A stretch of 64,000 nt of DNA, taken from Micromonospora chersina. GTDB lineage: Bacteria; Actinomycetota; Actinomycetes; Mycobacteriales; Micromonosporaceae. How positions within the stretch are numbered: the stretch's first letter is position 1; each line of letters starts with the position of its first letter. Location: the NCBI RefSeq assembly GCF_900091475.1, contig NZ_FMIB01000002.1:1550001-1614000 (forward strand), given 5' to 3'. Position numbers and translations under genes: made by a program. This document shows, one piece after another, positions 1 through 64,000 of the stretch. Below the pieces are notes generated by a model, which was not told where the DNA came from, did not search any database, and worked only from the letters and a program-made list of their open reading frames with translations.

Positions 1-744
1 CAGCCCGCTGGCCGGGGAGCCGACCTGGAAGCTGTGCCCGGTCCCGTCGTCCCGTACCGGCCAGGTGCGCGCGTCGTGCAGCAGCAGCACCGGCGCCCCG
101 GGCTCCAGCCCCTCGGCCAGGAACCGGGCGTACGCCGCGGGCAGCGCGCGCCAGCGCAGCGCGAGGCTCACCAGGGCGCCCGCCGACGCGCCCCGGCTGG
201 CCGGGCAGTGCACCTGCCGGACGTGCACGCGGGCGTTGCCGGCGAGGAGCCGTCCGGCGAGCGCCGCCCCGTGGTCGAGCGCGGCGTCCGGGCGGTCCAC
301 CGCGCCCCGGGTCCAGTGGGCGGCCACCTCGAACCCGGCGGGCAGCCAGGGCACCCCGAGCGCCACCGCCAGGTGGGCCGCCGCGCCGTGCGGCGAGCCG
401 AACACCGCTCCGGGCCAGCGGCGGGCCGGGTACTGGCCGACGAACCAGCCGGCGACCCGTTCGAGGTCCACCTCGGCGACCTCGGCGGGGGTGAGGGCGG
501 CCCGGGCGGCGGCGCGCGCCGCGGCGGCGCGGCGGACCGGCTCCGGGGCGCCGGTGAAGCGGGACAGCGGGCCCGGGTGGCCGAGGTCGCCGCAGTCGTC
601 GCCGCGCAGCGCCCGGGCCGTCACGGCGACCAGGAGGCGGGCGGCGCTGCCGGGCGCCACCACCCGGTCGCCGCCCATCGCACCGTCGGCGGACTGCCCC
701 ACGGGCACCTTCCGCACCGACCCCACCTTGCCTCGTTCGCTCAC
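1..744 (-). CDS. Partial protein of unknown function (C-terminus cut off)
   Basis: An open frame of 248 codons runs off the left edge of the window, so the C-terminus is missing. I do not recognise the family. The visible part is Ala/Arg/Gly-rich with no signal peptide or membrane segment; it contains stretches such as GWFVGQYPARRWPGAVFG and HVRQVHCPASRGASAGAL, which look like a folded cytoplasmic protein. The codon bias is that of a real gene. The start is uncertain: GTG at 744 or 747, or ATG at 678 (MGGDRVVAPG), which begins closer to the well-structured part. It is followed upstream by a 219-base gap with a long inverted repeat. Confidence 0.6.
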   Translation of the reverse strand, partial: MSERGKVGSVRKVPVGQSADGAMGGDRVVAPGSAARLLVAVTARALRGDDCGDLGHPGPLSRFTGAPEPVRRAAAARAAARAALTPAEVAEVDLERVAGWFVGQYPARRWPGAVFGSPHGAAAHLAVALGVPWLPAGFEVAAHWTRGAVDRPDAALDHGAALAGRLLAGNARVHVRQVHCPASRGASAGALVSLALRWRALPAAYARFLAEGLEPGAPVLLLHDARTWPVRDDGTGHSFQVGSPASGL

Positions 745-887
745 CACGCGGCCCGGCTTCCCGTCCCTCTGGGGTCTAAACGGGGCATCCCCCCACGGGT
801 CGGGCCAATCACCGGGCGGACGGCGGCACCGCGCGCCGCACGCACGGCCACCGTTCCGCCGCCCCCCGCCCACCGGCAACCAGAGGC

Positions 888-948
888 GTCGATCATGAAG
901 TTAGCGCCCTGGAAGTCGCTTTCCAGAGGCGCTAACGTCATGATCGAC
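888..948. repeat. Long imperfect inverted repeat (extragenic palindrome)
   Basis: The arms 888-914 and 921-948 pair over about 27 bases with one mismatch and one bulge, around the 6-base loop GTCGCT. Both outer ends read GTCGATCATGA. It lies just after the stop of the thiamine-diphosphate enzyme gene and could terminate it, but it has no T-run. It may belong to a family of dispersed extragenic palindromes; a second one with a related outer end (GATCGTGG) is at 33122-33168. Confidence 0.85.
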
Positions 949-963
949 TGGCGTGCGGGTGGG

Positions 964-2724
964 CTAGAGCAGGTCCTCCGCCTCCACGGCGGTTCCGGTG
1001 TCCAGGACCCGTTCGCGTACCCGGCGGGCCGCGTCGCCGTCGGCGAACAGGCCGCGCAGGTCGGCCAGGGCCGGCTCGGGCGGATCCAGCGGGACCGCCG
1101 GGTCGACCACGGCCTCCAGCACGCTGGGCCGGTCCGCGGCGAGCACCTCGTCCCAGGCGGGACCGACCAGGTCGGGGCGGTCCACGCGCACCCCGTGCAG
1201 GCCCAGCAGCCGGGCCCAGCCGGCGTACGGCACGTCGGGCCGCCGGTCGGCGAACGCGCCGGGCGGGCGGCCGCCGCCCATCCCGGACTGGTCGCGGTTG
1301 TTCAGCACCAGCACCACGAGCCGGGGATCCCGCCACTCCTGCCAGTGGTGCGCCACGGTGATCAGCTCGGCCAGCCCGTTGAGCTGCATGGCCCCGTCGC
1401 CGAGCAGCGCGATCACCGGCTCGTCCGGGCGGGCCAGCTTCGCGGCCACCGCGTACGGCAGGCCGCAGCCCATCGAGCCGAGCGTGCCGCAGAGCTGGGC
1501 CCGGACGCCCGGCGGCAGTTCCAGGTGCCGGGCGTACCAGTAGATGACCGAGCCGACGTCCACCGCGAGCGAGCCGCGGCGCGGCACCCGCGTGGAGAGT
1601 TCCTGCAGCACCAGCTGTGGGTTGATCGGCTCGGCGGGGGCGGCCGCCCGCTCGGCGGCGGCCTCGCGCCACCTGTCGACCGAACTCTCCACCACGCCCC
1701 GCCACCGGGCGTTGGGCCGGTCCGGCACCCGGGCCAGCAGCGCGCGCAGCGTCTCCGCGGCGTCGCCCACCAGGGGCACGTCCACGGGGTACCGGGTGCC
1801 GATGCGCCGGCCGTCGATGTCGATCTGGACCGTGCGGACCTGACCGGGCATGGGGAACCAGTCCGTCCACGGGTCGTTGGTGCCGACCATGAGCAGGGTG
1901 TCGCAGCCGCCCATGAGCTGCGCGGCGGCCGTGGTGCCGACCTCGCCGAGCACGCCGGTGTGGAACGGCAGTCGCTCGTCCAGCACCGGCTTGCCCAGCA
2001 GCGAGGTGGCCACGCCCGCGCCGAGCCGGTCGGCGAGGGCCACGATCTCCTCGGCCGCGCCGTGTGCGCCCTGGCCGACCAGGATGGCCACCCGTTGGCC
2101 GGCGCCCATCAGCGCCGCGGCCGCGTCCAGGTCGACGTCGTGCGGCAGCACCCGGGCCAGCGGCTCGCCCGGGGTCGCCGACATCACGCCGGCGACCTGC
2201 GGCATCAGGTCGGGAACGGCGGCCACCTGAAGCCCGTACGGCAGCACCACGCACGTCGGGCTGCGGGTCGCCGCCGCGGTGCGGAACGCCTGGTCCAGCA
2301 GGCCCGGCACCTGCTCGGGCGTGCGGCCGTAGCGGACGAACTGATTGCAGACGTCGCCGAAGAGGCGGCTCAGCCCGATCTCCTCGTGCGCCCCACCGAG
2401 CGGGCCGGTGATGTCCTCGCCCACGACGGCCACCACCGGTTTGCTGTCCAGCTTGGCGTCGTAGAGACCGTTGAGCAGGTGCACCGCGCTGGGCCCCTGG
2501 GTGGCCAGGCACACCCCGATCCCGCCGGTGAACTTGGCGTGCCCGGTGGCCATGAACGAGGCGGTCTCCTCGTGTCGGGCGGGGATGAACTCCGGATCCC
2601 CGCCCGCCGCGTCGAGCGCCTCGACCAGGGGCGCGATCGCCGCACCCGGGTAACCGAAGGCCCGTGGCACCCGCCAGGCCCGCAACCGTTCGACGACCAG
2701 GTCCGCCACGGTGCGGTCAGCCAT
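964..2724 (-). CDS. Thiamine-diphosphate-dependent enzyme, acetolactate synthase/pyruvate oxidase type
   Basis: This 586-aa protein has the three-domain layout of the POX/ALS family. The N-terminal pyrimidine-binding domain has the activating Glu in RHEE (E52) and the TQGPSAVHLLNGLYDA segment. The central domain carries VGQGAHGAAEE. The C-terminal diphosphate-binding domain has GDGAMQLNG (G442-D443-G444) and the NN about 30 residues later. Substrate is not predictable from motifs; pyruvate decarboxylation or oxidation is typical. It resembles the poorly studied TPP-requiring proteins rather than IlvB, and no small subunit gene is near. Its ATG overlaps the end of the upstream baeRF2-like gene by 8 bases, so the two are translationally coupled. 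Confidence 0.88.
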   Translation of the reverse strand: MADRTVADLVVERLRAWRVPRAFGYPGAAIAPLVEALDAAGGDPEFIPARHEETASFMATGHAKFTGGIGVCLATQGPSAVHLLNGLYDAKLDSKPVVAVVGEDITGPLGGAHEEIGLSRLFGDVCNQFVRYGRTPEQVPGLLDQAFRTAAATRSPTCVVLPYGLQVAAVPDLMPQVAGVMSATPGEPLARVLPHDVDLDAAAALMGAGQRVAILVGQGAHGAAEEIVALADRLGAGVATSLLGKPVLDERLPFHTGVLGEVGTTAAAQLMGGCDTLLMVGTNDPWTDWFPMPGQVRTVQIDIDGRRIGTRYPVDVPLVGDAAETLRALLARVPDRPNARWRGVVESSVDRWREAAAERAAAPAEPINPQLVLQELSTRVPRRGSLAVDVGSVIYWYARHLELPPGVRAQLCGTLGSMGCGLPYAVAAKLARPDEPVIALLGDGAMQLNGLAELITVAHHWQEWRDPRLVVLVLNNRDQSGMGGGRPPGAFADRRPDVPYAGWARLLGLHGVRVDRPDLVGPAWDEVLAADRPSVLEAVVDPAVPLDPPEPALADLRGLFADGDAARRVRERVLDTGTAVEAEDLL

Positions 2725-3844
2725 TGCCCCGCCCGGGTGTGCTGGCGTCGACGTAGCGCAGGACGGCGCCGACCCCGTCGGTGAGCTCCGGCGCCTCCTC
2801 GGGCGCGAGCACGGTGAGCTCCGCGTCGGTGCCGATGAGCGCCCTCAGCAGCGCGGCGTCGGCGCGCACCTTCTGCGGGTCGGACACGGACATGTCCGCC
2901 AGCTGCCGCGGGTCGGTGGCGATCTCCGTGGGCTCCGGCCCGATCCACAGCTCGCCGTCGGCGGACGGGTCGTCGACGATCAGCATGGTGTCGACCTGGT
3001 TGCGTTGCAGGGCGGAGACGACCGCGTCCAGGCCGGCGCCGACGTCCTCCTGCACGCCGAAGCGGTCCAGCGCGGTGGCGATCCGCTGGTCGGCGACCTC
3101 GGCGATGGTCTGCACGGTGATGTCGTCCATCAGCATGTCGTCGGAGCCGACGTACTCGCGGGAGCCGGCGTCCGTGCGGACCAGGACGTCCTGCCAGCGC
3201 TCCGGCAGCTGGGCGGCGATCATCCCGGTGGCCCGGATGTCCCCGGCGACCACCACCACGTCCGCGCCGACCCGGTCGGCCAGTTCGGCGGTGGCCGCGG
3301 CGGCGTCACCGGCGTTGTGGTGCCACGCCTCCATGGCGGCCCGCTGGTAGCGGGACTGCGACCAGCCGCCCGGCTGCACCCGGCGCAGCTGCCAGCTCTC
3401 CCGCCCCTTCACCGTGGCCCGGCGCGGCACCCCGCCGGCGCTGACCGCGACGGCGTCCGCGCCGGTCCGGTCGGCCAGCACCCGCACCCAGGCGATCTGC
3501 TCGCCGCGCTGCGCGACGAGCGGCATCGTGTGCGGCAGCGCGGACCAGCTCGCCAGGTCGCGCAACGGTGGCGCGGAGAGGTACTCGGTGAGCACCACCC
3601 GTCCCCGGTTGGCGAACACCGCGATGCCGTAGTCGCCGGGCATCGGGGTGTGCCGGCGGACCACCTCCTCGACCGCCTCGACGGTCGCCTGGTCGGCACC
3701 CTGCCCGATGAGGTCGCCCTTGAGCGCGCGCCAGCGCAGGTCGACCTGCGGACGCGAGTCGTGGGTGTCCCGGGAGGCGTCCATGTACACCGAGCACCAG
3801 GGCCCGGGACGGTCGTAGAGCGGGCGCAGGAAGGACAGCTGCAT
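2717..3844 (-). CDS. baeRF family 2 / Vms1-Ankzf1-like protein (Rv2629-like)
   Basis: This 375-aa protein starts MQLSFLRPLYDRPGPWCSVYMDASRDTHD, the N-terminal pattern of the bacterial release-factor-like baeRF2 family that includes mycobacterial Rv2629. It has the eRF1-like alpha/beta architecture, with a strand VGADVVVVAGDIRA near residue 210 and a C-terminal part with DTMLIVDD and LTDGVGAVLRY. Family members are proposed to act on stalled or hibernating ribosomes as peptidyl-tRNA hydrolases; this is inferred, not shown. Start ATG has AAGGGG upstream. A stress-type promoter lies 32 bases before it. The downstream TPP enzyme gene overlaps its stop. Confidence 0.85.
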   Translation of the reverse strand: MQLSFLRPLYDRPGPWCSVYMDASRDTHDSRPQVDLRWRALKGDLIGQGADQATVEAVEEVVRRHTPMPGDYGIAVFANRGRVVLTEYLSAPPLRDLASWSALPHTMPLVAQRGEQIAWVRVLADRTGADAVAVSAGGVPRRATVKGRESWQLRRVQPGGWSQSRYQRAAMEAWHHNAGDAAAATAELADRVGADVVVVAGDIRATGMIAAQLPERWQDVLVRTDAGSREYVGSDDMLMDDITVQTIAEVADQRIATALDRFGVQEDVGAGLDAVVSALQRNQVDTMLIVDDPSADGELWIGPEPTEIATDPRQLADMSVSDPQKVRADAALLRALIGTDAELTVLAPEEAPELTDGVGAVLRYVDASTPGRGNG

Positions 3845-3875
3845 GCTCGACCCCTTTCCAGCTCGGCCGCACGCA

Positions 3876-3900
3876 TACCCGCGCGAGTCCGGATGTCACC
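3876..3900 (-). promoter_or_regulatory. Candidate SigB/F-type promoter for the baeRF2 gene
   Basis: On the minus strand GGTGA, 15 bases, then GGGTA(T). The -10 is a full match to the actinobacterial general-stress pattern; the -35 matches three of five positions of GGTTT. Confidence 0.45.
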
Positions 3901-3995
3901 TTGCGGGCGTGGCCGCGTGACCGGCGTTCATTCACGTCGTTCAACCCGGAGAATCGATACGATCGGTGAACGCGACGGGACTCTCGGTGGTGAAC

Positions 3996-4535
3996 ATGGA
4001 CACGGAGCTGCACATTCGCCGCGCCGTCCACCCGACGGAACGGATCGTCACCGGGCGGCTGGTCCGCCTCCTGGAGGGTTATGCCCGCGAGGTGCGGGTG
4101 GGGCAGCCGGTGCTGGTCGCGGTGCTGACCGCCGCGGGTGTGGTGGGGCTGCTGCTCCGGGTGGTGCGCGCGCTGCTCAGCAGCGGCGGCGGGGGCGCCC
4201 GGCGCAGCTTCAAGGAGCTGAAGCAGGGTCCCGAGTTCCTGGTCACCCCGGTGCGGGTCCGCGACGCCGCCGACCGGCTCGTGGAGGTGGAGTTGCACGG
4301 CCACCTGCCGCAGAGCGCCCTGCACCCCGGCGACCACGTGCAGCTCACCCTGCGGCCGCAGCGCGACGCCGACCTGCCGCCCCGCATCGAGCGGATCGTC
4401 AACCTGACGACCGGCCAACTGCTGACCCCGCGTACCGCGACGGTCTGGTCGCACCTGGGGCCGGCGCTGCTGCTCCAGGCGGCGCTCGGCGTGCTGCTGG
4501 TCGCGGGCGTCGCCGCCTGCTCGGCGCTCGGCTGA
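3996..4535 (+). CDS. Membrane protein of unknown function
   Basis: The 179-aa product begins MDTELHIRRAVHPTERIV. It has a hydrophobic segment near residues 36-58 (LVAVLTAAGVVGLLLRVV) and another at the C-terminus (LLLQAALGVLLVAGVAACSA). The middle region (about 65-140) looks like a small beta-rich soluble domain with VELHGHLPQSALHPGDHVQLTLRP. I do not recognise the family. An earlier in-frame GTG at 3966 sits only 2 bases after a TACGAT -10 box (3958-3963), so transcription would start beyond it; ATG 3996 is therefore chosen. It is divergent from the baeRF2 gene. Confidence 0.7.
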   Translation: MDTELHIRRAVHPTERIVTGRLVRLLEGYAREVRVGQPVLVAVLTAAGVVGLLLRVVRALLSSGGGGARRSFKELKQGPEFLVTPVRVRDAADRLVEVELHGHLPQSALHPGDHVQLTLRPQRDADLPPRIERIVNLTTGQLLTPRTATVWSHLGPALLLQAALGVLLVAGVAACSALG

Positions 4536-4572
4536 GGTTTCCGCCCCCGCCGCCCGGGGCACCGGCTCGCTC

Positions 4573-5433
4573 ATGTTCCCCGGATTCACCCTGTCGGAGA
4601 TCGATCTCGGCCCGGTCCGGCTGCGGGTCCGGCACGGCGGCTCCGGGCCGCCGGTGGTGCTGCTGCACGGGCATCCGCGTACCCACGCCACCTGGCACCG
4701 GGTCGCGCCGCTGCTCGCCGCCCGGCACACGGTGATCTGCCCGGACCTGCGCGGGTACGGCGGTTCGTCGAAGCCGCCGAGCGACCCGGCGCACACGGTC
4801 TACTCGAAGCGGGCCATGGCCGGCGACGTGGTGGCGCTGCTCGACGCGCTCGGGCATCCCCGGGCGGCGGTCGTCGGCCACGACCGGGGCTGCTACGTGG
4901 CCATGCGCACCGCGCTGGACCATCCGGACCGGGTGACCCGGCTCGGCGTGCTGGACGGGGTGCCGATCGGCGAGGCCCTGGCCCGCTGCGACGCCCGGTT
5001 CGCGGCGCGCTGGTGGCACTGGTTCTTCCTCGGCCAGCTCGCCAAGCCGGCCGAGCGGGTGATCAACGCCGATCCGGACGCCTGGTACGGCGGCTCGCCG
5101 GAGGCGATGGGCGCGGAGGCGTACGCCGACTACCGCCGGGCGATCCACGACCCGGCCACGGTGCACGCCATGTGCGAGGACTACCGGGCCGGTCTCGGAC
5201 CGGACCGGGCGGCGGACGACGCGGACCGGGCCGCCGGCCGGCGGATCGGCTGTCCGGTGCTGTTCGCCTGGTCCGAGCGGGACGACATGGTCGACCTGTA
5301 CGGCGATCCGGCGGCGATCTGGCGGGACTGGGCCGACGACGTGCGGGCGGCCTCGGTACCCTCCGGCCACCACATGGCCGAGGAGGCCCCGGCGGAACTG
5401 GCCGCCCTGCTCGGGGACTTCCTGGCCGGGTGA
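4573..5433 (+). CDS. Alpha/beta hydrolase, fluoroacetate/haloacetate dehalogenase type
   Basis: This 286-aa enzyme has the dehalogenase-type nucleophile motif GHDRG (D104), the charge-relay Asp in VLDGVP (D128), HW at 149-150 (WWHWFF), and the catalytic His in SGHHMAEE (H266). These match, almost residue for residue, the positions known in fluoroacetate dehalogenases. One of the two carboxylate-binding arginines (R105) is kept, but the second, three residues later, is Tyr108. Dehalogenase activity is thus doubtful; epoxide hydrolase or another haloacid substrate is possible. A weak GGTTT-N16-GGGCA promoter (4536-4561) overlaps the preceding stop region. It is cotranscribed or independent of the upstream membrane protein. 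Confidence 0.85.
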   Translation: MFPGFTLSEIDLGPVRLRVRHGGSGPPVVLLHGHPRTHATWHRVAPLLAARHTVICPDLRGYGGSSKPPSDPAHTVYSKRAMAGDVVALLDALGHPRAAVVGHDRGCYVAMRTALDHPDRVTRLGVLDGVPIGEALARCDARFAARWWHWFFLGQLAKPAERVINADPDAWYGGSPEAMGAEAYADYRRAIHDPATVHAMCEDYRAGLGPDRAADDADRAAGRRIGCPVLFAWSERDDMVDLYGDPAAIWRDWADDVRAASVPSGHHMAEEAPAELAALLGDFLAG

Positions 5434-5443
5434 TCCGCGGCGG

Positions 5444-5782
5444 TCAGCCGACCGGCGTGAGGGGACGGTCGGCGGCGGCCGGGGCCGCGAGGAGGCCCCG
5501 GCGGCGGGCCCAGCGTTCGAAGAGCACCGTGGCGAACGGCGGCACGGCGCACGCGAGCGCGATCGCGGTGTGCCACAACGACCAGCGCCGCTGCCGGGCC
5601 ACCACGAGCACGAGCAGCCCGTACGCCACGAACAGCGCGCCGTGGACCGGACCGAAGACGTGCACGCCGATCTCGTTGCGCGGCGGCCCGTACTTGACGG
5701 CCATGCCGGCCAGCAGGGCGGCCCAGGAGCAGGCTTCGGCGATGGCCGCCGCCACGAACAGCCGGATGGTCGTCTCGCGCAT
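5444..5782 (-). CDS. DUF3817-type small integral membrane protein
   Basis: The 112-aa protein has three hydrophobic segments, at roughly residues 6-28, 45-63 and 70-90. It carries the family features EACSWAALLAGMAVKYG, the conserved PVHGALFVAYGLLV and the final AVPPFATVLFERW. Function of DUF3817 (YdzA-like) proteins is unknown; they are inner-membrane proteins. A TAGCAT -10 box lies 6 bases before the ATG, so the transcript is probably leaderless. It is convergent with the dehalogenase-like gene, only 10 bases away. Confidence 0.85.
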   Translation of the reverse strand: MRETTIRLFVAAAIAEACSWAALLAGMAVKYGPPRNEIGVHVFGPVHGALFVAYGLLVLVVARQRRWSLWHTAIALACAVPPFATVLFERWARRRGLLAAPAAADRPLTPVG

Positions 5783-5788
5783 CGGGCC

Positions 5789-5794
5789 ATGCTA
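5789..5794 (-). promoter_or_regulatory. -10 box of a probable leaderless promoter
   Basis: TAGCAT on the minus strand, followed by 6 bases and the ATG of the DUF3817 gene at 5782. Confidence 0.5.
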
Positions 5795-5934
5795 GCCACC
5801 CGGGCCGGCGGGAAAGCGGCGACGCGACAGGGATCACCGGCGGGACGGCTGGGTAGTAATGATCCCCCCGGGTCTTTCCCCGCGACACCGGGGCGTGCGA
5901 GGTTAGGGGGACCAACGGTGACAGGGTGGTGACC

Positions 5935-7413
5935 ATGGGCGAGGACGTCGGCGCGCGCACCTTCAGCCGGGAGGACCGGGCCCGCTACCGCGACAAGGTG
6001 CGGCGCTGCCTGGACGTGTTCGCCGAGATGCTGCGCGAGTCCCGCTTCGACGTGGAGCGGCCGATGACCGGGCTGGAGATCGAGCTGAACCTGGTCGACG
6101 ACGAGTCCCAGCCGGCCATGCGCAACGCGGACGTGCTGGAGGCGATCGCCGATCCGAGCTTCCAGACCGAGCTGGGCCAGTTCAACGTGGAGATCAACGT
6201 CGCGCCGCGCCGGCTCACCGGCACCGGCACGGCGCAGTTCGAGGAGCACGTCCGGGCCAGCCTGAACGCCGCCGAGGAGAAGGCCCGGACGGTCGGCGCG
6301 CACATGGTGATGATCGGCATCCTGCCGACCCTGCGCCCGGAGCACCTGACCGCCGAGACCCTGTCGGCCAACCCGCGCTACGCCCTGCTCAACGAGCAGA
6401 TCTTCGCCGCGCGCGGCGAGGACCTGCGGATCTCGATCAGCGGGGTGGAGCGGCTGGCCACCACGGCGGACACCATCACCCCCGAGGCCGCCTGCACGAG
6501 CACCCAGTTCCACCTGCAGGTCAGCCCGGCCCAGTTCGCCGACTACTGGAACGCCGCCCAGGCGATCGCCGGCGTCCAGGTCGCGCTGGGCGCCAACTCG
6601 CCGCTGCTGTTCGGCCGGGAGCTGTGGCGGGAGACGCGGGTGCCGCTGTTCCAGCAGGCCACCGACACCCGCGCCGAGGAGATCAAGGCCCAGGGGGTAC
6701 GCCCCCGGGTCTGGTTCGGGGAACGCTGGATCACCAGCGTGTTCGACCTGTTCGAGGAGAACGTGCGCTACTTCCCGGCGCTGCTGCCGGTCTGCGACCC
6801 GGAGGACCCGGCGGAGACCCTCGCGGCCGGCGGCGTACCGAAGCTCGCCGAGTTGCGGCTGCACAACGGCACCGTCTACCGGTGGAACCGCCCGGTCTAC
6901 GACGTGCTGAAGGGGCGCCCGCACCTGCGGGTGGAGAACCGGGTGCTGCCCGCCGGGCCGACCGTGCTGGACACCGTCGTCAACGGCGCCTTCTACTTCG
7001 GCCTGGTCCGCGCCCTCGCCGAGTCCGACCGGCCGCTCTGGTCGCAGATGTCGTTCAGCGCGGCCGAGGAGAACTTCACCAACTGCGCCCGGCACGGGAT
7101 CGACGCCCAGGTGTTCTGGCCCGGGCTCGGCTACCTGCCGGTGACCGAACTGGTGTTGCGCCGGTTGCTGCCGCTGGCCCACCACGGGCTGGACCGGTGG
7201 GGCCTGGACCCGGCCGAGCGGGACCGGCTGCTCGGCATCGTCGAGCAGCGCTGCCTGACCGGCCGCAACGGCGCGACCTGGCAGGTGGAGACGCTGCACC
7301 GGCTGGAGTCCGCCGACCACCTGGACCGGCCGGAGGCGCTGCGCGAGGTGGTCCGCCACTACGTCGACCTGATGCACAGCAACCGTCCGGTCCACGAGTG
7401 GCCGATTCCCTGA
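5935..7413 (+). CDS. Glutamate-cysteine ligase family (GCS2) carboxylate-amine ligase
   Basis: The 492-aa product matches the GCS2 ATP-dependent carboxylate-amine ligase fold. The N-terminal metal/ATP strand is GLEIELNLVDD, followed by ELGQFNVEINVAPR, the central CTSTQFHLQVS, and ALGANSPLLFGRELWRETR. Such enzymes join the gamma-carboxyl of glutamate or a related acid to an amine. Cysteine is the classic substrate (EgtA in ergothioneine synthesis), but no other egt gene is nearby, so the real substrate is unknown. ATG 5935 is preferred over the GTG codons at 5926 and 5929 because AGGG sits 8 bases before it. A partial stress-type promoter (GGATC-N15-GGGTA) lies at 5831-5855. Confidence 0.82.
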   Translation: MGEDVGARTFSREDRARYRDKVRRCLDVFAEMLRESRFDVERPMTGLEIELNLVDDESQPAMRNADVLEAIADPSFQTELGQFNVEINVAPRRLTGTGTAQFEEHVRASLNAAEEKARTVGAHMVMIGILPTLRPEHLTAETLSANPRYALLNEQIFAARGEDLRISISGVERLATTADTITPEAACTSTQFHLQVSPAQFADYWNAAQAIAGVQVALGANSPLLFGRELWRETRVPLFQQATDTRAEEIKAQGVRPRVWFGERWITSVFDLFEENVRYFPALLPVCDPEDPAETLAAGGVPKLAELRLHNGTVYRWNRPVYDVLKGRPHLRVENRVLPAGPTVLDTVVNGAFYFGLVRALAESDRPLWSQMSFSAAEENFTNCARHGIDAQVFWPGLGYLPVTELVLRRLLPLAHHGLDRWGLDPAERDRLLGIVEQRCLTGRNGATWQVETLHRLESADHLDRPEALREVVRHYVDLMHSNRPVHEWPIP

Positions 7414-7423
7414 CCGTCACGGA

Positions 7424-7999
7424 TCAGAGCGGGGACGGGTCGTCGCGCAGCCGGCTGTAGAGGTGCCCGTCGCGCCACGCGCCGGCGCGGAACTCGCAGG
7501 CGCGGACGACCCCTTCGAACTGGAAGCCGGCCTTCTCCAGCGACCGCTGCTCGGCGACGTTCTCCGCGTGGGTGCCGGCCTGGATCCGCTGCGCCGGCGT
7601 GTGCGCGAACAGGTAGTCGCAGAGCAGCGCCTGGGCCCGCCACCCGACGCCCCGACCACGCCACTCGGGCAGCAGGGCGATGCCGATCTCCCAGTACGGT
7701 GCCCGGCCGCCGTAGATTCCCGACCGGTAGCTGACGAGCCCGGCGGCGGCCTGCTCGGGCTCGACCTGGACGATCAGCCGGCCGTCCTGCTCGCCCAGGT
7801 GGCCGTCCTCGGCGTGGCGGCGGTCGGGCGCGCCGGGATCCCGGTAACCGGCCCAGTCGAGCCCGATCAGGCCCGGCTCGGTGGCGAACCGGCGGAGCAT
7901 CGCCAGGTCCGGCTCGGTGACCGGGCGCAGCCGAACCGTGCCGCCGCCCGCCTCGTGCGCGATGCCGGCGAGCGTCGCCCGCGGCTCGGCTTCGTCCAT
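7424..7999 (-). CDS. GNAT family N-acetyltransferase (RimJ/RimL type)
   Basis: The 191-aa protein has GNAT motifs: substrate strand VRLRPVTEPDLAML, YWEIGIALLPEWRGRGVGWRAQALL (acetyl-CoA pyrophosphate loop, R/Q-x-x-G-x-G/A type) and the C-terminal AEQRSLEKAGFQFEGVVR. These resemble protein-N-terminal or aminoglycoside acetyltransferases; the acceptor is unknown. ATG 7999 is chosen over GTG 8008 because a TAGCGT -10 box ends 7 bases before it, giving a leaderless message. That -10 overlaps the stop codon of the upstream sigma factor gene. Confidence 0.85.
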   Translation of the reverse strand: MDEAEPRATLAGIAHEAGGGTVRLRPVTEPDLAMLRRFATEPGLIGLDWAGYRDPGAPDRRHAEDGHLGEQDGRLIVQVEPEQAAAGLVSYRSGIYGGRAPYWEIGIALLPEWRGRGVGWRAQALLCDYLFAHTPAQRIQAGTHAENVAEQRSLEKAGFQFEGVVRACEFRAGAWRDGHLYSRLRDDPSPL

Positions 8000-8006
8000 G
8001 CCCGGC

Positions 8007-8012
8007 ACGCTA
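8007..8012 (-). promoter_or_regulatory. -10 box overlapping the sigma factor stop codon
   Basis: TAGCGT on the minus strand; its first three bases are the TAG stop of the ECF42 gene. Seven bases separate it from the ATG of the acetyltransferase. Confidence 0.5.
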
Positions 8013-9251
8013 GCCGCCCGTGAGCCGCTCCGCCGCCCCGGCGAGCTGGTCGCGGCGACGGATGAGGTACGCCGTCTCGGCGGTGTTGCCGGCCAGCCCG
8101 ATGGCCCGGTCGTACGCCGCGCGCGACTCCGCGCTCCGGCCGAGCCGGCGCAGCAGGGCGGCGCGGGCGGCGTGGAAGGCGTGGTAACCCTCCAGCGGCA
8201 GGCCGTCCACCTGCGCCAGGGCGACCTCCGGGCCGTCGAGCTCGGCGACCGCTACCGCCCGGTTGAGCCGCACGATCGGCGAGGGGTCGAGGCGCAGCAG
8301 CTGGTCGTAGAGCGCGACGACCTGCGACCAGTCGGTGTCCCGGGCGTCGGGGGCGTCGGTGTGGACGGCGTTGATCGCGGCGAGGATCTGGTACCGCCCC
8401 GGCGCCTGGCCGGACGCGAGCCGCGCGCGGACCAGGGCGTGGCCCTCGGCGATCAGCTCGCGGTCCCAGGCGCCCCGGTCCTGCTCCTCCAGGGTCACCA
8501 GCTCGCCGCTCGCCGACACCCGCGCCGCCCGGCGGGCCTCGGTCAGGAGCATCAGCGCCAGGAGGCCGGCGACCTCGCCGTCCGCCGGCATGAGGGCCCG
8601 GACCAGCCGGGTCAGCCGGATGGCCTCGGCGGTCAGGTCGCCGCGGACCGCCTCCGTGCCGGGGCCCGAGGCCAGGTAGCCCTCGTTGAAGATCAGGTAG
8701 AGGACGGCCAGCACCCCGGTGAGCCGGGCCGGGAGGTCGTCCCGGAACGGCACGCCGAAGGGGATCCGGGCCGCCTTGATCTTCGCCTTCGCGCGGGTGA
8801 TCCGCCGGCTCATGGCGCTCTCCTGGACCAGGAACGCGCGGGCGATCTCGGGCACGGTGAGCCCGCCGACCAGCCGGAGGGTCAGCGCGATGCGCACCTC
8901 CATGGCGAGAGCCGGGTGGCAGCAGGTGAAGACGAGGCGGAGCCGGTCGTCGTCGATGGCGCCGAGCGGCTCGGGGGTGTCGGACAGCATCAGCGCCTCC
9001 CGGTGTTTCTCCTCGCGCCTGACCTCCCGCCGGAGCCGGTCGACGGCCTTGCGGTGGGCGGTGGTGGTGAGCCACGCGCCGGGACTCGGCGGGACGCCCT
9101 CGACGGGCCAGCGCTCGACGGCGGTCGCGAACGCCTCGGCGGCCATGTCCTCGGCGATGTCGAGGTCGCCGAAGCGCCGGGCCAGGGCCGCGACCACCCG
9201 GGCCCACTCCTCGCGGTGGACGCGGGTGATCACCTCGTTGACGTCGGTCAT
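8010..9251 (-). CDS. ECF42-type RNA polymerase sigma factor with C-terminal TPR-like domain
   Basis: This 413-aa protein is about twice the length of an ordinary ECF sigma factor. Region 2 covers residues 5-75 (DIAEDMAAEAFATAVERWP) and region 4 about 105-165 (LTLRLVGGLTVPEIARAFLVQESAMSRRITRAKAKI). The long helical C-terminus ends in TPR-like repeats (LPLEGYHAFHAARAALLRRLGRSAESRAAYDRAIGLAGN). This layout and the adjacent DGPF gene are the hallmarks of group ECF42, whose C-terminal domain replaces an anti-sigma factor. Its ATG overlaps the stop of the upstream YCII-like gene (ATGA), so it is coupled to it. Confidence 0.93.
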   Translation of the reverse strand: MTDVNEVITRVHREEWARVVAALARRFGDLDIAEDMAAEAFATAVERWPVEGVPPSPGAWLTTTAHRKAVDRLRREVRREEKHREALMLSDTPEPLGAIDDDRLRLVFTCCHPALAMEVRIALTLRLVGGLTVPEIARAFLVQESAMSRRITRAKAKIKAARIPFGVPFRDDLPARLTGVLAVLYLIFNEGYLASGPGTEAVRGDLTAEAIRLTRLVRALMPADGEVAGLLALMLLTEARRAARVSASGELVTLEEQDRGAWDRELIAEGHALVRARLASGQAPGRYQILAAINAVHTDAPDARDTDWSQVVALYDQLLRLDPSPIVRLNRAVAVAELDGPEVALAQVDGLPLEGYHAFHAARAALLRRLGRSAESRAAYDRAIGLAGNTAETAYLIRRRDQLAGAAERLTGG

Positions 9252-9580
9252 CAGCCCAGGAACGGCCGGAGTTCGACCCTCCGGTTGCAGGCCTTCGACC
9301 CGGAGGCGGCGAGCCGGAGCGCCACGTCGAGGTGGGGCGCCTCGATGATCCAGAAGCCGATGACCTGCTCCTTCGACTCCACGTAGGGCCCGTCGGTGAA
9401 CACCGGCTCCCCGCCGCGGCCGTCGACCACCGTGGACGAGGCGGCCGACGCGAGACCGCCGGCGAAGACCCAGTGGCCGTCGGCCCGGAGCCGCTCGTTG
9501 AAGACGTCGATCGCGGCCATCTCCGCCTCGGTGGCGAGGTCGGCCGTGTCGGTGAGCACGGACATCAGGTACTGCGCCAT
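9251..9580 (-). CDS. YCII-related (DGPF) protein, ECF42 partner
   Basis: The 109-aa protein belongs to the DGPF/YCII family; its signature here reads FTDGPYVESKEQVIGFWIIE (residues 64-83). It is a small alpha/beta-barrel dimer of unknown biochemical role that is genetically tied to ECF42 sigma factors. The ATG at 9580 (MAQYLMSVL) is preferred over 9589 because AGGAG lies 9 bases before it, whereas it is only one base from 9589. The gene leads a two-gene operon with the sigma factor and is preceded by a candidate ECF-type promoter. Confidence 0.9.
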   Translation of the reverse strand: MAQYLMSVLTDTADLATEAEMAAIDVFNERLRADGHWVFAGGLASAASSTVVDGRGGEPVFTDGPYVESKEQVIGFWIIEAPHLDVALRLAASGSKACNRRVELRPFLG

Positions 9581-9634
9581 GGGGGTCATCTCCTGTCGCC
9601 GGGTGGCCGCCCCTCGGGGCCGCCTGTCACCCCT

Positions 9635-9663
9635 GCTACGAACGCCGCCGCCCCGATCCGACA
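9635..9663 (-). promoter_or_regulatory. Candidate ECF42 autoregulated promoter
   Basis: On the minus strand TGTCGG, 17 bases, CGTAGC, about 55 bases before the DGPF gene. TGTCGA-like -35 elements are associated with ECF42 targets. The assignment rests on pattern and position only. Confidence 0.45.
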
Positions 9664-9702
9664 CGCGCGCCGGGATTTCTCCGACGCATTGTCCCCCGCT
9701 TC

Positions 9703-11436
9703 TCAGAGCGCGACGATCGCGGCCGACTCCGCCGGCAGTTCGATCCCGTCCCGCATGACGGTGACCCCTTCGGAGGTGGCGAGCAGCACCCGGCGCACCA
9801 CACCGGGCAGGTTGATCCGCTGCGCCTTGCCGGCCAGGTTCGCCACCACGAGGCAGCCGCCGCGGCGCATCAGCAGGAACTGGTCGCCGTGGCGTACCTC
9901 GACGTGGCTGAGCCGCGGGTCGGACAGGTCGGGGCGGCGCTTGCGCAGCGCGATGAGCCGCCGGTAGAAGTCGTACATCTCCCGGTGCTCGGGCTTGTCC
10001 AGCTCGGCCCAGTCGAGCCGGGACCGCACGAAGGTCTGCGGGTCCTGCGGGTCGGGCACGTCCCCCGGCGGCCAGCCGTGGGCCGCGAACTCCCGCCGGC
10101 GCCCGGTCGCCACGGCGGTGGCCAGCTCCGGCTCCGGGTGGCTGGTGAAGAACTGCCAGGGGGTGCTGGCGGCCCACTCCTCCCCCATGAACAGCATGGG
10201 GGTGAACGGCGCGGTCATGAGCAGGGTGGCGCCGACGCGCAGCAGCCCGGCGGAGAGCGTGGCGGAGATCCGGTCCCCGGTGGCCCGGTTGCCGATCTGG
10301 TCGTGGTTCTGGAGGTACGCCACGAACCGGTGCCCCGGCGTGCGCTGCCGGTCGACGGGCCGGCCGTGGCTGCGGTTGCGGAAGCTGGACCAGGTGCCGG
10401 CGTGGAAGAACGCACCGGTCAGCACGTCGGTGAGGCATTCGAGCGAGCCGAAGTCGCCGTAGTAGCCCTGCCGTTCCCCGGTGAGCAGGGTGTGCAGCGC
10501 GTGGTGGGCGTCGTCGTTCCACTGGGCGTGCAGCCCGTAGCCGCCGGCCTCCCGCGGGGTGATCAGCTTCGGGTCGTTGAGGTCGCTCTCGGCGATCAGC
10601 GACAGCGGCCGGCCCAGGTGGGTGGAGAGCGTCTCCACCTCGACCGCGACCTCCTCCAGGAGGTGGGTGGCCCGGGAGTCGGGCATGGCGTGCACGGCGT
10701 CCAGCCGCAGCCCGTCGACGTGGTAGTCGCGCAGCCACATGAGCACGCTGTCGACGATGTAGCGGCGCACCCCGTCGGAGTGCGGCCCGTCCAGGTTGAC
10801 GGTGCGGCCCCAGGGGTTGCTCTGCTCGCTGAGGTACGGCGCGAACCGCGGCGCGTAGGCCCCGGAGGGCCCGAAATGGTTGTAGACGACGTCGAGGATC
10901 ACCCCCAGCCCCTTCGCGTGCGCCGCGTCGACGAAGCGCTTGAGCCCGTCCGGCCCGCCGTACGGCTCGTGCGGCGCGTACCAGCAGACGCCGTCGTAGC
11001 CCCAGTTGTGCTCGCCGTTGAAGGCGTTGACCGGGAGCAGCTCGATGAGGTCGACGCCGAGGTCGACCAGGTGGTCGAGGCGGCCGATCGCCGCGTCGAA
11101 GGTGCCCTCCGGGGTGAAGGTGCCGATGTGCAGCTCGTAGAGGACGCTGCCGGGCAGCTGCCGCCCGGTCCAGCCCTGGTCGGTCCAGCCGAACGCGGCG
11201 TGGTCGTAGCGCCGGCTCGGCCCGTGCACGCCCTGCGGCTGCCAGGCCGACCGGGGGTCGGGCAGGGCCCGCTCGTCGTCGTCGAGGAGGAACGCGTAGT
11301 CGGTGCCGGGTCCGGCGCCGGGCACCTCGACCCGCCACCAGCCCTCCGGCCCGGGACGCATGTCGTGGTCGGCGACGCCGGGCAGGCGCAGCCGGACCCG
11401 GGCGGCTTCGGGCGCCCACACCGTGAACTCGGTCAT
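9703..11436 (-). CDS. treZ: Malto-oligosyltrehalose trehalohydrolase
   Basis: This 577-aa GH13 enzyme releases trehalose from maltooligosyl-trehalose. An N-terminal CBM48/E-set domain (VWAPEAARVRLRLPG) is followed by the barrel with GVDLIELLPVNAFNGEHNWGYDG, the nucleophile region VDGLRLDAVHAM, the acid/base region SLIAESDLND and the transition-state Asp in LQNHDQIGNRA. Length is normal for TreZ. Its ATG overlaps the treY stop (ATGA), so it is the third gene of glgX-treY-treZ. All act in the cytoplasm on glycogen-derived chains. Confidence 0.96.
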   Translation of the reverse strand: MTEFTVWAPEAARVRLRLPGVADHDMRPGPEGWWRVEVPGAGPGTDYAFLLDDDERALPDPRSAWQPQGVHGPSRRYDHAAFGWTDQGWTGRQLPGSVLYELHIGTFTPEGTFDAAIGRLDHLVDLGVDLIELLPVNAFNGEHNWGYDGVCWYAPHEPYGGPDGLKRFVDAAHAKGLGVILDVVYNHFGPSGAYAPRFAPYLSEQSNPWGRTVNLDGPHSDGVRRYIVDSVLMWLRDYHVDGLRLDAVHAMPDSRATHLLEEVAVEVETLSTHLGRPLSLIAESDLNDPKLITPREAGGYGLHAQWNDDAHHALHTLLTGERQGYYGDFGSLECLTDVLTGAFFHAGTWSSFRNRSHGRPVDRQRTPGHRFVAYLQNHDQIGNRATGDRISATLSAGLLRVGATLLMTAPFTPMLFMGEEWAASTPWQFFTSHPEPELATAVATGRRREFAAHGWPPGDVPDPQDPQTFVRSRLDWAELDKPEHREMYDFYRRLIALRKRRPDLSDPRLSHVEVRHGDQFLLMRRGGCLVVANLAGKAQRINLPGVVRRVLLATSEGVTVMRDGIELPAESAAIVAL

Positions 11437-13739
11437 GCGGCTGCCTCCACGGAGTCGGTGGGAGCGAGGAGGGCGACGGGATAGGTGCTCAGCAGATCGT
11501 GCATCAGCAGCTCAGACCCACTGTAGACCCGACCGGTGAACACGTCCGTAACACTGTTGCCGGAAATCGCCAGCGTCGTGTCGCCCCAGCCGCCGGCGCG
11601 GGCCAGCCGCAGCGGCAGCCGGGTGGCCACCGCGACGGCGCCGCCCCGGTCGAAGGCCACCGCGTGCGCGCCGGCCGGGCCCTGCGCGGGCACCGGCCGG
11701 TAGCCGGTGAACAGCTCCGGGCGGTCCCGGCGCAGCCGCAGGGTGCGGGAGACCACGAGCAGCTTCGCCGCGCCGTCGGCGGCCACCGCGGGCCGCCAGC
11801 CGGCGTCGAGCCGGGCCAGCAGGTCCCGGCGTACGGCGAAGTCGACCGGGCGGCGGTTGTCCGGGTCGACCAGGGAGTTCTCCCACAGCTCGGTGCCCTG
11901 GTAGGTGTCCGGAACACCGGGCATGGCGAGCTGGACCAGCTTCTGCCCGAGCGAGTTGGACCAGCCGGCCGGGGTGATCTCGTCGGCGAACGCGGTGAGC
12001 TGGGCGTGCAGCTCCGGGTCGTCGTACATCCGGTCGACAAGGGCGTGCAGCTCGTGCTCGAACGCCGGGTCCGGGTCGGCCCAGCTCGTCGACGCCGACG
12101 CCTCCCGGGCGGCCTTCTCCGCGTACGCGTGCAGGCGCTCCCGCTCGATCGGCCAGGCCCCGACGGCGGTCTGCCAGAGCAGGTGGGCGAACGCGGGGTC
12201 GGCCAGCGGCGCCCGGGACATCCAGTCGGCGACCCGTTCGGCCCAGCGCCCGGGCAGCTCGGACAGGACGGCGAGCCGGGCCCGGATGTCCTCGCCGCGC
12301 TTCGTGTCGTGGGTGGAGAGCGTGGTCATGCTCGCCGGCCAGCGCACCTGACGGGCGGCGGCGAAGCGGTGGAACTCGGCCGGCGCCACCCCGAAGTGGG
12401 CCGGGCTGCCGCCCACCTCGTTGAGGGCCACGAACCGGCTCCACCGGTAGTAGGCGGTGTCCTCCACGCCCTTGGCCATGACCGCGCCGGAGAGCTGCGG
12501 GAAGCGGGCGGCCAGCTCGTGGTCGGGGTCGCGGAGCCGGGCGGTGACCGCGTCCAGCACGGTGGTCAGGTCGGGGCGGCGCCGGCCGGCCTCGGCGCGG
12601 GCGGCGGCCAGGTGCCGGGCGCCCTCCGGCGGGTAGCCGCGGTAGACCGGGAAGCAGGCGGCCAGCTCGGCGAGGGCCGGCCGGACCTGCTCGGCGGGCA
12701 GTTCGGGGACGAGCGCGGCGAGCCGGCTCAGCTCGGCGGCGAGCAGCCGGGTGGCCGCCGCCAGCTTGGTGTCGTGGGTGAGGTCCTCCCACGAGGTGTG
12801 CCGGCCGGTCAGCCGGCCGTCCAGCGCCGTGAAGTCCGCCTCGGCGTCCGGGTCGACGAAGAGCCCACCGGCCGCGGCCAGGGCGTCGTAGCCGGTGGTG
12901 CCGTCGACCGGCCAGTCCGGCAGCTCCTCCCCGTACTCCAGGATCTTCTCGACCACCAGCCACGCGCCGGGCGCGGCGGCGCGCAGCCGCGCCAGGTAGC
13001 CGGCGGGGTCGCGCAGCCCGTCCGGGTGGTCGACGCGGATGCCGTCGAGGTCGCCGGCGGCGGCCCAGCGCAGGATCTCCGCGTGGGTGGCGCGGAAGAC
13101 CTCCGGGTCCTCCACCCGGAGGCCGGCCAGGTCGGAGACGGCGAAGAACCGGCGGTACGTCAGCTCGGTGTCGCCGCGGCGCCAGTTGACCAGCTCGTAG
13201 TGCTGCCGGTCGTGCACCTCGCGCGGGGTGCCGTCCCCGGTGCCGTCGGCGATCGGGAAGCGGTGCTCGTGGTAGCGCAGCTCGCCGTCGACCACCTTGA
13301 GGTCGTCGAGGGCGTCGGGGGTGTCGGCGAGGACGGGCAGCAGCAGCCGGCCCCGGTCCCAGTCGATGTCGAACCAGTCCGCGTACGCCGAGGCCCGGCC
13401 CCGGCGCAGCACGTCCCACCAGGCCGGGTTGGCCGCCGGCCGGGCCACCCCGGCGTGGTTGGGCACGATGTCCACGACCAGGCCGAGCCCCGCCGCGCGC
13501 AGCGCCCGGACGAGGCGCTGCCGGCCGCCCTCGCCCCCGAGTTCCGGGTTGACCGCCCGGTGGTCGACCACGTCGTAGCCGTGCTGCGAGCCGGGGGTGG
13601 CGGTGAGCAGGGGCGCGCTGTAGAGGTGGGTGACGCCGAGGTCGGCCAGGTAGCCGGCGAGGCCGGCGGTGGCGTCGAGGTCGAAGCCGGGGCGGACCTG
13701 GATCCGGTAGGTGCTGCGGGGGTGAGGGGTGTCGGGCAT
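11433..13739 (-). CDS. treY: Malto-oligosyltrehalose synthase
   Basis: This 768-aa GH13 enzyme isomerises the reducing-end alpha-1,4 bond of a maltodextrin to the alpha,alpha-1,1 bond of trehalose. It opens STYRIQVRPGFDLDATAGLAGYLADLGVTHLYSAPLL, typical of TreY. It has VDIVPNHAG, the nucleophile motif DGIRVDHPDGL, WLVVEKILEYGE (acid/base Glu) and STHDTKRGED. The start lies 3 bases after the glgX stop, and the stop overlaps treZ. The end codes for a beta-sandwich (LPLRLARAGGWGDTTLAI). Confidence 0.96.
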   Translation of the reverse strand: MPDTPHPRSTYRIQVRPGFDLDATAGLAGYLADLGVTHLYSAPLLTATPGSQHGYDVVDHRAVNPELGGEGGRQRLVRALRAAGLGLVVDIVPNHAGVARPAANPAWWDVLRRGRASAYADWFDIDWDRGRLLLPVLADTPDALDDLKVVDGELRYHEHRFPIADGTGDGTPREVHDRQHYELVNWRRGDTELTYRRFFAVSDLAGLRVEDPEVFRATHAEILRWAAAGDLDGIRVDHPDGLRDPAGYLARLRAAAPGAWLVVEKILEYGEELPDWPVDGTTGYDALAAAGGLFVDPDAEADFTALDGRLTGRHTSWEDLTHDTKLAAATRLLAAELSRLAALVPELPAEQVRPALAELAACFPVYRGYPPEGARHLAAARAEAGRRRPDLTTVLDAVTARLRDPDHELAARFPQLSGAVMAKGVEDTAYYRWSRFVALNEVGGSPAHFGVAPAEFHRFAAARQVRWPASMTTLSTHDTKRGEDIRARLAVLSELPGRWAERVADWMSRAPLADPAFAHLLWQTAVGAWPIERERLHAYAEKAAREASASTSWADPDPAFEHELHALVDRMYDDPELHAQLTAFADEITPAGWSNSLGQKLVQLAMPGVPDTYQGTELWENSLVDPDNRRPVDFAVRRDLLARLDAGWRPAVAADGAAKLLVVSRTLRLRRDRPELFTGYRPVPAQGPAGAHAVAFDRGGAVAVATRLPLRLARAGGWGDTTLAISGNSVTDVFTGRVYSGSELLMHDLLSTYPVALLAPTDSVEAAA

Positions 13740-13742
13740 GGG

Positions 13743-15863
<2,121 letters not shown>

Positions 15864-16183
15864 GTCGCTCCTTCGGCCATGATCATGAGCGCACCGGACG
15901 GGCGGGCCGCCGGTGCGCACGCCGCTAATGCCCCGCCGCACGCTCCGGCAATCCACCCCTTCGGACCGTAACCGAAATCCACCCACCTGAGGTGGGCCGG
16001 ACCTTCGGGTGTCGTCCGTCACGATCGCCCTTTTCGAGATGCGGGTTCGCGCCGGATGGCTTTTCCTGGATCGCGGACGCGCGTGCCCGCGCGCGGTCCG
16101 CCCGGCCGTTCGGCCGTCCCCACCACGCACCCCACGCCGCCACTGACGCCGGCGCGTACCAGCACGCTTGGACGGAGATCGAT
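15864..16183. other. Divergent intergenic region between glgX and the GT4 gene
   Basis: This 320-base gap holds the promoters of both operons. It contains a perfect palindrome CATGATCATG (15878-15887) just before the glgX ribosome-binding site and a dyad CCCACC-TGA-GGTGGG (15982-15996) near the middle. Either could be an operator. No open frame with convincing coding character is seen. Confidence 0.5.
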
Positions 16184-17581
16184 GTGACCACCCTGCGGGT
16201 CGGCGCGCAGCCCGCCACCGCGACGGACCGGACCCACCGGCCCACCCTCACCTCCCGCCCGACCATCCCACCGCAGACCGGCGTGCCGCCCCGGACCCGG
16301 CGCATCCTCATGCTGTCGTGGGAGTACCCGCCGGTGCTCGTCGGTGGCCTCGGCCGCCACGTGCACGCGCTCTCCGTCGCCCTGGCCGCCGCCGGCCACG
16401 AGGTCACCGTGGTCACCCGGCACGCCGAGGGCGCTCCCCTGGAGGAGTACGCCGACGGCGTGCGGATCGTCCGCGCCGCCGAGGACCCGGTCACCTTCCC
16501 GCTCGCCACCGGCTCCCTGCTGGCCTGGACCATGGCGTTCAACCACACCCTGACCCGGGCCGCCCTACGCGCCGCGGAGTCCGGCGCGTACGACGTCATC
16601 CACGCCCACGACTGGCTGGTCGCGCACACCGCCATGACCCTGCGCGAGCACCTCGACGTGCCGCTGGTCAGCACCATCCACGCCACCGAGGCCGGCCGGC
16701 ACCAGGGCTGGCTGCCCGAGGAGATGAACCGCACCATCCACGGCGTCGAGCACTGGCTCGCCACCGAGTCCGGCCGGGTGATCGTCTGCTCCGGCTACAT
16801 GCGCGACGAGGTGGGCGCGCTGTTCGGGGTGGACCCGACCCGGGTCGACGTGGTCCCCAACGGGGTGGAGCCGCACCGCTGGCGGGTGCCCGGCTCGGCG
16901 GTCGCCGCCGCCCGGGCCCGGTTCGCCGGTGACGGTCCGCTGGTCACCTTCGCGGGCCGCCTGGTCTACGAAAAGGGCGTGCAGCACCTGCTCGCCGGGC
17001 TACCCCGGCTCCGCGACCGGCACCCCGGGCTGCGCGCGGTGATCGTCGGCGACGGGCCATACCGGGCGACCCTGGAGGCCGAGGTGCACCGGCTCGGGCT
17101 GGGCGCCACCGTCAGCATGCCGGGCTTCCTGGGCGGCACCGACCTGCCGGCCGTGATGGCCGCCTCGGACTGCTTCGCCGTGCCGAGCATCTACGAGCCG
17201 TTCGGCATGGTGGCGCTGGAGGGTGCCGCCGCCGGCGCGCCGCTCGCCGTGTCCCGCACCGGCGGGCTGGCCGAGATCGTCGAGCCGGGCGTCACCGGCC
17301 TGACCTTCGCCCCGCAGGACCCCGACGGGCTTTCCGAGGCGGTGCACACGCTGCTCTCCGACCGGGACCGGGCACGGCTGCTCGCCCGGCGCGCCCGCAC
17401 CATGGTCCACGAGCAGTACGGCTGGTCCGCCATCGCGTCCCGCACCGCCGCCGCGTACGCGTCCGCCATCGCGGGCGATCCCACGTTCACGGCCGCCCGG
17501 GCCGAGCAGCGGATGGCCGCCGGCCGGACCCTGCCCGCCCTGCCCGAGGGCAACCTGCTCGCTGCCGCCGGCCTGCGCTGA
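16184..17581 (+). CDS. GT4 glycosyltransferase, glycogen synthase/Rv3032-like
   Basis: The 465-aa protein is a GT-B retaining glycosyltransferase. After a proline/threonine-rich leader of about 38 residues it has RILMLSWEYPPVLVGGLGRHV, the nucleotide-sugar glycine loop of glycogen synthase-like enzymes. Later come HAHDWLVAHTA, VVPNGVEPHRW, VTFAGRLVYEKGVQHLL and the donor-binding E-x7-E region PSIYEPFGMVALEGAAAGAP. The start motif resembles mycobacterial Rv3032 (alpha-1,4-glucosyltransferase of glycogen or methylglucose polysaccharide). It is divergent from the debranching/trehalose operon, which fits a biosynthetic counterpart. GTG 16184 is chosen for its GGAG 8 bases upstream. Confidence 0.88.
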   Translation: MTTLRVGAQPATATDRTHRPTLTSRPTIPPQTGVPPRTRRILMLSWEYPPVLVGGLGRHVHALSVALAAAGHEVTVVTRHAEGAPLEEYADGVRIVRAAEDPVTFPLATGSLLAWTMAFNHTLTRAALRAAESGAYDVIHAHDWLVAHTAMTLREHLDVPLVSTIHATEAGRHQGWLPEEMNRTIHGVEHWLATESGRVIVCSGYMRDEVGALFGVDPTRVDVVPNGVEPHRWRVPGSAVAAARARFAGDGPLVTFAGRLVYEKGVQHLLAGLPRLRDRHPGLRAVIVGDGPYRATLEAEVHRLGLGATVSMPGFLGGTDLPAVMAASDCFAVPSIYEPFGMVALEGAAAGAPLAVSRTGGLAEIVEPGVTGLTFAPQDPDGLSEAVHTLLSDRDRARLLARRARTMVHEQYGWSAIASRTAAAYASAIAGDPTFTAARAEQRMAAGRTLPALPEGNLLAAAGLR

Positions 17582-17590
17582 CCCGAGCCA

Positions 17591-17627
17591 CGACGGCCGC
17601 CGACCCCGCTCGGGGCGGCGGCCGTCG
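17591..17627 (+). terminator. Hairpin terminator after the GT4 gene
   Basis: A 16-17 bp GC-rich stem with one bulge and a GCTC loop starts 10 bases after the stop. There is no clear T-run, as is usual in this kind of genome. Confidence 0.7.
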
Positions 17628-17730
17628 TCGTGGTTCAGGGACAGCGGAACCAGGGCTGCCTCCGTCGCGCCTCGACCGTCAGGCGCCAGGCTCTTGGCAT
17701 GCTCCACCCAGGGCACCTAGCGTCCGACCC

Positions 17731-17925
17731 ACGGCCAAGAAGCTGCGGCTGGTCGGCTCGGCGGAGATCCGCGTTCTCCTCGGAGGCGTGTCGCGTCAGC
17801 GCGCCTACCAGATCACCAGCCGCCGCGACTTTCCCGAGCCCGTTGCCGTGCTCCAGATGGGCAACGTCTGGCTCGCCGAAGACGTCGAGAAATGGATCGC
17901 GGAGAAGCGTCCCGACATGGACTGA
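17731..17925 (+). pseudogene. Remnant of an AlpA-like helix-turn-helix DNA-binding protein
   Basis: The frame encodes TAKKLRLVGSAEIRVLLGG, then SRQRAYQITSRRDFPEPVAV and MGNVWLAEDVEKWIAEKRPDMD before TGA. This is a complete winged/MerR-like HTH of the small AlpA/excisionase-like type (about 65 residues). No ATG, GTG or TTG is in frame at or anywhere near the expected start; the frame stays open far upstream, but without a usable start codon. The only internal start (GTG in GGVSRQ, about 17791) would remove the first part of the HTH. It is probably a start-less remnant, or a gene with an unusual start or a sequence error. Such small HTH genes often sit by themselves in actinomycete genomes. Confidence 0.65.
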
Positions 17926-17975
17926 GCCCCGACCTGCCGACCATGACGGGTGCCAAAAGGCTGCTGCGTCGCCCC

Positions 17976-17981
17976 TAAGAT
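17976..17981 (+). promoter_or_regulatory. -10 box of a probable leaderless promoter
   Basis: TAAGAT, then 7 bases, then the ATG of the acetyltransferase at 17989. It supports this ATG over the ATG at 17950. Confidence 0.55.
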
Positions 17982-17988
17982 CGCGATC

Positions 17989-18489
17989 ATGCGGGAGGTT
18001 GGGCTGACGGTTCGGCCGGCGGGCGTGGCGGATGTTCCTTCGTTGGTGGAGTTGCGGCTGGCCAACGCCGAGGCCCACCTCGCTCTCGATCCCGACGCCT
18101 ACCGCGTTCCGCGGCGTGAGGCGGTGGTGCGCCACTTCACGGCCGTGCTGGCCGACGAGTCGGGACGCGATGCTGTTCTCGTCGCCGAGGTTCGGGACGG
18201 CCGGGTGGTCGGGATGATCGAGGTGCTGCGGCAGTTCGAGCCGCCGGAGCATCAGATCCTGCGTCCTGAACCGTCGGCGCAGGTGCACACTGTCGTGCTT
18301 CCTGACGCCAGAGGGCTCGGGGTGGGAGCAGCGCTGCTGGAGGCGGCCGAACGGTGGGCGACGGACCGAGGGATCACGTACCTGTCCGCCGGGATCCACC
18401 ACCGCAACGCGGGCGCGGTGCGCTTCTACGGTCGGCACGGCTACACCGATGCCGGTTGCTCCCTGGGCAGGCGTCTGGGCGTCCGGTGA
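17989..18489 (+). CDS. GNAT family N-acetyltransferase
   Basis: The 166-aa protein starts MREVGLTVRPAGVADVPSLVEL and has the GNAT core: HTVVLPDARGLGVGAALLEAAERWA (acetyl-CoA loop at about residues 103-127) and AGIHHRNAGAVRFYGRHGYTDAG at the C-terminus. The acceptor is unknown. A leaderless promoter points to ATG 17989. It lies 63 bases after the HTH remnant and is convergent with the esterase gene. Confidence 0.85.
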   Translation: MREVGLTVRPAGVADVPSLVELRLANAEAHLALDPDAYRVPRREAVVRHFTAVLADESGRDAVLVAEVRDGRVVGMIEVLRQFEPPEHQILRPEPSAQVHTVVLPDARGLGVGAALLEAAERWATDRGITYLSAGIHHRNAGAVRFYGRHGYTDAGCSLGRRLGVR

Positions 18490-18502
18490 CCAGTGGTACG
18501 CC

Positions 18503-18519
18503 AAGCCGCGCGGCGGCTT
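18503..18519. terminator. Small hairpin between convergent genes, with A-run
   Basis: AAGCCGC and GCGGCTT pair around a GCG loop, followed by CAAAA on the plus strand. It could serve either gene; for the minus-strand esterase the order T-run/stem is right. Confidence 0.5.
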
Positions 18520-18526
18520 CAAAAGA

Positions 18527-19420
18527 TCAGCTGGATCGTCGGCCCAGCAGCTGCGCGGCGTCGCGGAGGAAACGGTCCTCCGCCGCGGCAGCGGCTGGTG
18601 ACACGTCCCGCAGGGTCGGGAAGTCGTGGACCAGCCCGGGTTCGCGTCGGTGTGTCACCGGCACGCCGGCGGACCGCAGGCGCGCCACGTAGGCCTCACC
18701 CTCGTCGCGCAGGGGATCGTGCTCGGCGGTCACGACGACGGCCGGCGGCAGGCCCCGCAGGTCCGCGACGAGCGGATTGGTCGACGGCGAGTCGCGGGTG
18801 TCGGGATCGGGCAGCCACATCGCGACCCACCGGCGAAGGGTGCCGGCATCGAGCAGCCAGCCACTCCCCTTTTCCTCGACGCTCGGAGACCGGAGCGTGG
18901 GGTCGGCGTTCGGGCAGACCAGCAACTGCGCCAGCAGGGGCACCTCGTCGCGCAGCCGCAGCGCCGTCAGGATCGCGATGAGACCACCCGCCGAGTCGCC
19001 GGCCACCGCCACCGGTGTCCCGTCGCCGGCCACGCGCCGGACCACCCCCACCGCGTCGTCGACCGCCGCCGGCCAGGGATGTTCCGGCGCGCGTCGGTAG
19101 TCGACAGCGACCACCGACGCCGCCGTGGCCACGGCGAGCCGCCGCGCCTGCGCGTCGTGCGTGTCGAGATCTCCCAGCACGAACCCGCCGCCGTGGAGGT
19201 AGACGACCACCGGGCGCGCGCCCGGCGCGTACACCCGTACCGGGACACCCGCCATCGTCGTGTCGACGGTCGGGACCTCCGGTCCCGGCGTACGTGCCGC
19301 AGCCCGTGCGCGGGAGGCCTGACGCGAGGTCGCCACGTCCGGTTCGCCGACGGCGGGCTGGGTTCTCGCGGTCCGCAGGAACGCAGCCAGGTGGTCGTCA
19401 GCGATGAAGTCCTCCGGCAC
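18527..19420 (-). CDS. Alpha/beta hydrolase of the hormone-sensitive lipase/acetyl esterase family
   Basis: The 297-aa protein has the HSL-family oxyanion motif HGGGF (VVVYLHGGGFVLGD), the DYRRAPEHPWPAA motif, the nucleophile elbow GDSAGG, the acidic residue in EHDPLRDEG and the catalytic His in GLVHDF. It should hydrolyse short-chain esters in the cytoplasm. No signal peptide is seen. GTG 19420 is favoured because TAGCAT lies 6 bases before it (leaderless). Divergent from the Nudix gene. Confidence 0.9.
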   Translation of the reverse strand: MPEDFIADDHLAAFLRTARTQPAVGEPDVATSRQASRARAAARTPGPEVPTVDTTMAGVPVRVYAPGARPVVVYLHGGGFVLGDLDTHDAQARRLAVATAASVVAVDYRRAPEHPWPAAVDDAVGVVRRVAGDGTPVAVAGDSAGGLIAILTALRLRDEVPLLAQLLVCPNADPTLRSPSVEEKGSGWLLDAGTLRRWVAMWLPDPDTRDSPSTNPLVADLRGLPPAVVVTAEHDPLRDEGEAYVARLRSAGVPVTHRREPGLVHDFPTLRDVSPAAAAAEDRFLRDAAQLLGRRSS

Positions 19421-19426
19421 GGGATC

Positions 19427-19432
19427 ATGCTA
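19427..19432 (-). promoter_or_regulatory. -10 box of a probable leaderless promoter
   Basis: TAGCAT on the minus strand, 6 bases before the GTG of the esterase gene at 19420. Confidence 0.5.
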
Positions 19433-19513
19433 GTGGGCCGGCCGGCTCCGGCTGCTCGGAAGCTTCGCGCCGACGGTCCTGCGCCGGGAGTGCCGCCATG
19501 GAATGATTCCGCG

Positions 19514-19933
19514 ATGGCCAGCTATGACGTGGCGCTCGTCCTGCTCGTGGACCCCTCGGGCGCGATCCTGCTCCAGCACCGTGACGAGCACGCGCCCGTC
19601 TCACCGAACCAGTGGAGCCTGCCCGGCGGGGGCATCGAGCCCGGCGAGACGCCGGAGGAGGCCGCCCGTCGGGAACTGCTGGAGGAGACCGGCCTGACCG
19701 CGGGCGACCTGCGTCCCTTCTGGACCGGCCCGCGCCCCTACGAGGAGGGCTTCCCGCACACGGTCACGGTCCACGTCTTCCACGGCACCACCGACGCCCG
19801 CCAGGAGGACGTGGTGTGCGGCGAGGGCCGGGCGATGGTCTTCGTCCCCCGCGACGAGGTGCTCGACCGCGAGCTGGCGGTCTCCGCCGCGTTCGTCCTG
19901 CCCCGCTACCTCACGGCGCCGAGCAGATCCTGA
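19514..19933 (+). CDS. Nudix hydrolase
   Basis: The 139-aa protein has a complete Nudix box, GX5EX7REUXEEXGU, spread over GGIEPGETPEEAARRELLEE and the following TGL (residues 37-59), preceded by QWSLPGG. It hydrolyses a nucleoside-diphosphate-linked substrate with a divalent metal. The start of the sequence, ALVLLVDPSGAILLQHRDE, resembles MutT-like 8-oxo-dGTPases and dihydroneopterin-type enzymes; specificity cannot be read. ATG 19514 is chosen because the conserved first strand begins six residues later. Confidence 0.88.
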   Translation: MASYDVALVLLVDPSGAILLQHRDEHAPVSPNQWSLPGGGIEPGETPEEAARRELLEETGLTAGDLRPFWTGPRPYEEGFPHTVTVHVFHGTTDARQEDVVCGEGRAMVFVPRDEVLDRELAVSAAFVLPRYLTAPSRS

Positions 19934-20077
19934 GACGGGCGCGTGGCGCGCTCACCTCGGCCCGACGGCTCGACACGCATGATCGTCTGGCTGTGATCTC
20001 CCGTTCGGACTGGTCGCGGCCGGTGTGGATCGGACAGACTCGCGTGAACCTGTGGTGACGAGGTTCGAGGAGACGCG

Positions 20078-20734
20078 GTGCGGGTGCTTCTGGTGGAGGA
20101 CGACCTGCGAGTCGCGTCCGCGCTCGCCGCCGCGCTGCGCCGCCGGGGCAACTCGGTCATCACTGCCACCACCGCGTCGGAGGCGGCCGAGGCCGGACCG
20201 GTGGACCTCATGCTGCTCGACCTGAACCTCCCGGACCGGGACGGCCTCTCGCTGTGTCGGGAGATCCGCCGGCACAACGAGGACATCGCGATCATCGCGG
20301 TGACCGCGCGCGGCGACGAGCGCGACCGGGTGGCGGGGCTGCGGGCCGGCGCCGACGACTACGTCGTCAAGCCGTTCTCGATGGCGGAGTTGCAGGCCCG
20401 GATCGAGGCGGTGATGCGCCGCAGCGCCCGCGCCTTCCGGGCCGAGCCCGCGCTGGAGGTGGGCGACCTGCGGCTGGACCTCAACGCCCGGCGGGTCTGG
20501 CTGGGCGACCGGGAGGTGGTCCTGACCCGCAAGGAGTTCGCGCTGCTGATGGCGTTGGCCCGGCAGGCCGGGACGGTGGTGCCCCGGGAGCGGCTGCTCA
20601 TGGACGTCTGGCAGACCACCTGGGGCGGCGGCCACACCCTCGACGTCCACGTCGCGGCCCTGCGGGGCAAGCTCGACGACGCCGGCCTGGTGGAGACCGT
20701 ACGCGGGGTGGGCTACCGGCTCCGGTCGGCCTGA
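20078..20734 (+). CDS. OmpR-family response regulator (orphan)
   Basis: The 218-aa regulator has a receiver domain (residues 1-115) with the acidic pair EDD, the phospho-acceptor Asp in LMLLDLNLPDRDG, the T in AVTARG and the K in VVKPFS. The C-terminal winged-helix DNA-binding domain ends in TLDVHVAALRGKLDD and VRGVGYRLRSA. No histidine kinase is next to it. The GTG start has GAGGAGA at good spacing. It lies 108 bases before the M14 peptidase gene, and an 11-base-spaced CCTCA repeat in that gap could be its binding site. Confidence 0.93.
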   Translation: MRVLLVEDDLRVASALAAALRRRGNSVITATTASEAAEAGPVDLMLLDLNLPDRDGLSLCREIRRHNEDIAIIAVTARGDERDRVAGLRAGADDYVVKPFSMAELQARIEAVMRRSARAFRAEPALEVGDLRLDLNARRVWLGDREVVLTRKEFALLMALARQAGTVVPRERLLMDVWQTTWGGGHTLDVHVAALRGKLDDAGLVETVRGVGYRLRSA

Positions 20735-20743
20735 GCCGGCGAT

Positions 20744-20759
20744 CCTCAGATCAACCTCA
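20744..20759 (+). promoter_or_regulatory. Candidate OmpR-type direct repeat
   Basis: CCTCA occurs at 20744 and again at 20755, eleven bases (one turn) apart, just after the regulator stop and upstream of the peptidase start at 20843. This is the usual spacing for an OmpR-family dimer. Confidence 0.35.
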
Positions 20760-20842
20760 AGAAATCGTCGGCCGTCGACCAGAGACGGGCTGACTCGCAT
20801 TGGCTGTCCGGACCGAGTCATCCCACCTGTTCTGGAGCTTCC

Positions 20843-22945
20843 ATGAGAGACAGACGGACGACGGCCCTCCTCTCCGCCCTGCTCGCCGCCAGCCTGGCGG
20901 CGTTCGCCGGGCCCGTACCCGCACAGGCCGACCCGGCCGAGCCGAACCAGGTCCAGGGCCTGACGGTCGTGCAGGGCGACGGCTACGCCACCCTCGCCTG
21001 GACGCCTGTCGACGGCGCCACCGACTACCAGATCGAGCGCACCCCGGTCGCCGCCGACGACACGGCCACCGGACCGGCGGTGATCACCGGCGTCTGGCGG
21101 CCGAACCGCCAGATCAACAACTCCTCCCCCACCTTCGCCGACGCCGGCTTCAACCCGGGCGCCCGGTTCCAGTGGCGGGTCCGCGCCCGCTTCGGCGCCA
21201 CCGCCGAGCCCTACTCGGCGCCGGTCGCCGACACCACCAGGGCACCCTGGGGTGACCCGGCGGTGCCCGGCCAGAACCTCCGGACCCAGTGGGAGACCAC
21301 CCTCGCGGCGCAGTACACCAGCGACGTCAACGAGTACGCGTACACGGCGGCTGTCGACGAGGCGAGCGACCGCGTCCGGGTCACCGAGATCGGCCGGACC
21401 GCGCTGGGCCGCCCCATCAACATGTTCGTCATCGGCTACCCCACCCCGCCGGCCACCCCGGCGGCGGTGGCCGCGACCTCGCCGCTGATGGTCAACTGCA
21501 ACGTGCACGGCAACGAGCCCGGTGACCGGGAAGCCTGCCTCATCATGGCGCGCCAACTGGCCTTCAGCGACGACCCGCGCACGCTGGACCTGCTGTCGCA
21601 CACCACAGTGCTGATCGTGCCCACCATCAACGGAGACGGCCGGGCGGCCAACACCCGGGGCAACTCCACCGGCCAGGACCTCAACCGGGACTACTCGCTG
21701 GTGCGGCAGCCGGAGACGTTCGCGCTGGTGCGGATGCTGCGCGACTACCGGCCGGTGGCCGGCTACGACGGGCACGAATTCGGCAACTCCAGCGCCGGCG
21801 ACCTGCCGATGCTGCCGCCGCGGCACCAGAACGTCGCCCAGCCGATCTTCGACGAGTCGCAGCACATGATCGAGGGTCACATGTACACGCAGGGCGCGAA
21901 GGACGGCTGGTGGCCCTGCCCGTACGGGTGCAACGGCGGTGGCAACGTCGGGCTGAGCGAGGAGACCATCCTGCGCAACACGCTCGGCCTCAAGAACGTG
22001 GTGAACTCCCTGCTGGAGCTGCGCAGCGCCGGCGGCACGACCCGGCCGGACGAGGGCAACACGGCGAACAACCGGCGGCGCAAGACGTTCTCGGCGCTGT
22101 GGACGTTCCAGCAGTTCCTCGACTACCACCGGGCGAGCCTCAAGGAGATCACCACGGCGCGGGCCGACGCGATCACCTTCCAGGTGTCGAACACCGGCCG
22201 GATCGTCTTCCGCGGCTCCCGGCCGATCGCGGCGTACCCGTCGCCGCACCCGGGCGAGGCCCCGCCGCCGCTGGACGCCCCGCGTGAGGACCAGATCCTC
22301 ACCGACGCGCCGTGCGCCTACCGGCTCACCGAGGAGCAGTACCACGGTGAGCGCACCGACGGCCCGGCCGGCCAGCGGACCACCGTGGCGCAGCGACTCG
22401 CCGCGCACGGCCACAAGGTGGTGAAGGTCGCCGACGGGTACGTGGTGCCCCTCGCCCAGCCCGAACGGGGGCTGATCCCGCTGCTGCTCGACGGGCAGGC
22501 CGTGGAGAAGCTGGTCGACGCCGAGCGGGTGTACCCGACGGTGACCGGCTCGCACGACGGCCCGCTCGTGGTCTCCGGCGTCACCTGCCTGCGGGACGCC
22601 ACGGTGACCGGTCCGGTCCGCGTCCGGCCCGGCGGCACGCTTGTCGCCACCGGCTCCTCGATCACCGGCCCGGTGGACGCGACCGGCGCCGCCGGCGTGT
22701 TCCTGACCGACAGCACGGTCGAGGGCCCGGTGCGGGTCGCGCAGTCCAGCGGCCCGGTGGTGATCGTCGACGCGACGGTCACCGGCCCGGTCGACGTGTC
22801 GGGCAACCGCGGTGACGCGCCGCTGGTGGCGGCCAACACCGTGACCGGTCCGCTGAGCTGCGGTGGCAACACCCAGGCACCGGAGAACCTCGGGCTGAGC
22901 AACTCGGTGGAGGGCCCGAAGAGCGGCCAGTGCGCGAGCCTCTGA
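20843..22945 (+). CDS. Secreted M14-type zinc carboxypeptidase with FnIII and beta-helix regions
   Basis: The 700-aa precursor has a Sec signal peptide (TALLSALLAASLAAFAGPVPAQA, cleavage near 29). An FnIII-like domain follows (VQGLTVVQGDGYATLAWTP, about 35-130). The M14 domain has the zinc motif HGNE (H222, E225), DLNRDYS, and the third zinc ligand in DGHEF (H311). The C-terminal 130 residues are a repeating, bactofilin-like stretch (DATVTGPVRV, SSITGPVDAT, STVEGPVRVA, ATVTGPVDVS) likely forming a beta-helix. It should trim peptides outside the cell or on the wall. It pairs with a second M14 protein at 23.8 kb. Confidence 0.88.
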   Translation: MRDRRTTALLSALLAASLAAFAGPVPAQADPAEPNQVQGLTVVQGDGYATLAWTPVDGATDYQIERTPVAADDTATGPAVITGVWRPNRQINNSSPTFADAGFNPGARFQWRVRARFGATAEPYSAPVADTTRAPWGDPAVPGQNLRTQWETTLAAQYTSDVNEYAYTAAVDEASDRVRVTEIGRTALGRPINMFVIGYPTPPATPAAVAATSPLMVNCNVHGNEPGDREACLIMARQLAFSDDPRTLDLLSHTTVLIVPTINGDGRAANTRGNSTGQDLNRDYSLVRQPETFALVRMLRDYRPVAGYDGHEFGNSSAGDLPMLPPRHQNVAQPIFDESQHMIEGHMYTQGAKDGWWPCPYGCNGGGNVGLSEETILRNTLGLKNVVNSLLELRSAGGTTRPDEGNTANNRRRKTFSALWTFQQFLDYHRASLKEITTARADAITFQVSNTGRIVFRGSRPIAAYPSPHPGEAPPPLDAPREDQILTDAPCAYRLTEEQYHGERTDGPAGQRTTVAQRLAAHGHKVVKVADGYVVPLAQPERGLIPLLLDGQAVEKLVDAERVYPTVTGSHDGPLVVSGVTCLRDATVTGPVRVRPGGTLVATGSSITGPVDATGAAGVFLTDSTVEGPVRVAQSSGPVVIVDATVTGPVDVSGNRGDAPLVAANTVTGPLSCGGNTQAPENLGLSNSVEGPKSGQCASL

Positions 22946-22955
22946 CCCGTTGATT

Positions 22956-22997
22956 GTCGTACCGGCAGGTCCGGCCTGCCGGGCCTGCCGGTACGAC
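22956..22997. terminator. Perfect 14-bp hairpin after the first M14 gene
   Basis: GTCGTACCGGCAGG (22956-22969) is repeated inverted at 22984-22997 with a 14-base loop. It lies 10 bases after the stop. An in-frame extension of the next gene through it is therefore not believed to be coding. Confidence 0.65.
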
Positions 22998-23018
22998 CTG
23001 GACCGAGCGGAGAACGCC

Positions 23019-23720
23019 GTGGAACCGCCCGTCATGCCCCCGCGATCCCTCCCCCGGTTCCGGTGGCCGACCCGCCGGCGACGGACCGCCGCGCTCGGCG
23101 CGGTCGCACTGTCCCTGGCGCTCGCCGCCACGGGCTGCTCCGGCGCCGGCACCGCCCCGCCGGCCGGGGCCGGTGGCGGCGCCGCGCCGAAGGCGCCCCC
23201 CGCCGTGAGCGGCCCGCTGTGCGACCTGCTGCCCTCCGGCAGCGAGCCGGGCAACCCGGCGGCCCTCACCGGCCAGCCGGCCGAGGTCGCGCTGCAGTGG
23301 CTGCCCGTCCTCACCACGTTCGAGGCGGCGGTGCGGGCGTCCGGCATGTCCGCCGACCTGCACGGCGGCTCGGGAGTGACCATCCTGGCCCCGACCGACG
23401 ACGCGTTCGCCGCCAAGTTCTCCGAGGACGACCTCGACCGTCTGCTCCTCGCCGACCGGGACACGCTCCGCGGCCTGCTCCGCGAACACCTCGTCGCCGG
23501 GTCGCGGTCGCTGTCCGACCTCGTGGCCGCCGGGAAGGTCACCACCCTCGCCGGCACCACGGTGACGGTCACCGGTGGCGGAGGGAGCGCCCGCCTGGCC
23601 GACCAGGCCGACACCGTGTGCGCCGACTACCAGGTCGCCGGCGCGCGGATCCACATCATCAACCACGTGCTCGGCAGCCTGCCCACCACGGGCGGGCCGG
23701 GCGGGCACCGCGCCCACTGA
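23019..23720 (+). CDS. Fasciclin-domain lipoprotein
   Basis: The 233-aa precursor has an arginine-rich N-terminus, a hydrophobic core (LGAVALSLALAATGCSGAG) and a lipobox TGC, so it is probably lipid-anchored outside the membrane. A single fasciclin (FAS1) domain follows at about 90-215, with VTILAPTDDAFAA, LREHLVAGSRSLSDL and IHIINHVLG. FAS1 proteins mediate adhesion or protein contacts. GTG 23019 has GGAG 6 bases before it; ATG 23034 is an alternative. It sits between two M14 peptidase genes. Confidence 0.88.
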   Translation: MEPPVMPPRSLPRFRWPTRRRRTAALGAVALSLALAATGCSGAGTAPPAGAGGGAAPKAPPAVSGPLCDLLPSGSEPGNPAALTGQPAEVALQWLPVLTTFEAAVRASGMSADLHGGSGVTILAPTDDAFAAKFSEDDLDRLLLADRDTLRGLLREHLVAGSRSLSDLVAAGKVTTLAGTTVTVTGGGGSARLADQADTVCADYQVAGARIHIINHVLGSLPTTGGPGGHRAH

Positions 23721-23798
23721 CCCTTGCCCACCGAAACCGCAGCTCATACGTTCGATCCAGCTCGCTCGATCTGCCCCCGAGTGAAACGAGGCATCCCG

Positions 23799-26615
23799 AT
23801 GCGCCTGTCGAAGCGTCCACGCAGGGCGGTCCCCACGAGAAGAACGGCCGGCGTCGCCGCGCTGCTCCTGCTGGCCGGCCTGACGCCGTTGCTCGGAGGC
23901 ACGCCGGCCGGCGCCGCCCCCACGGCGCCCGGCTGCAGCGACGACCCGACCGCCCGGCTGTCCACGGTGCCCAGCCCCGAGTCCGCGCTGGGCTTCCCGC
24001 TCGGCACCGGCCAGGAGCGGGTCGTCACCAACGACGAGGTCCGGAGCTACCTCACTGCCGTCGACGCCGCCTCCGACCGGGTCGTCACCGGCGTCATGGC
24101 GACGAGCGTGCTCGGCCAGCCGCTGCCGTACGCCGTCGTCTCGAACGAGCGGCACGTCCGGCCGGGCGCGCTGCGGCAGATCGCCGACGACATCCGCGAC
24201 CTGCGGGACCCGCGCCGGACGAAGCCGACGAAGGCCGCCGAGACCGCGACTGACCGCCCGGCCATCGTCTGGGTGACCGCGAACGTGCACGGCGGGGAGA
24301 AGAGCGGCACGGACGCCGCGCTCAAGACCCTGTACGAGCTGGCGTCCGGCCTGTCCTGCGCGGTCGCGCAGCGGAACGACAACCTGGTGACCGTCATCGT
24401 GCCGACCCAGAACCCCGACGGCCGCGACGCCGGCCGCCGGCAGAACGAGTACGGCTTCGACATGAACCGGGACTGGTTCGCCCGCACCCAGCAGGAGACC
24501 GACGGCAAGATCGAACTACTGCGCCAGTACCCGCCGCAGGTGTTCGTCGACGCGCACGAGATGGGCGGCCGGCAGTACTTCTTCCCGCCCAACGCCGACC
24601 CGATCCACCACGAGATCGCCAGCGAGAACGTCGACTGGATCAACCGGATCGGCGAGGCCAACAAGGCCGGCTTCGGCTTCAACGGCGCCTGCGGCGGCGC
24701 CGTCACCACCGAGTGCTACTTCAACTACGCCACCTACGACCTGTTCTTCATGGGCTACGGCGACACCGTCCCGGCCGCCGGCTTCGGCGCCGCCGGCATG
24801 ACCTTCGAGAAGGGCAGCGCGTCGGCGGTGGCCGACCGGGTCCAGCAGCAGTTCCACACCCAGTGGTCCACCCTCGGCTGGGCCGCGGCGAACAAGCACG
24901 AGGTGCTGACCGGCTACTACAAGATCTGGACGGACGCGCTCGCCGAGGGCCGGGCCGGGACGCTGGAGCCGAACGAGGTGGTCCAGCCGACCAACACCGT
25001 CCAGTTCCCGGTGCCGGACATCAGCGTCCGCTCGTACTTCCTGCTCCCCGACCGCCAGCTCGGCGACGTGCGCCGGCTGGTCGAGCGGCTGCGCGGGATG
25101 GACGTCGAGGTCTACGAGGTGACCAGACCGACGACGGTGCCCACCGCCCGGGTCTTCGGCGGGCGCACCGCGACCGACGTCACGGTGCCCGTGGGCGCGT
25201 ACTGGATCCCGATGGACCAGCCGCAGAAGCACTGGATCCAGGCGATCATGGGCGAGGACCCGTACGTGCCGTTCCCCTACTTCTACGACGTGTCGTCCTG
25301 GAGCAACCCGCTGCTCATGGGCGTGGACACCATCTACACCGGCGACGACGTCCGGCCGCACGCCAAGCTGGTCCGGCAGATCAGCGGCGGCACGACCTCG
25401 GCGGCCGGGGCGAAGGGGTCGTACGCGTACCCGCTGGACTCGGCGGCGGCGGCCGAACTGACCTTCCGGCTGCTCGGCCGGGGCGTGCCGCTCGTCCGCG
25501 ACCTCGACACCGGCGTGGTCGGCTTTCCCGCGAAGAGCCTGACCCCGGAGATCGACCGGCTGGCCCGGTCGCTCGGGGTGAGCCTGAGCCCGAGCGGCGC
25601 GGCGGCCACCGGCAGCCCGGTGGACCTGCCGGACGTCGGGCTGTTCCAGGGCACCGGCATCTCCACCACCTCCGGCTCGCACGGCGAGGCACGGTACGTG
25701 CTCGGCAAGCGGTGGGGGCTCGACCTCACGCCGGTGACGACCGCCGACATCAACGACAACACCCCGGCGTTCACCGGGCGCACCGTGCTGCTCGTGCCGG
25801 ACGGCAGCAGCGCGACCGGCGGGCTCACCGCCGCCGGGCAGGCCAACCTGCGGAACTGGATCGCCCAGGGTCACACCTACGTCGGCCTGCGCAACGAGGG
25901 CACCCGGATGGCCCGGGCCGCCGGCCTCACCTCCACCACGGAGAAGGCGAAGCCGGCGGACTATCGGATGATCGGGTCGCACCTGCGGGTCGACGTCGAC
26001 AGCAGCAGCCCGGTCGCGCTGGGCCGCCCGGCGGAGGACTTCGAGTTCAACAACAGCGACTCGATCCTCAACCCGAGCAGCACCGGCACCAACGTGCTCA
26101 GCTACCCGTCCGGCGACACCTTCTGGGCCAACGGCTACACCGTGCGCAGCGACGTGCTGAAGGGCACCGTCGCGCTGGTGGACGAGCCCACCGGCGCCGG
26201 TCGGGCCGTGCTGTTCGCGTTCAACCCGCTGTTCCGGGCGTACAACGAGAACGGTCTGCACCTGGTGGCCAACGCGCTGCTCTACCCGTCGGGCGCGGCG
26301 GCGGACCGCGGCGCCACGCGGCGGACGACAGGTGTCGACCCCGCCCGGGCGGCCGCGGCGGCCCAGCCGGTGGCGGACGACCTGGGCGGCGAGTGGCGCC
26401 CGATCACGGTCGAGGTGGCGGCCGGTGACCGCGGTCGCGCCGAGGCGGTCGTCGCCCGGTACACCGACACCGCCCGGGTCTCCGAGGTGAACGGGTCGGC
26501 CTACCTGGTGATCCCGAACCCGGCCGGCCTCCAGGCCGACGAGCACCCGTTCCTGCGTGACCTGGTGGGCGCCCTCCGGGACGCGCGGATCCCGCTGCGT
26601 TCCCTGGTGGGCTGA
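23799..26615 (+). CDS. Large secreted M14-type zinc peptidase
   Basis: The 938-aa precursor has a signal peptide (RTAGVAALLLLAGLTPLLGGTPAGAAP, cleavage near 43). The M14 catalytic region has HGGE (H164, E167), DMNRDWFA and VDAHEMGG (H253). A long C-terminal part has strand-rich regions and a Rossmann-like stretch with GRTVLLVPDGSS and NLRNWIAQGHTYVGLRNEG, similar to the glutamine-amidotransferase-like tails of large M14 proteins. Role: extracellular peptide or wall-stem processing (inferred). The ATG is preceded by GAGG. It ends at a strong terminator shared with citrate synthase. Confidence 0.88.
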   Translation: MRLSKRPRRAVPTRRTAGVAALLLLAGLTPLLGGTPAGAAPTAPGCSDDPTARLSTVPSPESALGFPLGTGQERVVTNDEVRSYLTAVDAASDRVVTGVMATSVLGQPLPYAVVSNERHVRPGALRQIADDIRDLRDPRRTKPTKAAETATDRPAIVWVTANVHGGEKSGTDAALKTLYELASGLSCAVAQRNDNLVTVIVPTQNPDGRDAGRRQNEYGFDMNRDWFARTQQETDGKIELLRQYPPQVFVDAHEMGGRQYFFPPNADPIHHEIASENVDWINRIGEANKAGFGFNGACGGAVTTECYFNYATYDLFFMGYGDTVPAAGFGAAGMTFEKGSASAVADRVQQQFHTQWSTLGWAAANKHEVLTGYYKIWTDALAEGRAGTLEPNEVVQPTNTVQFPVPDISVRSYFLLPDRQLGDVRRLVERLRGMDVEVYEVTRPTTVPTARVFGGRTATDVTVPVGAYWIPMDQPQKHWIQAIMGEDPYVPFPYFYDVSSWSNPLLMGVDTIYTGDDVRPHAKLVRQISGGTTSAAGAKGSYAYPLDSAAAAELTFRLLGRGVPLVRDLDTGVVGFPAKSLTPEIDRLARSLGVSLSPSGAAATGSPVDLPDVGLFQGTGISTTSGSHGEARYVLGKRWGLDLTPVTTADINDNTPAFTGRTVLLVPDGSSATGGLTAAGQANLRNWIAQGHTYVGLRNEGTRMARAAGLTSTTEKAKPADYRMIGSHLRVDVDSSSPVALGRPAEDFEFNNSDSILNPSSTGTNVLSYPSGDTFWANGYTVRSDVLKGTVALVDEPTGAGRAVLFAFNPLFRAYNENGLHLVANALLYPSGAAADRGATRRTTGVDPARAAAAAQPVADDLGGEWRPITVEVAAGDRGRAEAVVARYTDTARVSEVNGSAYLVIPNPAGLQADEHPFLRDLVGALRDARIPLRSLVG

Positions 26616-26633
26616 CGCACCGGCCCGCACAGA

Positions 26634-26670
26634 CGAAGGCCGCCGACCCGCGCGGGGTCGGCGGCCTTCG
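26634..26670. terminator. Perfect 16-bp bidirectional terminator hairpin
   Basis: CGAAGGCCGCCGACCC and its exact inverse surround a GCGCG loop, placed between the convergent M14 and gltA genes. Confidence 0.85.
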
Positions 26671-26685
26671 GCGTCGGGACCGGGC

Positions 26686-27969
<1,284 letters not shown>

Positions 27970-28018
27970 CTGTTCCTCGCTTCGCCGGCAAGATCTTCGT
28001 TGAATTGCCTTCGCTTTT

Positions 28019-28032
28019 ACCGTAATCACGGT
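28019..28032 (-). promoter_or_regulatory. gltA promoter -10 within a short dyad
   Basis: On the minus strand TACGGT forms a -10 about 45 bases before the gltA ATG; it is half of the dyad ACCGT-N4-ACGGT, a possible operator. Confidence 0.4.
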
Positions 28033-28163
28033 GGGGAGGACACCGCTCGTCATGGTTCTGTGGTGAGGTATGCGTCACCCGATTCCCGACTTGCCGACTC
28101 GGAAACCCCGTGGAAGCGCGTCCACACCGAGCTGGGAAGGCTACCCGCCGAAGCTGTGGATGA

Positions 28164-30203
28164 TCACGACAGGGTGAGCCGGCGCAGCGTCCCGTCGGCG
28201 TCGACGCGGTAGAGGTCGAGCCGGTTGGACCCGGGGGCGAAGAGCCGGTCGTCGGGCAGGAGCGCGGCGAAACGCCGGCCGCCGGGATCGGGCCGGACCA
28301 CCGGCACGACCGCGCCGACCGTGCCGTTGACCGCCACCGCGAGCCGGGTGCCGTCCGGGACCGAGGCGGGCACCGTCCCCCAGACCAGCGCGGGCAGTTC
28401 GCCGTGCGCGGGGTCGACGTCGCGGAACGCGGCGAGGTCGGCCACCGTGGCCGTACCCCCGGAAGGCTTCTCCCCCACGTGGGTGCCGAGCAGCGGGTCG
28501 GGCGGCGGTGGGGCGGGCGGGGTCGGCACGCCTCCGGTGATCGTCAGCGGCTGGCCGGGCCGGTCGTAGAAGCGCTTGTCGGCGCGCTCGCGCGGGGCCT
28601 GCCGCGCCGAGCGGCCGTCCATCCGCCAGGGGATCCGCACGTGCGTCTCGTCGGCGATGGTCGGCAGCAGGTCCACGTGCTCCCAGTTCCGGTCGTCGAC
28701 CCGGCCGGTTCGCTGGCCGGGTTCCTTCACGAACATCGGCACCCAGGCCACCTGGTCGGCCGCGTGGTTGATGGCGTCCAGCCCCCGGCCCTGCCAGTCC
28801 CGGCGGAAACTCACCCCGTGGTCGGCGGTGACCAGCACGAGCGCCTTGTCGTAGAGGCCGGTGGCGCGCAGGGTGCGCAGCGTCTCGCCGATCAGCCGGT
28901 CGGTGTAGCCGAGCTGGGCGAGGTGCCGGGCCCGGGCCAGGTCCACCCAGCCGGCCCCGTCGTTGGGCAGGTCCTCCGGGGCGGCGTAGTGCGCGCCGGA
29001 CGGCAGGTACGCCCACGGCGAGTGCGGCATGAGCAGGTGCAGGAAGTGCAGGGTGGGGCGGGCGGCGGGGCGCAGCCCGGCGAGGAAGGCGGTGAACCGG
29101 GCCGGCTGGTTGTCGTCGAGGGTGTCCCAGCGGAACTTCGGGTCGGCCGGCACCGGCTCGGCCGCGTCCAGCCCGGCCTCGGCCCGGGTCTGCTCCCGGT
29201 AGGAGTCCTCCGGGTCGATCCGGCTGTCCACCGGGGCGGTGACCTGCCGCAGCAGCTTGCCGCTCTCCCGGACCAGCACGCCGAGCCCCTGCTCGGGGCT
29301 GACCGGCTGTTCGCAGCGGCTGGGCGGGCAGAGCCGGGTGATGCTCTCCTCGGCCTTGATGTCGTACAGGCCGCCGAGCGCCGTGAACAGGTTGTCCGGG
29401 TACTGCGAGTAGTGCGGGGCGAACGGTTCGGCGGGGTAGCGCCCGGTGAGCATGGCCGGCAGCGCGTAGGGCGTCCAGCCGCTGACGCCGGTGGCGTTGC
29501 GGTACCAGGTCGAGCCGCCGGCCAGCTCGGCGAAGTGCGGATACCGGGTGGCGTCGATCCGGCCGTCCGGGCCGAGCAGGGAGACCAGCGGCAGCTCGTC
29601 CAGGACGATCATGACCACCGGCGGGTGGGCGCCGGCGCCGGCCACCCCGGCGGCGCCGCCGTGCCCCTTGGGCAGCACCACGGCCGAGGCCGGCGACGCG
29701 AACAGGAACAGGCCGACGAAGACCAGCGGGCCGACCGCGGCCACCCGCAGCACCCGGCCCGGGGCCCGCCACCGCCGGTGGGCGGCCGCCGCGGCGGCGC
29801 CGGCCACACCCGCCACGAGCAGCAGGGGTACGCCCCGAAGCGGCGTCACCTGCCGGCCCACCTGGACCGCGAGCGCGGCCAGCAGCAGCCCCACGACAAA
29901 CGTGTGCACGGCCGCCCGGGCGAGTCGACCGGCGACCAGGCCGACCGCGCCGAGCAGGGCGAACGGCACGGTCGGCGCGATCGCGATCAACGCCACCAGC
30001 AGCAGCACGTCGGCCCGGGAGGCGCGGTGGAACAGGAAGAAGTCGGGGCTGCGGCCGAGCACGTCCAGCAGCGGCTGGGTCACCACCAGCCCGACCAGCG
30101 CCACCACCTCCAGCAGCCGGCCCGTCTCGCCACGCCAGCGGCCCCGGGGCCGGTCCGGGGTCGCCGGCGGCGCCTGCGGGGGCGCGAGCGTTCCCTCAGC
30201 CAC
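28164..30203 (-). CDS. Membrane sulfatase/alkaline-phosphatase-superfamily protein
   Basis: The 679-aa protein has about five N-terminal membrane segments (residues 30-180) and then a sulfatase-fold domain: VVMIVLDELPLVSLLG (first metal Asp), SGWTPYALPAMLTGRYP (probable Thr nucleophile in the alkaline-phosphatase position), LLMPHSPWAYLP, and LVLVTADHGVSF (metal DH). The topology is that of LTA-synthase or phosphoglycerol/phosphoethanolamine transferase-like proteins, with the domain outside. No sulfatase C/S-x-P-x-R signature is visible. It overlaps the upstream methyltransferase gene by 8 bases and is last of a three-gene operon. Confidence 0.88.
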   Translation of the reverse strand: MAEGTLAPPQAPPATPDRPRGRWRGETGRLLEVVALVGLVVTQPLLDVLGRSPDFFLFHRASRADVLLLVALIAIAPTVPFALLGAVGLVAGRLARAAVHTFVVGLLLAALAVQVGRQVTPLRGVPLLLVAGVAGAAAAAAHRRWRAPGRVLRVAAVGPLVFVGLFLFASPASAVVLPKGHGGAAGVAGAGAHPPVVMIVLDELPLVSLLGPDGRIDATRYPHFAELAGGSTWYRNATGVSGWTPYALPAMLTGRYPAEPFAPHYSQYPDNLFTALGGLYDIKAEESITRLCPPSRCEQPVSPEQGLGVLVRESGKLLRQVTAPVDSRIDPEDSYREQTRAEAGLDAAEPVPADPKFRWDTLDDNQPARFTAFLAGLRPAARPTLHFLHLLMPHSPWAYLPSGAHYAAPEDLPNDGAGWVDLARARHLAQLGYTDRLIGETLRTLRATGLYDKALVLVTADHGVSFRRDWQGRGLDAINHAADQVAWVPMFVKEPGQRTGRVDDRNWEHVDLLPTIADETHVRIPWRMDGRSARQAPRERADKRFYDRPGQPLTITGGVPTPPAPPPPDPLLGTHVGEKPSGGTATVADLAAFRDVDPAHGELPALVWGTVPASVPDGTRLAVAVNGTVGAVVPVVRPDPGGRRFAALLPDDRLFAPGSNRLDLYRVDADGTLRRLTLS

Positions 30204-31611
30204 CCACCACCACCTGGTAGAGGGTGCGGGTGCCCGACGGCAGGTCGGTGCGCGCCACGACCCGCCCGCGCGCCGCGAGCAGCGACTCGAACGCCTCCCG
30301 GTGGTAGTCCGGGAAGAGCCCGTCCGGCTTGTTGGCCAGCAGCCGGCGGGCCATCGGGTCCTCCGGGTGGACGAACTCGACCACCAGGCTGCCGCCCGTC
30401 ACGGTCAGCGCGGCGAGCTGGTCCAGCACCTCGGGCAGCGGCACGTTCCGGCCGATCGCCAGGTGGTGCACCACGGCCAGCGCGAGCACCACGTCGGCCC
30501 GGGCCCGGTCGGCGAAGGAGGCCCGCTCGACGCCCCGCCAGCCGCCACCCGGGGACGGGTCGGCCAGGTCCATCACCAGCGGCAGGATCCGCCCCTCACC
30601 CTCGTCGCGCAGCGCCCGGTAGAGGGCGTCCACCACGGCGGGGTCCTGCTCGACGGCGACCACGTGGTCGGCGTGCCGGGCGGCGATCCGGGCGTACCGG
30701 CCGTCGTTGGCGCCCAGGTCGAGCACCCGGCCGGGCCCGGTCGCGGCCACCGCCCGGTCGACGAAGTGCTCCTTGGCCTGCCGGTCCGGAACCGAGTACG
30801 CGCAGGTCCGCTGGTAGTCCGACCAGTGGCTCTCCCCCGGCCGGTGGTCCAGCCGGCGGACCAGCTTCGCCAGCCCGCGCACGGTGGCCAGGGCCAGCTC
30901 GCGCGAGTAGCCGGCGGCCCGCAACTGGGCCCGCACCGCGCTGGTGCTGGCCTCGGCGTTGCGGTTCTGCATGGCGCCGTGCAGGTGCACGTGGGTGAGC
31001 ACCCCGGCCCGCCAGCGCCGGGCCCCGCCGAACAGGCGGCGCATCTGGTCCGGCTCGATTCCGTCGATCCGCGCCCGCAGGAACGGCTGGAAGTCGAGCC
31101 CCAGGTGGGCCTGGACCAGCAGCGGGTAGAGCAGGGTCTGGCAGAACTGGCGGTAGCCGGCCCAGGGCTCGCCGTCGCGGGCCGCCTCGAACGAGCCGAC
31201 GTCGATGAAGACCGGCGCGGCGCCCCGCCACTGCACGTTGTAGGCGGAGCCGTCCTTCGTGGTGAAGCCTGCGGCCAGCGCGGCGCGCAGCACCTCCAGG
31301 TGCAGCAGGGCGGCGTCCCGGAGCATCCCGTACGACCATTCGTAGGGGTGCGAGACGAACGGGATCCGCTCGTGCCGCAGCACCGCGGCCCAGGGCACGT
31401 CGACCGGGGTGGGGAACACCTCCTCGGTGCCGCAGACCTGACCGGTGGCGAGCAGGTCCCGGAAGAAGTCGCTGGCCGCCAGGGCGCGCCAGTCGCGCGC
31501 CGACCGCTCGTCGAGCCCGCGCAGCACCTCGCCGGCGCGGTGGAAGACCCGGTTGCCCGGGTCGCGGAAGGAGCCGGGCTCGGCGCGCAGGCCGGTGTCG
31601 GGAAGCGCCAC
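30196..31611 (-). CDS. NoeA-like class I SAM-dependent methyltransferase
   Basis: The 471-aa protein has an N-terminal half with the pattern of NoeA/nodulation-type methyltransferases (PYEWSYGMLRDAALLHLEVLRAALAAGFTTKDGSAYNVQW, then FIDVGSFE), and a C-terminal methyltransferase domain with VLDLGANDGRYARIAA (SAM-binding), VVAVEQDP, and DVVLALAVVHHLAIG. The acceptor is unknown; the N-terminal half is generally thought to bind it. It starts 5 bases after a 49-aa membrane peptide gene and overlaps the sulfatase-like gene, so all three probably act together at the membrane. Confidence 0.86.
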   Translation of the reverse strand: MALPDTGLRAEPGSFRDPGNRVFHRAGEVLRGLDERSARDWRALAASDFFRDLLATGQVCGTEEVFPTPVDVPWAAVLRHERIPFVSHPYEWSYGMLRDAALLHLEVLRAALAAGFTTKDGSAYNVQWRGAAPVFIDVGSFEAARDGEPWAGYRQFCQTLLYPLLVQAHLGLDFQPFLRARIDGIEPDQMRRLFGGARRWRAGVLTHVHLHGAMQNRNAEASTSAVRAQLRAAGYSRELALATVRGLAKLVRRLDHRPGESHWSDYQRTCAYSVPDRQAKEHFVDRAVAATGPGRVLDLGANDGRYARIAARHADHVVAVEQDPAVVDALYRALRDEGEGRILPLVMDLADPSPGGGWRGVERASFADRARADVVLALAVVHHLAIGRNVPLPEVLDQLAALTVTGGSLVVEFVHPEDPMARRLLANKPDGLFPDYHREAFESLLAARGRVVARTDLPSGTRTLYQVVVGG

Positions 31612-31616
31612 GCCGG

Positions 31617-31766
31617 TCAGCCCTGGTCGGTGGGCTGCCGGCGGAACCGGGCCACCAGCCGTCGCCAGTAGAGCTTGGCGGCCACCGCCACGCCGGCCAC
31701 CCCTCCGACCACCGCCTGCACGATCAGGCTGCCGGATCCCGCGTCCAGGTAGGCCAGGTGCGTCAC
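31617..31766 (-). CDS. 49-aa YLDAGSGS-type single-span membrane peptide
   Basis: This short frame encodes a peptide beginning MTHLAYLDAGSGSLIVQAV and ending RFRRQPTDQG. Residues 13-30 form one hydrophobic helix (SLIVQAVVGGVAGVAVAA), with basic residues following (KLYWRRLVARFRRQ). The motif YLDxGSGS before a glycine-rich helix is one I know from tiny proteins encoded beside phosphatase/sulfatase-fold and methyltransferase genes. The start GTG has a strong GGAAGGGAG at the right distance, and the stop is 5 bases from the methyltransferase ATG. It is the first gene of the operon. Confidence 0.8.
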   Translation of the reverse strand: MTHLAYLDAGSGSLIVQAVVGGVAGVAVAAKLYWRRLVARFRRQPTDQG

Positions 31767-31934
31767 GGCCAGCTCCCTTCCTTCGCCAGTCATCGGAGTC
31801 CGGCCCGATATGAGAGCTTTACCGCTCTAAGCCGGACTTGTCCCACACCGTACGCTCCCGCTCCCGGCCGTGAGGCCACACCGGTCACTCGTCCCCCGTC
31901 CGATCCGTTCAAGACGGCCCGGCCCGCCGGCTCC

Positions 31935-31940
31935 TACCGT
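31935..31940 (+). promoter_or_regulatory. -10 box of a probable leaderless promoter
   Basis: TACCGT then 6 bases, then ATG 31947 of the glyoxalase-fold gene. It rules out in-frame starts further upstream. Confidence 0.5.
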
Positions 31941-31946
31941 GGCGGC

Positions 31947-32345
31947 ATGACACCGCAGTTCGATCTCATCGGAATGGTCGTCACCGACATGGGGCGCACC
32001 CTGGACTTCTACCGCCGGATCGGGCTGCCGGTCCCACCCGGCGCGGAACACGAGCCGCACGTGGAGATCACCCTCGACAACGGCGTCCGGCTCGCCTGGG
32101 ACACGGTCGAAACGATCCGCGGCTTCGACAGCGGCTACGCACCGGCGACCGGCGGCCCGCGCGCCGCCCTGGCCTTCCGCTGCGCCGACCCGGCCGAGGT
32201 GGACCGCTGGTACGCCGAGATGACCGCCGCCGGCCACCATGGTCACCTGGCGCCGTGGGACGCCTTCTGGGGCCAGCGGTACGCCGTCCTGCACGACCCC
32301 GACGGCAACGGCGTCGACCTGTTCGCCCCACTCAAGCCCGAGTGA
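31947..32345 (+). CDS. Glyoxalase/VOC-fold protein
   Basis: The 132-aa protein has the paired beta-alpha-beta-beta-beta modules of the VOC superfamily: FDLIGMVVTDMGRTLDFYRRIGLPV (first module), HVEITLDNGVRLAWD, and YAVLHDPDGNGVDLFAPL (second module with a metal-binding Glu replaced by Asp). It could be a metal-dependent isomerase or a small-molecule binding protein. The adjacent AraC regulator is convergent, 29 bases away. Start chosen from the leaderless promoter. Confidence 0.86.
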   Translation: MTPQFDLIGMVVTDMGRTLDFYRRIGLPVPPGAEHEPHVEITLDNGVRLAWDTVETIRGFDSGYAPATGGPRAALAFRCADPAEVDRWYAEMTAAGHHGHLAPWDAFWGQRYAVLHDPDGNGVDLFAPLKPE

Positions 32346-32374
32346 ACAACTGCCGCTGCGGCGAGCGGAGACGC

Positions 32375-33082
32375 TCAGGCGGCGGGCGGCAGCAGGCGGG
32401 TCGGGGGGACCCCGGCGAACTCCTTCACCTCGCGGGTGAGGTGGGCCTGGTCGGCGTACCCGGCCAGGACGGCGACCTCGGCCAGCGGGGTGCCGGCGCC
32501 GGCCAGGTCGAGGGCGCGGCGCATCCGGAGGATGCGGGCGAGGGTCTTCGGGCCGTACCCGAAGAGGAGCCGGCTGCGCCGGTGCAGGGCCCGCGCGCCC
32601 AGGCCGACCTCGGCGGCGGTGGCGGCGACGGTCGCGCCGGCCGCCAGCCGCGCGGCGACCCGGGCGCCGAGCGGGTCGGGCCCGCCCGCGGCCCGCAGCC
32701 GGCGCAGCGCCACCTCCTCCAGTACGCCGCCGACCGGCCATCCGCGCGCCTCGGCCGCCGCGACGCGGTCGGCCAGGTCGGTGGCGGCCGGTCCCCACAG
32801 GTCGTCGAGGGGCACGCGCAGGTCGCGCAGTTCGTCGGCGGGGATCCCGAACACGGCGGGCCCGATGCCCGGCGGAAGCCGCAGCCCGACCCACCGCTCC
32901 CCCGGCACGCTCACCGACAGGTGCGCCTGCCGGTCCGGCCCGGCCACCAGCAGCCCGGACCGGCTGGACCAGAGCAGGTCCAGGCACCCGTCCGGCAGCA
33001 CCCGCACCGGCCCGTCGCCGCGCGAGACGCTCGCCCACCGCACGGCCCCGGGGATTCCCGGTGCCGCCTCCTCCCGGTACAT
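32375..33082 (-). CDS. AraC-family transcriptional regulator
   Basis: The 235-aa protein has an N-terminal ligand-sensing half (about 1-130), with VRVLPDGCLDLLWSSRSGLLVAG typical of the DUF6597-type AraC regulators. The C-terminal AraC domain has two HTHs: VAATAAEVGLGARALHRRSRLLFGYGPKTLARILRMRRAL and LAEVAVLAGYADQAHLTREVKEFAGVPPTRLL. ATG 33082 (MYREEAAPG) is used; frames continuing upstream pass through a palindrome and are not coding. It is likely to control the convergent glyoxalase-fold gene or an unlinked target. Confidence 0.88.
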   Translation of the reverse strand: MYREEAAPGIPGAVRWASVSRGDGPVRVLPDGCLDLLWSSRSGLLVAGPDRQAHLSVSVPGERWVGLRLPPGIGPAVFGIPADELRDLRVPLDDLWGPAATDLADRVAAAEARGWPVGGVLEEVALRRLRAAGGPDPLGARVAARLAAGATVAATAAEVGLGARALHRRSRLLFGYGPKTLARILRMRRALDLAGAGTPLAEVAVLAGYADQAHLTREVKEFAGVPPTRLLPPAA

Positions 33083-33121
33083 GCCCCCACCCTGCCACGC
33101 CGGGGCGCGGTCGCCGCTGCG

Positions 33122-33168
33122 GATCGTGGCGAGTTTCCGTTCCCCACGAACGGAAACTCGCCACGATC
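33122..33168. repeat. Perfect 20-bp inverted repeat (extragenic palindrome)
   Basis: GATCGTGGCGAGTTTCCGTT and its exact inverse flank the 7-base loop CCCCACG in the 92-base gap between the AraC gene and the GT2-GtrA gene. It may act as a terminator of the upstream glycosyltransferase operon; it sits right after that stop. Confidence 0.9.
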
Positions 33169-33174
33169 GGGCAG

Positions 33175-34401
33175 TCAGGCGCGGTGGTGCATGGCGAGGC
33201 GCAGCAGGGTGAAGCGGAGGGCGGTCGCCGCCAGGTTGGCGGCGATCAGCACGGTCAGCTCCAGGGCGCGGGGCGGAGTGCCGGCGGTGGCGTGCAGCAC
33301 CGCCAGGGAGCCGCTGGTCAGGGCCAGGCCGAGGGCGAAGGCGAGCAGGCCCTGAAGGTGGTGCCGGCCGGCGTGCCGGCGGCCGGTGACGCCGAAGGTG
33401 AGCCGCCGGTTGGCCGCCGTGTTGGCCACCGCCGTCACCAGCAGGGCCAGAAGGTTCGCCGGTTGCGCCCCGAGCGGGCCGCGGGCCAGCAGGAACAGCA
33501 GCAGGTACGCGAGCGTGCTGCCCACCCCGACCGCCGCGAACCGGGCGAGCTGCCGGGGCAGCCCGGCCGGCACCTGCGCCGGTGGCGCCTGCAGCGGCGC
33601 CCGGCCGAGCTGGGCGCGCAGGTCGGCCAGGGGCAGCGCCCCGGTGACCAGGGCGCGGCCCAGCCGCCAGATGCCACGCAGGTCGGCCATCGCGGTGGCC
33701 ACGATGTCCACCCGGCTGTCCGGGTCGTCGACCCAGTCGACCGGCACCTCGTGGATCCGCAGCCCGGACCGCTGGGCCAGGACCAGCAGCTCGGTGTCGA
33801 AGAACCAGCCGGTGTCCTGCACCAGAGGCAGCAGCCCGGCCGCCACGTCGGCGCGGATCGCCTTGAACCCGCACTGCGCGTCGGAGAAGCGCACCGCGAG
33901 GGTGCCGCGCAGCAGCAGGTTGTAGCCGCGCGAGATCACCTCCCGCTTGGCACCCCGGACCACCCGGCTGGTCCGCGCCAGCCGGGTGCCGATGGCCAGG
34001 TCCGAGTGGCCGGAGATGAGCGGGGCGACCAGCGGCAGCAGCGCCGCCAGGTCGGTGGAGAGGTCGACGTCCATGTACGCGAGCACCGGCGCCGGCGAGG
34101 CCGACCAGGCGGCCCGCAGCGCCCGGCCCCGCCCCTTGGCGTCGAGGTGCAGCACCCCGACCTCAGGCAACTCGGCCGCGAGCGCCTCGGCCACCGCGAG
34201 GGTGCCGTCCACGCTGGCGTTGTCCGCCACGGTGATCCGGAACGGGTACGGGAAGTGCGCCGTGAGGTGCGCGTGCAGCCGCCGGACGCAGGGGGCGAGA
34301 TCGGCCTCCTCGTTGTAGACGGGCACCACCACGTCCAGCACCGCCGTGGGCGCCGTGGGCCGGGCCTGCACCGCGGCCCGGGGTTCGCGCGTGTCGGTCA
34401 T
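33175..34401 (-). CDS. GT2 glycosyltransferase fused to a GtrA membrane domain
   Basis: The 408-aa protein has a dolichyl-phosphate-mannose-synthase-like GT2 domain (residues 20-255): VVVPVYNEEADL, AYMDVDLSTDL (DXD), SDAQCGFKAIRA, and VDWVDDPDSRVD. After a linker, a GtrA-type domain (about 285-405) has four hydrophobic segments (ARFAAVGVGSTLAYLLLFLLA and others, FTLLRLAMHH at the end). GtrA proteins flip polyprenyl-phosphate sugars. The fused protein would make and flip an undecaprenyl-phosphate sugar that the neighbouring GT39-type enzyme could use. It starts 3 bases after that gene's stop. Confidence 0.9.
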   Translation of the reverse strand: MTDTREPRAAVQARPTAPTAVLDVVVPVYNEEADLAPCVRRLHAHLTAHFPYPFRITVADNASVDGTLAVAEALAAELPEVGVLHLDAKGRGRALRAAWSASPAPVLAYMDVDLSTDLAALLPLVAPLISGHSDLAIGTRLARTSRVVRGAKREVISRGYNLLLRGTLAVRFSDAQCGFKAIRADVAAGLLPLVQDTGWFFDTELLVLAQRSGLRIHEVPVDWVDDPDSRVDIVATAMADLRGIWRLGRALVTGALPLADLRAQLGRAPLQAPPAQVPAGLPRQLARFAAVGVGSTLAYLLLFLLARGPLGAQPANLLALLVTAVANTAANRRLTFGVTGRRHAGRHHLQGLLAFALGLALTSGSLAVLHATAGTPPRALELTVLIAANLAATALRFTLLRLAMHHRA

Positions 34402-34404
34402 CGC

Positions 34405-36858
34405 TCAGCCCTGCTTCCCGCTGCTCAGGTCGTACACGGTCACGCCGCCGACGGTCTGCGCCGTGAAGTTCTCGGCGACCCAGCCGGCGATCTCGGATGA
34501 GGCGCTGCTGCCGCCGTTGGCCCGGAACCCGCCGCCGCCGATGAAGTAGTGGATCCTGCCCTCGGCGACGTACCGCTGGAACTGGGCGAGGGTCGGCGAC
34601 GGGTCGCTGCCGTTGAAGCCGCCGATCGGCATCACCGGCTCGCGAGTGGCGAGCTGGTAGCCGGAGGCGTTGTTCGAGCCGACCGTGGCGGCGACCCAGG
34701 TGTAGTCGTCCGCGTCGGCCTCCAGCAGCGCCTTCAGCTCGGCGCTCGGCTCGCGGGCGTCGAGCAGCCCGCCCATGCCGCCGCCCTGCGACCGGCCGCC
34801 GCCGGGGAACTGCTGATTGCCGCCGCCCGGGAAGCCGGTGCCGGTCTGGCCGCCCGGGAAGCCGGTGCCGCCGCCGGGGAACGCGGGGAACTGGCCGTTC
34901 TGGCCGGTGCCGTCGGGCGCGGTCCCGCCGTTCTGGGCCGTGCCGCCGGTCTGGCCGCCCGGGAAGCCGGGGAACCCGCCCGGGAACTGGCCGCCGGGGA
35001 ACTCCATGCCGCCGGGCATCCGGCCGCCGCCCGGGAACCCGCCGCGACCGCCGGGGCCGAAGCCGCCCTGCACGAACGGGCCGGCGCTGGGGATCGAGCC
35101 GGTGTGCGCGGTCGCCGCCGTCTGGAGCGAGTAGGCCACCGGGCCGGCGAGCGCGGCCGCCGCACCGAGCGCGAGCAGCACCGGGGCCACCCGCCGGGGC
35201 AGCCGGTCGGCGAGGAGCAGCAGCGCGGCGGCGGCCAGGCCGACGACGAGCACGGCCGTGCGCAGCCACGGGTACCAGTCGGCGCTGCGGCCGAGCAGGC
35301 GCCAGGACCACCAGGCGGTGACCGCGAGGGTGCCGGCCAGGATCACGGTCGCGGCGAACCCGCGCCGCCGTCCCCGGGCGAATGGCCCACCCACCAGGGC
35401 GACCGGGGCGACCGGGGTGGTCAGCGCGCCACCGGTACCGGTTGCGGGCACGCTCGACGGGTCCACGACGGGCTGGCCCGGCACTCCGGCCGGAGCGGCT
35501 GTCGCGCCACCTGGCGCCTCCGCCACGACGGCGGCCGGCGGGAGAGGGCCGGTGGCGGTTGCCGGGGCGTACCCGGGGCTGGGCGCGGCGGCGACGGCCG
35601 GTGTCGTCCGGGCGCGCCAGAGCAGGGTCGCCCCGATGCCGACCAGCGCGCCGACCGCCGGCGCGAGGGCCACCGTGTAGTACGCGTGGAAGATCCCGGA
35701 CATGAAGCTGAAGATCAGCCCGGTGACCAGCAGCCAGCCACCCCAGAGCAGCAGCCCGGCCCGCGTCCGGTCGGTACGCGCCGCCCGACCGGCCAGCCAC
35801 AGCCCGGCGACCAGCAGGATCAGCGCGGCCGGTAGCAGCCAGGAGATCTGGCCGCCGACCTCGGTGTCGAACATCCGCAGCAGGCCGGTCTGTCCGGAGA
35901 ACGGGCCCCCGCCCCCGCCGCCCATCCGGCCGGCGCCGCCGACGCTGCCCTCCTCGTCGCCGGTGATCCGGCCGAGGCCGTTGTAGCCGAGGGTCAGCTC
36001 CAGAATGCTGTTGTGCTGCGAGCCGCCGATGTACGGGCGGGCGCTCGCCGGCACCAGCTCGACGATCGCCACCCACCATCCGGCGGCGACCACCACGGCC
36101 AGCCCGGAGAGCAGCAGCTGGCGGATCCGCCGCCAGAAGCCGGTGGGCGCGGCCAGCAGGTAGACCCCGGCGAAGACCGGGATCACCAGGAACGCCTGGA
36201 GCATCTTGGTGAGGAAGCCGAGGCCGACCAGCGCGCCGGTCAGCGTGATCCACCGGGTGCTGGCCGTCTCGACGGCGCGCACCGTCGCGTACGCGGCGGC
36301 GACCAGCAGGAACACCAGCAGGGCGTCCGGGTTGTTGAACCGGAACATCAGCGTGGCCACCGGGGTGACGGCGAGCACGGCGCCGGCGAGCAGGCCGGCG
36401 ACCGGCCCGTACCAGCGGCGCACGGCGGCGTACAGGACGCCGACCGAGGCGACGCCGAGCAGCGCCTGCGGCACGAGGACGGACCAGCTGCTCAGCCCGA
36501 AGAGGCGGACCGAGAGGGCCATCAGCCAGAGCGAGCCGGGGGTCTTGTCGACGGTGATCGAGTTGGCCGCGTCCGAGGAGCCGTAGAAGAACGCCTTCCA
36601 GCTCTCCGAGCCGGCCTGCACGGCCGCCGAGTAGAACGCGTTGCCCCAGCCCGAGGCGCCCAGGCCCCAGAGGTAGAGCAGGGCGGTGGCCAGCAGCAGG
36701 CCGAGCAGCGCCGGTCGCGTCCAGCGCGGGTCGCGACGGGGCGGCTCGGCCGGCGGCGGCGCCGCGGTCGGGACCGGTTCCGGGGCGGGCGCGGGGGCCG
36801 GGTCGGTCGCGGGCGACCCGGCCGTGGGCGCGGTCAGGAGACTCTCTGTTCTGTCCAT
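34405..36858 (-). CDS. GT39/ArnT-type membrane glycosyltransferase with Gly-rich extracellular tail
   Basis: The 817-aa protein starts with a proline/alanine-rich cytoplasmic tail of about 45 residues. About ten membrane segments follow, with the PMT/ArnT pattern SGWGNAFYSAAVQAG, NSITVDKTPGSLWLMA and FRFNNPDALLVFLLV. This fold transfers sugars or other groups from polyprenyl phosphate outside the membrane. After the last segments a Gly/Pro/Phe-rich stretch (about 600-700, many FPGG) precedes a conserved globular C-terminal domain (EPVMPIGGFNGSDPSP, IHYFIGGGGF). It follows the sensor kinase by 45 bases and precedes GT2-GtrA by 3, so all four genes read as one operon. Confidence 0.88.
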   Translation of the reverse strand: MDRTESLLTAPTAGSPATDPAPAPAPEPVPTAAPPPAEPPRRDPRWTRPALLGLLLATALLYLWGLGASGWGNAFYSAAVQAGSESWKAFFYGSSDAANSITVDKTPGSLWLMALSVRLFGLSSWSVLVPQALLGVASVGVLYAAVRRWYGPVAGLLAGAVLAVTPVATLMFRFNNPDALLVFLLVAAAYATVRAVETASTRWITLTGALVGLGFLTKMLQAFLVIPVFAGVYLLAAPTGFWRRIRQLLLSGLAVVVAAGWWVAIVELVPASARPYIGGSQHNSILELTLGYNGLGRITGDEEGSVGGAGRMGGGGGGPFSGQTGLLRMFDTEVGGQISWLLPAALILLVAGLWLAGRAARTDRTRAGLLLWGGWLLVTGLIFSFMSGIFHAYYTVALAPAVGALVGIGATLLWRARTTPAVAAAPSPGYAPATATGPLPPAAVVAEAPGGATAAPAGVPGQPVVDPSSVPATGTGGALTTPVAPVALVGGPFARGRRRGFAATVILAGTLAVTAWWSWRLLGRSADWYPWLRTAVLVVGLAAAALLLLADRLPRRVAPVLLALGAAAALAGPVAYSLQTAATAHTGSIPSAGPFVQGGFGPGGRGGFPGGGRMPGGMEFPGGQFPGGFPGFPGGQTGGTAQNGGTAPDGTGQNGQFPAFPGGGTGFPGGQTGTGFPGGGNQQFPGGGRSQGGGMGGLLDAREPSAELKALLEADADDYTWVAATVGSNNASGYQLATREPVMPIGGFNGSDPSPTLAQFQRYVAEGRIHYFIGGGGFRANGGSSASSEIAGWVAENFTAQTVGGVTVYDLSSGKQG
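34757..35060 (-). repeat. FPGG-type glycine/proline-rich repeat region in the GT39 protein
   Basis: Within about 100 residues the motif FPGG or PGGG occurs around ten times, as in FPGGQFPGGFPGFPGGQ, GTGFPGGQTGTGFPGGG and QQFPGGG, with some spacing by TG/QNG. It is low-complexity and predicted flexible, on the outer side. Confidence 0.8.
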
Positions 36859-36903
36859 GCCGGCAAGCCTCGGGCGGCCCGCTGACCCGGCCCCGTGAGC
36901 GAC

Positions 36904-38409
36904 CTATGCGTCGCCTGTGCGTTCGGGCAGCCGCACCGTGAAGACGGTCCGGCCGGGGCGGCTCGCCACCTCGACCTCGCCGTGGTGGGCCTCCACCACG
37001 GCGGCCACGATGGCCAGGCCGAGGCCGGTGCTGCCGTGGGCGCGGGAGCGGGAGCTGTCGCCGCGGGCGAACCGCTCGAAGACCTCCGGTTGCAGTTCCT
37101 CGGGGATCCCGGGGCCGTCGTCGCTGACGCTCAGCTCGACGCCGCCGGCCACCGGCGTGAGCCGGGTGGTCACCGTGGTGCCGGGCGGGGTGTGCACGCG
37201 GGCGTTGGCGAGCAGGTTCGCCAGCACCTGGTGCAGGCGGTGGGCGTCGCCGGTGACGCTCAGCGGCTCGTCGGGCAGGTCGAGCTGCCAGCGGTGCTCG
37301 GGGCCGGCCACGTGGGCGTCGCTCACCGCGTTGACCACCATGGCGGTGAGGTCGACCGGCTCGGCCGCGAGCGGGCGGCCGGAGTCGATCCGGGCGAGCA
37401 GCAGCAGGTCGTCGACGAGGCTGGTCATCCGGGTGCTCTCCGACTCCACCCGGCGCAGGGCGTGGGCCACGTCCGGCGGGACCTCGTCCCGGCCGCGCCG
37501 GGCCACCTCCGCGTAGCCGCGGATCGCGGCGAGGGGGGTACGCAGCTCGTGGCTGGCGTCGGCGACGAACTGGCGTACCCGCGTCTCGCTGGCCTGCCGG
37601 GCGGCGAGCGCGGCGGCGACGTGGCCGAGCATCCGGTTGAGCGCGCCGCCCACCTGCCCCACCTCGGTACGCGGGTCGGTGTCGGCCGCCGGCACCCGCA
37701 CCGACAGGGCCACCTCGCCCCGGTCGAGGGGCAGTTCGGTGACCCGGGCGGCGGTGGCGGCGACCCGGTTCAGCGGGCGCAGCGCGGCCCGGACGATCAG
37801 CGCGCCGAGCCCACCGGCGATGATCAGCCCGGCGGTGACCAGCCCGGCCTGGGCGACCAGCACCCACATGACCGTCTCGTTCACCGAGGAGAGCGGGATG
37901 GCGACGGCCGCCACCACGCCGTCCGAGGGCCGATGGGCCACCGCACGGAAATCACCCCGATCGCCCAGCTCGACGGTGCGGGGCTGCCCGTCCGGAGGCA
38001 CCGCGGCGAGCGCGGTGATGTCGCTGGCCGGCACCGCCTCGGCCTCCCCGGATTCGGCTCGCACCGTGGCGGTGGTGGTGCCGCAGGCCGTCCACAGGGC
38101 GATCGAGCCGGGTGGGAAGCCGCGCGGCGGCTCCGGCTGCGGTTGGTCGCAGGGGTCCGTCCGTCGCGGGTCACCGGGCGGACGCAGCCACGGCGGCATG
38201 TCACCGATGCGCCGGTCGGCCATGGTGAGCTGCTTGTCCACCTCGCCGACCAGGAAGTGGCGCAGGGCGATCGTGGTCAGGCCGCCGATGCCGACGCTGA
38301 CCAGGGCCAGCAGCGCCACCACGGAGAGCACGAGGCGGCGGCGCAGCGACCAGCCGGCCAGCCGGCGCCGCAGCCGACCGCCCCGGTCACTCCGCGGGCT
38401 TGAGGACAT
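36904..38409 (-). CDS. Sensor histidine kinase
   Basis: The 501-aa kinase has a membrane segment near 25-48 (RLVLSVVALLALVSVGIGG), an extracellular sensor of about 120 residues, a second segment near 180-205, a HAMP linker (IVRAALRPLNRVAATAARV), the HisKA H-box FVADASHELRTPLAAIRGYAEV, and an ATPase domain with N-box VLANLLANARVHTPPG, DDGPGIPEE and GSTGLGLAIV. The response regulator gene upstream overlaps its start by 23 bases, so this is its partner. The signal and the genes it controls are unknown, but glycosyltransferases follow directly. Confidence 0.94.
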   Translation of the reverse strand: MSSSPRSDRGGRLRRRLAGWSLRRRLVLSVVALLALVSVGIGGLTTIALRHFLVGEVDKQLTMADRRIGDMPPWLRPPGDPRRTDPCDQPQPEPPRGFPPGSIALWTACGTTTATVRAESGEAEAVPASDITALAAVPPDGQPRTVELGDRGDFRAVAHRPSDGVVAAVAIPLSSVNETVMWVLVAQAGLVTAGLIIAGGLGALIVRAALRPLNRVAATAARVTELPLDRGEVALSVRVPAADTDPRTEVGQVGGALNRMLGHVAAALAARQASETRVRQFVADASHELRTPLAAIRGYAEVARRGRDEVPPDVAHALRRVESESTRMTSLVDDLLLLARIDSGRPLAAEPVDLTAMVVNAVSDAHVAGPEHRWQLDLPDEPLSVTGDAHRLHQVLANLLANARVHTPPGTTVTTRLTPVAGGVELSVSDDGPGIPEELQPEVFERFARGDSSRSRAHGSTGLGLAIVAAVVEAHHGEVEVASRPGRTVFTVRLPERTGDA

Positions 38410-39142
38410 AACCCGCGCCGCGCAAGGTGTGGATCATGGGCTCGCGGCCCGCGTCGATCTTCTTGCGCAGGTACGAGATGTACAGCTCGACCACGTTGGC
38501 CTGGCCGCCGAAGTCGTAGTTCCAGACCCGGTCGAGGATCTGCGCCTTGCTGAGCACCCGGCGCGGGTTGCGCATCAGGTAGCGCAGCAGTTCGAACTCG
38601 GTGGCCGTGAGGTTGACCAGGTCGCCGCCGCGGCGTACCTCGTGGCTGTCCTCGTCGAGGCTGAGGTCGCCGACGGTGAGCACGGCCTCCTCGCGGGCGG
38701 CGACCGCGAACCCGGAGCGGCGCAGCAGGGCGCGCAGCCGGGCGATCACCTCTTCCAGGCTGAACGGCTTGGTGACGTAGTCGTCGCCGCCGACGGTGAG
38801 CCCGGCGATCCGCTCCTCCACGGCGTCCCGGGCGGTCAGGAAGAGCACCGGCACGGTGGGGGCCTGCTCGCGCAGCCGGCGCAGCACCTGGAAGCCGTCC
38901 AGGTCCGGCAGCATGACGTCGAGCACCACGGCGTCGGGCTTGAACTGCCGGGCGGCGCTGATGGCCGCCATTCCGTTGCCGGCGGTCGTCACCTGCCAGC
39001 CCTCGTAGCGCAGCGCCATCGAGAGCAGGTCGGTGAGCGTCGGCTCGTCGTCCACCACCAGCACCCGCACCGGTTCGCCGTCGGGTCGGCGCAGCTCGAT
39101 CCGGCCCTGCGCGGCCTGCCCGTTCATGACCATGACCCCCAT
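38387..39142 (-). CDS. OmpR-family response regulator of the kinase pair
   Basis: The 251-aa regulator has a receiver with VLVVDDEPTL, DAVVLDVMLPDLDG (phospho-Asp), FLTARDAV and VTKPFS, and a winged-helix domain ending NVVELYISYLRKKIDAGREP, IHTLRGAGYVLKPAE. Close starts are ATG 39142, 39133 and 39127 (MNGQAAQGRIEL); none has an excellent ribosome site, so 39127 is possible and would give 246 aa. It overlaps the kinase gene and heads the operon with the glycosyltransferases. Confidence 0.94.
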   Translation of the reverse strand: MGVMVMNGQAAQGRIELRRPDGEPVRVLVVDDEPTLTDLLSMALRYEGWQVTTAGNGMAAISAARQFKPDAVVLDVMLPDLDGFQVLRRLREQAPTVPVLFLTARDAVEERIAGLTVGGDDYVTKPFSLEEVIARLRALLRRSGFAVAAREEAVLTVGDLSLDEDSHEVRRGGDLVNLTATEFELLRYLMRNPRRVLSKAQILDRVWNYDFGGQANVVELYISYLRKKIDAGREPMIHTLRGAGYVLKPAE

Positions 39143-39296
39143 CGTGGGCGCACCCGCTGTGCCGGTCCTGTCCTGATCCTGTGTACCAGCTGTGCGGGTC
39201 GGCCGCGGGGATCCACGCGGCGCCGCTGGGAGAACGCACAGCCGGAGCACAGGCACGGCCCACGTCCTCTCCAGCCTCGCCGGGGACGCTCGGCCC

Positions 39297-40118
39297 ATGA
39301 GCGTGGACGGGGCCTTCGAGGTGCGCTGGTGGAGTCGTGGTGCGGCGGTCCGGGTGGCGGTGTCCGATCGTACGGCGCTGCCGGCGGCCCGCCGCGCGGT
39401 GGCGCGCCGGCTGGCCGGGCTGCGCGCGGTCGACCTGGAACTGTCCCGGGCGCACCGGGCGGCGGGCCGGGCGGTGCCGGTCGGCCCGCTGCTGCGCGAC
39501 CTGGTGGCGGTGTCGCTGGGCGCGGCGGAGGCGAGCGGCGGTGCGGTGGACCCGACGGTCGGCGCGGCCCGGCTGCGCCGGTCGGTGGTCCCGCTGCCGG
39601 CCTGCGGCTCGGCCTGGGGGCGGCTGGACCGGGGCGAGGGCTGGCGGGCGGTGTCGCTGCGCGGGGACCTCCTCGCGGTGCCCCCGCCGCTCTGGCTGGA
39701 CCTGGGCGCGACGGCCGGGGCGTACCTGGTGCAGCGGTGCGCCGAGCAGGTGGCGGCCCGGCACGGGGTCGGGGTGCTGGTGGCGGTCGGATCCCGGGTG
39801 GCCGTCGCGGGGCCGGCGCCGGCGGGCGGCTGGCGGGTGGCGCACGGGCCGGCCACGCTGACCGGCGGCGCGCTGGTCACCGCCGACGTCCTACGCCCGG
39901 ACGGCGGCGGGGTACGCGATCCCCGCACCGGCGCCGCGCCGGACTCGCCGTGGGCCGCCGTGACGGTGGCCGCGCCCGACGCCGCGCGGGCCGCGATGCT
40001 GGCGGTGGGCGCGCTGGCCCGCGGCGCCGACGGCCCGGAATGGCTGGCCGGACAGGACGTCCGGGCCTGGCCACGGACACGCCGGACGGGCCTTCCCCAG
40101 CCTGCTACCCGGTGGTAA
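39297..40118 (+). CDS. ApbE-like FAD:protein FMN transferase, degenerate
   Basis: The 273-aa protein follows the ApbE layout: DLELSRAHRAAG (SRFxxxS-like), AAEASGGAVDPTVGAARLR (DPTVG), WLDLGATAGAYLVQRCAEQ, VGVLVAVGSRVAVAG, LVTADVLRPDG and RDPRTGAAP. It departs from functional ApbE in key spots: the usual LDLGAIAKGYAVD lysine is replaced (GATAGAYLV), the GGD motif reads VAVGSRV, and HIIDPRTG lacks its His. It may be an inactive paralogue. No ApbE target flavoprotein gene is seen. Start ATG 39297. It is followed 9 bases later by the SDR gene. Confidence 0.72.
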   Translation: MSVDGAFEVRWWSRGAAVRVAVSDRTALPAARRAVARRLAGLRAVDLELSRAHRAAGRAVPVGPLLRDLVAVSLGAAEASGGAVDPTVGAARLRRSVVPLPACGSAWGRLDRGEGWRAVSLRGDLLAVPPPLWLDLGATAGAYLVQRCAEQVAARHGVGVLVAVGSRVAVAGPAPAGGWRVAHGPATLTGGALVTADVLRPDGGGVRDPRTGAAPDSPWAAVTVAAPDAARAAMLAVGALARGADGPEWLAGQDVRAWPRTRRTGLPQPATRW

Positions 40119-40121
40119 CTT
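40116..40121 (+). promoter_or_regulatory. -10 box of a probable leaderless promoter
   Basis: TAACTT overlaps the last codons of the ApbE-like gene and lies 6 bases before ATG 40128 of the SDR gene. Confidence 0.45.
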
Positions 40122-40127
40122 GCCGGC

Positions 40128-41021
40128 ATGTCCATCGACGGTCGTCCCCCCGGCCGGCTGGCCGGCAAGGTCGTGCTGGTGACCGGGGCGGCCCGGGGCA
40201 TCGGTGAGCACACCGCCCGGCTCGCCGCCGCCCGGGGCGCCCGGCTGGCGCTGGTCGGGCTGGAGCCCGACCGCCTCGCCGCGCTCGCCGCGGAGCTGGG
40301 TCCCGGGCACGTGTGGTTTCCCGCCGACGTCACCGACCAGGCCGAGCTGGCCGCCGCTGTCGACGGCACGGTCGCGGCGCTGGGCGGAATCGACGCCGTG
40401 GTGGCGAACGCCGGGGTGGCCAACCGGGGCACCATCGCCGTCGGCGACGTCGAGGCGCTGGTCCGCACGGTCGAGGTGAACCTCATCGGTGCGATGCGCA
40501 CCGCGGCGGCGACCGTGCCGGCGCTCACCGCCCGCCGGGGCTACCTGCTGATCGTCTCCTCCGCCGCCGCGTTCGCCGCGCTGCCCGGAATGGCCGCCTA
40601 CTGCGCCTCGAAGGCCGGCGTCGAGCACTTCGGCACGGCCATCCGGCTGGAGCTGGCGCACCGCGGGGTGGCCGTGGGCACGGCGCACCCGTCCTGGGTG
40701 GACACCGACCTGGTCCGGGAGGCCCGGGCCGACCTGCCGGCGTTCGAGGCGGCGCTGGCGAAGCTGCCCTGGCCGATGCGGCGGACCACCACGGTGCAGG
40801 AGTGCGCCGCGGCGTTCGTCCGGGCGATCGAGCGCCGCCAGCGGCGGGTCTACGTGCCACGAGCCGTCGGCGCCGTGCAGGCGGTCCGGTCGGTGCTGGT
40901 CAGCCCGCTCGCCGACCGGCTGATCGGCCGGACCGCGAGGGACACCGTCCCGCTCATCGAGGAGCAGGCCCGGGCGCTCGGCCGGGGCTTCGGAGCGAGC
41001 ACGCCGGAGGTGCGGCGGTGA
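40128..41021 (+). CDS. Short-chain dehydrogenase/reductase
   Basis: The 297-aa classical SDR has the coenzyme loop VLVTGAARGIGEHTA (TGxxxGIG at about 20-27), DVTDQAEL, NAG at 95-97, catalytic Ser in IVSSAAAF and YCASK (Y-x-x-x-K). It should oxidise or reduce a hydroxyl or carbonyl with NAD(P). The alpha/beta hydrolase gene 43 bases downstream suggests a joint pathway on a lipid or ester, not known. Longer than an average SDR because of a C-terminal tail (LVSPLADRLIGRTARDTVP). Confidence 0.92.
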   Translation: MSIDGRPPGRLAGKVVLVTGAARGIGEHTARLAAARGARLALVGLEPDRLAALAAELGPGHVWFPADVTDQAELAAAVDGTVAALGGIDAVVANAGVANRGTIAVGDVEALVRTVEVNLIGAMRTAAATVPALTARRGYLLIVSSAAAFAALPGMAAYCASKAGVEHFGTAIRLELAHRGVAVGTAHPSWVDTDLVREARADLPAFEAALAKLPWPMRRTTTVQECAAAFVRAIERRQRRVYVPRAVGAVQAVRSVLVSPLADRLIGRTARDTVPLIEEQARALGRGFGASTPEVRR

Positions 41022-41064
41022 GCGCGGGGCGTGAGCCGGTCCGGCCGCGAACGGGAGGTGACAC

Positions 41065-41859
41065 ATGAGTCAGGTGGGGGTGGTCTTCGAGCGGCGCGGG
41101 GCGGGCACGCCGCTGGTGCTGCTGCACGGCATCGGGCACCACTGGGCCGCCTGGTCGCCGGTGCTGGACCGGCTGGCCGAGGCGCACGACGTGATCGCCG
41201 TCGACCTGCCCGGGTTCGGCCGCTCGCCGGTGCCCGCCGCCGGTCTGCCCGCCGACATGCCCGGCCTGGTGGCCGCGGTGGTGGAGCTGTTCGCCGCGCT
41301 CGGGCTGGACCGCCCGCACGTCGCGGGCAACAGCCTCGGCGGCGCCATCGCGCTGGAGCTGGCCGCCGCCGGTGCGGTCTCCTCGGCCACCGCCCTCTCC
41401 CCCGCCGGCTTCTGCACCCCGCGCGAGCTGCGCTGGGCGCTCACCGTGCTCACCCTGCACCGCAACGCGGCGCGGCTGCCCGAGCCGGTGCTGCGCTCAC
41501 TGTTCGGCAACCCGGCGCTGCGCACGCTCGCGCTGGGCATGATCCTGGCCCGGCCGAACCGGATGGCGCTCGCCGAGGCGCTTGCCGACGCGCGGGCGCT
41601 CCGCGAGGCGCGCGCCTTCCGCGCGGTGGCCCGGGCCGGCCGCGGCTACGCGTTCGCCGGCGCGCCGACCGTGCCGGTGACGGTCGCCTGGGGCACCCGG
41701 GACCGGATCCTGCCCTACCGGCAGGCCGCACTGGCCCGGACCCGGCTGCCGGCGGCCCGGCACCTGGACCTGACCGGCTGCGGGCACGTGCCGATGCACG
41801 ACGACCCGGAGCTGGTCGCCTCGGTCATCCTCGACACCACCGGCGCGCGGGCGGCCTGA
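41065..41859 (+). CDS. Alpha/beta-fold hydrolase
   Basis: The 264-aa protein has the oxyanion loop LVLLHGIGHHWAAW, the nucleophile elbow GNSLGG (Ser), the acid in WGTRDRILPYRQ and the catalytic His in GCGHVPMHDDP. The substrate is unknown. The ATG has GGGAGGTGACAC upstream. It is probably cotranscribed with the SDR; it is convergent with a small gene, 6 bases away. Confidence 0.9.
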   Translation: MSQVGVVFERRGAGTPLVLLHGIGHHWAAWSPVLDRLAEAHDVIAVDLPGFGRSPVPAAGLPADMPGLVAAVVELFAALGLDRPHVAGNSLGGAIALELAAAGAVSSATALSPAGFCTPRELRWALTVLTLHRNAARLPEPVLRSLFGNPALRTLALGMILARPNRMALAEALADARALREARAFRAVARAGRGYAFAGAPTVPVTVAWGTRDRILPYRQAALARTRLPAARHLDLTGCGHVPMHDDPELVASVILDTTGARAA

Positions 41860-41865
41860 CCGGGC

Positions 41866-42090
41866 TCACTCGGTGGCGCCGAAGGGGTCGGTGCGCACGT
41901 AGCGCATCGTCCAGTCGCCCCCGTCGTGGTGGTGGTCGCGCTCGTAGAGGTGGTCCGCCTCGCCGCCGGGCGGCCGGTCCGGATGGCGCAGGATCCACCG
42001 CGGCGGCGGCGCCCCGTCCGGGTCGGCGGGCAGGTCCCGGACCAGGTCGTCGGCCGGCCCGCCGACGAACCGCACGCGCACCAGACCCAC
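41866..42090 (-). CDS. Small protein of unknown function under a stress-type promoter
   Basis: The 74-aa product reads VRVRFVGGPADDLVRDLPAD at the start and ends with HLYERDHHHDGGDWTMRYVR plus DPFGATE. It resembles short actinobacterial proteins built of two beta-strand pairs with HLYER in the middle; function unknown. GTG 42090 is preferred because GGAGG lies 6 bases before it, and an earlier GTG at 42117 is only 12 bases from the predicted transcript start. It is divergent from the Ser/Thr kinase and both have GGGTA promoters in the same 50 bases. Confidence 0.7.
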   Translation of the reverse strand: MGLVRVRFVGGPADDLVRDLPADPDGAPPPRWILRHPDRPPGGEADHLYERDHHHDGGDWTMRYVRTDPFGATE

Positions 42091-42136
42091 GGTCACCCTC
42101 CGTCTCGCCGTCGTCACGATCCCCTGCCCGCGAAGC

Positions 42137-42160
42137 TACCCCGCCCGGAGGCGGGAACCC
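42137..42160 (-). promoter_or_regulatory. Candidate stress-type promoter (minus strand)
   Basis: On the minus strand GGGTT, 14 bases, GGGTA, 47 bases before the small-protein start. It adjoins the opposite-strand promoter at 42165. Confidence 0.5.
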
Positions 42161-42164
42161 CGGC

Positions 42165-42190
42165 GGTTTGCCCTGCTCGGGGCCCGGGTA
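42165..42190 (+). promoter_or_regulatory. Stress-type promoter for the Ser/Thr kinase
   Basis: GGTTT, 16 bases, GGGTA: a full match to the SigB/SigF pattern, about 40 bases before the ATG. Confidence 0.7.
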
Positions 42191-42230
42191 GCGAGACCGG
42201 AGGTGACCGGACGAGGGCGAGGAGTGGTCG

Positions 42231-43178
42231 ATGAGGACGCTGGGCGGGCGGTACGAGCTCGAACGGCGCGTCGGCATCGGCGGGATGTCCGAGGTGTGGC
42301 GGGCGCACGACCTCGTGCTCGACCGGACCGTCGCGGTGAAGCTGATCTCGCCGGGGCTGGACGGGGAGGCCACCTCGGTGGAGCGCATCCGGGCCGAGGC
42401 CCGGTCGGCGGCCCGGCTGGTGCACCCGAACGTGGCAAGCGTGCACGACTTCGGCACTGCCGCCCTGCCGGACGGGCGCGCGGTGCCGTACATCGTGATG
42501 GAGCTGGCCGAGGGGGAGACGCTCGCCGCCCACCTGCGCGGCGGCCCGCTCGACTGGCGGATCGCGGTGCGGGTCTGCGCCGAGGTGAGCGCCGCCCTGG
42601 CGGCCGCGCACGCGCACGGCATCGTGCACCGGGACGTGAAGCCGGCGAACGTGATCCTCACCCCGGCCGGGGTGAAGGTGCTCGACTTCGGGATCGCCAC
42701 CCCGGCGGGCGCACCGGACCACACCCCGGACGGGATCGTGGTCGGCACGCCCGCGTACCTGGCGCCGGAGCAGCTCGACCGGCAGCCGGCCACGCCCGCC
42801 GCCGACATGTACGCCCTGGGCGTGCTCCTCTACTACTGCCTGACCGGTCGCCTCCCGTACGCGGCCGACACCACCACCCAGCTGCTCGGTTCGGGGCGGC
42901 GCCGGCCACCGGAGCCGCTGCCGGAGATCGACGGGTTGCCGGCCGAGGCGGCCGACCTGTGCCGGCGCTGCCTCGCCACCGACCCGACCGGCCGGCCGAG
43001 CAGCCTGATGGCCGCGCTGCTGCTCGCCGAGGTGGTGGACGCCCGTGTCTACGTGCCGATGGTCGCGACGGCTCCCCGGCAGCGGCGCGTGCCCGTGTCG
43101 CCGTGGACCGACCGGGCGGCCGCCGAGGCGACCGAGGCGATCGCCGTCGACGCGTACCCGACGGGTCGGGCCGGCTGA
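42231..43178 (+). CDS. Soluble Ser/Thr protein kinase
   Basis: The 315-aa Hanks-type kinase has a glycine loop GIGGMSEVW, the lysine in TVAVKL (K37), HRDVKPAN (D135), DFGIA (D152) and the APE motif in YLAPEQ. There is no membrane segment, no PASTA or other sensor domain after the catalytic domain; the short C-terminus (about 270-315) is unstructured. It sits in a stress-promoter block and could phosphorylate partner proteins of the nearby signalling cluster (inference). ATG has GAGGAG upstream. Confidence 0.94.
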   Translation: MRTLGGRYELERRVGIGGMSEVWRAHDLVLDRTVAVKLISPGLDGEATSVERIRAEARSAARLVHPNVASVHDFGTAALPDGRAVPYIVMELAEGETLAAHLRGGPLDWRIAVRVCAEVSAALAAAHAHGIVHRDVKPANVILTPAGVKVLDFGIATPAGAPDHTPDGIVVGTPAYLAPEQLDRQPATPAADMYALGVLLYYCLTGRLPYAADTTTQLLGSGRRRPPEPLPEIDGLPAEAADLCRRCLATDPTGRPSSLMAALLLAEVVDARVYVPMVATAPRQRRVPVSPWTDRAAAEATEAIAVDAYPTGRAG

Positions 43179-43198
43179 CGCGCTGCCTGCTCAGGCGC

Positions 43199-43223
43199 GG
43201 TTTCGCCGGCCGGGGGCCGGGTA
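43199..43223 (+). promoter_or_regulatory. Stress-type promoter for the Ohr-like gene
   Basis: GGTTT, 15 bases, GGGTA, 31 bases before the ATG at 43254. Full match to the pattern. Confidence 0.7.
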
Positions 43224-43253
43224 GCCGGGCGGGTGAGTGACGGGAGGAACGCG

Positions 43254-43682
43254 ATGCCGGATCCGAGTTCCTGGCTGGCCGAGACGGCCACGGCGACCGC
43301 CGCGGGCGGTCACGTACGCACCGAGGACGGCGGTCTCTCCTCCGCCCTGGCGTCCCCGTTGGCGCCGCACTGCACCGGCCTGACGCCCGAACAGCTCCTG
43401 GCTGCCGCGTTCGCCTCCTGCCTGCACCACGCGGCGGTGGAGGCGGCCGGTGAGATCACCGACGAGGCGCACACCGTCGAGGTGACCGCTGCGGCGAAGC
43501 TGGGCCGCGACGACGACGGCCGCTACCGGGCCGACGTGCACGCCGAGATCTCCTCGGCCGGCCTCACCCGGGAGCAACTGGCCGACCTGGTGGCGCACGC
43601 GGACCGGCTCTGGCCGTTCTCCAGCGGCGACAACAGCCGGCACCGGCTGACGGTCACCCCGGCGGAGAACGGCCGGCACTGA
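43254..43682 (+). CDS. OsmC/Ohr-like peroxide-resistance protein with missing resolving Cys
   Basis: The 142-aa protein fits the OsmC/Ohr fold and length. The peroxidatic cysteine is in FASCLHHAAV (C56). The second cysteine of Ohr, in the motif CPYS near the C-terminus, is replaced: the region reads AHADRLWPFSSG, with Trp at that place. A different cysteine, C40 in PHCTGLTPEQLL, is present and might resolve the disulfide. Ohr reduces organic hydroperoxides using lipoyl-protein partners; activity here is unproven. ATG 43254 is chosen for its GGAGG at 5-9 bases; an earlier GTG at 43233 would lie at or before the transcript start of the GGGTA promoter. Confidence 0.88.
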   Translation: MPDPSSWLAETATATAAGGHVRTEDGGLSSALASPLAPHCTGLTPEQLLAAAFASCLHHAAVEAAGEITDEAHTVEVTAAAKLGRDDDGRYRADVHAEISSAGLTREQLADLVAHADRLWPFSSGDNSRHRLTVTPAENGRH

Positions 43683-43686
43683 CCGC

Positions 43687-44637
43687 TCACCAGCGGAAGC
43701 CGGCGGTCACCGCCCGGTGGTCGCTGTCGGGGGTGTGCAGCACGCCGGCCGCGGTGGGGGTGAGCCCCCGGAAGAGGACGTGGTCGGGGCGGGTCACCGG
43801 AAGGCCCGCCGGCCAGGTGAAGCCGAAGCCCTGTCCGGCGTCGGCCTGGGCGTCGCGCAGCAGGTGGGTGAGCGGCGCGAAGACCCGGTCGGTGGTGGCG
43901 GTGTTCAGATCGCCGAGCACGACGAGCCGGGGCGCGTCGTCGGCCCGGACGGTGGCGGCGAGGGCGGCGACGGTCTCGTCGCGGGTGGCGGTGTGCCCGG
44001 CCCGCGCCGAGCCGAGGTGGACCACGTACACCGCGAGGTCGCCCTGCGGGGCGGCGACCACGGCCCGCAGGGCCCGGTCCCAGCCGAGGCCGGTGTCCAC
44101 GCCGTGCGCCTCGCGGATGGGCCAGCGGCTCCACAGCGCGACGGTGGAGACCGTGGCCCGGTGCGGGTAGCGGCCGCCCAGCGCGGCGGCGACCCGCTCG
44201 CCGTCGTCCACCTCCTGGAGCCCGATGAGGTCCGGGTCGGCGTCGGCGAGCGCGTCGACCGTGGCGGCCGGGTCGGGGTTGCCGGAGCGCAGGTTCTGGC
44301 TGGCCACCCGCAGCGAGGTGGCGCCCGCGCCGGCGGCCTGCGGCAGCCAGGCCCCGCCGTAGAGTGCCGCCCACACGACCGCCGGCAGCAGGACCACGAG
44401 CAGGGCCGGCCGGGACCGGCGCAGCAGCGCCGCGAGCACGAGCGGGGGTACGCCGAGCCCGAGCAGTGGCGTGGCGCTGTCCACGAGGCTGCCCAGGCCG
44501 TGCACGTTGGGCACCGCGCGGTGGCCGACGAGCAGCACGGTGAGCAGGACGGCGCAGACGCTGACGACCAGTCCCCGCCGACCCCGGCGGCCGGCGGGTT
44601 CTCCGGCGGCCCGCTCATCGACCATCTGCTCCGTCAC
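43687..44637 (-). CDS. Membrane endonuclease/exonuclease/phosphatase-family protein
   Basis: The 316-aa protein has three N-terminal hydrophobic segments (about 22-45, 50-72, 80-100) followed by an EEP domain: VASQNLRSGNPDP, LIGLQEVDDG (metal Glu), YVVHLGSARAGH, LVVLGDLNTATTDRV and the final DHRAVTAGFRW. Such proteins may be membrane-anchored phosphodiesterases with an outward domain; substrate unknown. GTG 44637 is preferred because TACGAT ends 7 bases before it; the ATG at 44646 lies inside that -10 box. Confidence 0.85.
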   Translation of the reverse strand: MTEQMVDERAAGEPAGRRGRRGLVVSVCAVLLTVLLVGHRAVPNVHGLGSLVDSATPLLGLGVPPLVLAALLRRSRPALLVVLLPAVVWAALYGGAWLPQAAGAGATSLRVASQNLRSGNPDPAATVDALADADPDLIGLQEVDDGERVAAALGGRYPHRATVSTVALWSRWPIREAHGVDTGLGWDRALRAVVAAPQGDLAVYVVHLGSARAGHTATRDETVAALAATVRADDAPRLVVLGDLNTATTDRVFAPLTHLLRDAQADAGQGFGFTWPAGLPVTRPDHVLFRGLTPTAAGVLHTPDSDHRAVTAGFRW

Positions 44638-44644
44638 CGTCCGC

Positions 44645-44650
44645 ATCGTA
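44645..44650 (-). promoter_or_regulatory. -10 box of a probable leaderless promoter
   Basis: TACGAT on the minus strand, 7 bases before GTG 44637. Confidence 0.5.
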
Positions 44651-44957
44651 ACCAGCCGCCGGCCCACGGATGGCGGCGATCCGGGTACGCCCCCGGACCC
44701 GGCGGTCTGGGCTCTCCGGCCCAGGCGGGCACCCCCAGGTGACGGGCCTGCCCCTCCCCCGAACGGAGGAGGCCGGCCGGAACCGCCGAAAAGATGATCA
44801 TGCGCGCGTTCCGTCCGGGAGTTCCCGACATGACCGGAAAATGCGAAAGGCGAGAGAGATCGAATTCATGTTCTACCGAGCGTAATGCGCGGGCAGATAG
44901 CGGCAAATTGTGACGCATGCCACCAACTACCCCGATGGCAAGCGCCGGGAAGCTTTC

Positions 44958-44963
44958 TAGCCT
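44958..44963 (+). promoter_or_regulatory. -10 box of a probable leaderless promoter
   Basis: TAGCCT, then 6 bases, then GTG 44970. Confidence 0.45.
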
Positions 44964-44969
44964 CGGCGG

Positions 44970-45809
44970 GTGCATCCCGACGACCCCGCAGAGCAGCAGC
45001 CGACCGAGAACTCACCCGTTCGCCGTACGATCGACCCGGCATCAGCCGAACGGACGATCGGCCGGCACCGGGCCCCGGAGCCGGCACGGCGCGGGCCGAT
45101 CCGCTCCACCCCCGCCCGGGTCGCCGTCGCCACCGGCGTGACCTGCTGCCTCGGCCTGATCGGGGTCGTCGGCGCACGGTCGACCGGGCAGGCGCACGAG
45201 CCGCTCCGCGAGGCGCTCGCGGACCGGGCGGCCGCCGCCAGCGAGCAGCGGGCCTCCCGCGACTTCGAGCGGAGCGCCCCGCCGGTCGCCGTGCCGGTCA
45301 CCCCGATCCCGGCCGCCACGCCCAGCCCGACGCCCGCGAGGAAGGCGCCGAAGAAGCCCGTCCGGCCCAAGCACCCCCGGCCCGTCGCCGGGCTGGACCA
45401 GCGGCAGATGGACAACGCCAAGGCGATCGTCGACGCCGGCCTGGCCCTGAAGATGCCCCGCCGGGCCCTCGTCGTGGCCGTCGCCACCGCCATGCAGGAG
45501 AGCGATCTCTACAACCTGGCCAGCGACGTGCTGCCCGAGTCGTTCGACTACCCGCACCAGGGCAGCGGCTCCGACCACGACTCGATCGGCCTGTTCCAGC
45601 AGCGGCCCAGCAGCGGCTGGGGCACCGTCGCCGAGATCATGCGGCCCGCGTACGCGGCCCGCGCGTTCTTCACCGCGCTCAGGGAGGTGCCCGGCTGGAC
45701 CGAGATGAGCCTCACCGAGGCGGCCCAGGCGGTGCAGGTCTCGGCCTTCCCCGACGCGTACGCGCAGCACGAGGACCGGGCCACCACCGTGGTGGCGGCG
45801 CTGGTCTGA
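44970..45809 (+). CDS. Secreted lysozyme-like/transglycosylase-like protein
   Basis: The 279-aa protein has a basic N-terminus, a membrane or signal segment near 49-68 (RVAVATGVTCCLGLIGVVG), a Pro/Ala/Lys-rich linker and a C-terminal domain (about 140-279) with VAVATAMQESDLYNLA, GSDHDSIGLFQQRPSSGWG and RAFFTALREVPGW. These features (E in MQES, GLFQQR) match lysozyme-like domains of actinomycete wall enzymes. It probably acts on the cell wall; the catalytic Glu is the one in MQES. The GTG start is the leaderless one. Confidence 0.82.
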   Translation: MHPDDPAEQQPTENSPVRRTIDPASAERTIGRHRAPEPARRGPIRSTPARVAVATGVTCCLGLIGVVGARSTGQAHEPLREALADRAAAASEQRASRDFERSAPPVAVPVTPIPAATPSPTPARKAPKKPVRPKHPRPVAGLDQRQMDNAKAIVDAGLALKMPRRALVVAVATAMQESDLYNLASDVLPESFDYPHQGSGSDHDSIGLFQQRPSSGWGTVAEIMRPAYAARAFFTALREVPGWTEMSLTEAAQAVQVSAFPDAYAQHEDRATTVVAALV

Positions 45810-45816
45810 GCGGCGC

Positions 45817-46305
45817 TCAGGCCGCGCTGCGCTCGGCGGCGCCACCGGTCGGCAGCCCCGCAGCGGCGGTCGGGGTCTCCGGCGGCACCACGTCGCCGCG
45901 TACCCCCGCGAGGACCTCGTCGACGCGGGCCTCGCGCCGGCGGCGGGCCAGCAGCGCCGCCTCGAAGTCGCGACGCGCACGGACCGCCTCGGCGTACGCC
46001 TGCTCGCGGACCTGGCGGGCCTCCTCCCGGGCGGCCTCCAGCTCGCTGCGGGCCTGGGCAAGCAGCGCGGCGGCCTCCCGCTCGGCGGCCGTCCCGGCGA
46101 CCACCTCCGCCTCCACGACGGCGGTGCGGCGGCGCAGGAAGTCGCAGAGGTGGGTCGCGTCCTCCCGGATCTGGTCCCACTCCCGGCCCGCGCCGGCGGC
46201 GCTCTCCGCGCGGGCGGCGAGCCGGACCAACCGGATTCCCAGCTCGTCCAGGCAGGAGTCCACCTGCCGCTGGTCGTAACCGGTCTCAACCACGGAGAAC
46301 CTCAT
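45817..46305 (-). CDS. DivIVA-domain-like coiled-coil protein
   Basis: The 162-aa protein begins MRFSVVETGYDQRQVDSCLDELG, typical of the short N-terminal DivIVA/Wag31 motif (G-Y-D/N-x-x-x-V-D). A coiled coil follows from about residue 60 to 140, rich in Ala, Glu and Arg (AREEARQVREQAYAEAVRARRDFEAALLA). DivIVA proteins bind curved membrane or scaffold others. This one is short and lies next to a receiver and STAS genes, so it may recruit them. ATG 46305 is supported by a GGGG stretch 9 bases upstream and by the conserved start. Confidence 0.75.
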   Translation of the reverse strand: MRFSVVETGYDQRQVDSCLDELGIRLVRLAARAESAAGAGREWDQIREDATHLCDFLRRRTAVVEAEVVAGTAAEREAAALLAQARSELEAAREEARQVREQAYAEAVRARRDFEAALLARRRREARVDEVLAGVRGDVVPPETPTAAAGLPTGGAAERSAA

Positions 46306-46425
46306 GCGTGTCGCCCCCCAGGCAGCTGGTGTCACTTCCCCACCTGACGATCCTGGGCGGCGAGCGGCCACGCCCGTGGCCGTTCCCACAAAATGTTCAG
46401 CATCCGGATGCCCGGACGAAGGTGG

Positions 46426-46872
46426 TCAGGGGTGCTTGGGAAGCACGACCACCCGGCCGAAGAACTCGTCGATCCGCCGCACCACGTCGTTGAAGTCGTC
46501 CAGGTCGATCGGCTTCGTCACGTACGCGTTGGCCTGGAGCGTGTAGCTGCCGAGGATGTCGGTGTCGGCGTTGGAGGTGGTCAGCACGACGATCGGGATG
46601 GTGCGCAGGTTCTCGTCCCGCTTCACCTCGCCGAGCACCTGACGCCCGTCCATGCGCGGCATGTTGAGGTCGAGCAGGATGACGTCCGGCCGCTGGGCCT
46701 CGGTGTGCCGGCCCTCGCGGCGCAGGAACTCCATCGCCTCCTGGCCGTCGTTGACCACGTCGATGATCTTCTCGACGTCCGAGTCCTCGAGCGCCTCCTC
46801 GATCATCAGGACGTCACCCGGGTCGTCGTCCACCACCAGGATACGAACGGGGCTCGGGGTGCCATGACCCAT
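46426..46872 (-). CDS. Stand-alone receiver protein (Rcp1-like)
   Basis: The 148-aa protein is a single receiver domain of the CheY/Rcp1 type: VRILVVDDDPGDVLMIEEAL, DVILLDLNMPRMDGRQVL (phospho-Asp), VVLTTSNADTD and YVTKPID. GDVLMIEEALED is typical of receivers that partner with phytochrome-like or hybrid histidine kinases. No kinase is next to it. It is spaced 73 bases from the STAS gene and 120 from the DivIVA-like gene, same strand. Confidence 0.9.
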   Translation of the reverse strand: MGHGTPSPVRILVVDDDPGDVLMIEEALEDSDVEKIIDVVNDGQEAMEFLRREGRHTEAQRPDVILLDLNMPRMDGRQVLGEVKRDENLRTIPIVVLTTSNADTDILGSYTLQANAYVTKPIDLDDFNDVVRRIDEFFGRVVVLPKHP

Positions 46873-46945
46873 GGGAAAACCTGCTTCGTCTCGGAGGTGG
46901 AGGCGTCGACGGCGAGGTCGACCACCGGCGGGGAAATCTATCCGA

Positions 46946-47293
46946 TCAGGAGGCGGCCGGCGTGGCCGGGTCGGCCCTGCCCGCCTCGTAGCGCAGCACC
47001 TCGTCCAGCCCGGTCATCCGGAGCACCCGGGCCACCCGCCCGGTCGCCCCGGTGATCCGCAACCAGCCGCCCGCGGCGGTCGCGAGGTTGTCGCCGCGGA
47101 CGAACGCGGCGATGCCCGTGGAGTCGCAGAAGGTCAGCTCCGTGAGGTCCAGCAGCAGCTCGCGGTGCCCGTCGGCGGCCAACCGGTCGATGGCGGCGGT
47201 GAGCTCCGGCGCGGTGCTCAGGTCGAGCTCACCCGCGAGCCGGAGGCGGGCCGGGCCGCCGTCCAGCCGGGCGTGCGTGACGGTGAACGTCAC
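46946..47293 (-). CDS. STAS-domain anti-sigma-factor antagonist
   Basis: The 115-aa protein has the STAS fold with LRLAGELDLSTAPEL and the phosphorylatable Ser in TFCDSTGIAAF. Such proteins bind and release an anti-sigma kinase (RsbW type) when dephosphorylated by a SpoIIE-type phosphatase. The phosphatase gene two places upstream fits this role. GTG 47293 is chosen for GAGGGGGG upstream. A canonical TATACT -10 lies 48 bases before it. Confidence 0.9.
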   Translation of the reverse strand: MTFTVTHARLDGGPARLRLAGELDLSTAPELTAAIDRLAADGHRELLLDLTELTFCDSTGIAAFVRGDNLATAAGGWLRITGATGRVARVLRMTGLDEVLRYEAGRADPATPAAS

Positions 47294-47340
47294 CGTGGCC
47301 CCCCTCGCTCCCACCGCAGGCCGACCCTTGCAGTTCAGCA

Positions 47341-47346
47341 AGTATA
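47341..47346 (-). promoter_or_regulatory. -10 box of the STAS promoter
   Basis: TATACT on the minus strand, 48 bases before the STAS start. Suggests a separate promoter after the B12-protein gene. Confidence 0.45.
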
Positions 47347-47371
47347 CGCACGGTTCCGGGCAGCTCGGCGG

Positions 47372-48421
47372 TCACCGTGCCGGGGCGGCCGGCAGCCCGC
47401 TGACCAGGGCACGAGCCCGGTCGAGGAAGCGCCCGGCGCGGGGAAAGTCGCGCAGCAGGTGTCCATAGTGGTCGAGGGTGAGCCCCACGGCGCCCGCCGG
47501 GACCCGGCGGCTGACCAGGATCGCCACCAGCCACTCGACGAACTCGCCGAAGAGGGTCTCGTCGTCGACGTAGAGGGCGGCGGCGAGGAAGTCGACGATG
47601 TAGCCGAGGTCGCTCACTGTCGAGTCGAGCTGCGCCGGGGTGTAGTCGCGTACCCCCGGCACCCGCTCCCGCAGGTCGGCCAGAGCGCTGTCGATCAGCT
47701 CGCCGCGACGCTTCGTGAGGCTCGCGTACTCGTCGTCGGCGAGGTGGTCGAGCCGGGCCGGCGGCACCGCGCGCAGCGCCCGCTCGTCGGCGAGCAGGTC
47801 AGCCGCGCTGGGCGCGTCCGGCGCCCAGGCCACCCCGAGCACCCGGGCCCAGCGGCCGTCGCCGCCGAAGCCGCGCCCGCCCACCACCACCGGCACGTCC
47901 GAGCGGCGGCACGCCTCGATCATCCGGTGGGCGTGCGGCAGCCGCATCGGCAGCGCGCAGGCCAGCGCCACCGCGTGCGCGTCGTAGCGGTGCAGGTAGG
48001 AGACCAGGTGCGCGGCGGGCACGCTGGCCCCGAGGAAGGTCACCTGCCAGCCGCGCAGCCGCAGCACCTCGGCCACCAGCCGGGCCGGCAGCGCGTGCCA
48101 CTCCCCGTCCATGCAGGCCACCACGATCCGGCCCCGGGTCGGGCGGGGATCGGCGTACGCGGCGACGGCGGCCACCACCCGCTCGCTGACGTGGGTGGCG
48201 GCGTGCTCCTGGGCCACGCTCCACTCGTCACGCGCCCACCGCTCCCCCACCTCGGCCTGCGCGGGGGCCACCAGGTCCAGCAGCACGCGCTCGGCCGGCA
48301 CGCCGGACTCCAGCAGCCCGACGGCCACCTCGACGGCGCCGTGCTCGTCGGCCTCCGCCAGGAACTCCAGGTAGCCGGGGAAGGCGTGAGCCGGGTCGGC
48401 CACGGTGGTCGTCGCGGTCAC
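47372..48421 (-). CDS. Cobalamin-binding protein, probable light sensor, with extra helical domain
   Basis: The 349-aa protein has a B12-binding four-helix domain (VAPAQAEVGERWARDEWSVAQEH) with W62 and E72-H73, the residues that contact cobalamin in CarH-type photoreceptors. A Rossmann domain follows with EWH (E107, H109) as the lower-ligand motif and TFLGASVPAAHL. There is no DNA-binding domain, unlike CarH/LitR. Residues about 225-345 form an uncharacterised all-helical C-terminal domain (YIVDFLAAALYVDDETLFGE). It overlaps the SpoIIE phosphatase stop by 4 bases (GTGA), so they are translationally coupled. It may report light or cobalamin status to the phosphatase. Confidence 0.85.
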   Translation of the reverse strand: MTATTTVADPAHAFPGYLEFLAEADEHGAVEVAVGLLESGVPAERVLLDLVAPAQAEVGERWARDEWSVAQEHAATHVSERVVAAVAAYADPRPTRGRIVVACMDGEWHALPARLVAEVLRLRGWQVTFLGASVPAAHLVSYLHRYDAHAVALACALPMRLPHAHRMIEACRRSDVPVVVGGRGFGGDGRWARVLGVAWAPDAPSAADLLADERALRAVPPARLDHLADDEYASLTKRRGELIDSALADLRERVPGVRDYTPAQLDSTVSDLGYIVDFLAAALYVDDETLFGEFVEWLVAILVSRRVPAGAVGLTLDHYGHLLRDFPRAGRFLDRARALVSGLPAAPAR

Positions 48422-50193
48422 GCGGTGGTCTCCCTCGGTCGGTCGGCGCCGGTCGGGCCCTGCACCGCGTGCAGGTGACGGCCCGGGCGGCCGGGGCCGG
48501 TGGCCCGCAGCGCGAGCACCGCGATGTCGTCGTGGTCGCCGTGGCCCAGCCAGTCGCAGGTCACCTGCTCGATCCGCTCGGCCAGTGCCGGGGCGGGCAT
48601 CCGGTGGCAGCCCGTCACCGCGTGGAGCAGCCGCTCGGCGCCGAACTGCTCGTCGCCGCGCCGGCCGCCCCGCGCCTCGGTCACGCCGTCGCTGTAGAGC
48701 AGGCAGGTCTCGCCCGGCGCCAGGTGCACGGTCACCTCGCCGATTCGTGGATCCGGCACCACGCCGATCAGCATGCCGCTCAGCGGCACCACCTCGACCT
48801 CGCCGGAGGCCCGCAGCACCAGCGGCGGGAGGTGGCCGCCGCCGGCCATGGTCAGGGTGAGGCTGCCGTCGCGGTGCGGGCGGACCACACCCAGCACCAT
48901 GGTGGCGAAGCGACCCTGCCCGTGCGCCTGGGTGGTCTCCAGCAGCGCGTCGTTGAGGAGCTTCAGCAGCCGTCCCGGCTGCGACTCGACCCGGTGCAGC
49001 GCGTGCAGGCACTGCCGGAGCTGGCCGGTGAACACCGCCGCCTCGACGCCCTTGCCCGAGACGTCGCCCAGGAAGAAGACCGAACCGCCGTCGACGAGCC
49101 GGTGGGAGCCGTAGAAGTCACCGCCGATCCGCAACCCGGCCTGCGCCGGCCGGTACGCGGTGCCCCACTGCACGCCGGTAGCCGCCGCCGGCTCGACGGG
49201 CAGCAGGCTGGCCTGGAGGGTGTCGGCGACCTCCGCCTGGTCGCGGTAGAGCACGGCGGTGGTCAGCGCGGCGCCGGCGCGGGCCGCGAAGGCGCGGACC
49301 AGGTCGAGGTCGGCGTCGTCGTACCAGCGGCCGGCCCGGCGGGCCACCAGCAGCACGCCGGCCGGCATCTCCCGCCCGGGCAGCGGCACCACCCGCGCGG
49401 TGGCTCCGGCCGCGTCGAGCCCCGGCAGCCAGCCGGCCTCGACGGCCTGCTCGACCAGCCAGTCCAGGGCGTGCGGCTCGGCCCCGCCGAGGCCCTCCGC
49501 GATCGCCGACGGCAGCGCCGTGGCGGCGAGCATGCCGCTGTCCACGGCGGGCGCCTCGTCGTCCGCCCGTACCGCCCGCCACCAGCGGGCCCGGCCGGAG
49601 CGCGGGGCCAGCACCAGCACGGCGGCGTCGGCCAGGGTCGGCACGGCCAGCCGGACCACCGCCGCGGCGGCCCGGTCGGGGTGCAGGGGGTTGCCGAGCT
49701 TCTCGCCGACCACGGCGAGGAACGCCGAGCGGGCCCGCTCGGCGAGCAGCGCGTCGGCCCGGCTGACGCTCTCGGTGACGTCCTCGACGTACCAGCAGCG
49801 GCGGGCCGCGGAGAGCGAAACCCGCCGCAGCCGCAGCCGACGCCCGTGATGGGCGAACTCGCCCGGGTCGGCGGCGAGCAGCGCGGGCACGCTGGCCGCG
49901 GCCAGCACCTCGCCGGCCACCACCTCGGGAACCAGCCGCTCGGCAACCGGGCTGAGGTGCCGCACCACGCCGTCGGCGTCGCAGACGATGAGGCCCTCGC
50001 GGAAGTGCTCCACCACCTCCGACCAGTCGGGGGTGGGCAGGTCGCGGTCCGGGGCCAGGGGCGGCAGGGCGGGAGCGGCGACGGACCTCGGGCGAGCCCT
50101 TCCGGCGCCCGGCCTGGAGACCCGTCCGTCGCCCGGGTCAGCACCCCTGACGTCGGCAGCAGTCACCAGATGAGCCCCACTCCTTGTCGACAC
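48418..50193 (-). CDS. PAS/GAF-domain SpoIIE (PP2C-type) serine phosphatase
   Basis: The 591-aa protein has a PAS-like region (about 60-140, EGLIVCDADGVVRHLSP), a GAF domain (about 160-310, AFLAVVGEKLGNPLHPDRAAAAVVRL), and a SpoIIE phosphatase domain (about 345-565) with GGDFYGSHRL, FFLGDVSGKGVEAAVFTG, GGGHLPPLV and YSDGVTEARG and DDIAVLAL. It should dephosphorylate STAS partners. GTG 50193 is the longest start; GTG 50166, 13 bases after a GGAG, is an alternative. It is coupled to the B12-binding protein gene and divergent from two more STAS genes. Confidence 0.94.
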   Translation of the reverse strand: MSTRSGAHLVTAADVRGADPGDGRVSRPGAGRARPRSVAAPALPPLAPDRDLPTPDWSEVVEHFREGLIVCDADGVVRHLSPVAERLVPEVVAGEVLAAASVPALLAADPGEFAHHGRRLRLRRVSLSAARRCWYVEDVTESVSRADALLAERARSAFLAVVGEKLGNPLHPDRAAAAVVRLAVPTLADAAVLVLAPRSGRARWWRAVRADDEAPAVDSGMLAATALPSAIAEGLGGAEPHALDWLVEQAVEAGWLPGLDAAGATARVVPLPGREMPAGVLLVARRAGRWYDDADLDLVRAFAARAGAALTTAVLYRDQAEVADTLQASLLPVEPAAATGVQWGTAYRPAQAGLRIGGDFYGSHRLVDGGSVFFLGDVSGKGVEAAVFTGQLRQCLHALHRVESQPGRLLKLLNDALLETTQAHGQGRFATMVLGVVRPHRDGSLTLTMAGGGHLPPLVLRASGEVEVVPLSGMLIGVVPDPRIGEVTVHLAPGETCLLYSDGVTEARGGRRGDEQFGAERLLHAVTGCHRMPAPALAERIEQVTCDWLGHGDHDDIAVLALRATGPGRPGRHLHAVQGPTGADRPRETTA

Positions 50194-50328
50194 CCCGCGG
50201 CGCGCCCGGAACGGCGCGTATGGTCAGATCTCTCCACCCCACCCTACGCCGGTGTGCCGGGACCGCCACCCCACGGCCTGCGCCCCGGCCTGCGGACGCG
50301 CCATCCGGCGAGGCCGTGCCGGGGTTGT

Positions 50329-50334
50329 TACGAT
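50329..50334 (+). promoter_or_regulatory. -10 box upstream of a STAS gene
   Basis: TACGAT, about 43 bases before the STAS start at 50377. Confidence 0.4.
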
Positions 50335-50376
50335 CCCTGACGACCGGCCCCCGACCGGGAGCCGCGGAAAGGTGTG

Positions 50377-50763
50377 ATGGTGGCACCCCGACGGAACACG
50401 CCCGAGGCGACGCCGCTGACCCTCTCCGTGGACCGGTCCGACCCCGTGGCCCCGGTCGTGAAGGTCGGCGGTGACCTGGCCTTCACCACGGCCACCCCGC
50501 TGCGCGTCGAGGTCGACCGGCTGCTGGCCGAGGGCCCCGCGACGCTCGTGCTGGACTTCGGCGACCTGCTCTTCATCGACAGCACCGGCCTGTCGGTGAT
50601 CGTGCACGCCTGGCGGGAGGGTCAGCAGCGGGGCACCGCGGTCCTGCTCCGGGAGCCGCCCCGCTTCCTCACCACGATCCTCGACATGACGGGGGTCACC
50701 GGCCTGCTGTCCCGGCCACGGCCGGAGGACCGGCCGGCGACGGATTCGTCCGCGTTCGCGTGA
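50377..50763 (+). CDS. STAS-domain protein (anti-sigma antagonist type)
   Basis: The 128-aa protein has the STAS motif LVLDFGDLLFIDSTGLSVIVHA with the conserved Ser in DSTG, and KVGGDLAFTTATPLRVEV as first strand-helix. It is probably a partner-switching antagonist dephosphorylated by the neighbouring SpoIIE enzyme. GTG 50374, ATG 50377 and GTG 50380 are possible starts; GGAAAGG upstream suits 50377-50380. It is divergent from the SpoIIE gene, with 183 bases between. Confidence 0.9.
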   Translation: MVAPRRNTPEATPLTLSVDRSDPVAPVVKVGGDLAFTTATPLRVEVDRLLAEGPATLVLDFGDLLFIDSTGLSVIVHAWREGQQRGTAVLLREPPRFLTTILDMTGVTGLLSRPRPEDRPATDSSAFA

Positions 50764-50809
50764 GCACCCCGGGGGTTTCCCGATCATCCCGACCTGGGAA
50801 CATGGCGAC

Positions 50810-51157
50810 ATGCCCTCTCAGCTGTTGACGATCGAGGTGGACCGGCTCGCCGCCGGACGTGCTCGGCTCCGGCTGACCGGCGAGCTCGACTTCGACACCG
50901 CGCCCGACCTCGTGGCCGCCGCCGCCGAGCTGCGCCGCGACGGCTGCCAGGAGCTGCTGCTCGACTTCGCCGGGGTGACGCTGTGCGACTCCTCGGGCCT
51001 CAGCGCGCTGGTGGTCGTCCACCGGGCCGGCGCCGGCGCGGTGCGGCTGGACTCCGTGAACCCGCCGGTACGCCAACTGCTGGACCGCACCGGGCTGACC
51101 GAGCTGCTGGCCGTCCCGCCGTCCACGGCGACCGGGGACGCCCGCCAGGTCGGCTGA
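50810..51157 (+). CDS. STAS-domain protein (anti-sigma antagonist type)
   Basis: The 115-aa protein is a STAS domain with LRLTGELDFDTAPDLV and LLLDFAGVTLCDSSGLSALV; the phospho-acceptor Ser is the first of DSSG. It closely resembles the STAS protein at 46.9 kb, suggesting two related antagonists controlled by one phosphatase. The 46-base gap to the preceding STAS gene suggests cotranscription. A strong terminator follows. Confidence 0.9.
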   Translation: MPSQLLTIEVDRLAAGRARLRLTGELDFDTAPDLVAAAAELRRDGCQELLLDFAGVTLCDSSGLSALVVVHRAGAGAVRLDSVNPPVRQLLDRTGLTELLAVPPSTATGDARQVG

Positions 51158-51178
51158 CCCCCGCCCGGAACGGGGGGT

Positions 51179-51211
51179 GGCCCCCGACCCTGGGACCAGG
51201 GGCCGGGGGCC
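51179..51211. terminator. GC-rich terminator hairpin between convergent genes
   Basis: GGCCCCCGACCC pairs with GGGGCCGGGGGCC (one mismatch). It lies between the STAS gene and the convergent 104-aa gene. Confidence 0.65.
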
Positions 51212-51223
51212 GGGGAGGGTGGC

Positions 51224-51538
51224 TCAGGCGGCCGGGATGGCCTGCAGGCGCGGCCCGGATTCGCGCAGCTCCCCCACGGTGGGCGAGGCCGCGTCCTCGG
51301 GCGCGCCGGAATCGGGCGTCTGGAACAGGTAACGGACGAACTCCCCACCCACCTCGTTGTCGTCCGCTCCCGGCCACTGCCCCACACAGTCGACGCCGAC
51401 GACCTCGCGTCCGCTGCCGTCGCTCTCCTCCAGCAGCGCCCAGAGGGTCACCGGATAGCAGCGCGTGCCCTCCGGGTCGACCTGCCACCGCGCGTACCAG
51501 CCGGGCCGGGCGGGGACGATCTCCACGATCCGTTTCAT
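51224..51538 (-). CDS. Hypothetical 104-aa protein
   Basis: The protein begins MKRIVEIVPARPGWYARWQV and contains CYPVTLWALLEESDG, DCVGQWPG and VGGEFVRYLFQ. No signal peptide or membrane segment is visible and I do not recognise the family. The N-terminal strand pattern and ending GRPRLQAIPAA-like tail suggest a small beta-rich cytoplasmic protein. The ATG has AGGGCAGG 5 bases upstream. A CGGGTGA dyad and a possible stress promoter lie in the gap towards the divergent DUF2267 gene. Confidence 0.75.
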   Translation of the reverse strand: MKRIVEIVPARPGWYARWQVDPEGTRCYPVTLWALLEESDGSGREVVGVDCVGQWPGADDNEVGGEFVRYLFQTPDSGAPEDAASPTVGELRESGPRLQAIPAA

Positions 51539-51601
51539 GACGACCTGCCCTTCCGCGTGCGTCGGAAGTTCTTCCGGTCCACCCCGATGGTGCGGGCCCG
51601 C

Positions 51602-51622
51602 CGGGTGACCGGTCCTCACCCG
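51602..51622. promoter_or_regulatory. 21-bp dyad CGGGTGA-N7-TCACCCG, copy 1
   Basis: CGGGTGA and TCACCCG are exact inverses with a 7-base spacer (CCGGTCC). The same arms and spacing recur at 59867-59887. Possible operator for a dimeric regulator in the gap between the 104-aa and the DUF2267 genes. Confidence 0.5.
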
Positions 51623-51654
51623 CAGCGAGTGAAGCTGGCCGGTCCGGCCCCGCC

Positions 51655-51680
51655 CGTTTCCTTCCCAGCGGCGCCGGGAA
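51655..51680 (+). promoter_or_regulatory. Weak stress-type promoter upstream of the DUF2267 gene
   Basis: CGTTT, 16 bases, GGGAA; one mismatch in each element relative to GGTTT/GGGTA. Confidence 0.35.
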
Positions 51681-51723
51681 GGCGACCGGCGCAAGCGCAA
51701 CCGACCAGGAACGAGGTGCGACG

Positions 51724-52695
51724 ATGCGCAAGCAGATGGAGGGCGACAACCAGCGCCGCCGGGCCCTGGCCCGGGACGCCCGGGAACGCGGTCTGCGGCC
51801 CAGCCAGACCGGCGCCAGCCTGAGCGCGTCCAAGCAGATCACCTCGCTGGACCAGCGCGAACGGTCCGGCCCGCCGCCGGCCGGCCGGCACAAGCCGGAC
51901 ACCACGCGCGGCGGTCCCGCGCCGCCGCCCGCGGCCGTGGCGGAGCGCCCGCGCCCGCTGCCCGACGAGCGGCCGGCCCGGGTGACCACGATGGGCTACC
52001 GGGCTCTCGTCGACGACGTGAGCCGGCGGGCCGGGGTGGACTTCTCCACCGCCAAGGTGGCGGCCGAGGCGACAGTGCTCGCGCTGGCCCGGGCGCTCGA
52101 CGAGGCCGAGCGGGAACGGCTGCTCGAGGCCGTGCCGGTGAAGCTGCACGACGTGGTGCCGGTGGACGGCATCGAGCGGCGGCAGGACCTGCCCGGCTTC
52201 CTGGCCGAGGTGGGCCGGCGCAGCCGCCTCACCCCGGAGCAGGCCCGCTACCAGGCGCAGGCCACCCTCGCCGCGCTGGCCGACGCGGACGGCGACCTCG
52301 TCGAGTCGCTGCGCGTACCGGACGGGTTGCGGGACCTGCTCGCGCCGCCGGTGGCCGGCGGCGGCCTGGTGGGTGCGACGTCCGCCACCGCTCCGCTGGA
52401 CGAGCAGGAACTGCGCGACGCGCTCGCCCAGCTGCCGTACTGGTCCAGTGACCGGCAGTCCCTGGTGCGCACCATCGAGCTGCCGGCCGGCAACCTGGAC
52501 CGGGTGCTCGACCGGCTCGACCAGCTCCGGGGCGAGACCGGGCGCGGCCCGCAGATCGGGCGGCCCGACCAGGACAGTGCCGTGCTCACCGTGCGCACCC
52601 AGCAGGTCGACGGGGTGACGGCGGTGGACGTGGACCTGGCCCGGCGGGTGGACGACGCCATCGACGAGGCCGGCGCCGGGATGGCCGCCGGCTGA
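51724..52695 (+). CDS. DUF2267 protein with a C-terminal PCD-like domain
   Basis: The 323-aa protein starts with a charged, Lys/Arg-rich tail, then has a DUF2267 domain (about 90-190) with MGYRALVDDVSRRAGVDF, DEAERERLLEAVPVKLHDVV. The C-terminus (about 230-320) resembles pterin-4a-carbinolamine dehydratase: LPYWSSDRQSLVRTIELP, and AVLTVRTQQVDGVTAVDVDLA with a final helix. The HHP active-site motif is missing (GRGPQIGRPD in its place), so it is likely a non-catalytic PCD-fold. The ATG is preceded by ACGAGGTGCGACG (AGG at 7-9 bases). Part of a stress-promoter neighbourhood. Confidence 0.78.
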   Translation: MRKQMEGDNQRRRALARDARERGLRPSQTGASLSASKQITSLDQRERSGPPPAGRHKPDTTRGGPAPPPAAVAERPRPLPDERPARVTTMGYRALVDDVSRRAGVDFSTAKVAAEATVLALARALDEAERERLLEAVPVKLHDVVPVDGIERRQDLPGFLAEVGRRSRLTPEQARYQAQATLAALADADGDLVESLRVPDGLRDLLAPPVAGGGLVGATSATAPLDEQELRDALAQLPYWSSDRQSLVRTIELPAGNLDRVLDRLDQLRGETGRGPQIGRPDQDSAVLTVRTQQVDGVTAVDVDLARRVDDAIDEAGAGMAAG

Positions 52696-52751
52696 GCGGC
52701 CTGGCGTGCGGGCCGGCGGGCGCTCCGTCCGCCGGCCCCACGCGGCCCGGG

Positions 52752-52757
52752 TACCGT
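52752..52757 (+). promoter_or_regulatory. -10 box of a probable leaderless promoter
   Basis: TACCGT, then 8 bases, then GTG 52766. Confidence 0.45.
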
Positions 52758-52765
52758 TGGCCGCC

Positions 52766-53557
52766 GTGGAGAGCGACGCCGAGGCCCTGGAGATCGTCGT
52801 GGACCCGGCCCGGCCCACCGGCCGGACGCTGCTCGCCGCCGGGGTCGAACAGTCCTACGTCGACGTCACGGACCCGCGCCACCTGCACTTCGAGTACGTG
52901 CGGCGGATGGCCGCCGTTGTCGACCTGGCCGCCCCGCCGGGCCGGCCGCTGGCCGCCCTGCACCTGGGCGGCGGGGCGCTCACCCTGCCGCGCTGGCTGG
53001 CCGCCACCCGCCCCGGCTCCCCGCAGCGGGTGATCGAGCGCGACCCCGCGGTGGTCGAACTGGTCCGCCGCGATTTGCCGCCGGCACCGCCCGAGGTGGT
53101 CGTGGAGGTCGGCGACGCCCGGGACGCGGTGACCGCCGCGCCGGCCGGCGCCTACGACCTGGTGCTGGCGGACGTCTACCGCGCGGCCCGGATGCCCCGC
53201 CACGTGGCCAGCGTGGAGTTCGCCGCCGCGGTGGCCCGGGCGCTGCGCCCGAACGGCGTCTACCTGGTCAACGTCACCGACCTCCCGCCGCTGGCGCACA
53301 CCCGCACCCAGGTGGCCACGCTGCGGGCGGTCTTCGCCGACGTCTGCCTGGTCGCCGACCGGCGGATGCTGCGCGGCCGGCGGTACGGCAACCTGGTGCT
53401 CGCCGCCGCGACCCGCCCCGACCGCCTGCCGGTACGCCGGCTCGTCGCCCGCGCCGCCGGCGACCCGGTGCCCGGCGGGGTGCTGCACGGTGCGACGCTC
53501 GACGCGTTCGTCGCCGGGACCCGCCCGGCCACCGACGCCACCCTGTCCGAGGGCTGA
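52766..53557 (+). CDS. Spermidine-synthase-fold (SAM methyltransferase-like) protein
   Basis: The 263-aa protein has an N-terminal strand region (EIVVDPARPTGRTLLAAGVEQSYVDVTDPRHLHFEYVRRM) like polyamine aminopropyltransferases, then a Rossmann domain with ALHLGGGALTLPRWLA (glycine loop), VIERDPAVVELVRRDL and YDLVLADVYRAARMP. The polyamine-synthase D(DYD) pattern appears weakened here (LADVY), so polyamine synthesis is uncertain. GTG 52766 is chosen from a leaderless -10; the next frames upstream are spurious extension. It follows the DUF2267 gene by 70 bases. Confidence 0.85.
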   Translation: MESDAEALEIVVDPARPTGRTLLAAGVEQSYVDVTDPRHLHFEYVRRMAAVVDLAAPPGRPLAALHLGGGALTLPRWLAATRPGSPQRVIERDPAVVELVRRDLPPAPPEVVVEVGDARDAVTAAPAGAYDLVLADVYRAARMPRHVASVEFAAAVARALRPNGVYLVNVTDLPPLAHTRTQVATLRAVFADVCLVADRRMLRGRRYGNLVLAAATRPDRLPVRRLVARAAGDPVPGGVLHGATLDAFVAGTRPATDATLSEG

Positions 53558-53600
53558 CCCGGCGGGGTTCCCTAAGGGTCGACGGCGGGCGGCCGCGCCG

Positions 53601-53625
53601 GGTTTCCGAGGGGCGGGGGCGGGTA
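53601..53625 (+). promoter_or_regulatory. Stress-type promoter for the AI-2E permease gene
   Basis: GGTTT, 15 bases, GGGTA, then 10 bases before the ATG at 53636. Full match. Confidence 0.7.
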
Positions 53626-53635
53626 GCCGCGCCGG

Positions 53636-54763
53636 ATGAGCAACGCCGACGACCGGGCCACCGCCCGCCGGGCGCTCATCGTGATCGGTCTGGTGCTCGC
53701 CACGCTTGTCGGGCTGGCGCTGCTCTGGGCGACCCGGCGGGTGCTGGTCTGGGGCCTGGTCGCCGCGTTCCTCGCGGTCGCCCTGAAACCCCTGGTGGAC
53801 CGGGTGGAGCGGCGGATGGTCCGGCGCCGGGCGCTGGCCACCCTGCTGGTCTTCCTGGCCACCTTCGTGGTCCTGGCTGCGCTGGGCGCGATGATCGTGC
53901 TGCCGCTCGTCGACGAGCTGGGCCGCTTCGCCGACCGGGCTCCGGACCTGATCCACGAGGCCCGGGCCGGGCGGGGTCCCGTCGGCGAGGCGCTGAACCG
54001 CTTCCACCTGCGCCGGTACGCCGACACCCACGCCGAACAGATCCAGCGCTACGGTTCCCGGCTCGGCGAGCCGGCGGTCGGGGTGCTGCGGGGCGTGCTC
54101 CAGATCGTCGCGGCGGTGGTCACCGTGGTGGTGCTGGCCTACCTCATGGTGCTGGAGGCCCCGAAGATCATCTCAGGCACGCTCAAGCTCGTGGGCGACG
54201 GCGCGGCGGAGCGGCTGCGGCGCATCGGCCGGGACTCCTCCCGGATCATCACCGGCTACCTCAGCGGAAACCTGCTGATCAGCGTGATCTGCGGCGGGCT
54301 GACCTTCGGCGTGCTCTTCCTCCTCGGGGTCCCCTTCGCCGGGGTGATCGCCCTGGTGGTCGCCCTGGCCGACCTGATCCCGCTGGTCGGGGCGACCCTC
54401 GGGGCGATCGTCGCGGCCGGGGCCGGGTTCCTGCACTCCCCCACCGCCGGTGTCGTGGTGCTTGTCTTCTTCGTGGTCTACCAGCAGGTCGAGAACCACC
54501 TGCTCCAGCCGGTCATCATGGCCCGCGCGGTCCGGCTGAACCCGTTGACCGTGCTGGTCAGCGTGCTGCTCGCCGCCGAGCTGGCGGGACTCGTGGGCGC
54601 CCTGCTGGCCATCCCGGTGGCCGGCATCGGGCAGGTCCTGCTGCGCGAGTTCGCCCGCACCGGCCGACAGGCCCTGCCCGTACCGGCCCCCGACGTGCCG
54701 GTCCGACGTCCGGCCGGCAGACGGGCTCCCGCGGACGGGAACCCGCCGCCGGCCGGCGGGTGA
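53636..54763 (+). CDS. AI-2E family transporter (PerM-like)
   Basis: The 375-aa protein has the UPF0118/AI-2E architecture: N-terminal hydrophobic pair (LIVIGLVLATLVGLALLWA, and VLVWGLVAAFLAVALKPLVD), a long amphipathic loop (about 95-160), then four to five membrane helices with GYLSGNLLISVICGG, VPFAGVIALVVALADLIPLVGATLGAIV and VENHLLQPVIMA. Family members export small molecules or Na+/H+. Its placement after a GGTTT/GGGTA promoter suggests stress induction. The C-terminus is proline-rich. Confidence 0.9.
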   Translation: MSNADDRATARRALIVIGLVLATLVGLALLWATRRVLVWGLVAAFLAVALKPLVDRVERRMVRRRALATLLVFLATFVVLAALGAMIVLPLVDELGRFADRAPDLIHEARAGRGPVGEALNRFHLRRYADTHAEQIQRYGSRLGEPAVGVLRGVLQIVAAVVTVVVLAYLMVLEAPKIISGTLKLVGDGAAERLRRIGRDSSRIITGYLSGNLLISVICGGLTFGVLFLLGVPFAGVIALVVALADLIPLVGATLGAIVAAGAGFLHSPTAGVVVLVFFVVYQQVENHLLQPVIMARAVRLNPLTVLVSVLLAAELAGLVGALLAIPVAGIGQVLLREFARTGRQALPVPAPDVPVRRPAGRRAPADGNPPPAGG

Positions 54764-54778
54764 GACGGGCGGACCCGG

Positions 54779-56077
54779 TCAGCGGCGGTGCACCACCTCG
54801 GGCGACTCGCTCTCCAGCGGCACGGCGTGCGCCGGGACCAGGCCGAGCTGCACGGCGGGCCGGGGCAGGGTGGCGTCGAGCAGCCAGTCCGCGCCGACCC
54901 GGGCCCGGTTGCTGGGCATGGCGTACAGGTGGTAGCCGCGGGTGACCACCTTGGCCGGCAGGCCGCCGAGCGGCACGTGCAGGGGGTTGGCCGCCGCCTC
55001 CTTGCCGCCCAGGTCGACCACCCAGCCCAGGTCGCGGTGCTTGTACGGCTTCCGGTTGCCCTGCCCGTAGGAGGCGGCGATGTTGTGCGCGGCGAGCTTG
55101 CCCTGCCGTTGCGCGTGCTGGGCGGTCATCGCGCAGATCTGCCCGGGGCGGGTCGGGTCGGGCACGGCAGCCGCGTCGCCGCAGGCGAACACCTCCGGGT
55201 AGCCGGGGACGTTGAGGTACTCGTCGGTCACCAGGCGGCCCTTCTCGGTGCGCAGCCCCAGCTCGGCAACGAACGGGTCCGGGCGTACCCCGACGCACCA
55301 GACCAGGCTGCACGTCGGGACGTACTCGCCGTCGGTGAGCAGCACCCCGTCCGGGGTGGCCTCGGAGACCGAGGTGCCCATCCGCACGTCGACGCCGCGC
55401 CGGCGCAGCACCCGGTCGGCGGTGGCGGACAGGCGCTGGTCCAGCTCGGGCAGGACGCGCGGGGCCACGTCCAGCAGCATCCAGCGGGGACGCACCTTGA
55501 GGTGCGGCCGCTGGGCCATCATCCGGTCGGTGAAGAGCTGCCCGTGCGCGGCCACCTCGGTGCCGGTGTAGCCCGCGCCGACCACCACGAACGTGGTCCG
55601 GGACCGCTGCTCGACCGGGTCCTCCGCCAGCTCGGCCAGTTCGAGCTGGCGGATCACGTGGTCGTGCAGGTAGAGCGCCTCGGGCAGGCCGCGGAAGCCG
55701 TGCGCGTACTCGGTCACCCCGGGGATCGGCAGCAGCTTGTTGACGCTGCCGACGCAGAGCACCAGCCGGTCGTACGCGAGCTGGCCGTGGTCCCCCTCGG
55801 CGGAGCGGTAGCCGACCCAGCGGTTCTGGAGGTCGACCCGGTCCGCCTCGCCGATGACCACGCGGACGCCGTCGAGCGTGCCGGCGAGCGGCACGGAGAT
55901 CCGGGTGGGCTCGACCACCCCGGCGGCGACCTCGGGCAGCAGCGGCAGGTAGAGGAAGTAGTCGGTCGTGTTCAGCAGGACGATCTCGGCCCGCTTGCCG
56001 GCCAGCCGGCTCAACGTCTTCGCCGCGTGGTATCCGGCGAACCCGGCCCCCACGATCACCACACGAGGTTTCGTCAT
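54779..56077 (-). CDS. ndh: Type II NADH dehydrogenase-like FAD oxidoreductase
   Basis: The 432-aa protein has two nucleotide-binding glycine loops: VVIVGAGFAGYHAAKTLS (FAD) and FVVVGAGYTGTEVAA (NADH), and the FAD motif FACGDAAAVPDP. NDH-2 passes electrons from NADH to quinone without pumping protons. The C-terminus lacks an obvious membrane helix, so membrane binding is probably peripheral. ATG 56077 (MTKPRVVIVG) is preferred over a TTG 33 bases upstream. Convergent with the AI-2E gene. Confidence 0.92.
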   Translation of the reverse strand: MTKPRVVIVGAGFAGYHAAKTLSRLAGKRAEIVLLNTTDYFLYLPLLPEVAAGVVEPTRISVPLAGTLDGVRVVIGEADRVDLQNRWVGYRSAEGDHGQLAYDRLVLCVGSVNKLLPIPGVTEYAHGFRGLPEALYLHDHVIRQLELAELAEDPVEQRSRTTFVVVGAGYTGTEVAAHGQLFTDRMMAQRPHLKVRPRWMLLDVAPRVLPELDQRLSATADRVLRRRGVDVRMGTSVSEATPDGVLLTDGEYVPTCSLVWCVGVRPDPFVAELGLRTEKGRLVTDEYLNVPGYPEVFACGDAAAVPDPTRPGQICAMTAQHAQRQGKLAAHNIAASYGQGNRKPYKHRDLGWVVDLGGKEAAANPLHVPLGGLPAKVVTRGYHLYAMPSNRARVGADWLLDATLPRPAVQLGLVPAHAVPLESESPEVVHRR

Positions 56078-56134
56078 GCCTGCTGCCGTTCCCGTCGAGG
56101 ACCCCGACAAACGTGGGCCCGCGCGCGCCGCGGC

Positions 56135-58282
56135 TCAGCCCGGGCTGAGCCGGACGTACCCGTCGCGGCCGACGGCCTCCATCTCCCAGCAGTGACCGAA
56201 GGCCCGGACCCGCTCGGCGGTGATCCGGCCCAGCTCGGCCGGGATGTCCGGGTCCAGGTGCAGCCGCCCGTCCACCGGATCGGCACCCAGCATCGCCCGG
56301 ACCAGGGCGAGCGGGGTGCCGGTCGCCCAGGCCTGCGGGCTGCACGCCGTGGGGTAGGGCACCGCGAACGTCAGCCGGTCCCGCGGGTAGCCGCTCAGCG
56401 CCTCGGGCAGCCGGTGGCCGAACTGCTCCGCCGCCTCGAACAGCGCCAGGCTGATCCGGTTGGCCTCGGCCCGGAAGCCGTAGCGCGCCAGCCCCAGGAC
56501 GGCGAGGGAGTTGTCGTGCGGCCACACCGTGCCGAGGTGGTAGCCGAGCGCGTTGTACAGGCGTTCCTCCCGGGACAGGGTCCGGATCCCCCAGCCGGAG
56601 AACATGTCGTCGGACATGAGCTGGGCCACCACCCGGCCCGCCCGCTCGGCCGGCACGATGCCGCTCCAGAGCAGGTGGCCCATGTTCGACGTCTTCGCGT
56701 CGATCCGGTTCTTGTCGCCGTCCAGGCCGACCGCGTAGTAGCCGCCCCGTTCGGGGATCCAGAAGTCCCGGTTGAAGCGCTCGTACAGCTCGGCGGCCTC
56801 GACGCGCAGCCGGTCGGCCAGCGCCGGGTCGGCGAGCGGACCGTCGGCCAGCTGCGCCAGCCGCAGCTTCGCGTCGTACGTGTAGCCCTGCAGCTCGCAC
56901 GTGGCGATGGGCAGCACCGGGATGCGGCCGTCGGCGAAGCACACGCCGTCCGGCGAGTCGCGCCAGCACTGGTTGCCCAACCCCTCCGGGGAGCGGGTCC
57001 CGTACTCGACGTAGCCGTCGCCGTCCCGGTCGCCGAAGTGGTCGATCCAGTCGAGGGCCGCCAGGGCGTTGCCGCGCAGCTCGCGGACCAGGTCGTCGTT
57101 CCGGGTCCAGCGCCAGTACTCGGAGAGCAGGATCAGCCAGAGCTGGGTGGCGTCGGCGCTGCCGTAGTACGGGCCGTACGGCTTGACCCCGGTTCGGGTC
57201 AGCTCGCCGCTGCGGACCTCGTGCAGGATCTTGCCGGGTTCCTCGTCGCTGAAGTCGTCGCAGCGGGTGCCCTGCAACCGCGCGAGCGCGAGCAGGGCAC
57301 CGTGGGCCAGGGACGGTCCGGCGACCAGCGTCTGGTACGCAGTGATCAGGGTGTCCCGGCCGAACACGGTGAGGAACCAGGGCAGGCCGGCTCCCGGCAG
57401 CAGGATGCGCTGCCCCTTCACCTCCAGGTCCAGCCGGAGGGCGGCGATGTCGTCCCGGGACTTCCGGACGGTCCGCTCCAGCACCTGGTTGTCGCTGCGC
57501 AGCACGGCCCGGTCGACCGCCCAGCGGCGCAACGGGTCGGCGGCCCGCCCCTGGACCACGTCGACGATGTCGCCGGTGACCGGCTCCACCACCCCGGGCC
57601 CGGGAGGCAGCGGCACGTGCAGATCCACCCGCCACTCCTGGCGCGGCTGCAACGCCACGTCCCAGACCAGTTCGTCACCCTCGATCCGGCCGGGTGCCGG
57701 CGTGGCCCGCACCTCGGTTCGCGCCGTGAAACCCTCGTTCTCGTACACGAAGGTGAGGGCCTGGCCCTCCGATGTCTGCCCGCGGGTGATCTGCGCGGAC
57801 CGGTCGCGGGCGCCGGACTTCACCTCGAACAGGTCGGCGAAGTCGGCGGCGACCGCGAGCCGCGCCTCCAGCCGCACCGGTTCGGGACGGAACGACACCA
57901 ACGAGATCCGCTCGTGGAAGCCGTCCCCGACGTAGCGGATCCGGTTCACCGAGATGCTGTCCGGCGGCAGGTCGGGCAGGGCGGGAGTGGTCAGCACGAA
58001 CTGGGCCGAGTAGTGCTGCACGACCTGCGAGCGCAGCACCAGCAGGCGAGCGCCGTTGATGGTGAGCACCCAGCCGCTGACCATCCGGGTGTCCAGGTGG
58101 ACCAGCCCGCCGATGGAGCCCGGGGGCACGTCCCCGGCGGGGTCGGAGTACATGAAGGTGGGGCCGCTGAGCACCGCGATCGACTCGCCCAGCTCCGGCG
58201 GGGCGGCCCGCTGGTCGCCGGGCCCGGCGGCGGCGGCCAGGTCGGGCGTCGGATCGGCGGGAGTCGGACGCACGGCAGCCAT
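56135..58282 (-). CDS. Amylo-alpha-1,6-glucosidase type (glycogen debranching N-terminal domain) protein
   Basis: The 715-aa protein has the glycogen-debranching N-terminal beta domain (about 35-235; SGPTFMYSDPAGD, LVHLDTRMVSGWVLTING) and then an (alpha/alpha)6-barrel with PWFLTVFGRDTLITAYQTLV, YYGSADATQLWLILLSEYW and TVWPHDNSLAVLGLARYG, like GH133/MGH1-like glucosidases. It lacks a signal peptide. It could cleave alpha-1,6 or other glucosidic bonds, complementing GlgX. ATG 58282 is chosen because TACGGT lies 7 bases upstream (leaderless). Divergent from the M28 peptidase gene. Confidence 0.86.
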   Translation of the reverse strand: MAAVRPTPADPTPDLAAAAGPGDQRAAPPELGESIAVLSGPTFMYSDPAGDVPPGSIGGLVHLDTRMVSGWVLTINGARLLVLRSQVVQHYSAQFVLTTPALPDLPPDSISVNRIRYVGDGFHERISLVSFRPEPVRLEARLAVAADFADLFEVKSGARDRSAQITRGQTSEGQALTFVYENEGFTARTEVRATPAPGRIEGDELVWDVALQPRQEWRVDLHVPLPPGPGVVEPVTGDIVDVVQGRAADPLRRWAVDRAVLRSDNQVLERTVRKSRDDIAALRLDLEVKGQRILLPGAGLPWFLTVFGRDTLITAYQTLVAGPSLAHGALLALARLQGTRCDDFSDEEPGKILHEVRSGELTRTGVKPYGPYYGSADATQLWLILLSEYWRWTRNDDLVRELRGNALAALDWIDHFGDRDGDGYVEYGTRSPEGLGNQCWRDSPDGVCFADGRIPVLPIATCELQGYTYDAKLRLAQLADGPLADPALADRLRVEAAELYERFNRDFWIPERGGYYAVGLDGDKNRIDAKTSNMGHLLWSGIVPAERAGRVVAQLMSDDMFSGWGIRTLSREERLYNALGYHLGTVWPHDNSLAVLGLARYGFRAEANRISLALFEAAEQFGHRLPEALSGYPRDRLTFAVPYPTACSPQAWATGTPLALVRAMLGADPVDGRLHLDPDIPAELGRITAERVRAFGHCWEMEAVGRDGYVRLSPG

Positions 58283-58289
58283 GCCGCCC

Positions 58290-58295
58290 ACCGTA
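58290..58295 (-). promoter_or_regulatory. -10 box of a probable leaderless promoter
   Basis: TACGGT on the minus strand, 7 bases before ATG 58282. Confidence 0.5.
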
Positions 58296-58399
58296 GGAGG
58301 AGCGCGGGCGAAGGCGGCATCACCCGTTCCGGATGATTCCGCCCGCATCCACCCCCGACTATATGGACAAACGTCGCGGTCCGGGGTGAGGATGCCCTG

Positions 58400-59848
58400 A
58401 TGGGAACCCACGAGACCGCCGGGGGTCGGCCCACGAGGTCCACCCGGCGCACCTTCCTCACCGCCTCCGCCGCGGCCACCGCCGCCACCGTCGCCGCCCC
58501 GCTGGCCGCCTCGCCGGCCGCCGCCACCGACACCGTCACGCCGCCCGGCCCCGGCCACCCGGTCCGGCCGCAGCCGCCGGACCGCGAGCTGACCGCGCTG
58601 CTGCGCGAGATCGACCGGGACCGGATCGAGGCCACCGTCCGTCGGCTCGCCGCCTTCGGCACCCGGCACACCCTCTCCGACCAGAACGATCCGGTACGCG
58701 GCATCGGCGCCGCCCGCGACTGGATCCACGCCCAGCTCACCGGGTACGCCGCCGCCTCCGGCGGCCGGATGACAGTCGAACTCCAGTCGTACGTGCAGCA
58801 GCCGGCCTCCCGGATCCCCACCCCCACCACCATCACCAACGTGGTGGCCACCCTGCGCGGCGACACCGCGCCCGACCGGGTCTACGTGATCACCGGCCAC
58901 TACGACTCCCGGGCCACCGACGTGATGGACGCGGTCAGCGACGCCCCGGGCGCCGACGACGACGCCTCCGGCGTGGCGGTGGTCATGGAACTGGCCCGGG
59001 TGCTGGCCACCCGGCGCAGCGAGGCGACAATCGTCCTGGCCGCCGTGGCCGGCGAGGAACAGGGGCTGTACGGCTCGGCGTACCTGGCCGGCCGACTCAA
59101 GGCGGCCGGCGTGGACGTCCAGGGCATGTTCAGCAACGACATCGTCGGGAGCAGCACGGCCGACGACGGCACCCGCGACCCGCGCTCGGTCCGGCTGTTC
59201 GCCGAGGGTGTGCCGACGGCCGAGACGCCGGCCGAGGCGAGCGTGCGCCAGTCCGTCGGCGGGGAGAACGACTCGCCGTCGCGGCAGCTCGCCCGGTTCG
59301 TGTCCGACGTCGCGTGCAACGGCGCGACCGGCATGCGGGTCCGGGTGATCTACCGGCGGGACCGCTACCTGCGCGGCAGCGACCACATCTCGTTCCTGCG
59401 CGAGGGCTGGCCGGCCGGGCGGTTCACCGAGCCGAACGAGGACTTCGCCCACCAGCACCAGGACGTCCGGGTGGTCGACGGCGTCCAGTACGGCGACCTG
59501 CCGGAGTTCTGCGACTTCGACTACATCACCCGGGTGGCCCGGGTGAACGGCGCGACGCTGTGGTCCCTCGCGCAGGCGCCCGGCACCCCGAAGGGGGTCA
59601 CCGTCGTCACCACGAACCTGACCAACGACACCACCCTGCGCTGGCAGCGCGGCACCGAACCGGACCTCGCCGGATACGAGGTGGTGTGGCGGGAGACCAC
59701 CGCCCCCGAGTGGCAGAAGGTGCTGCCGGTCGGCGACGTCACCGAGGTGACCATCGACCTGTCCAAGGACAACGTGTTCTTCGGCGTGCGGGCGGTGGAC
59801 CGGACGGGGCACCGCAGCCCGGTGGCCTTCCCGAAGCCGGGCAGCTGA
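58400..59848 (+). CDS. Tat-secreted M28 family metallopeptidase with FnIII tail
   Basis: The 482-aa precursor has a twin-arginine signal (STRRTFLTASAAATAA) with cleavage near 45. The M28 di-zinc domain has GHYDSRATD (H, D), GADDDASGVAV, EEQGLYGSAY (catalytic Glu and ligand), NDIVGSS, and GSDHISFLREGW (last His). A C-terminal FnIII-like domain (about 400-480) has TTLRWQRGTEPDLAGYEVVWR. It is an aminopeptidase acting outside the cell. The ATG has GAGG 8 bases upstream. Confidence 0.93.
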   Translation: MGTHETAGGRPTRSTRRTFLTASAAATAATVAAPLAASPAAATDTVTPPGPGHPVRPQPPDRELTALLREIDRDRIEATVRRLAAFGTRHTLSDQNDPVRGIGAARDWIHAQLTGYAAASGGRMTVELQSYVQQPASRIPTPTTITNVVATLRGDTAPDRVYVITGHYDSRATDVMDAVSDAPGADDDASGVAVVMELARVLATRRSEATIVLAAVAGEEQGLYGSAYLAGRLKAAGVDVQGMFSNDIVGSSTADDGTRDPRSVRLFAEGVPTAETPAEASVRQSVGGENDSPSRQLARFVSDVACNGATGMRVRVIYRRDRYLRGSDHISFLREGWPAGRFTEPNEDFAHQHQDVRVVDGVQYGDLPEFCDFDYITRVARVNGATLWSLAQAPGTPKGVTVVTTNLTNDTTLRWQRGTEPDLAGYEVVWRETTAPEWQKVLPVGDVTEVTIDLSKDNVFFGVRAVDRTGHRSPVAFPKPGS

Positions 59849-59866
59849 CCGCCTGCTCACCCCGAT

Positions 59867-59887
59867 CGGGTGAGGTGCCCTCACCCG
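59867..59887. promoter_or_regulatory. 21-bp dyad CGGGTGA-N7-TCACCCG, copy 2
   Basis: Exact inverse arms CGGGTGA and TCACCCG around GGTGCCC; the central part also pairs, giving a 9-bp stem with a 3-base loop. It lies 18 bases after the M28 stop and 60 bases before the 52-aa gene. It may be a terminator or a regulator site; copy 1 is at 51602. Confidence 0.5.
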
Positions 59888-59946
59888 CCTGCCCGGGACG
59901 GTGGTGAGTAGGGCGAGAGTCGATTCCGAGCGAGGGGAGCCCCGCC

Positions 59947-60105
59947 ATGAGCATCCTGCCGTCCGACCGACGTGTCTCGCACTACCGGCAGCAGAGCGGC
60001 CGACCGCAGCTCACGCCCCGCCAGCGCCGGCGCGTCGAGCACAAGGAGGCCAAGCTCCAGCGCCTCACCGGGCAGCGGCCGCAGGATCGCGGGCCGGGGC
60101 GCTGA
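59947..60105 (+). CDS. 52-aa basic protein
   Basis: The peptide begins MSILPSDRRVSHYRQQSGRP and continues with TPRQRRRVEHKEAKLQRL before GPGR. It is highly basic (about one quarter Arg/Lys) with no hydrophobic helix, as in small nucleic-acid or ribosome-associated proteins. The function is unknown. It has a clear GAGGGGAG ribosome site 7 bases before the ATG. A bidirectional hairpin terminator follows. Confidence 0.75.
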   Translation: MSILPSDRRVSHYRQQSGRPQLTPRQRRRVEHKEAKLQRLTGQRPQDRGPGR

Positions 60106-60116
60106 GCCGACGACGC

Positions 60117-60148
60117 CGGTGGCGGTCGCCGTTCGGCGGCCGCCACCG
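60117..60148. terminator. Hairpin terminator between convergent genes
   Basis: CGGTGGCGGTCGCC and GGCGGCCGCCACCG pair with one mismatch around GTTC. Confidence 0.7.
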
Positions 60149-60154
60149 TGCCGT

Positions 60155-60682
60155 TCAGCCCGCCAACGGCGCGGTGATCGCCCAGCGCTCGTGGTCCCGC
60201 CAGGCGCCGTCGATGAACAGGTAGTCCGGCGAGAAGCCCTCCAGCCGGAACCCGAGCCGCTGGGCCAGCCGCTTCGACGGCTCGTTGCCGGGCTGGATGT
60301 TCGCCTCCAGCCGGTGCAGTCCGAGCGCGGTGAACGCGTGCTCGATCACCAGCCGGACCCCGGCGCCGGCGTGCCCGGTGCCGGCGTACGGCAGGAAGGC
60401 GGCGTAGCCGAGGTAGCCGCCGCGCAGCGCGCCCATGACGATGCCGCTGATGTTCGCGTACCCGGCGATCTCGCCGGTGGCCCGGTCACAGAGCAGGTAC
60501 CCGGAGCTGTCCCGCCCCCGGATCTTGCGCAGGTAGGCGGCGTACTGCCCGGCGTCGTTCGGCGCGGCGAGCCACGGGTGGTGCAGGTCGCGGCTGCGCC
60601 GGGCGGCGGCGACGAACTCCGCCTCGTCGTCGGGGCGGGGGCGGCGGATGGCGACGCGGCCGTCGCTGCGCAGGTACCTCAC
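60155..60682 (-). CDS. GNAT family N-acetyltransferase (RimJ type)
   Basis: The 175-aa protein has the RimJ/RimL features: VAIRRPRPDDEAEFVAAARR, GYLGYAAFLPYAGTGHAGAGVRLVIEHAF (acetyl-CoA region), LHRLEANIQPGNEPSKRLAQRLGFRLEG and the terminal HERWAITAPL. It probably acetylates the N-terminus of a ribosomal or other protein. GTG 60682 is preferred; longer starts upstream (60781) are possible but less convincing. It is convergent with the 52-aa gene. Confidence 0.86.
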   Translation of the reverse strand: MRYLRSDGRVAIRRPRPDDEAEFVAAARRSRDLHHPWLAAPNDAGQYAAYLRKIRGRDSSGYLLCDRATGEIAGYANISGIVMGALRGGYLGYAAFLPYAGTGHAGAGVRLVIEHAFTALGLHRLEANIQPGNEPSKRLAQRLGFRLEGFSPDYLFIDGAWRDHERWAITAPLAG

Positions 60683-60873
60683 GGTGATCCACTCTCGGTC
60701 ACCCGCCCCGCCGATGTCCAACCGGGTTCGCGTCACGTGCGGGTGTCCCGGGTCACCGCTCAACCGCCTCCTCTCGGTCACCTTGCCGTCACGTCGGCGT
60801 AGCCCCGGCGACGGATGGCTCCACCAGCGTGGTGTCGCGCCGGGACGGCCGGCCGACCAGCGGAGGACCAGCA

Positions 60874-62490
60874 GTGGAACACGACGAGGCGACGCCGCCG
60901 CCCCGCGGCCGGATCGTCATGCTCGTCGACAACAAGGTCGAGGGCGACTCCCGGGTGCAGAAGATCGCCCGGTCCGCCGCCGAGGCCGGCTGGGACGTGA
61001 CGCTGCTCGGCCGCTCGCCGGACGGCACGGAACGGACCTGGCGGCTCGGGGCCGCCGAGGTGCGGCTGCTGCCCGTGCCGGAGCCGCTGCACCGGCGCCG
61101 GCACGAGTTCCGCCGTTCGCTGCGCTGGCCGCTGGCGTACCGGTCGGGCGGCATCGCCGAGCACCGCGCCCAGTGGGTCCGCGCCTGGCGGGCCGACCTG
61201 GTCGTCCGGTCCGCCCTCGTGACGCGGCGCGCCGCGGCCGGTGAGCTGGCCGGCGGCCCGTTGCGCCGGGCCCGGCGGGCGCTGCGCCGGCGGGAGGTCG
61301 CCGCGCGGCTGCTGGACCGCTGGGTGTGGCTGCGCACCAAGATGATGAACAGGGTCCGGTACGGCCGCCGGTTCCGCAGCCCCTGGGACCGGGCGTACAC
61401 ACTGTTCTGGCAGCTCGCGCTGGGCGACCGGGCGTGGCGGCGGCTGGAGCCGGGGCTGTGGGACTACGAGCTGGCCTACGGTCCCGAGGTGGACCGGCTG
61501 CGCCCGGACCTGATCCACGCGCACGACTTCCGGATGCTCGGCGTGGGCGCCCGCGCCAAGATCCGGGCGGGCGGCGAGGGCCGGCGGGTCGCGCTGGTCT
61601 GGGACGCCCACGAGTTCCTGCCCGGCATCAAGCCGTGGCGGGACCACGCCCGCTGGCTGCCCGCCCATCGCGCCCACGAGCGGGAGTACGCCCCGTACGC
61701 CGACGCGGTCCTCACCGTCTCGGCGGACCTGGCCGCGCTGCTGCGCCGCGAGCACGGGCTCGCCGAGGCGCCTGGCGTGCTGCTCAACGCCCCCGCCGAC
61801 GACCACCGCCCGGCCGACGACGCGCCGCCGCCGGACCTGCGGGCCGAGTGCGGCATCGGCCCGGACGTGCCGCTGCTGGTCTACAGCGGCGCGGCGGCCC
61901 CGCAGCGCGGGCTGGACAGCCTGGTCGAGGCACTGCCCCGGCTGCCCGGGGTGCACCTCGCGCTGGTGGTCAACCCGGCGCTGCGCTACGTCGAGCGGCT
62001 CGCCGACCGGGCCGCCCGGCTCGGCGCCGCCGACCGGCTGCACGTGCTGCCGTACGTGCCGCACTGGCAGGTGGTGCCGTTCCTGTCCGGCGCCGACGTC
62101 GGGGTCATCCCGATCCACCGCTGGCCCAACCACGAGATCGCCCTCATCACCAAGTTCTTCGAGTACGCGCACGCCCGGCTGCCCGTGGTGGTCAGCGACG
62201 TGCGCACCATGGCCGCCACCGTCCGGGAGACCGGTCAGGGCGAGGTCTTCCGCGCCGGCGACGTCGACGACCTCGTCCGCGCGGTGACCGCCGTGCTGGC
62301 CGACCCCGCCCGGCACCGCGCCGCGTACGACCGGCCCGGCCTGCTCGCCGGCTGGACCTGGTCGGCGCAGGCCGAGGTGCTGGAGGCGGTCTACCGGCGG
62401 CTGCTGCCTGACGCCCCACCCCCGCCCCACGCGGACCCGCCCGCCCCGCCGACTCCACGAGGAGCGCTCCGGTGCACACCCCCGACGTGA
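60874..62490 (+). CDS. GT4 glycosyltransferase
   Basis: The 538-aa GT-B enzyme begins with IVMLVDNKVEGDSRVQKIARSAAEAGWDVTLLG, typical of the GT4 N-terminal half. HAHDFRMLGVGARAKIRAGG, WDAHEFLPGIKPW, the LLVYSGAAAPQRGLDSLVEAL donor-binding part and HEIALITKFFEYAHARLPVVVSD (E-x7-E-like) follow. Substrates are unknown. GTG 60874 has GGAGG 7 bases upstream. The next gene, a GT2, overlaps its end by 19 bases; the pair probably builds part of a surface polymer. Confidence 0.88.
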   Translation: MEHDEATPPPRGRIVMLVDNKVEGDSRVQKIARSAAEAGWDVTLLGRSPDGTERTWRLGAAEVRLLPVPEPLHRRRHEFRRSLRWPLAYRSGGIAEHRAQWVRAWRADLVVRSALVTRRAAAGELAGGPLRRARRALRRREVAARLLDRWVWLRTKMMNRVRYGRRFRSPWDRAYTLFWQLALGDRAWRRLEPGLWDYELAYGPEVDRLRPDLIHAHDFRMLGVGARAKIRAGGEGRRVALVWDAHEFLPGIKPWRDHARWLPAHRAHEREYAPYADAVLTVSADLAALLRREHGLAEAPGVLLNAPADDHRPADDAPPPDLRAECGIGPDVPLLVYSGAAAPQRGLDSLVEALPRLPGVHLALVVNPALRYVERLADRAARLGAADRLHVLPYVPHWQVVPFLSGADVGVIPIHRWPNHEIALITKFFEYAHARLPVVVSDVRTMAATVRETGQGEVFRAGDVDDLVRAVTAVLADPARHRAAYDRPGLLAGWTWSAQAEVLEAVYRRLLPDAPPPPHADPPAPPTPRGALRCTPPT

Positions 62491-64000
62491 GCGTCGTCAT
62501 CCCGGTCTACAACACCCGTCCCTACCTGCGGGCCTGCCTGGACTCGCTGCTGCGCCAGACCATCGGCCGGGACCGGCTGGAGATCGTGGCGGTGGACGAC
62601 GGCTCCACCGACGGCAGCGGCCGGCTGCTGGACCGGTTCGCCGTCCGCCACCCCGGCACCGTCAAGGTCATCCATCAGGCCAACTCCGGCGGCCCCGCCG
62701 CCCCCTGCAACCGGGGCCTGGAGCTGGCCATCGGCCGGTACGTCTTCTTCCTCGGCTCCGACGACCACCTCGGCCCGGAGGCTCTCGAACGGCTGGTCGC
62801 CGCCGCTGACCGGTACGGCTCGGACGTGGTGCTCGGCAAGGTGGTCGGTGTCAACGGGCGGCACGTCTTCTCCGACGTCTTCGCCGCCGGCAACGCGGTC
62901 GACGTGAGCCTGTTCGACTCGGCGCTGCCCTGGTCGCTGGCGAACACCAAGCTCTTCCGCCGGGAGCTGGTGGACCGGCTCGGGCTGCGCTTCCCCGAGG
63001 ACATGCCGGTGCTCAGCGACCAGCCGTTCACGCTTGCCGCCTGCTACCACGCCCGGCGGATCTCGGTGCTCGCCGACTACGACTACTACCACGCGGTGCG
63101 CCGCCTGGACGCCCGCAACATCACCTACCACAGCCGGATCGAGCAGCGCCTGGTCAGCGTGGAGCGGCTGTTCGCGTTCGTGGCCGGCCTCATCCCGGCC
63201 GGCCCGCGCCGGGACGCGGTGCTGCGCCGGCACGTCGGGCTGGAGCTGGCCAACCTGGTCGGCGACGACTTCCGCCGGCTGGACCGCGCCGCGCAGGAGC
63301 GGGTGCACGCGGCGGTGCGCCGGCTCGTCGAGCGGTACGTCACCGACGGGCTCCGGAACCGGCTCGACATCGAGGCCCGGCTGCGGCTCGGCGCGGTGAC
63401 GGCCGGGGGCGTCGACGAGCTGCTGGCCGTCATCGACCAGGACGCCGAGCGGGGCGTCCCGGCCACGGTGGTCGCGCACGGCCGCTGGCACGCCGGCTAC
63501 CCGGGGGCGCCGGCCGCCTGGACCGACGTCACCGAGGTACGCGCCGACTGGCTGGCCCGGCTGGACACCGTGACGGTGAGCTGGGCGGACGCGCACACCC
63601 TCGCGGTGACCACGCGCAGCCCGTACCCCCGGTTCGCGGCGGAGGCGGGACCGGTCCGGCTGGTGGCCGGCCCGCTCGCCGGCACCACCCTGCTGGACGC
63701 CACCGACCCGACCGGCCGGACCGTGCGGACCGACTTCCCGGTCGACCGGCTCCTCGCCGGCAGCGCGGCCAGCGGCCAGCGCCACCCGGTGCGGGCCGAA
63801 CTCGACGGCGACCACGGCCGGGGCAGCGCCCCGGTCCGCGCGCCCCGGCTCGCCGCCGGCCGTCCCCGGCTGGTGCGCCGCGGCGCCCGCCTGTACGGGG
63901 TGGCCGCGACGGTCGACCCGCGCAACGGCCAGCTCGTCCTGTCGGTGGTGCCGGTGACCGTCGGGCAGCTCGTCAGCCGGCTGCGCCGCCGCTGGTGGCG
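62472..64000 (+). CDS. GT2 glycosyltransferase (3' end outside the window)
   Basis: The frame starts at a GTG with AGGAG upstream and stays open to the window end (at least 509 codons). It has the GT2 A-type fold: VVIPVYNTRPYLRACLDSLL, AVDDGSTDGSGRLLDRF (DXD region DDG/GSD), CNRGLELAIGRYVFFLGSDD. A long C-terminal region (from about 250) has helices and a beta-rich tail (DATDPTGRTVRTDFPVDRLL). This layout is typical of transferases that build wall teichoic-acid-like or capsule polymers, inferred only. Full length and end are not visible. Confidence 0.85.
   Translation, partial: MHTPDVSVVIPVYNTRPYLRACLDSLLRQTIGRDRLEIVAVDDGSTDGSGRLLDRFAVRHPGTVKVIHQANSGGPAAPCNRGLELAIGRYVFFLGSDDHLGPEALERLVAAADRYGSDVVLGKVVGVNGRHVFSDVFAAGNAVDVSLFDSALPWSLANTKLFRRELVDRLGLRFPEDMPVLSDQPFTLAACYHARRISVLADYDYYHAVRRLDARNITYHSRIEQRLVSVERLFAFVAGLIPAGPRRDAVLRRHVGLELANLVGDDFRRLDRAAQERVHAAVRRLVERYVTDGLRNRLDIEARLRLGAVTAGGVDELLAVIDQDAERGVPATVVAHGRWHAGYPGAPAAWTDVTEVRADWLARLDTVTVSWADAHTLAVTTRSPYPRFAAEAGPVRLVAGPLAGTTLLDATDPTGRTVRTDFPVDRLLAGSAASGQRHPVRAELDGDHGRGSAPVRAPRLAAGRPRLVRRGARLYGVAATVDPRNGQLVLSVVPVTVGQLVSRLRRRWW

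Follow-up and report, generated by a model that had tools for sequence, protein, structure and literature searches.

Among the systems described so far, the nearest to the locus reported here is SasPcob from Saccharothrix syringae (PDB 8J2W/8J2X; PMC10979010), a standalone photocobilin. The available text of that report terms the function of standalone photoreceptors 'less clear' and gives no established cognate target for SasPcob; from network analysis, it lists STAS, SpoIIE and PP2C phosphatases as potential photocobilin interactors (Zhang et al. 2024, PMC10979010). As far as that text goes, photocobilins supplied as separate proteins altered cyclase activity in trans, and the apparent turnover of AbDPcob (PDB 8J2Y), a photocobilin that governs an output enzyme, rose more than 10-fold in light (PMC10979010). 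Two other systems are relevant. CarH/LitR proteins share an AdoCbl domain with W, EH and E/DxH motifs, and the RsbQ-RsbP and RsbT-RsbU pairs of Bacillus subtilis each join a PPM phosphatase to a separate partner protein. According to the excerpts available of two reports, RsbQ, which is encoded beside its phosphatase gene, activates the phosphatase via a sensory domain and helical linker (PMC3183031, PMC12143880).

The window analysed here is a 64,000-nucleotide stretch of the Micromonospora chersina genome, and the cluster of interest (45817..51157) comprises the following genes:

45817..46389, minus strand: coiled-coil protein of 190 aa, the final gene of the co-directional run (Pfam returned only a sub-threshold ATP-synt_B match)
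46426..46872, minus strand: lone receiver of the Rcp1/RcpA type (phmmer 6.2e-36 to 1k68, RcpA; 2.1e-33 to 1i3c, Rcp1)
46946..47341, minus strand: STAS protein 1, downstream of the photocobilin gene, anti-sigma-factor antagonist type, site CDSTG (TIGR00377 66.9 bits, cut-off 53.45)
47372..48421, minus strand: photocobilin gene, 349 aa, with a CarH-like B12 domain and a C-terminal photoglobin domain
48418..50193, minus strand: SpoIIE-type PPM phosphatase gene, 591 aa, sharing GTGA with the photocobilin start
50374..50763, plus strand: STAS protein 2, divergent, site IDSTG (PF01740 50.5 bits)
50810..51157, plus strand: STAS protein 3, divergent, site CDSSG (PF13466 46.9 bits)

The GTGA overlap (48418-48421), the three STAS proteins and the lone receiver are thus all present as an earlier note on this DNA had described them. 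The coiled-coil protein is likewise present, while its DivIVA-like label was a judgement from the N-terminal sequence that no family match backs. Our scan of the cluster for promoters and terminators found none and is uninformative in this high-GC organism.

By sequence alignment and structural modelling, the B12 protein is a full photocobilin and not a CarH fragment. It matches SasPcob (8j2w_A) over residues 19-339 with a phmmer E value of 5.5e-104 and 57% identity (183 of 320 aligned residues), and its AF2 model (pLDDT 91.1) superimposes on 8j2w with Foldseek TM scores of 0.86/0.91 and an rmsd of 2.4. Chance is excluded because the match is this strong and the gene pair described below is conserved. 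Three domains can be delimited:

48152..48394, minus strand: four-helix bundle of the B12 domain, residues 10-90, with W62 and E72-H73 (AF2 helices; PF02607 50.1 bits)
47789..48133, minus strand: Rossmann B12 domain, residues 97-211, with E107-x-H109 (PF02310 64.2 bits, cut-off 32.1)
47396..47749, minus strand: photoglobin/bilin-binding domain, residues about 225-342, with D271 and W297 (aligns to 8j2w and 8j2y; AF2 helices)

The CarH-like motifs W-x(9-10)-EH and E/DxH reported earlier are borne out, as is the lack of a DNA-binding domain: the Pfam scan matched B12-binding_2 and B12-binding and no DNA-binding family. The earlier note had, however, read the protein as a CarH-like sensor without an output domain, overlooking the C-terminal globin-like domain characteristic of photocobilins, which is evident in the AF2/Foldseek comparison and from a sequence alignment with 8j2w that extends to residue 339. 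A CarH-like transcription factor is ruled out, as there is no MerR-type DNA-binding domain and the protein reaches 59.8 bits with the NCBIfam CarH model, whose cut-off is 400. The lower Co ligand is predicted to come from E107-x-H109, which maps to SasPcob His108 in the alignment, and the equivalents of W61, E71, H72 and H108 (SasPcob numbering) occur in 79/79 alignment rows, SasPcob among them. Both bilin contacts are kept, with D271 and W297 aligning to Asp270 and Trp296 of SasPcob. Because the second, bilin-binding domain carries these two residues, we predict a response to red as well as green light.

The locus therefore resembles SasPcob in near full-length homology, AdoCbl- and bilin-contact residues and standalone form, and differs in that the Micromonospora photocobilin belongs to a fixed overlapping gene pair. 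AbDPcob, by contrast, is fused to a diguanylate cyclase, has another output, carries His in place of the bilin-contact Asp, and is 36% identical by structural alignment. Relative to CarH/LitR the protein has an extra globin domain and lacks the MerR-type one, and whereas the Bacillus subtilis phosphatases are partnered by a hydrolase (RsbQ) or RsbT, the partner here is a photoreceptor.

The protein encoded by the overlapping gene had been described as PAS-GAF-SpoIIE. Its SpoIIE-type domain is a PPM fold with the metal-type Asp residues present; the GAF assignment is weak, and PAS has no Pfam match. Its domains were placed as follows, the model of the phosphatase using alignment rows that cover mainly residues 330-567 and so hardly probe the PAS and GAF folds:

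48493..49191, minus strand: PPM catalytic domain, about residues 335-567 (Pfam and AF2)
49318..49695, minus strand: GAF-like domain, about residues 167-292, followed by a long helix, 293-329 (GAF_3 20 bits against a cut-off of 27; AF2 secondary structure)
49774..50028, minus strand: putative PAS-like N-terminal domain, about residues 56-140, followed by a helix, 140-166 (AF2 secondary structure)

In the AF2 monomer, the linker between sensor and phosphatase regions is the helix 293-329, with a block pLDDT of 68, falling to 55 over residues 311-330.

We propose that the overlapping pair forms a two-protein light input to partner switching, in which the photocobilin controls SpoIIE and SpoIIE dephosphorylates STAS, and place the probability of this reading at roughly 0.62. 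The photocobilin would bind AdoCbl, with a bilin as the probable second ligand in this lineage, and in the dark an AdoCbl-bound head-to-tail dimer is expected. The same genome encodes an adenosyltransferase (PF02572, 6.0e-56) and methylmalonyl-CoA mutase, consistent with a supply of AdoCbl. On the SasPcob precedent, green light acting on the cobalamin, or red light in bilin-loaded protein, would drive off the adenosyl group and split the dimer. The altered photocobilin may then change the phosphatase through direct contact, most likely via the sensory region, made up of the PAS-like and GAF-like domains together with their helices, and so the dimeric state of the phosphatase domains. By analogy with AbDPcob, light is predicted to activate the phosphatase, which would remove phosphate from a STAS antagonist, with STAS protein 1 the first-choice candidate; the dephosphorylated STAS protein would in turn capture an anti-sigma kinase encoded elsewhere, and the release of a sigma factor suggested earlier may follow from this. 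Of the light- or cobalamin-responsive phosphatase suggested earlier, light is the better supported half, as the best inference and one that passed the linkage test. A response to cobalamin without light is less likely because W62 and E72-H73 are adenosyl-pocket residues of photoreceptors.

Conservation of the pair across Micromonosporaceae, which the earlier note had proposed as a check, held up, and the refuting condition named there, a pair unlinked in relatives, did not refute the proposal. The SpoIIE gene lies directly upstream of photocobilin on the same strand in 67/67 named Micromonosporaceae loci, with an in-frame NTGA start overlap in 59 of them. This upstream position on the same strand recurs in 28/29 chosen loci from other Micromonosporaceae genera, the sole miss being at a contig edge, and in 10/11 second-copy and outlying loci. 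Across 200 Micromonosporaceae genomes, 100 have both genes, 95 neither, four only photocobilin and one only SpoIIE, an agreement of 195/200; three of the four photocobilin-only genomes have SpoIIE by profile and the fourth is at a contig edge. In a phylum-wide sample, SpoIIE was upstream in 10/34 loci, namely 10/10 of the same class (Mycobacterium/Streptomyces groups) and 0/24 outside it. A tree of phosphatase domains groups the 56 linked domains (57 rows, support 94) apart from 24 others. This recurrent pairing across many actinomycetes suggests that the phosphatase is the partner with which the sensor naturally works. SpoIIE and STAS had already been named as potential interactors (Zhang et al. 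2024); the gene pair makes the partner firmer and testable, since a fixed, translationally overlapping gene in three actinomycete groups identifies a specific target and allows a straightforward assay with two proteins.

The main target of the photocobilin could instead be a STAS protein, the Rcp1-like receiver or an unlinked protein, with SpoIIE merely co-transcribed in a stress-signalling operon. STAS (58/67 loci) and the receiver (63/67) are indeed conserved in the cluster as well, with STAS downstream of photocobilin in 57/67 loci, divergent STAS in 61/67 and a homologue of the coiled-coil protein in 48/67, and SpoIIE persists without photocobilin in 21 loci. We nonetheless regard this as unlikely: across other genera SpoIIE stays beside photocobilin, whereas STAS is found downstream in only 5/29 loci and divergent in 10/29, the start overlap is conserved, and the partner phosphatases form a specific SpoIIE lineage.

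That the protein reports AdoCbl level or cofactor state to the phosphatase, and not light, seems to us distinctly unlikely. A second photocobilin lineage has lost the bilin-contacting Asp that the first retains, and recognisable heme oxygenase is absent from most Micromonospora examined: it was detected in 8/32 photocobilin-bearing genomes, four of the eight weakly, and a diverged homologue was present in 8/61. Against this, every row noted above retains Trp and Glu-His, the adenosyl-pocket residues of light sensors, and first-lineage proteins from Micromonospora show no variation at D271 and W297 (90/93 rows, the other three being gaps and some genomes counted twice). Mere inherited adjacency is very improbable: the genome's 16 SpoIIE matches make such a neighbour unsurprising and most second-locus (B) copies (20/29) lack photocobilin, but the linkage, with the functional residues conserved, extends from Micromonosporaceae to the Streptomyces and Mycobacterium/Mycolicibacterium groups.

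The 21 loci that keep SpoIIE without photocobilin comprise those 20 B copies and one first-locus copy (G131), and because of them the photocobilin looks like a detachable light input. The full set of four metal-type Asp residues is retained in 19 of these phosphatases; in the other two (L265, L280) position 502 is Asn. The genome studied here likewise has a B-locus SpoIIE without a B-locus photocobilin. Such loci are a natural experiment in which the phosphatase can be compared in the presence and absence of its sensor. More tentatively, at somewhat below even odds, the standalone photocobilins of this class may have SpoIIE as dedicated partner and form with it a light-input cassette for partner switching that is swappable and spread across the actinomycetes. 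Its photocobilins would fall into two spectral classes, a bilin-competent one that has Asp270 and a bilin-blind one that lacks it; both could coexist in one genome, and the photocobilin could leave the operon while the phosphatase remains. If so, two light colours would set STAS antagonist phosphorylation, and with it stress or developmental expression, in Micromonospora, Streptomyces and environmental mycobacteria. Should the proposed two-protein light input be correct, red/green light sensing would stand atop sigma-factor partner switching in soil actinomycetes, and a light-controlled phosphatase would be on offer.

Mapping of the contact surface through faster evolution after photocobilin loss proved outgroup-dependent and gave a hint only. 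Changes in lost versus kept lineages numbered 50/13 in GAF and 42/36 in the phosphatase domain, and linker plus GAF differed from phosphatase at p 0.002, with regions chosen post hoc and two of the four pairs having a common comparator. Faster GAF change over all four pairs gave p values of 0.001, 0.08 and 0.12 with three outgroups, rising to as much as 0.29 with other outgroups and one pair dropped. Control pairs without loss also had uneven GAF counts in 2/4 cases, 11/3 (L135/L136) and 4/0. Outgroup distances after loss increased by factors of 1.20 (GAF), 1.11 (phosphatase) and 1.97 (first linker). The G131 protein evolved faster along its entire length (end branch 0.45, median 0.079), with no GAF specificity against its nearest sister.

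Downstream of the phosphatase, all three STAS proteins in the window have the phosphosite Ser of a D-S-x-G motif, as do most neighbouring STAS proteins in relatives; STAS protein 1 exceeds the TIGR00377 cut-off, and STAS proteins 2 (49.1 bits) and 3 (45.6 bits) fall below it. No sigma factor was noticed among the cluster proteins scanned with Pfam/NCBIfam. As previously stated, the cluster also has no anti-sigma kinase by HATPase_c_2 profile, the sole match in the window lying at 36955-37257; at E 0.001, PF13581 matches the genome 49 times, and 32 of these matches are flagged as exceeding the cut-off. We considered a bacteriophytochrome as partner for the Rcp1-like receiver and rejected it, as the genome has no PHY match. 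No photocobilin-SpoIIE fusion was present among the loci read, a non-exhaustive set. In L073, a 698-aa ORF carries both STAS and SpoIIE domains; this fusion is probably only apparent, as an HATPase_c_2 domain lies in another frame (6431-6715) and GC content by codon position puts the middle of the ORF in a different coding frame. An RsbW-type HATPase_c_2 domain occurs near the pair in four relatives: in L073, STAS, HATPase, SpoIIE and photocobilin follow in a row, in L230 and L232 the domain is on the same strand as the pair, and in L226 it is convergent.

In the 6.68-Mb genome that carries the window, whose nearest named relatives found are Micromonospora, five co-directional genes on the minus strand lie in the order SpoIIE-type phosphatase, B12 protein, STAS, receiver and coiled coil, and two further STAS genes are divergently transcribed:

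48418-50193, minus strand: SpoIIE-type PPM phosphatase (SpoIIE; Pfam SpoIIE)
47372-48421, minus strand: B12 protein, a photocobilin (Pfam B12-binding_2 and B12-binding)
46946-47341, minus strand: STAS protein downstream of the photocobilin (Pfam STAS)
46426-46872, minus strand: lone receiver (Pfam receiver)
45817-46389, minus strand: coiled-coil protein
50374-50763 and 50810-51157, plus strand: two divergent STAS proteins (Pfam STAS)

The SpoIIE and B12 protein genes share a GTGA overlap, as the earlier note had claimed, and Pfam bears out the receiver and STAS domains of the lone receiver and three STAS proteins that it had placed here. The receiver belongs to the Rcp1/RcpA type, which is associated with phytochromes; despite this, no PHY match was found in the window's genome. 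The protein encoded at 51724-52695 combines a DUF2267 domain with a pterin-4a-carbinolamine dehydratase-like domain at its C terminus, and 56 of 67 relatives have a homologue on the corresponding side.

The B12 protein is a photocobilin, combining a CarH-like adenosylcobalamin (AdoCbl) domain with a C-terminal bilin-binding photoglobin domain. In phmmer comparisons with solved structures, the Saccharothrix syringae photocobilin SasPcob (8j2w; E 5.5e-104, 183 identities over 320 aligned residues in the printed alignment) and AbPcob (8j2y; 1.8e-48) aligned through the C-terminal part, whereas CarH (5c8d; 8.3e-10) matched the B12 part only. A model predicted from a 25-row alignment (mean pLDDT 91.1) superimposes on 8j2w with TM-scores of 0.86/0.91 and an rmsd of 2.4. 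SasPcob residues W61, E71-H72, H108 and H137 correspond to W62, E72-H73, H109 and H138, and in the photoglobin part D270 and W296 correspond to D271 and W297; their functional roles are taken from passages of PMC10979010. The earlier note, which named the CarH-like residues W62 and E72-H73, had covered the B12 half and overlooked the photoglobin domain at residues of about 225-342. Elsewhere in the genome, a MerR protein with a B12 domain (L006:847-1872) has, by eye, a His in place of the CarH adenosyl-pocket Trp, and may for that reason be light-blind.

Linkage of the two genes was scored as a same-strand SpoIIE-type domain ending no more than 400 nt from the photocobilin match, in four overlapping sets (the linked phosphatase domains of L069 and L115 are identical): all 67 loci of named genomes, 29 places that we chose in other Micromonosporaceae genera, 11 second-copy or outlying places, and all 34 matches in a 396-genome phylum sample, excluding those of the window's genome and of G003. 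The earlier proposal to search for the pair across Micromonosporaceae is answered by linkage at 67/67 named loci and 28/29 places in other genera, where the sole miss (L128) has 153 nt of contig upstream. The second-copy or outlying places gave 10/11, missing the divergent L144, and the phylum sample 10/34. Those ten are precisely the same-class matches, five each from families f2 and f4, and the 24 others all come from outside the class; 10 of these cover the B12 part only and are not photocobilins, and among the other 14, the contig extends 634 nt upstream of L235 and 1099 nt upstream of L249. We call f2 the Mycobacterium group on the strength of its protein L228, which matches one of Mycolicibacterium rutilum at 100% identity (Streptomyces proteins follow from 73% identity down); f4 is, by inference from these matches, the Streptomyces group. 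At 59 of the 67 named loci the stop of SpoIIE shares bases with an in-frame start of the photocobilin, and the L228 gene calls likewise overlap by 4 bases. At two named loci, L074 and L075, the photocobilin match is partial or split into pieces. We read the cluster as a conserved operon that adds a member to the photocobilins and gives it a firm candidate partner in SpoIIE.

Co-occurrence was scored in 200 Micromonosporaceae genomes (cut-offs of E 1e-20 for the photocobilin and 1e-60 for the SpoIIE of the pair), with both present in 100, neither in 95, SpoIIE only in one and photocobilin only in four. In three of these four (G055, G081 and G111) a profile does detect SpoIIE next to the photocobilin; the remaining one, G044, is the contig-edge case. 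A tree of 81 phosphatase domains (56 linked ones, 14 from further SpoIIE proteins encoded in the window's genome and 11 from neighbouring SpoIIE proteins) placed all 56 linked domains in a single 57-row group (support 94, just below a star). The other SpoIIE proteins fell outside (13/14 and all 11), the only intruder being L151, the second-locus SpoIIE of the window's genome. Residues 572-577 of the window's SpoIIE (48463-48480) form a short RHLHAV-like tail past the phosphatase domain, nearly invariant among aligned photocobilin-linked SpoIIE proteins.

The photocobilins themselves comprise two lineages. Among 93 Micromonospora rows of the first, in which some genomes are counted twice, 90 retain D271 and three have a gap there. 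In the second, this position is G, A, S or V in nine Micromonospora second-locus copies and A, L, T or E in related copies of other genera and f2; the residues for the adenosyl group and for cobalt do not change. The second locus is present in 29 of the 33 Micromonospora genomes with a pair-type SpoIIE in the 200-genome sample, with a photocobilin at nine and none at 20. At least four changes in photocobilin presence are required on the tree, which we read as probable losses rather than gains because other-genus copies also carry the pair. The window's own genome is among the 20: its second SpoIIE locus (L262, G000:C2:5507000-5519000) is orthologous to the relatives' second photocobilin loci, and 1222 nt of the related L138 are matched there by 54 nt. 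In G131 the first-locus photocobilin is missing, with SpoIIE, STAS and receiver retained. That SpoIIE stays where the photocobilin is missing supports modularity and disfavours strict dependence of the phosphatase on its sensor; the photocobilin thus appears to behave as a removable input to the SpoIIE locus. Two of the 20 second-locus SpoIIE proteins (L265 and L280) have Asn at the metal-type D502 position.

Since the window's genome has an adenosyltransferase and a methylmalonyl-CoA mutase, AdoCbl is expected to be available. Biliverdin supply is less certain: heme oxygenase (PF01126) was found in 64/72 photocobilin-bearing genomes of other genera and in 8/32 photocobilin-bearing Micromonospora, four of these weak. 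A diverged heme-oxygenase-like protein of the window's genome (G000:C2:5822251-5822865; L195, L260) scores 28.8 bits against PF01126 and has homologues in 8/61 Micromonospora genomes, G000 included. The bilin-contact residues are invariant in the first-lineage Micromonospora photocobilins, though a recognisable heme oxygenase is missing from most of the Micromonospora examined.

Several lines of prior work bear on how the pair might function. Passages of Zhang et al. (PMC10979010) describe a photocobilin-cyclase fusion whose turnover rises more than 10-fold on illumination, separate photocobilins that affect a cyclase in trans, and STAS, SpoIIE and PP2C phosphatases as potential SasPcob interactors, from genome neighbourhood networks and STRING in four species including Micromonospora yangpuensis and a Streptomyces. 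Baral et al. propose, in a section of PMC12143880, that a coiled-coil linker and dimerisation transmit control by partner proteins or sensory domains to PPM phosphatases, and the abstract of PMC3183031 offers a direct precedent in RsbQ-RsbP, where the partner gene adjoins the phosphatase gene as the photocobilin gene adjoins SpoIIE. Taken together, these reports lead us to read the photocobilin best as a putative partner protein of the adjoining SpoIIE. Searches of an open-access collection with few subscription papers or preprints turned up no paper demonstrating a photocobilin-SpoIIE pair.

The candidate substrates are STAS proteins. A STAS gene directly follows the photocobilin at 57/67 named loci and 7/10 f2/f4 loci but only 5/29 loci of other genera, 10/29 of which have a divergent STAS. 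The motif D-[S/T]-[STAG]-G occurs in 177 of the 189 STAS stretches at the loci read; six of the remaining 12 have D-S-M-G or D-S-V-G, including most f2/f4 downstream copies. A profile search of the window placed no RsbW-type HATPase_c_2 domain in the cluster, in agreement with the earlier note, which had seen no anti-sigma kinase there. Four relatives have one near the pair: in L073 (Paractinoplanes atraurantiacus; 50.1 bits) STAS, HATPase, SpoIIE and photocobilin are consecutive, in L230 and L232 (36.4 and 50.8 bits) it lies on the same strand past the STAS genes, and in L226 (43 bits) it is convergent. A STAS-SpoIIE fusion considered in L073 (5881-7977) was rejected: a long ORF spans both, but the HATPase domain sits in another frame, and the ORF is probably not coding throughout. 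In the window, HATPase and receiver profile matches on the minus strand at 36955-37257 and 38732-39070 are probably a two-component pair unrelated to the photocobilin cluster.
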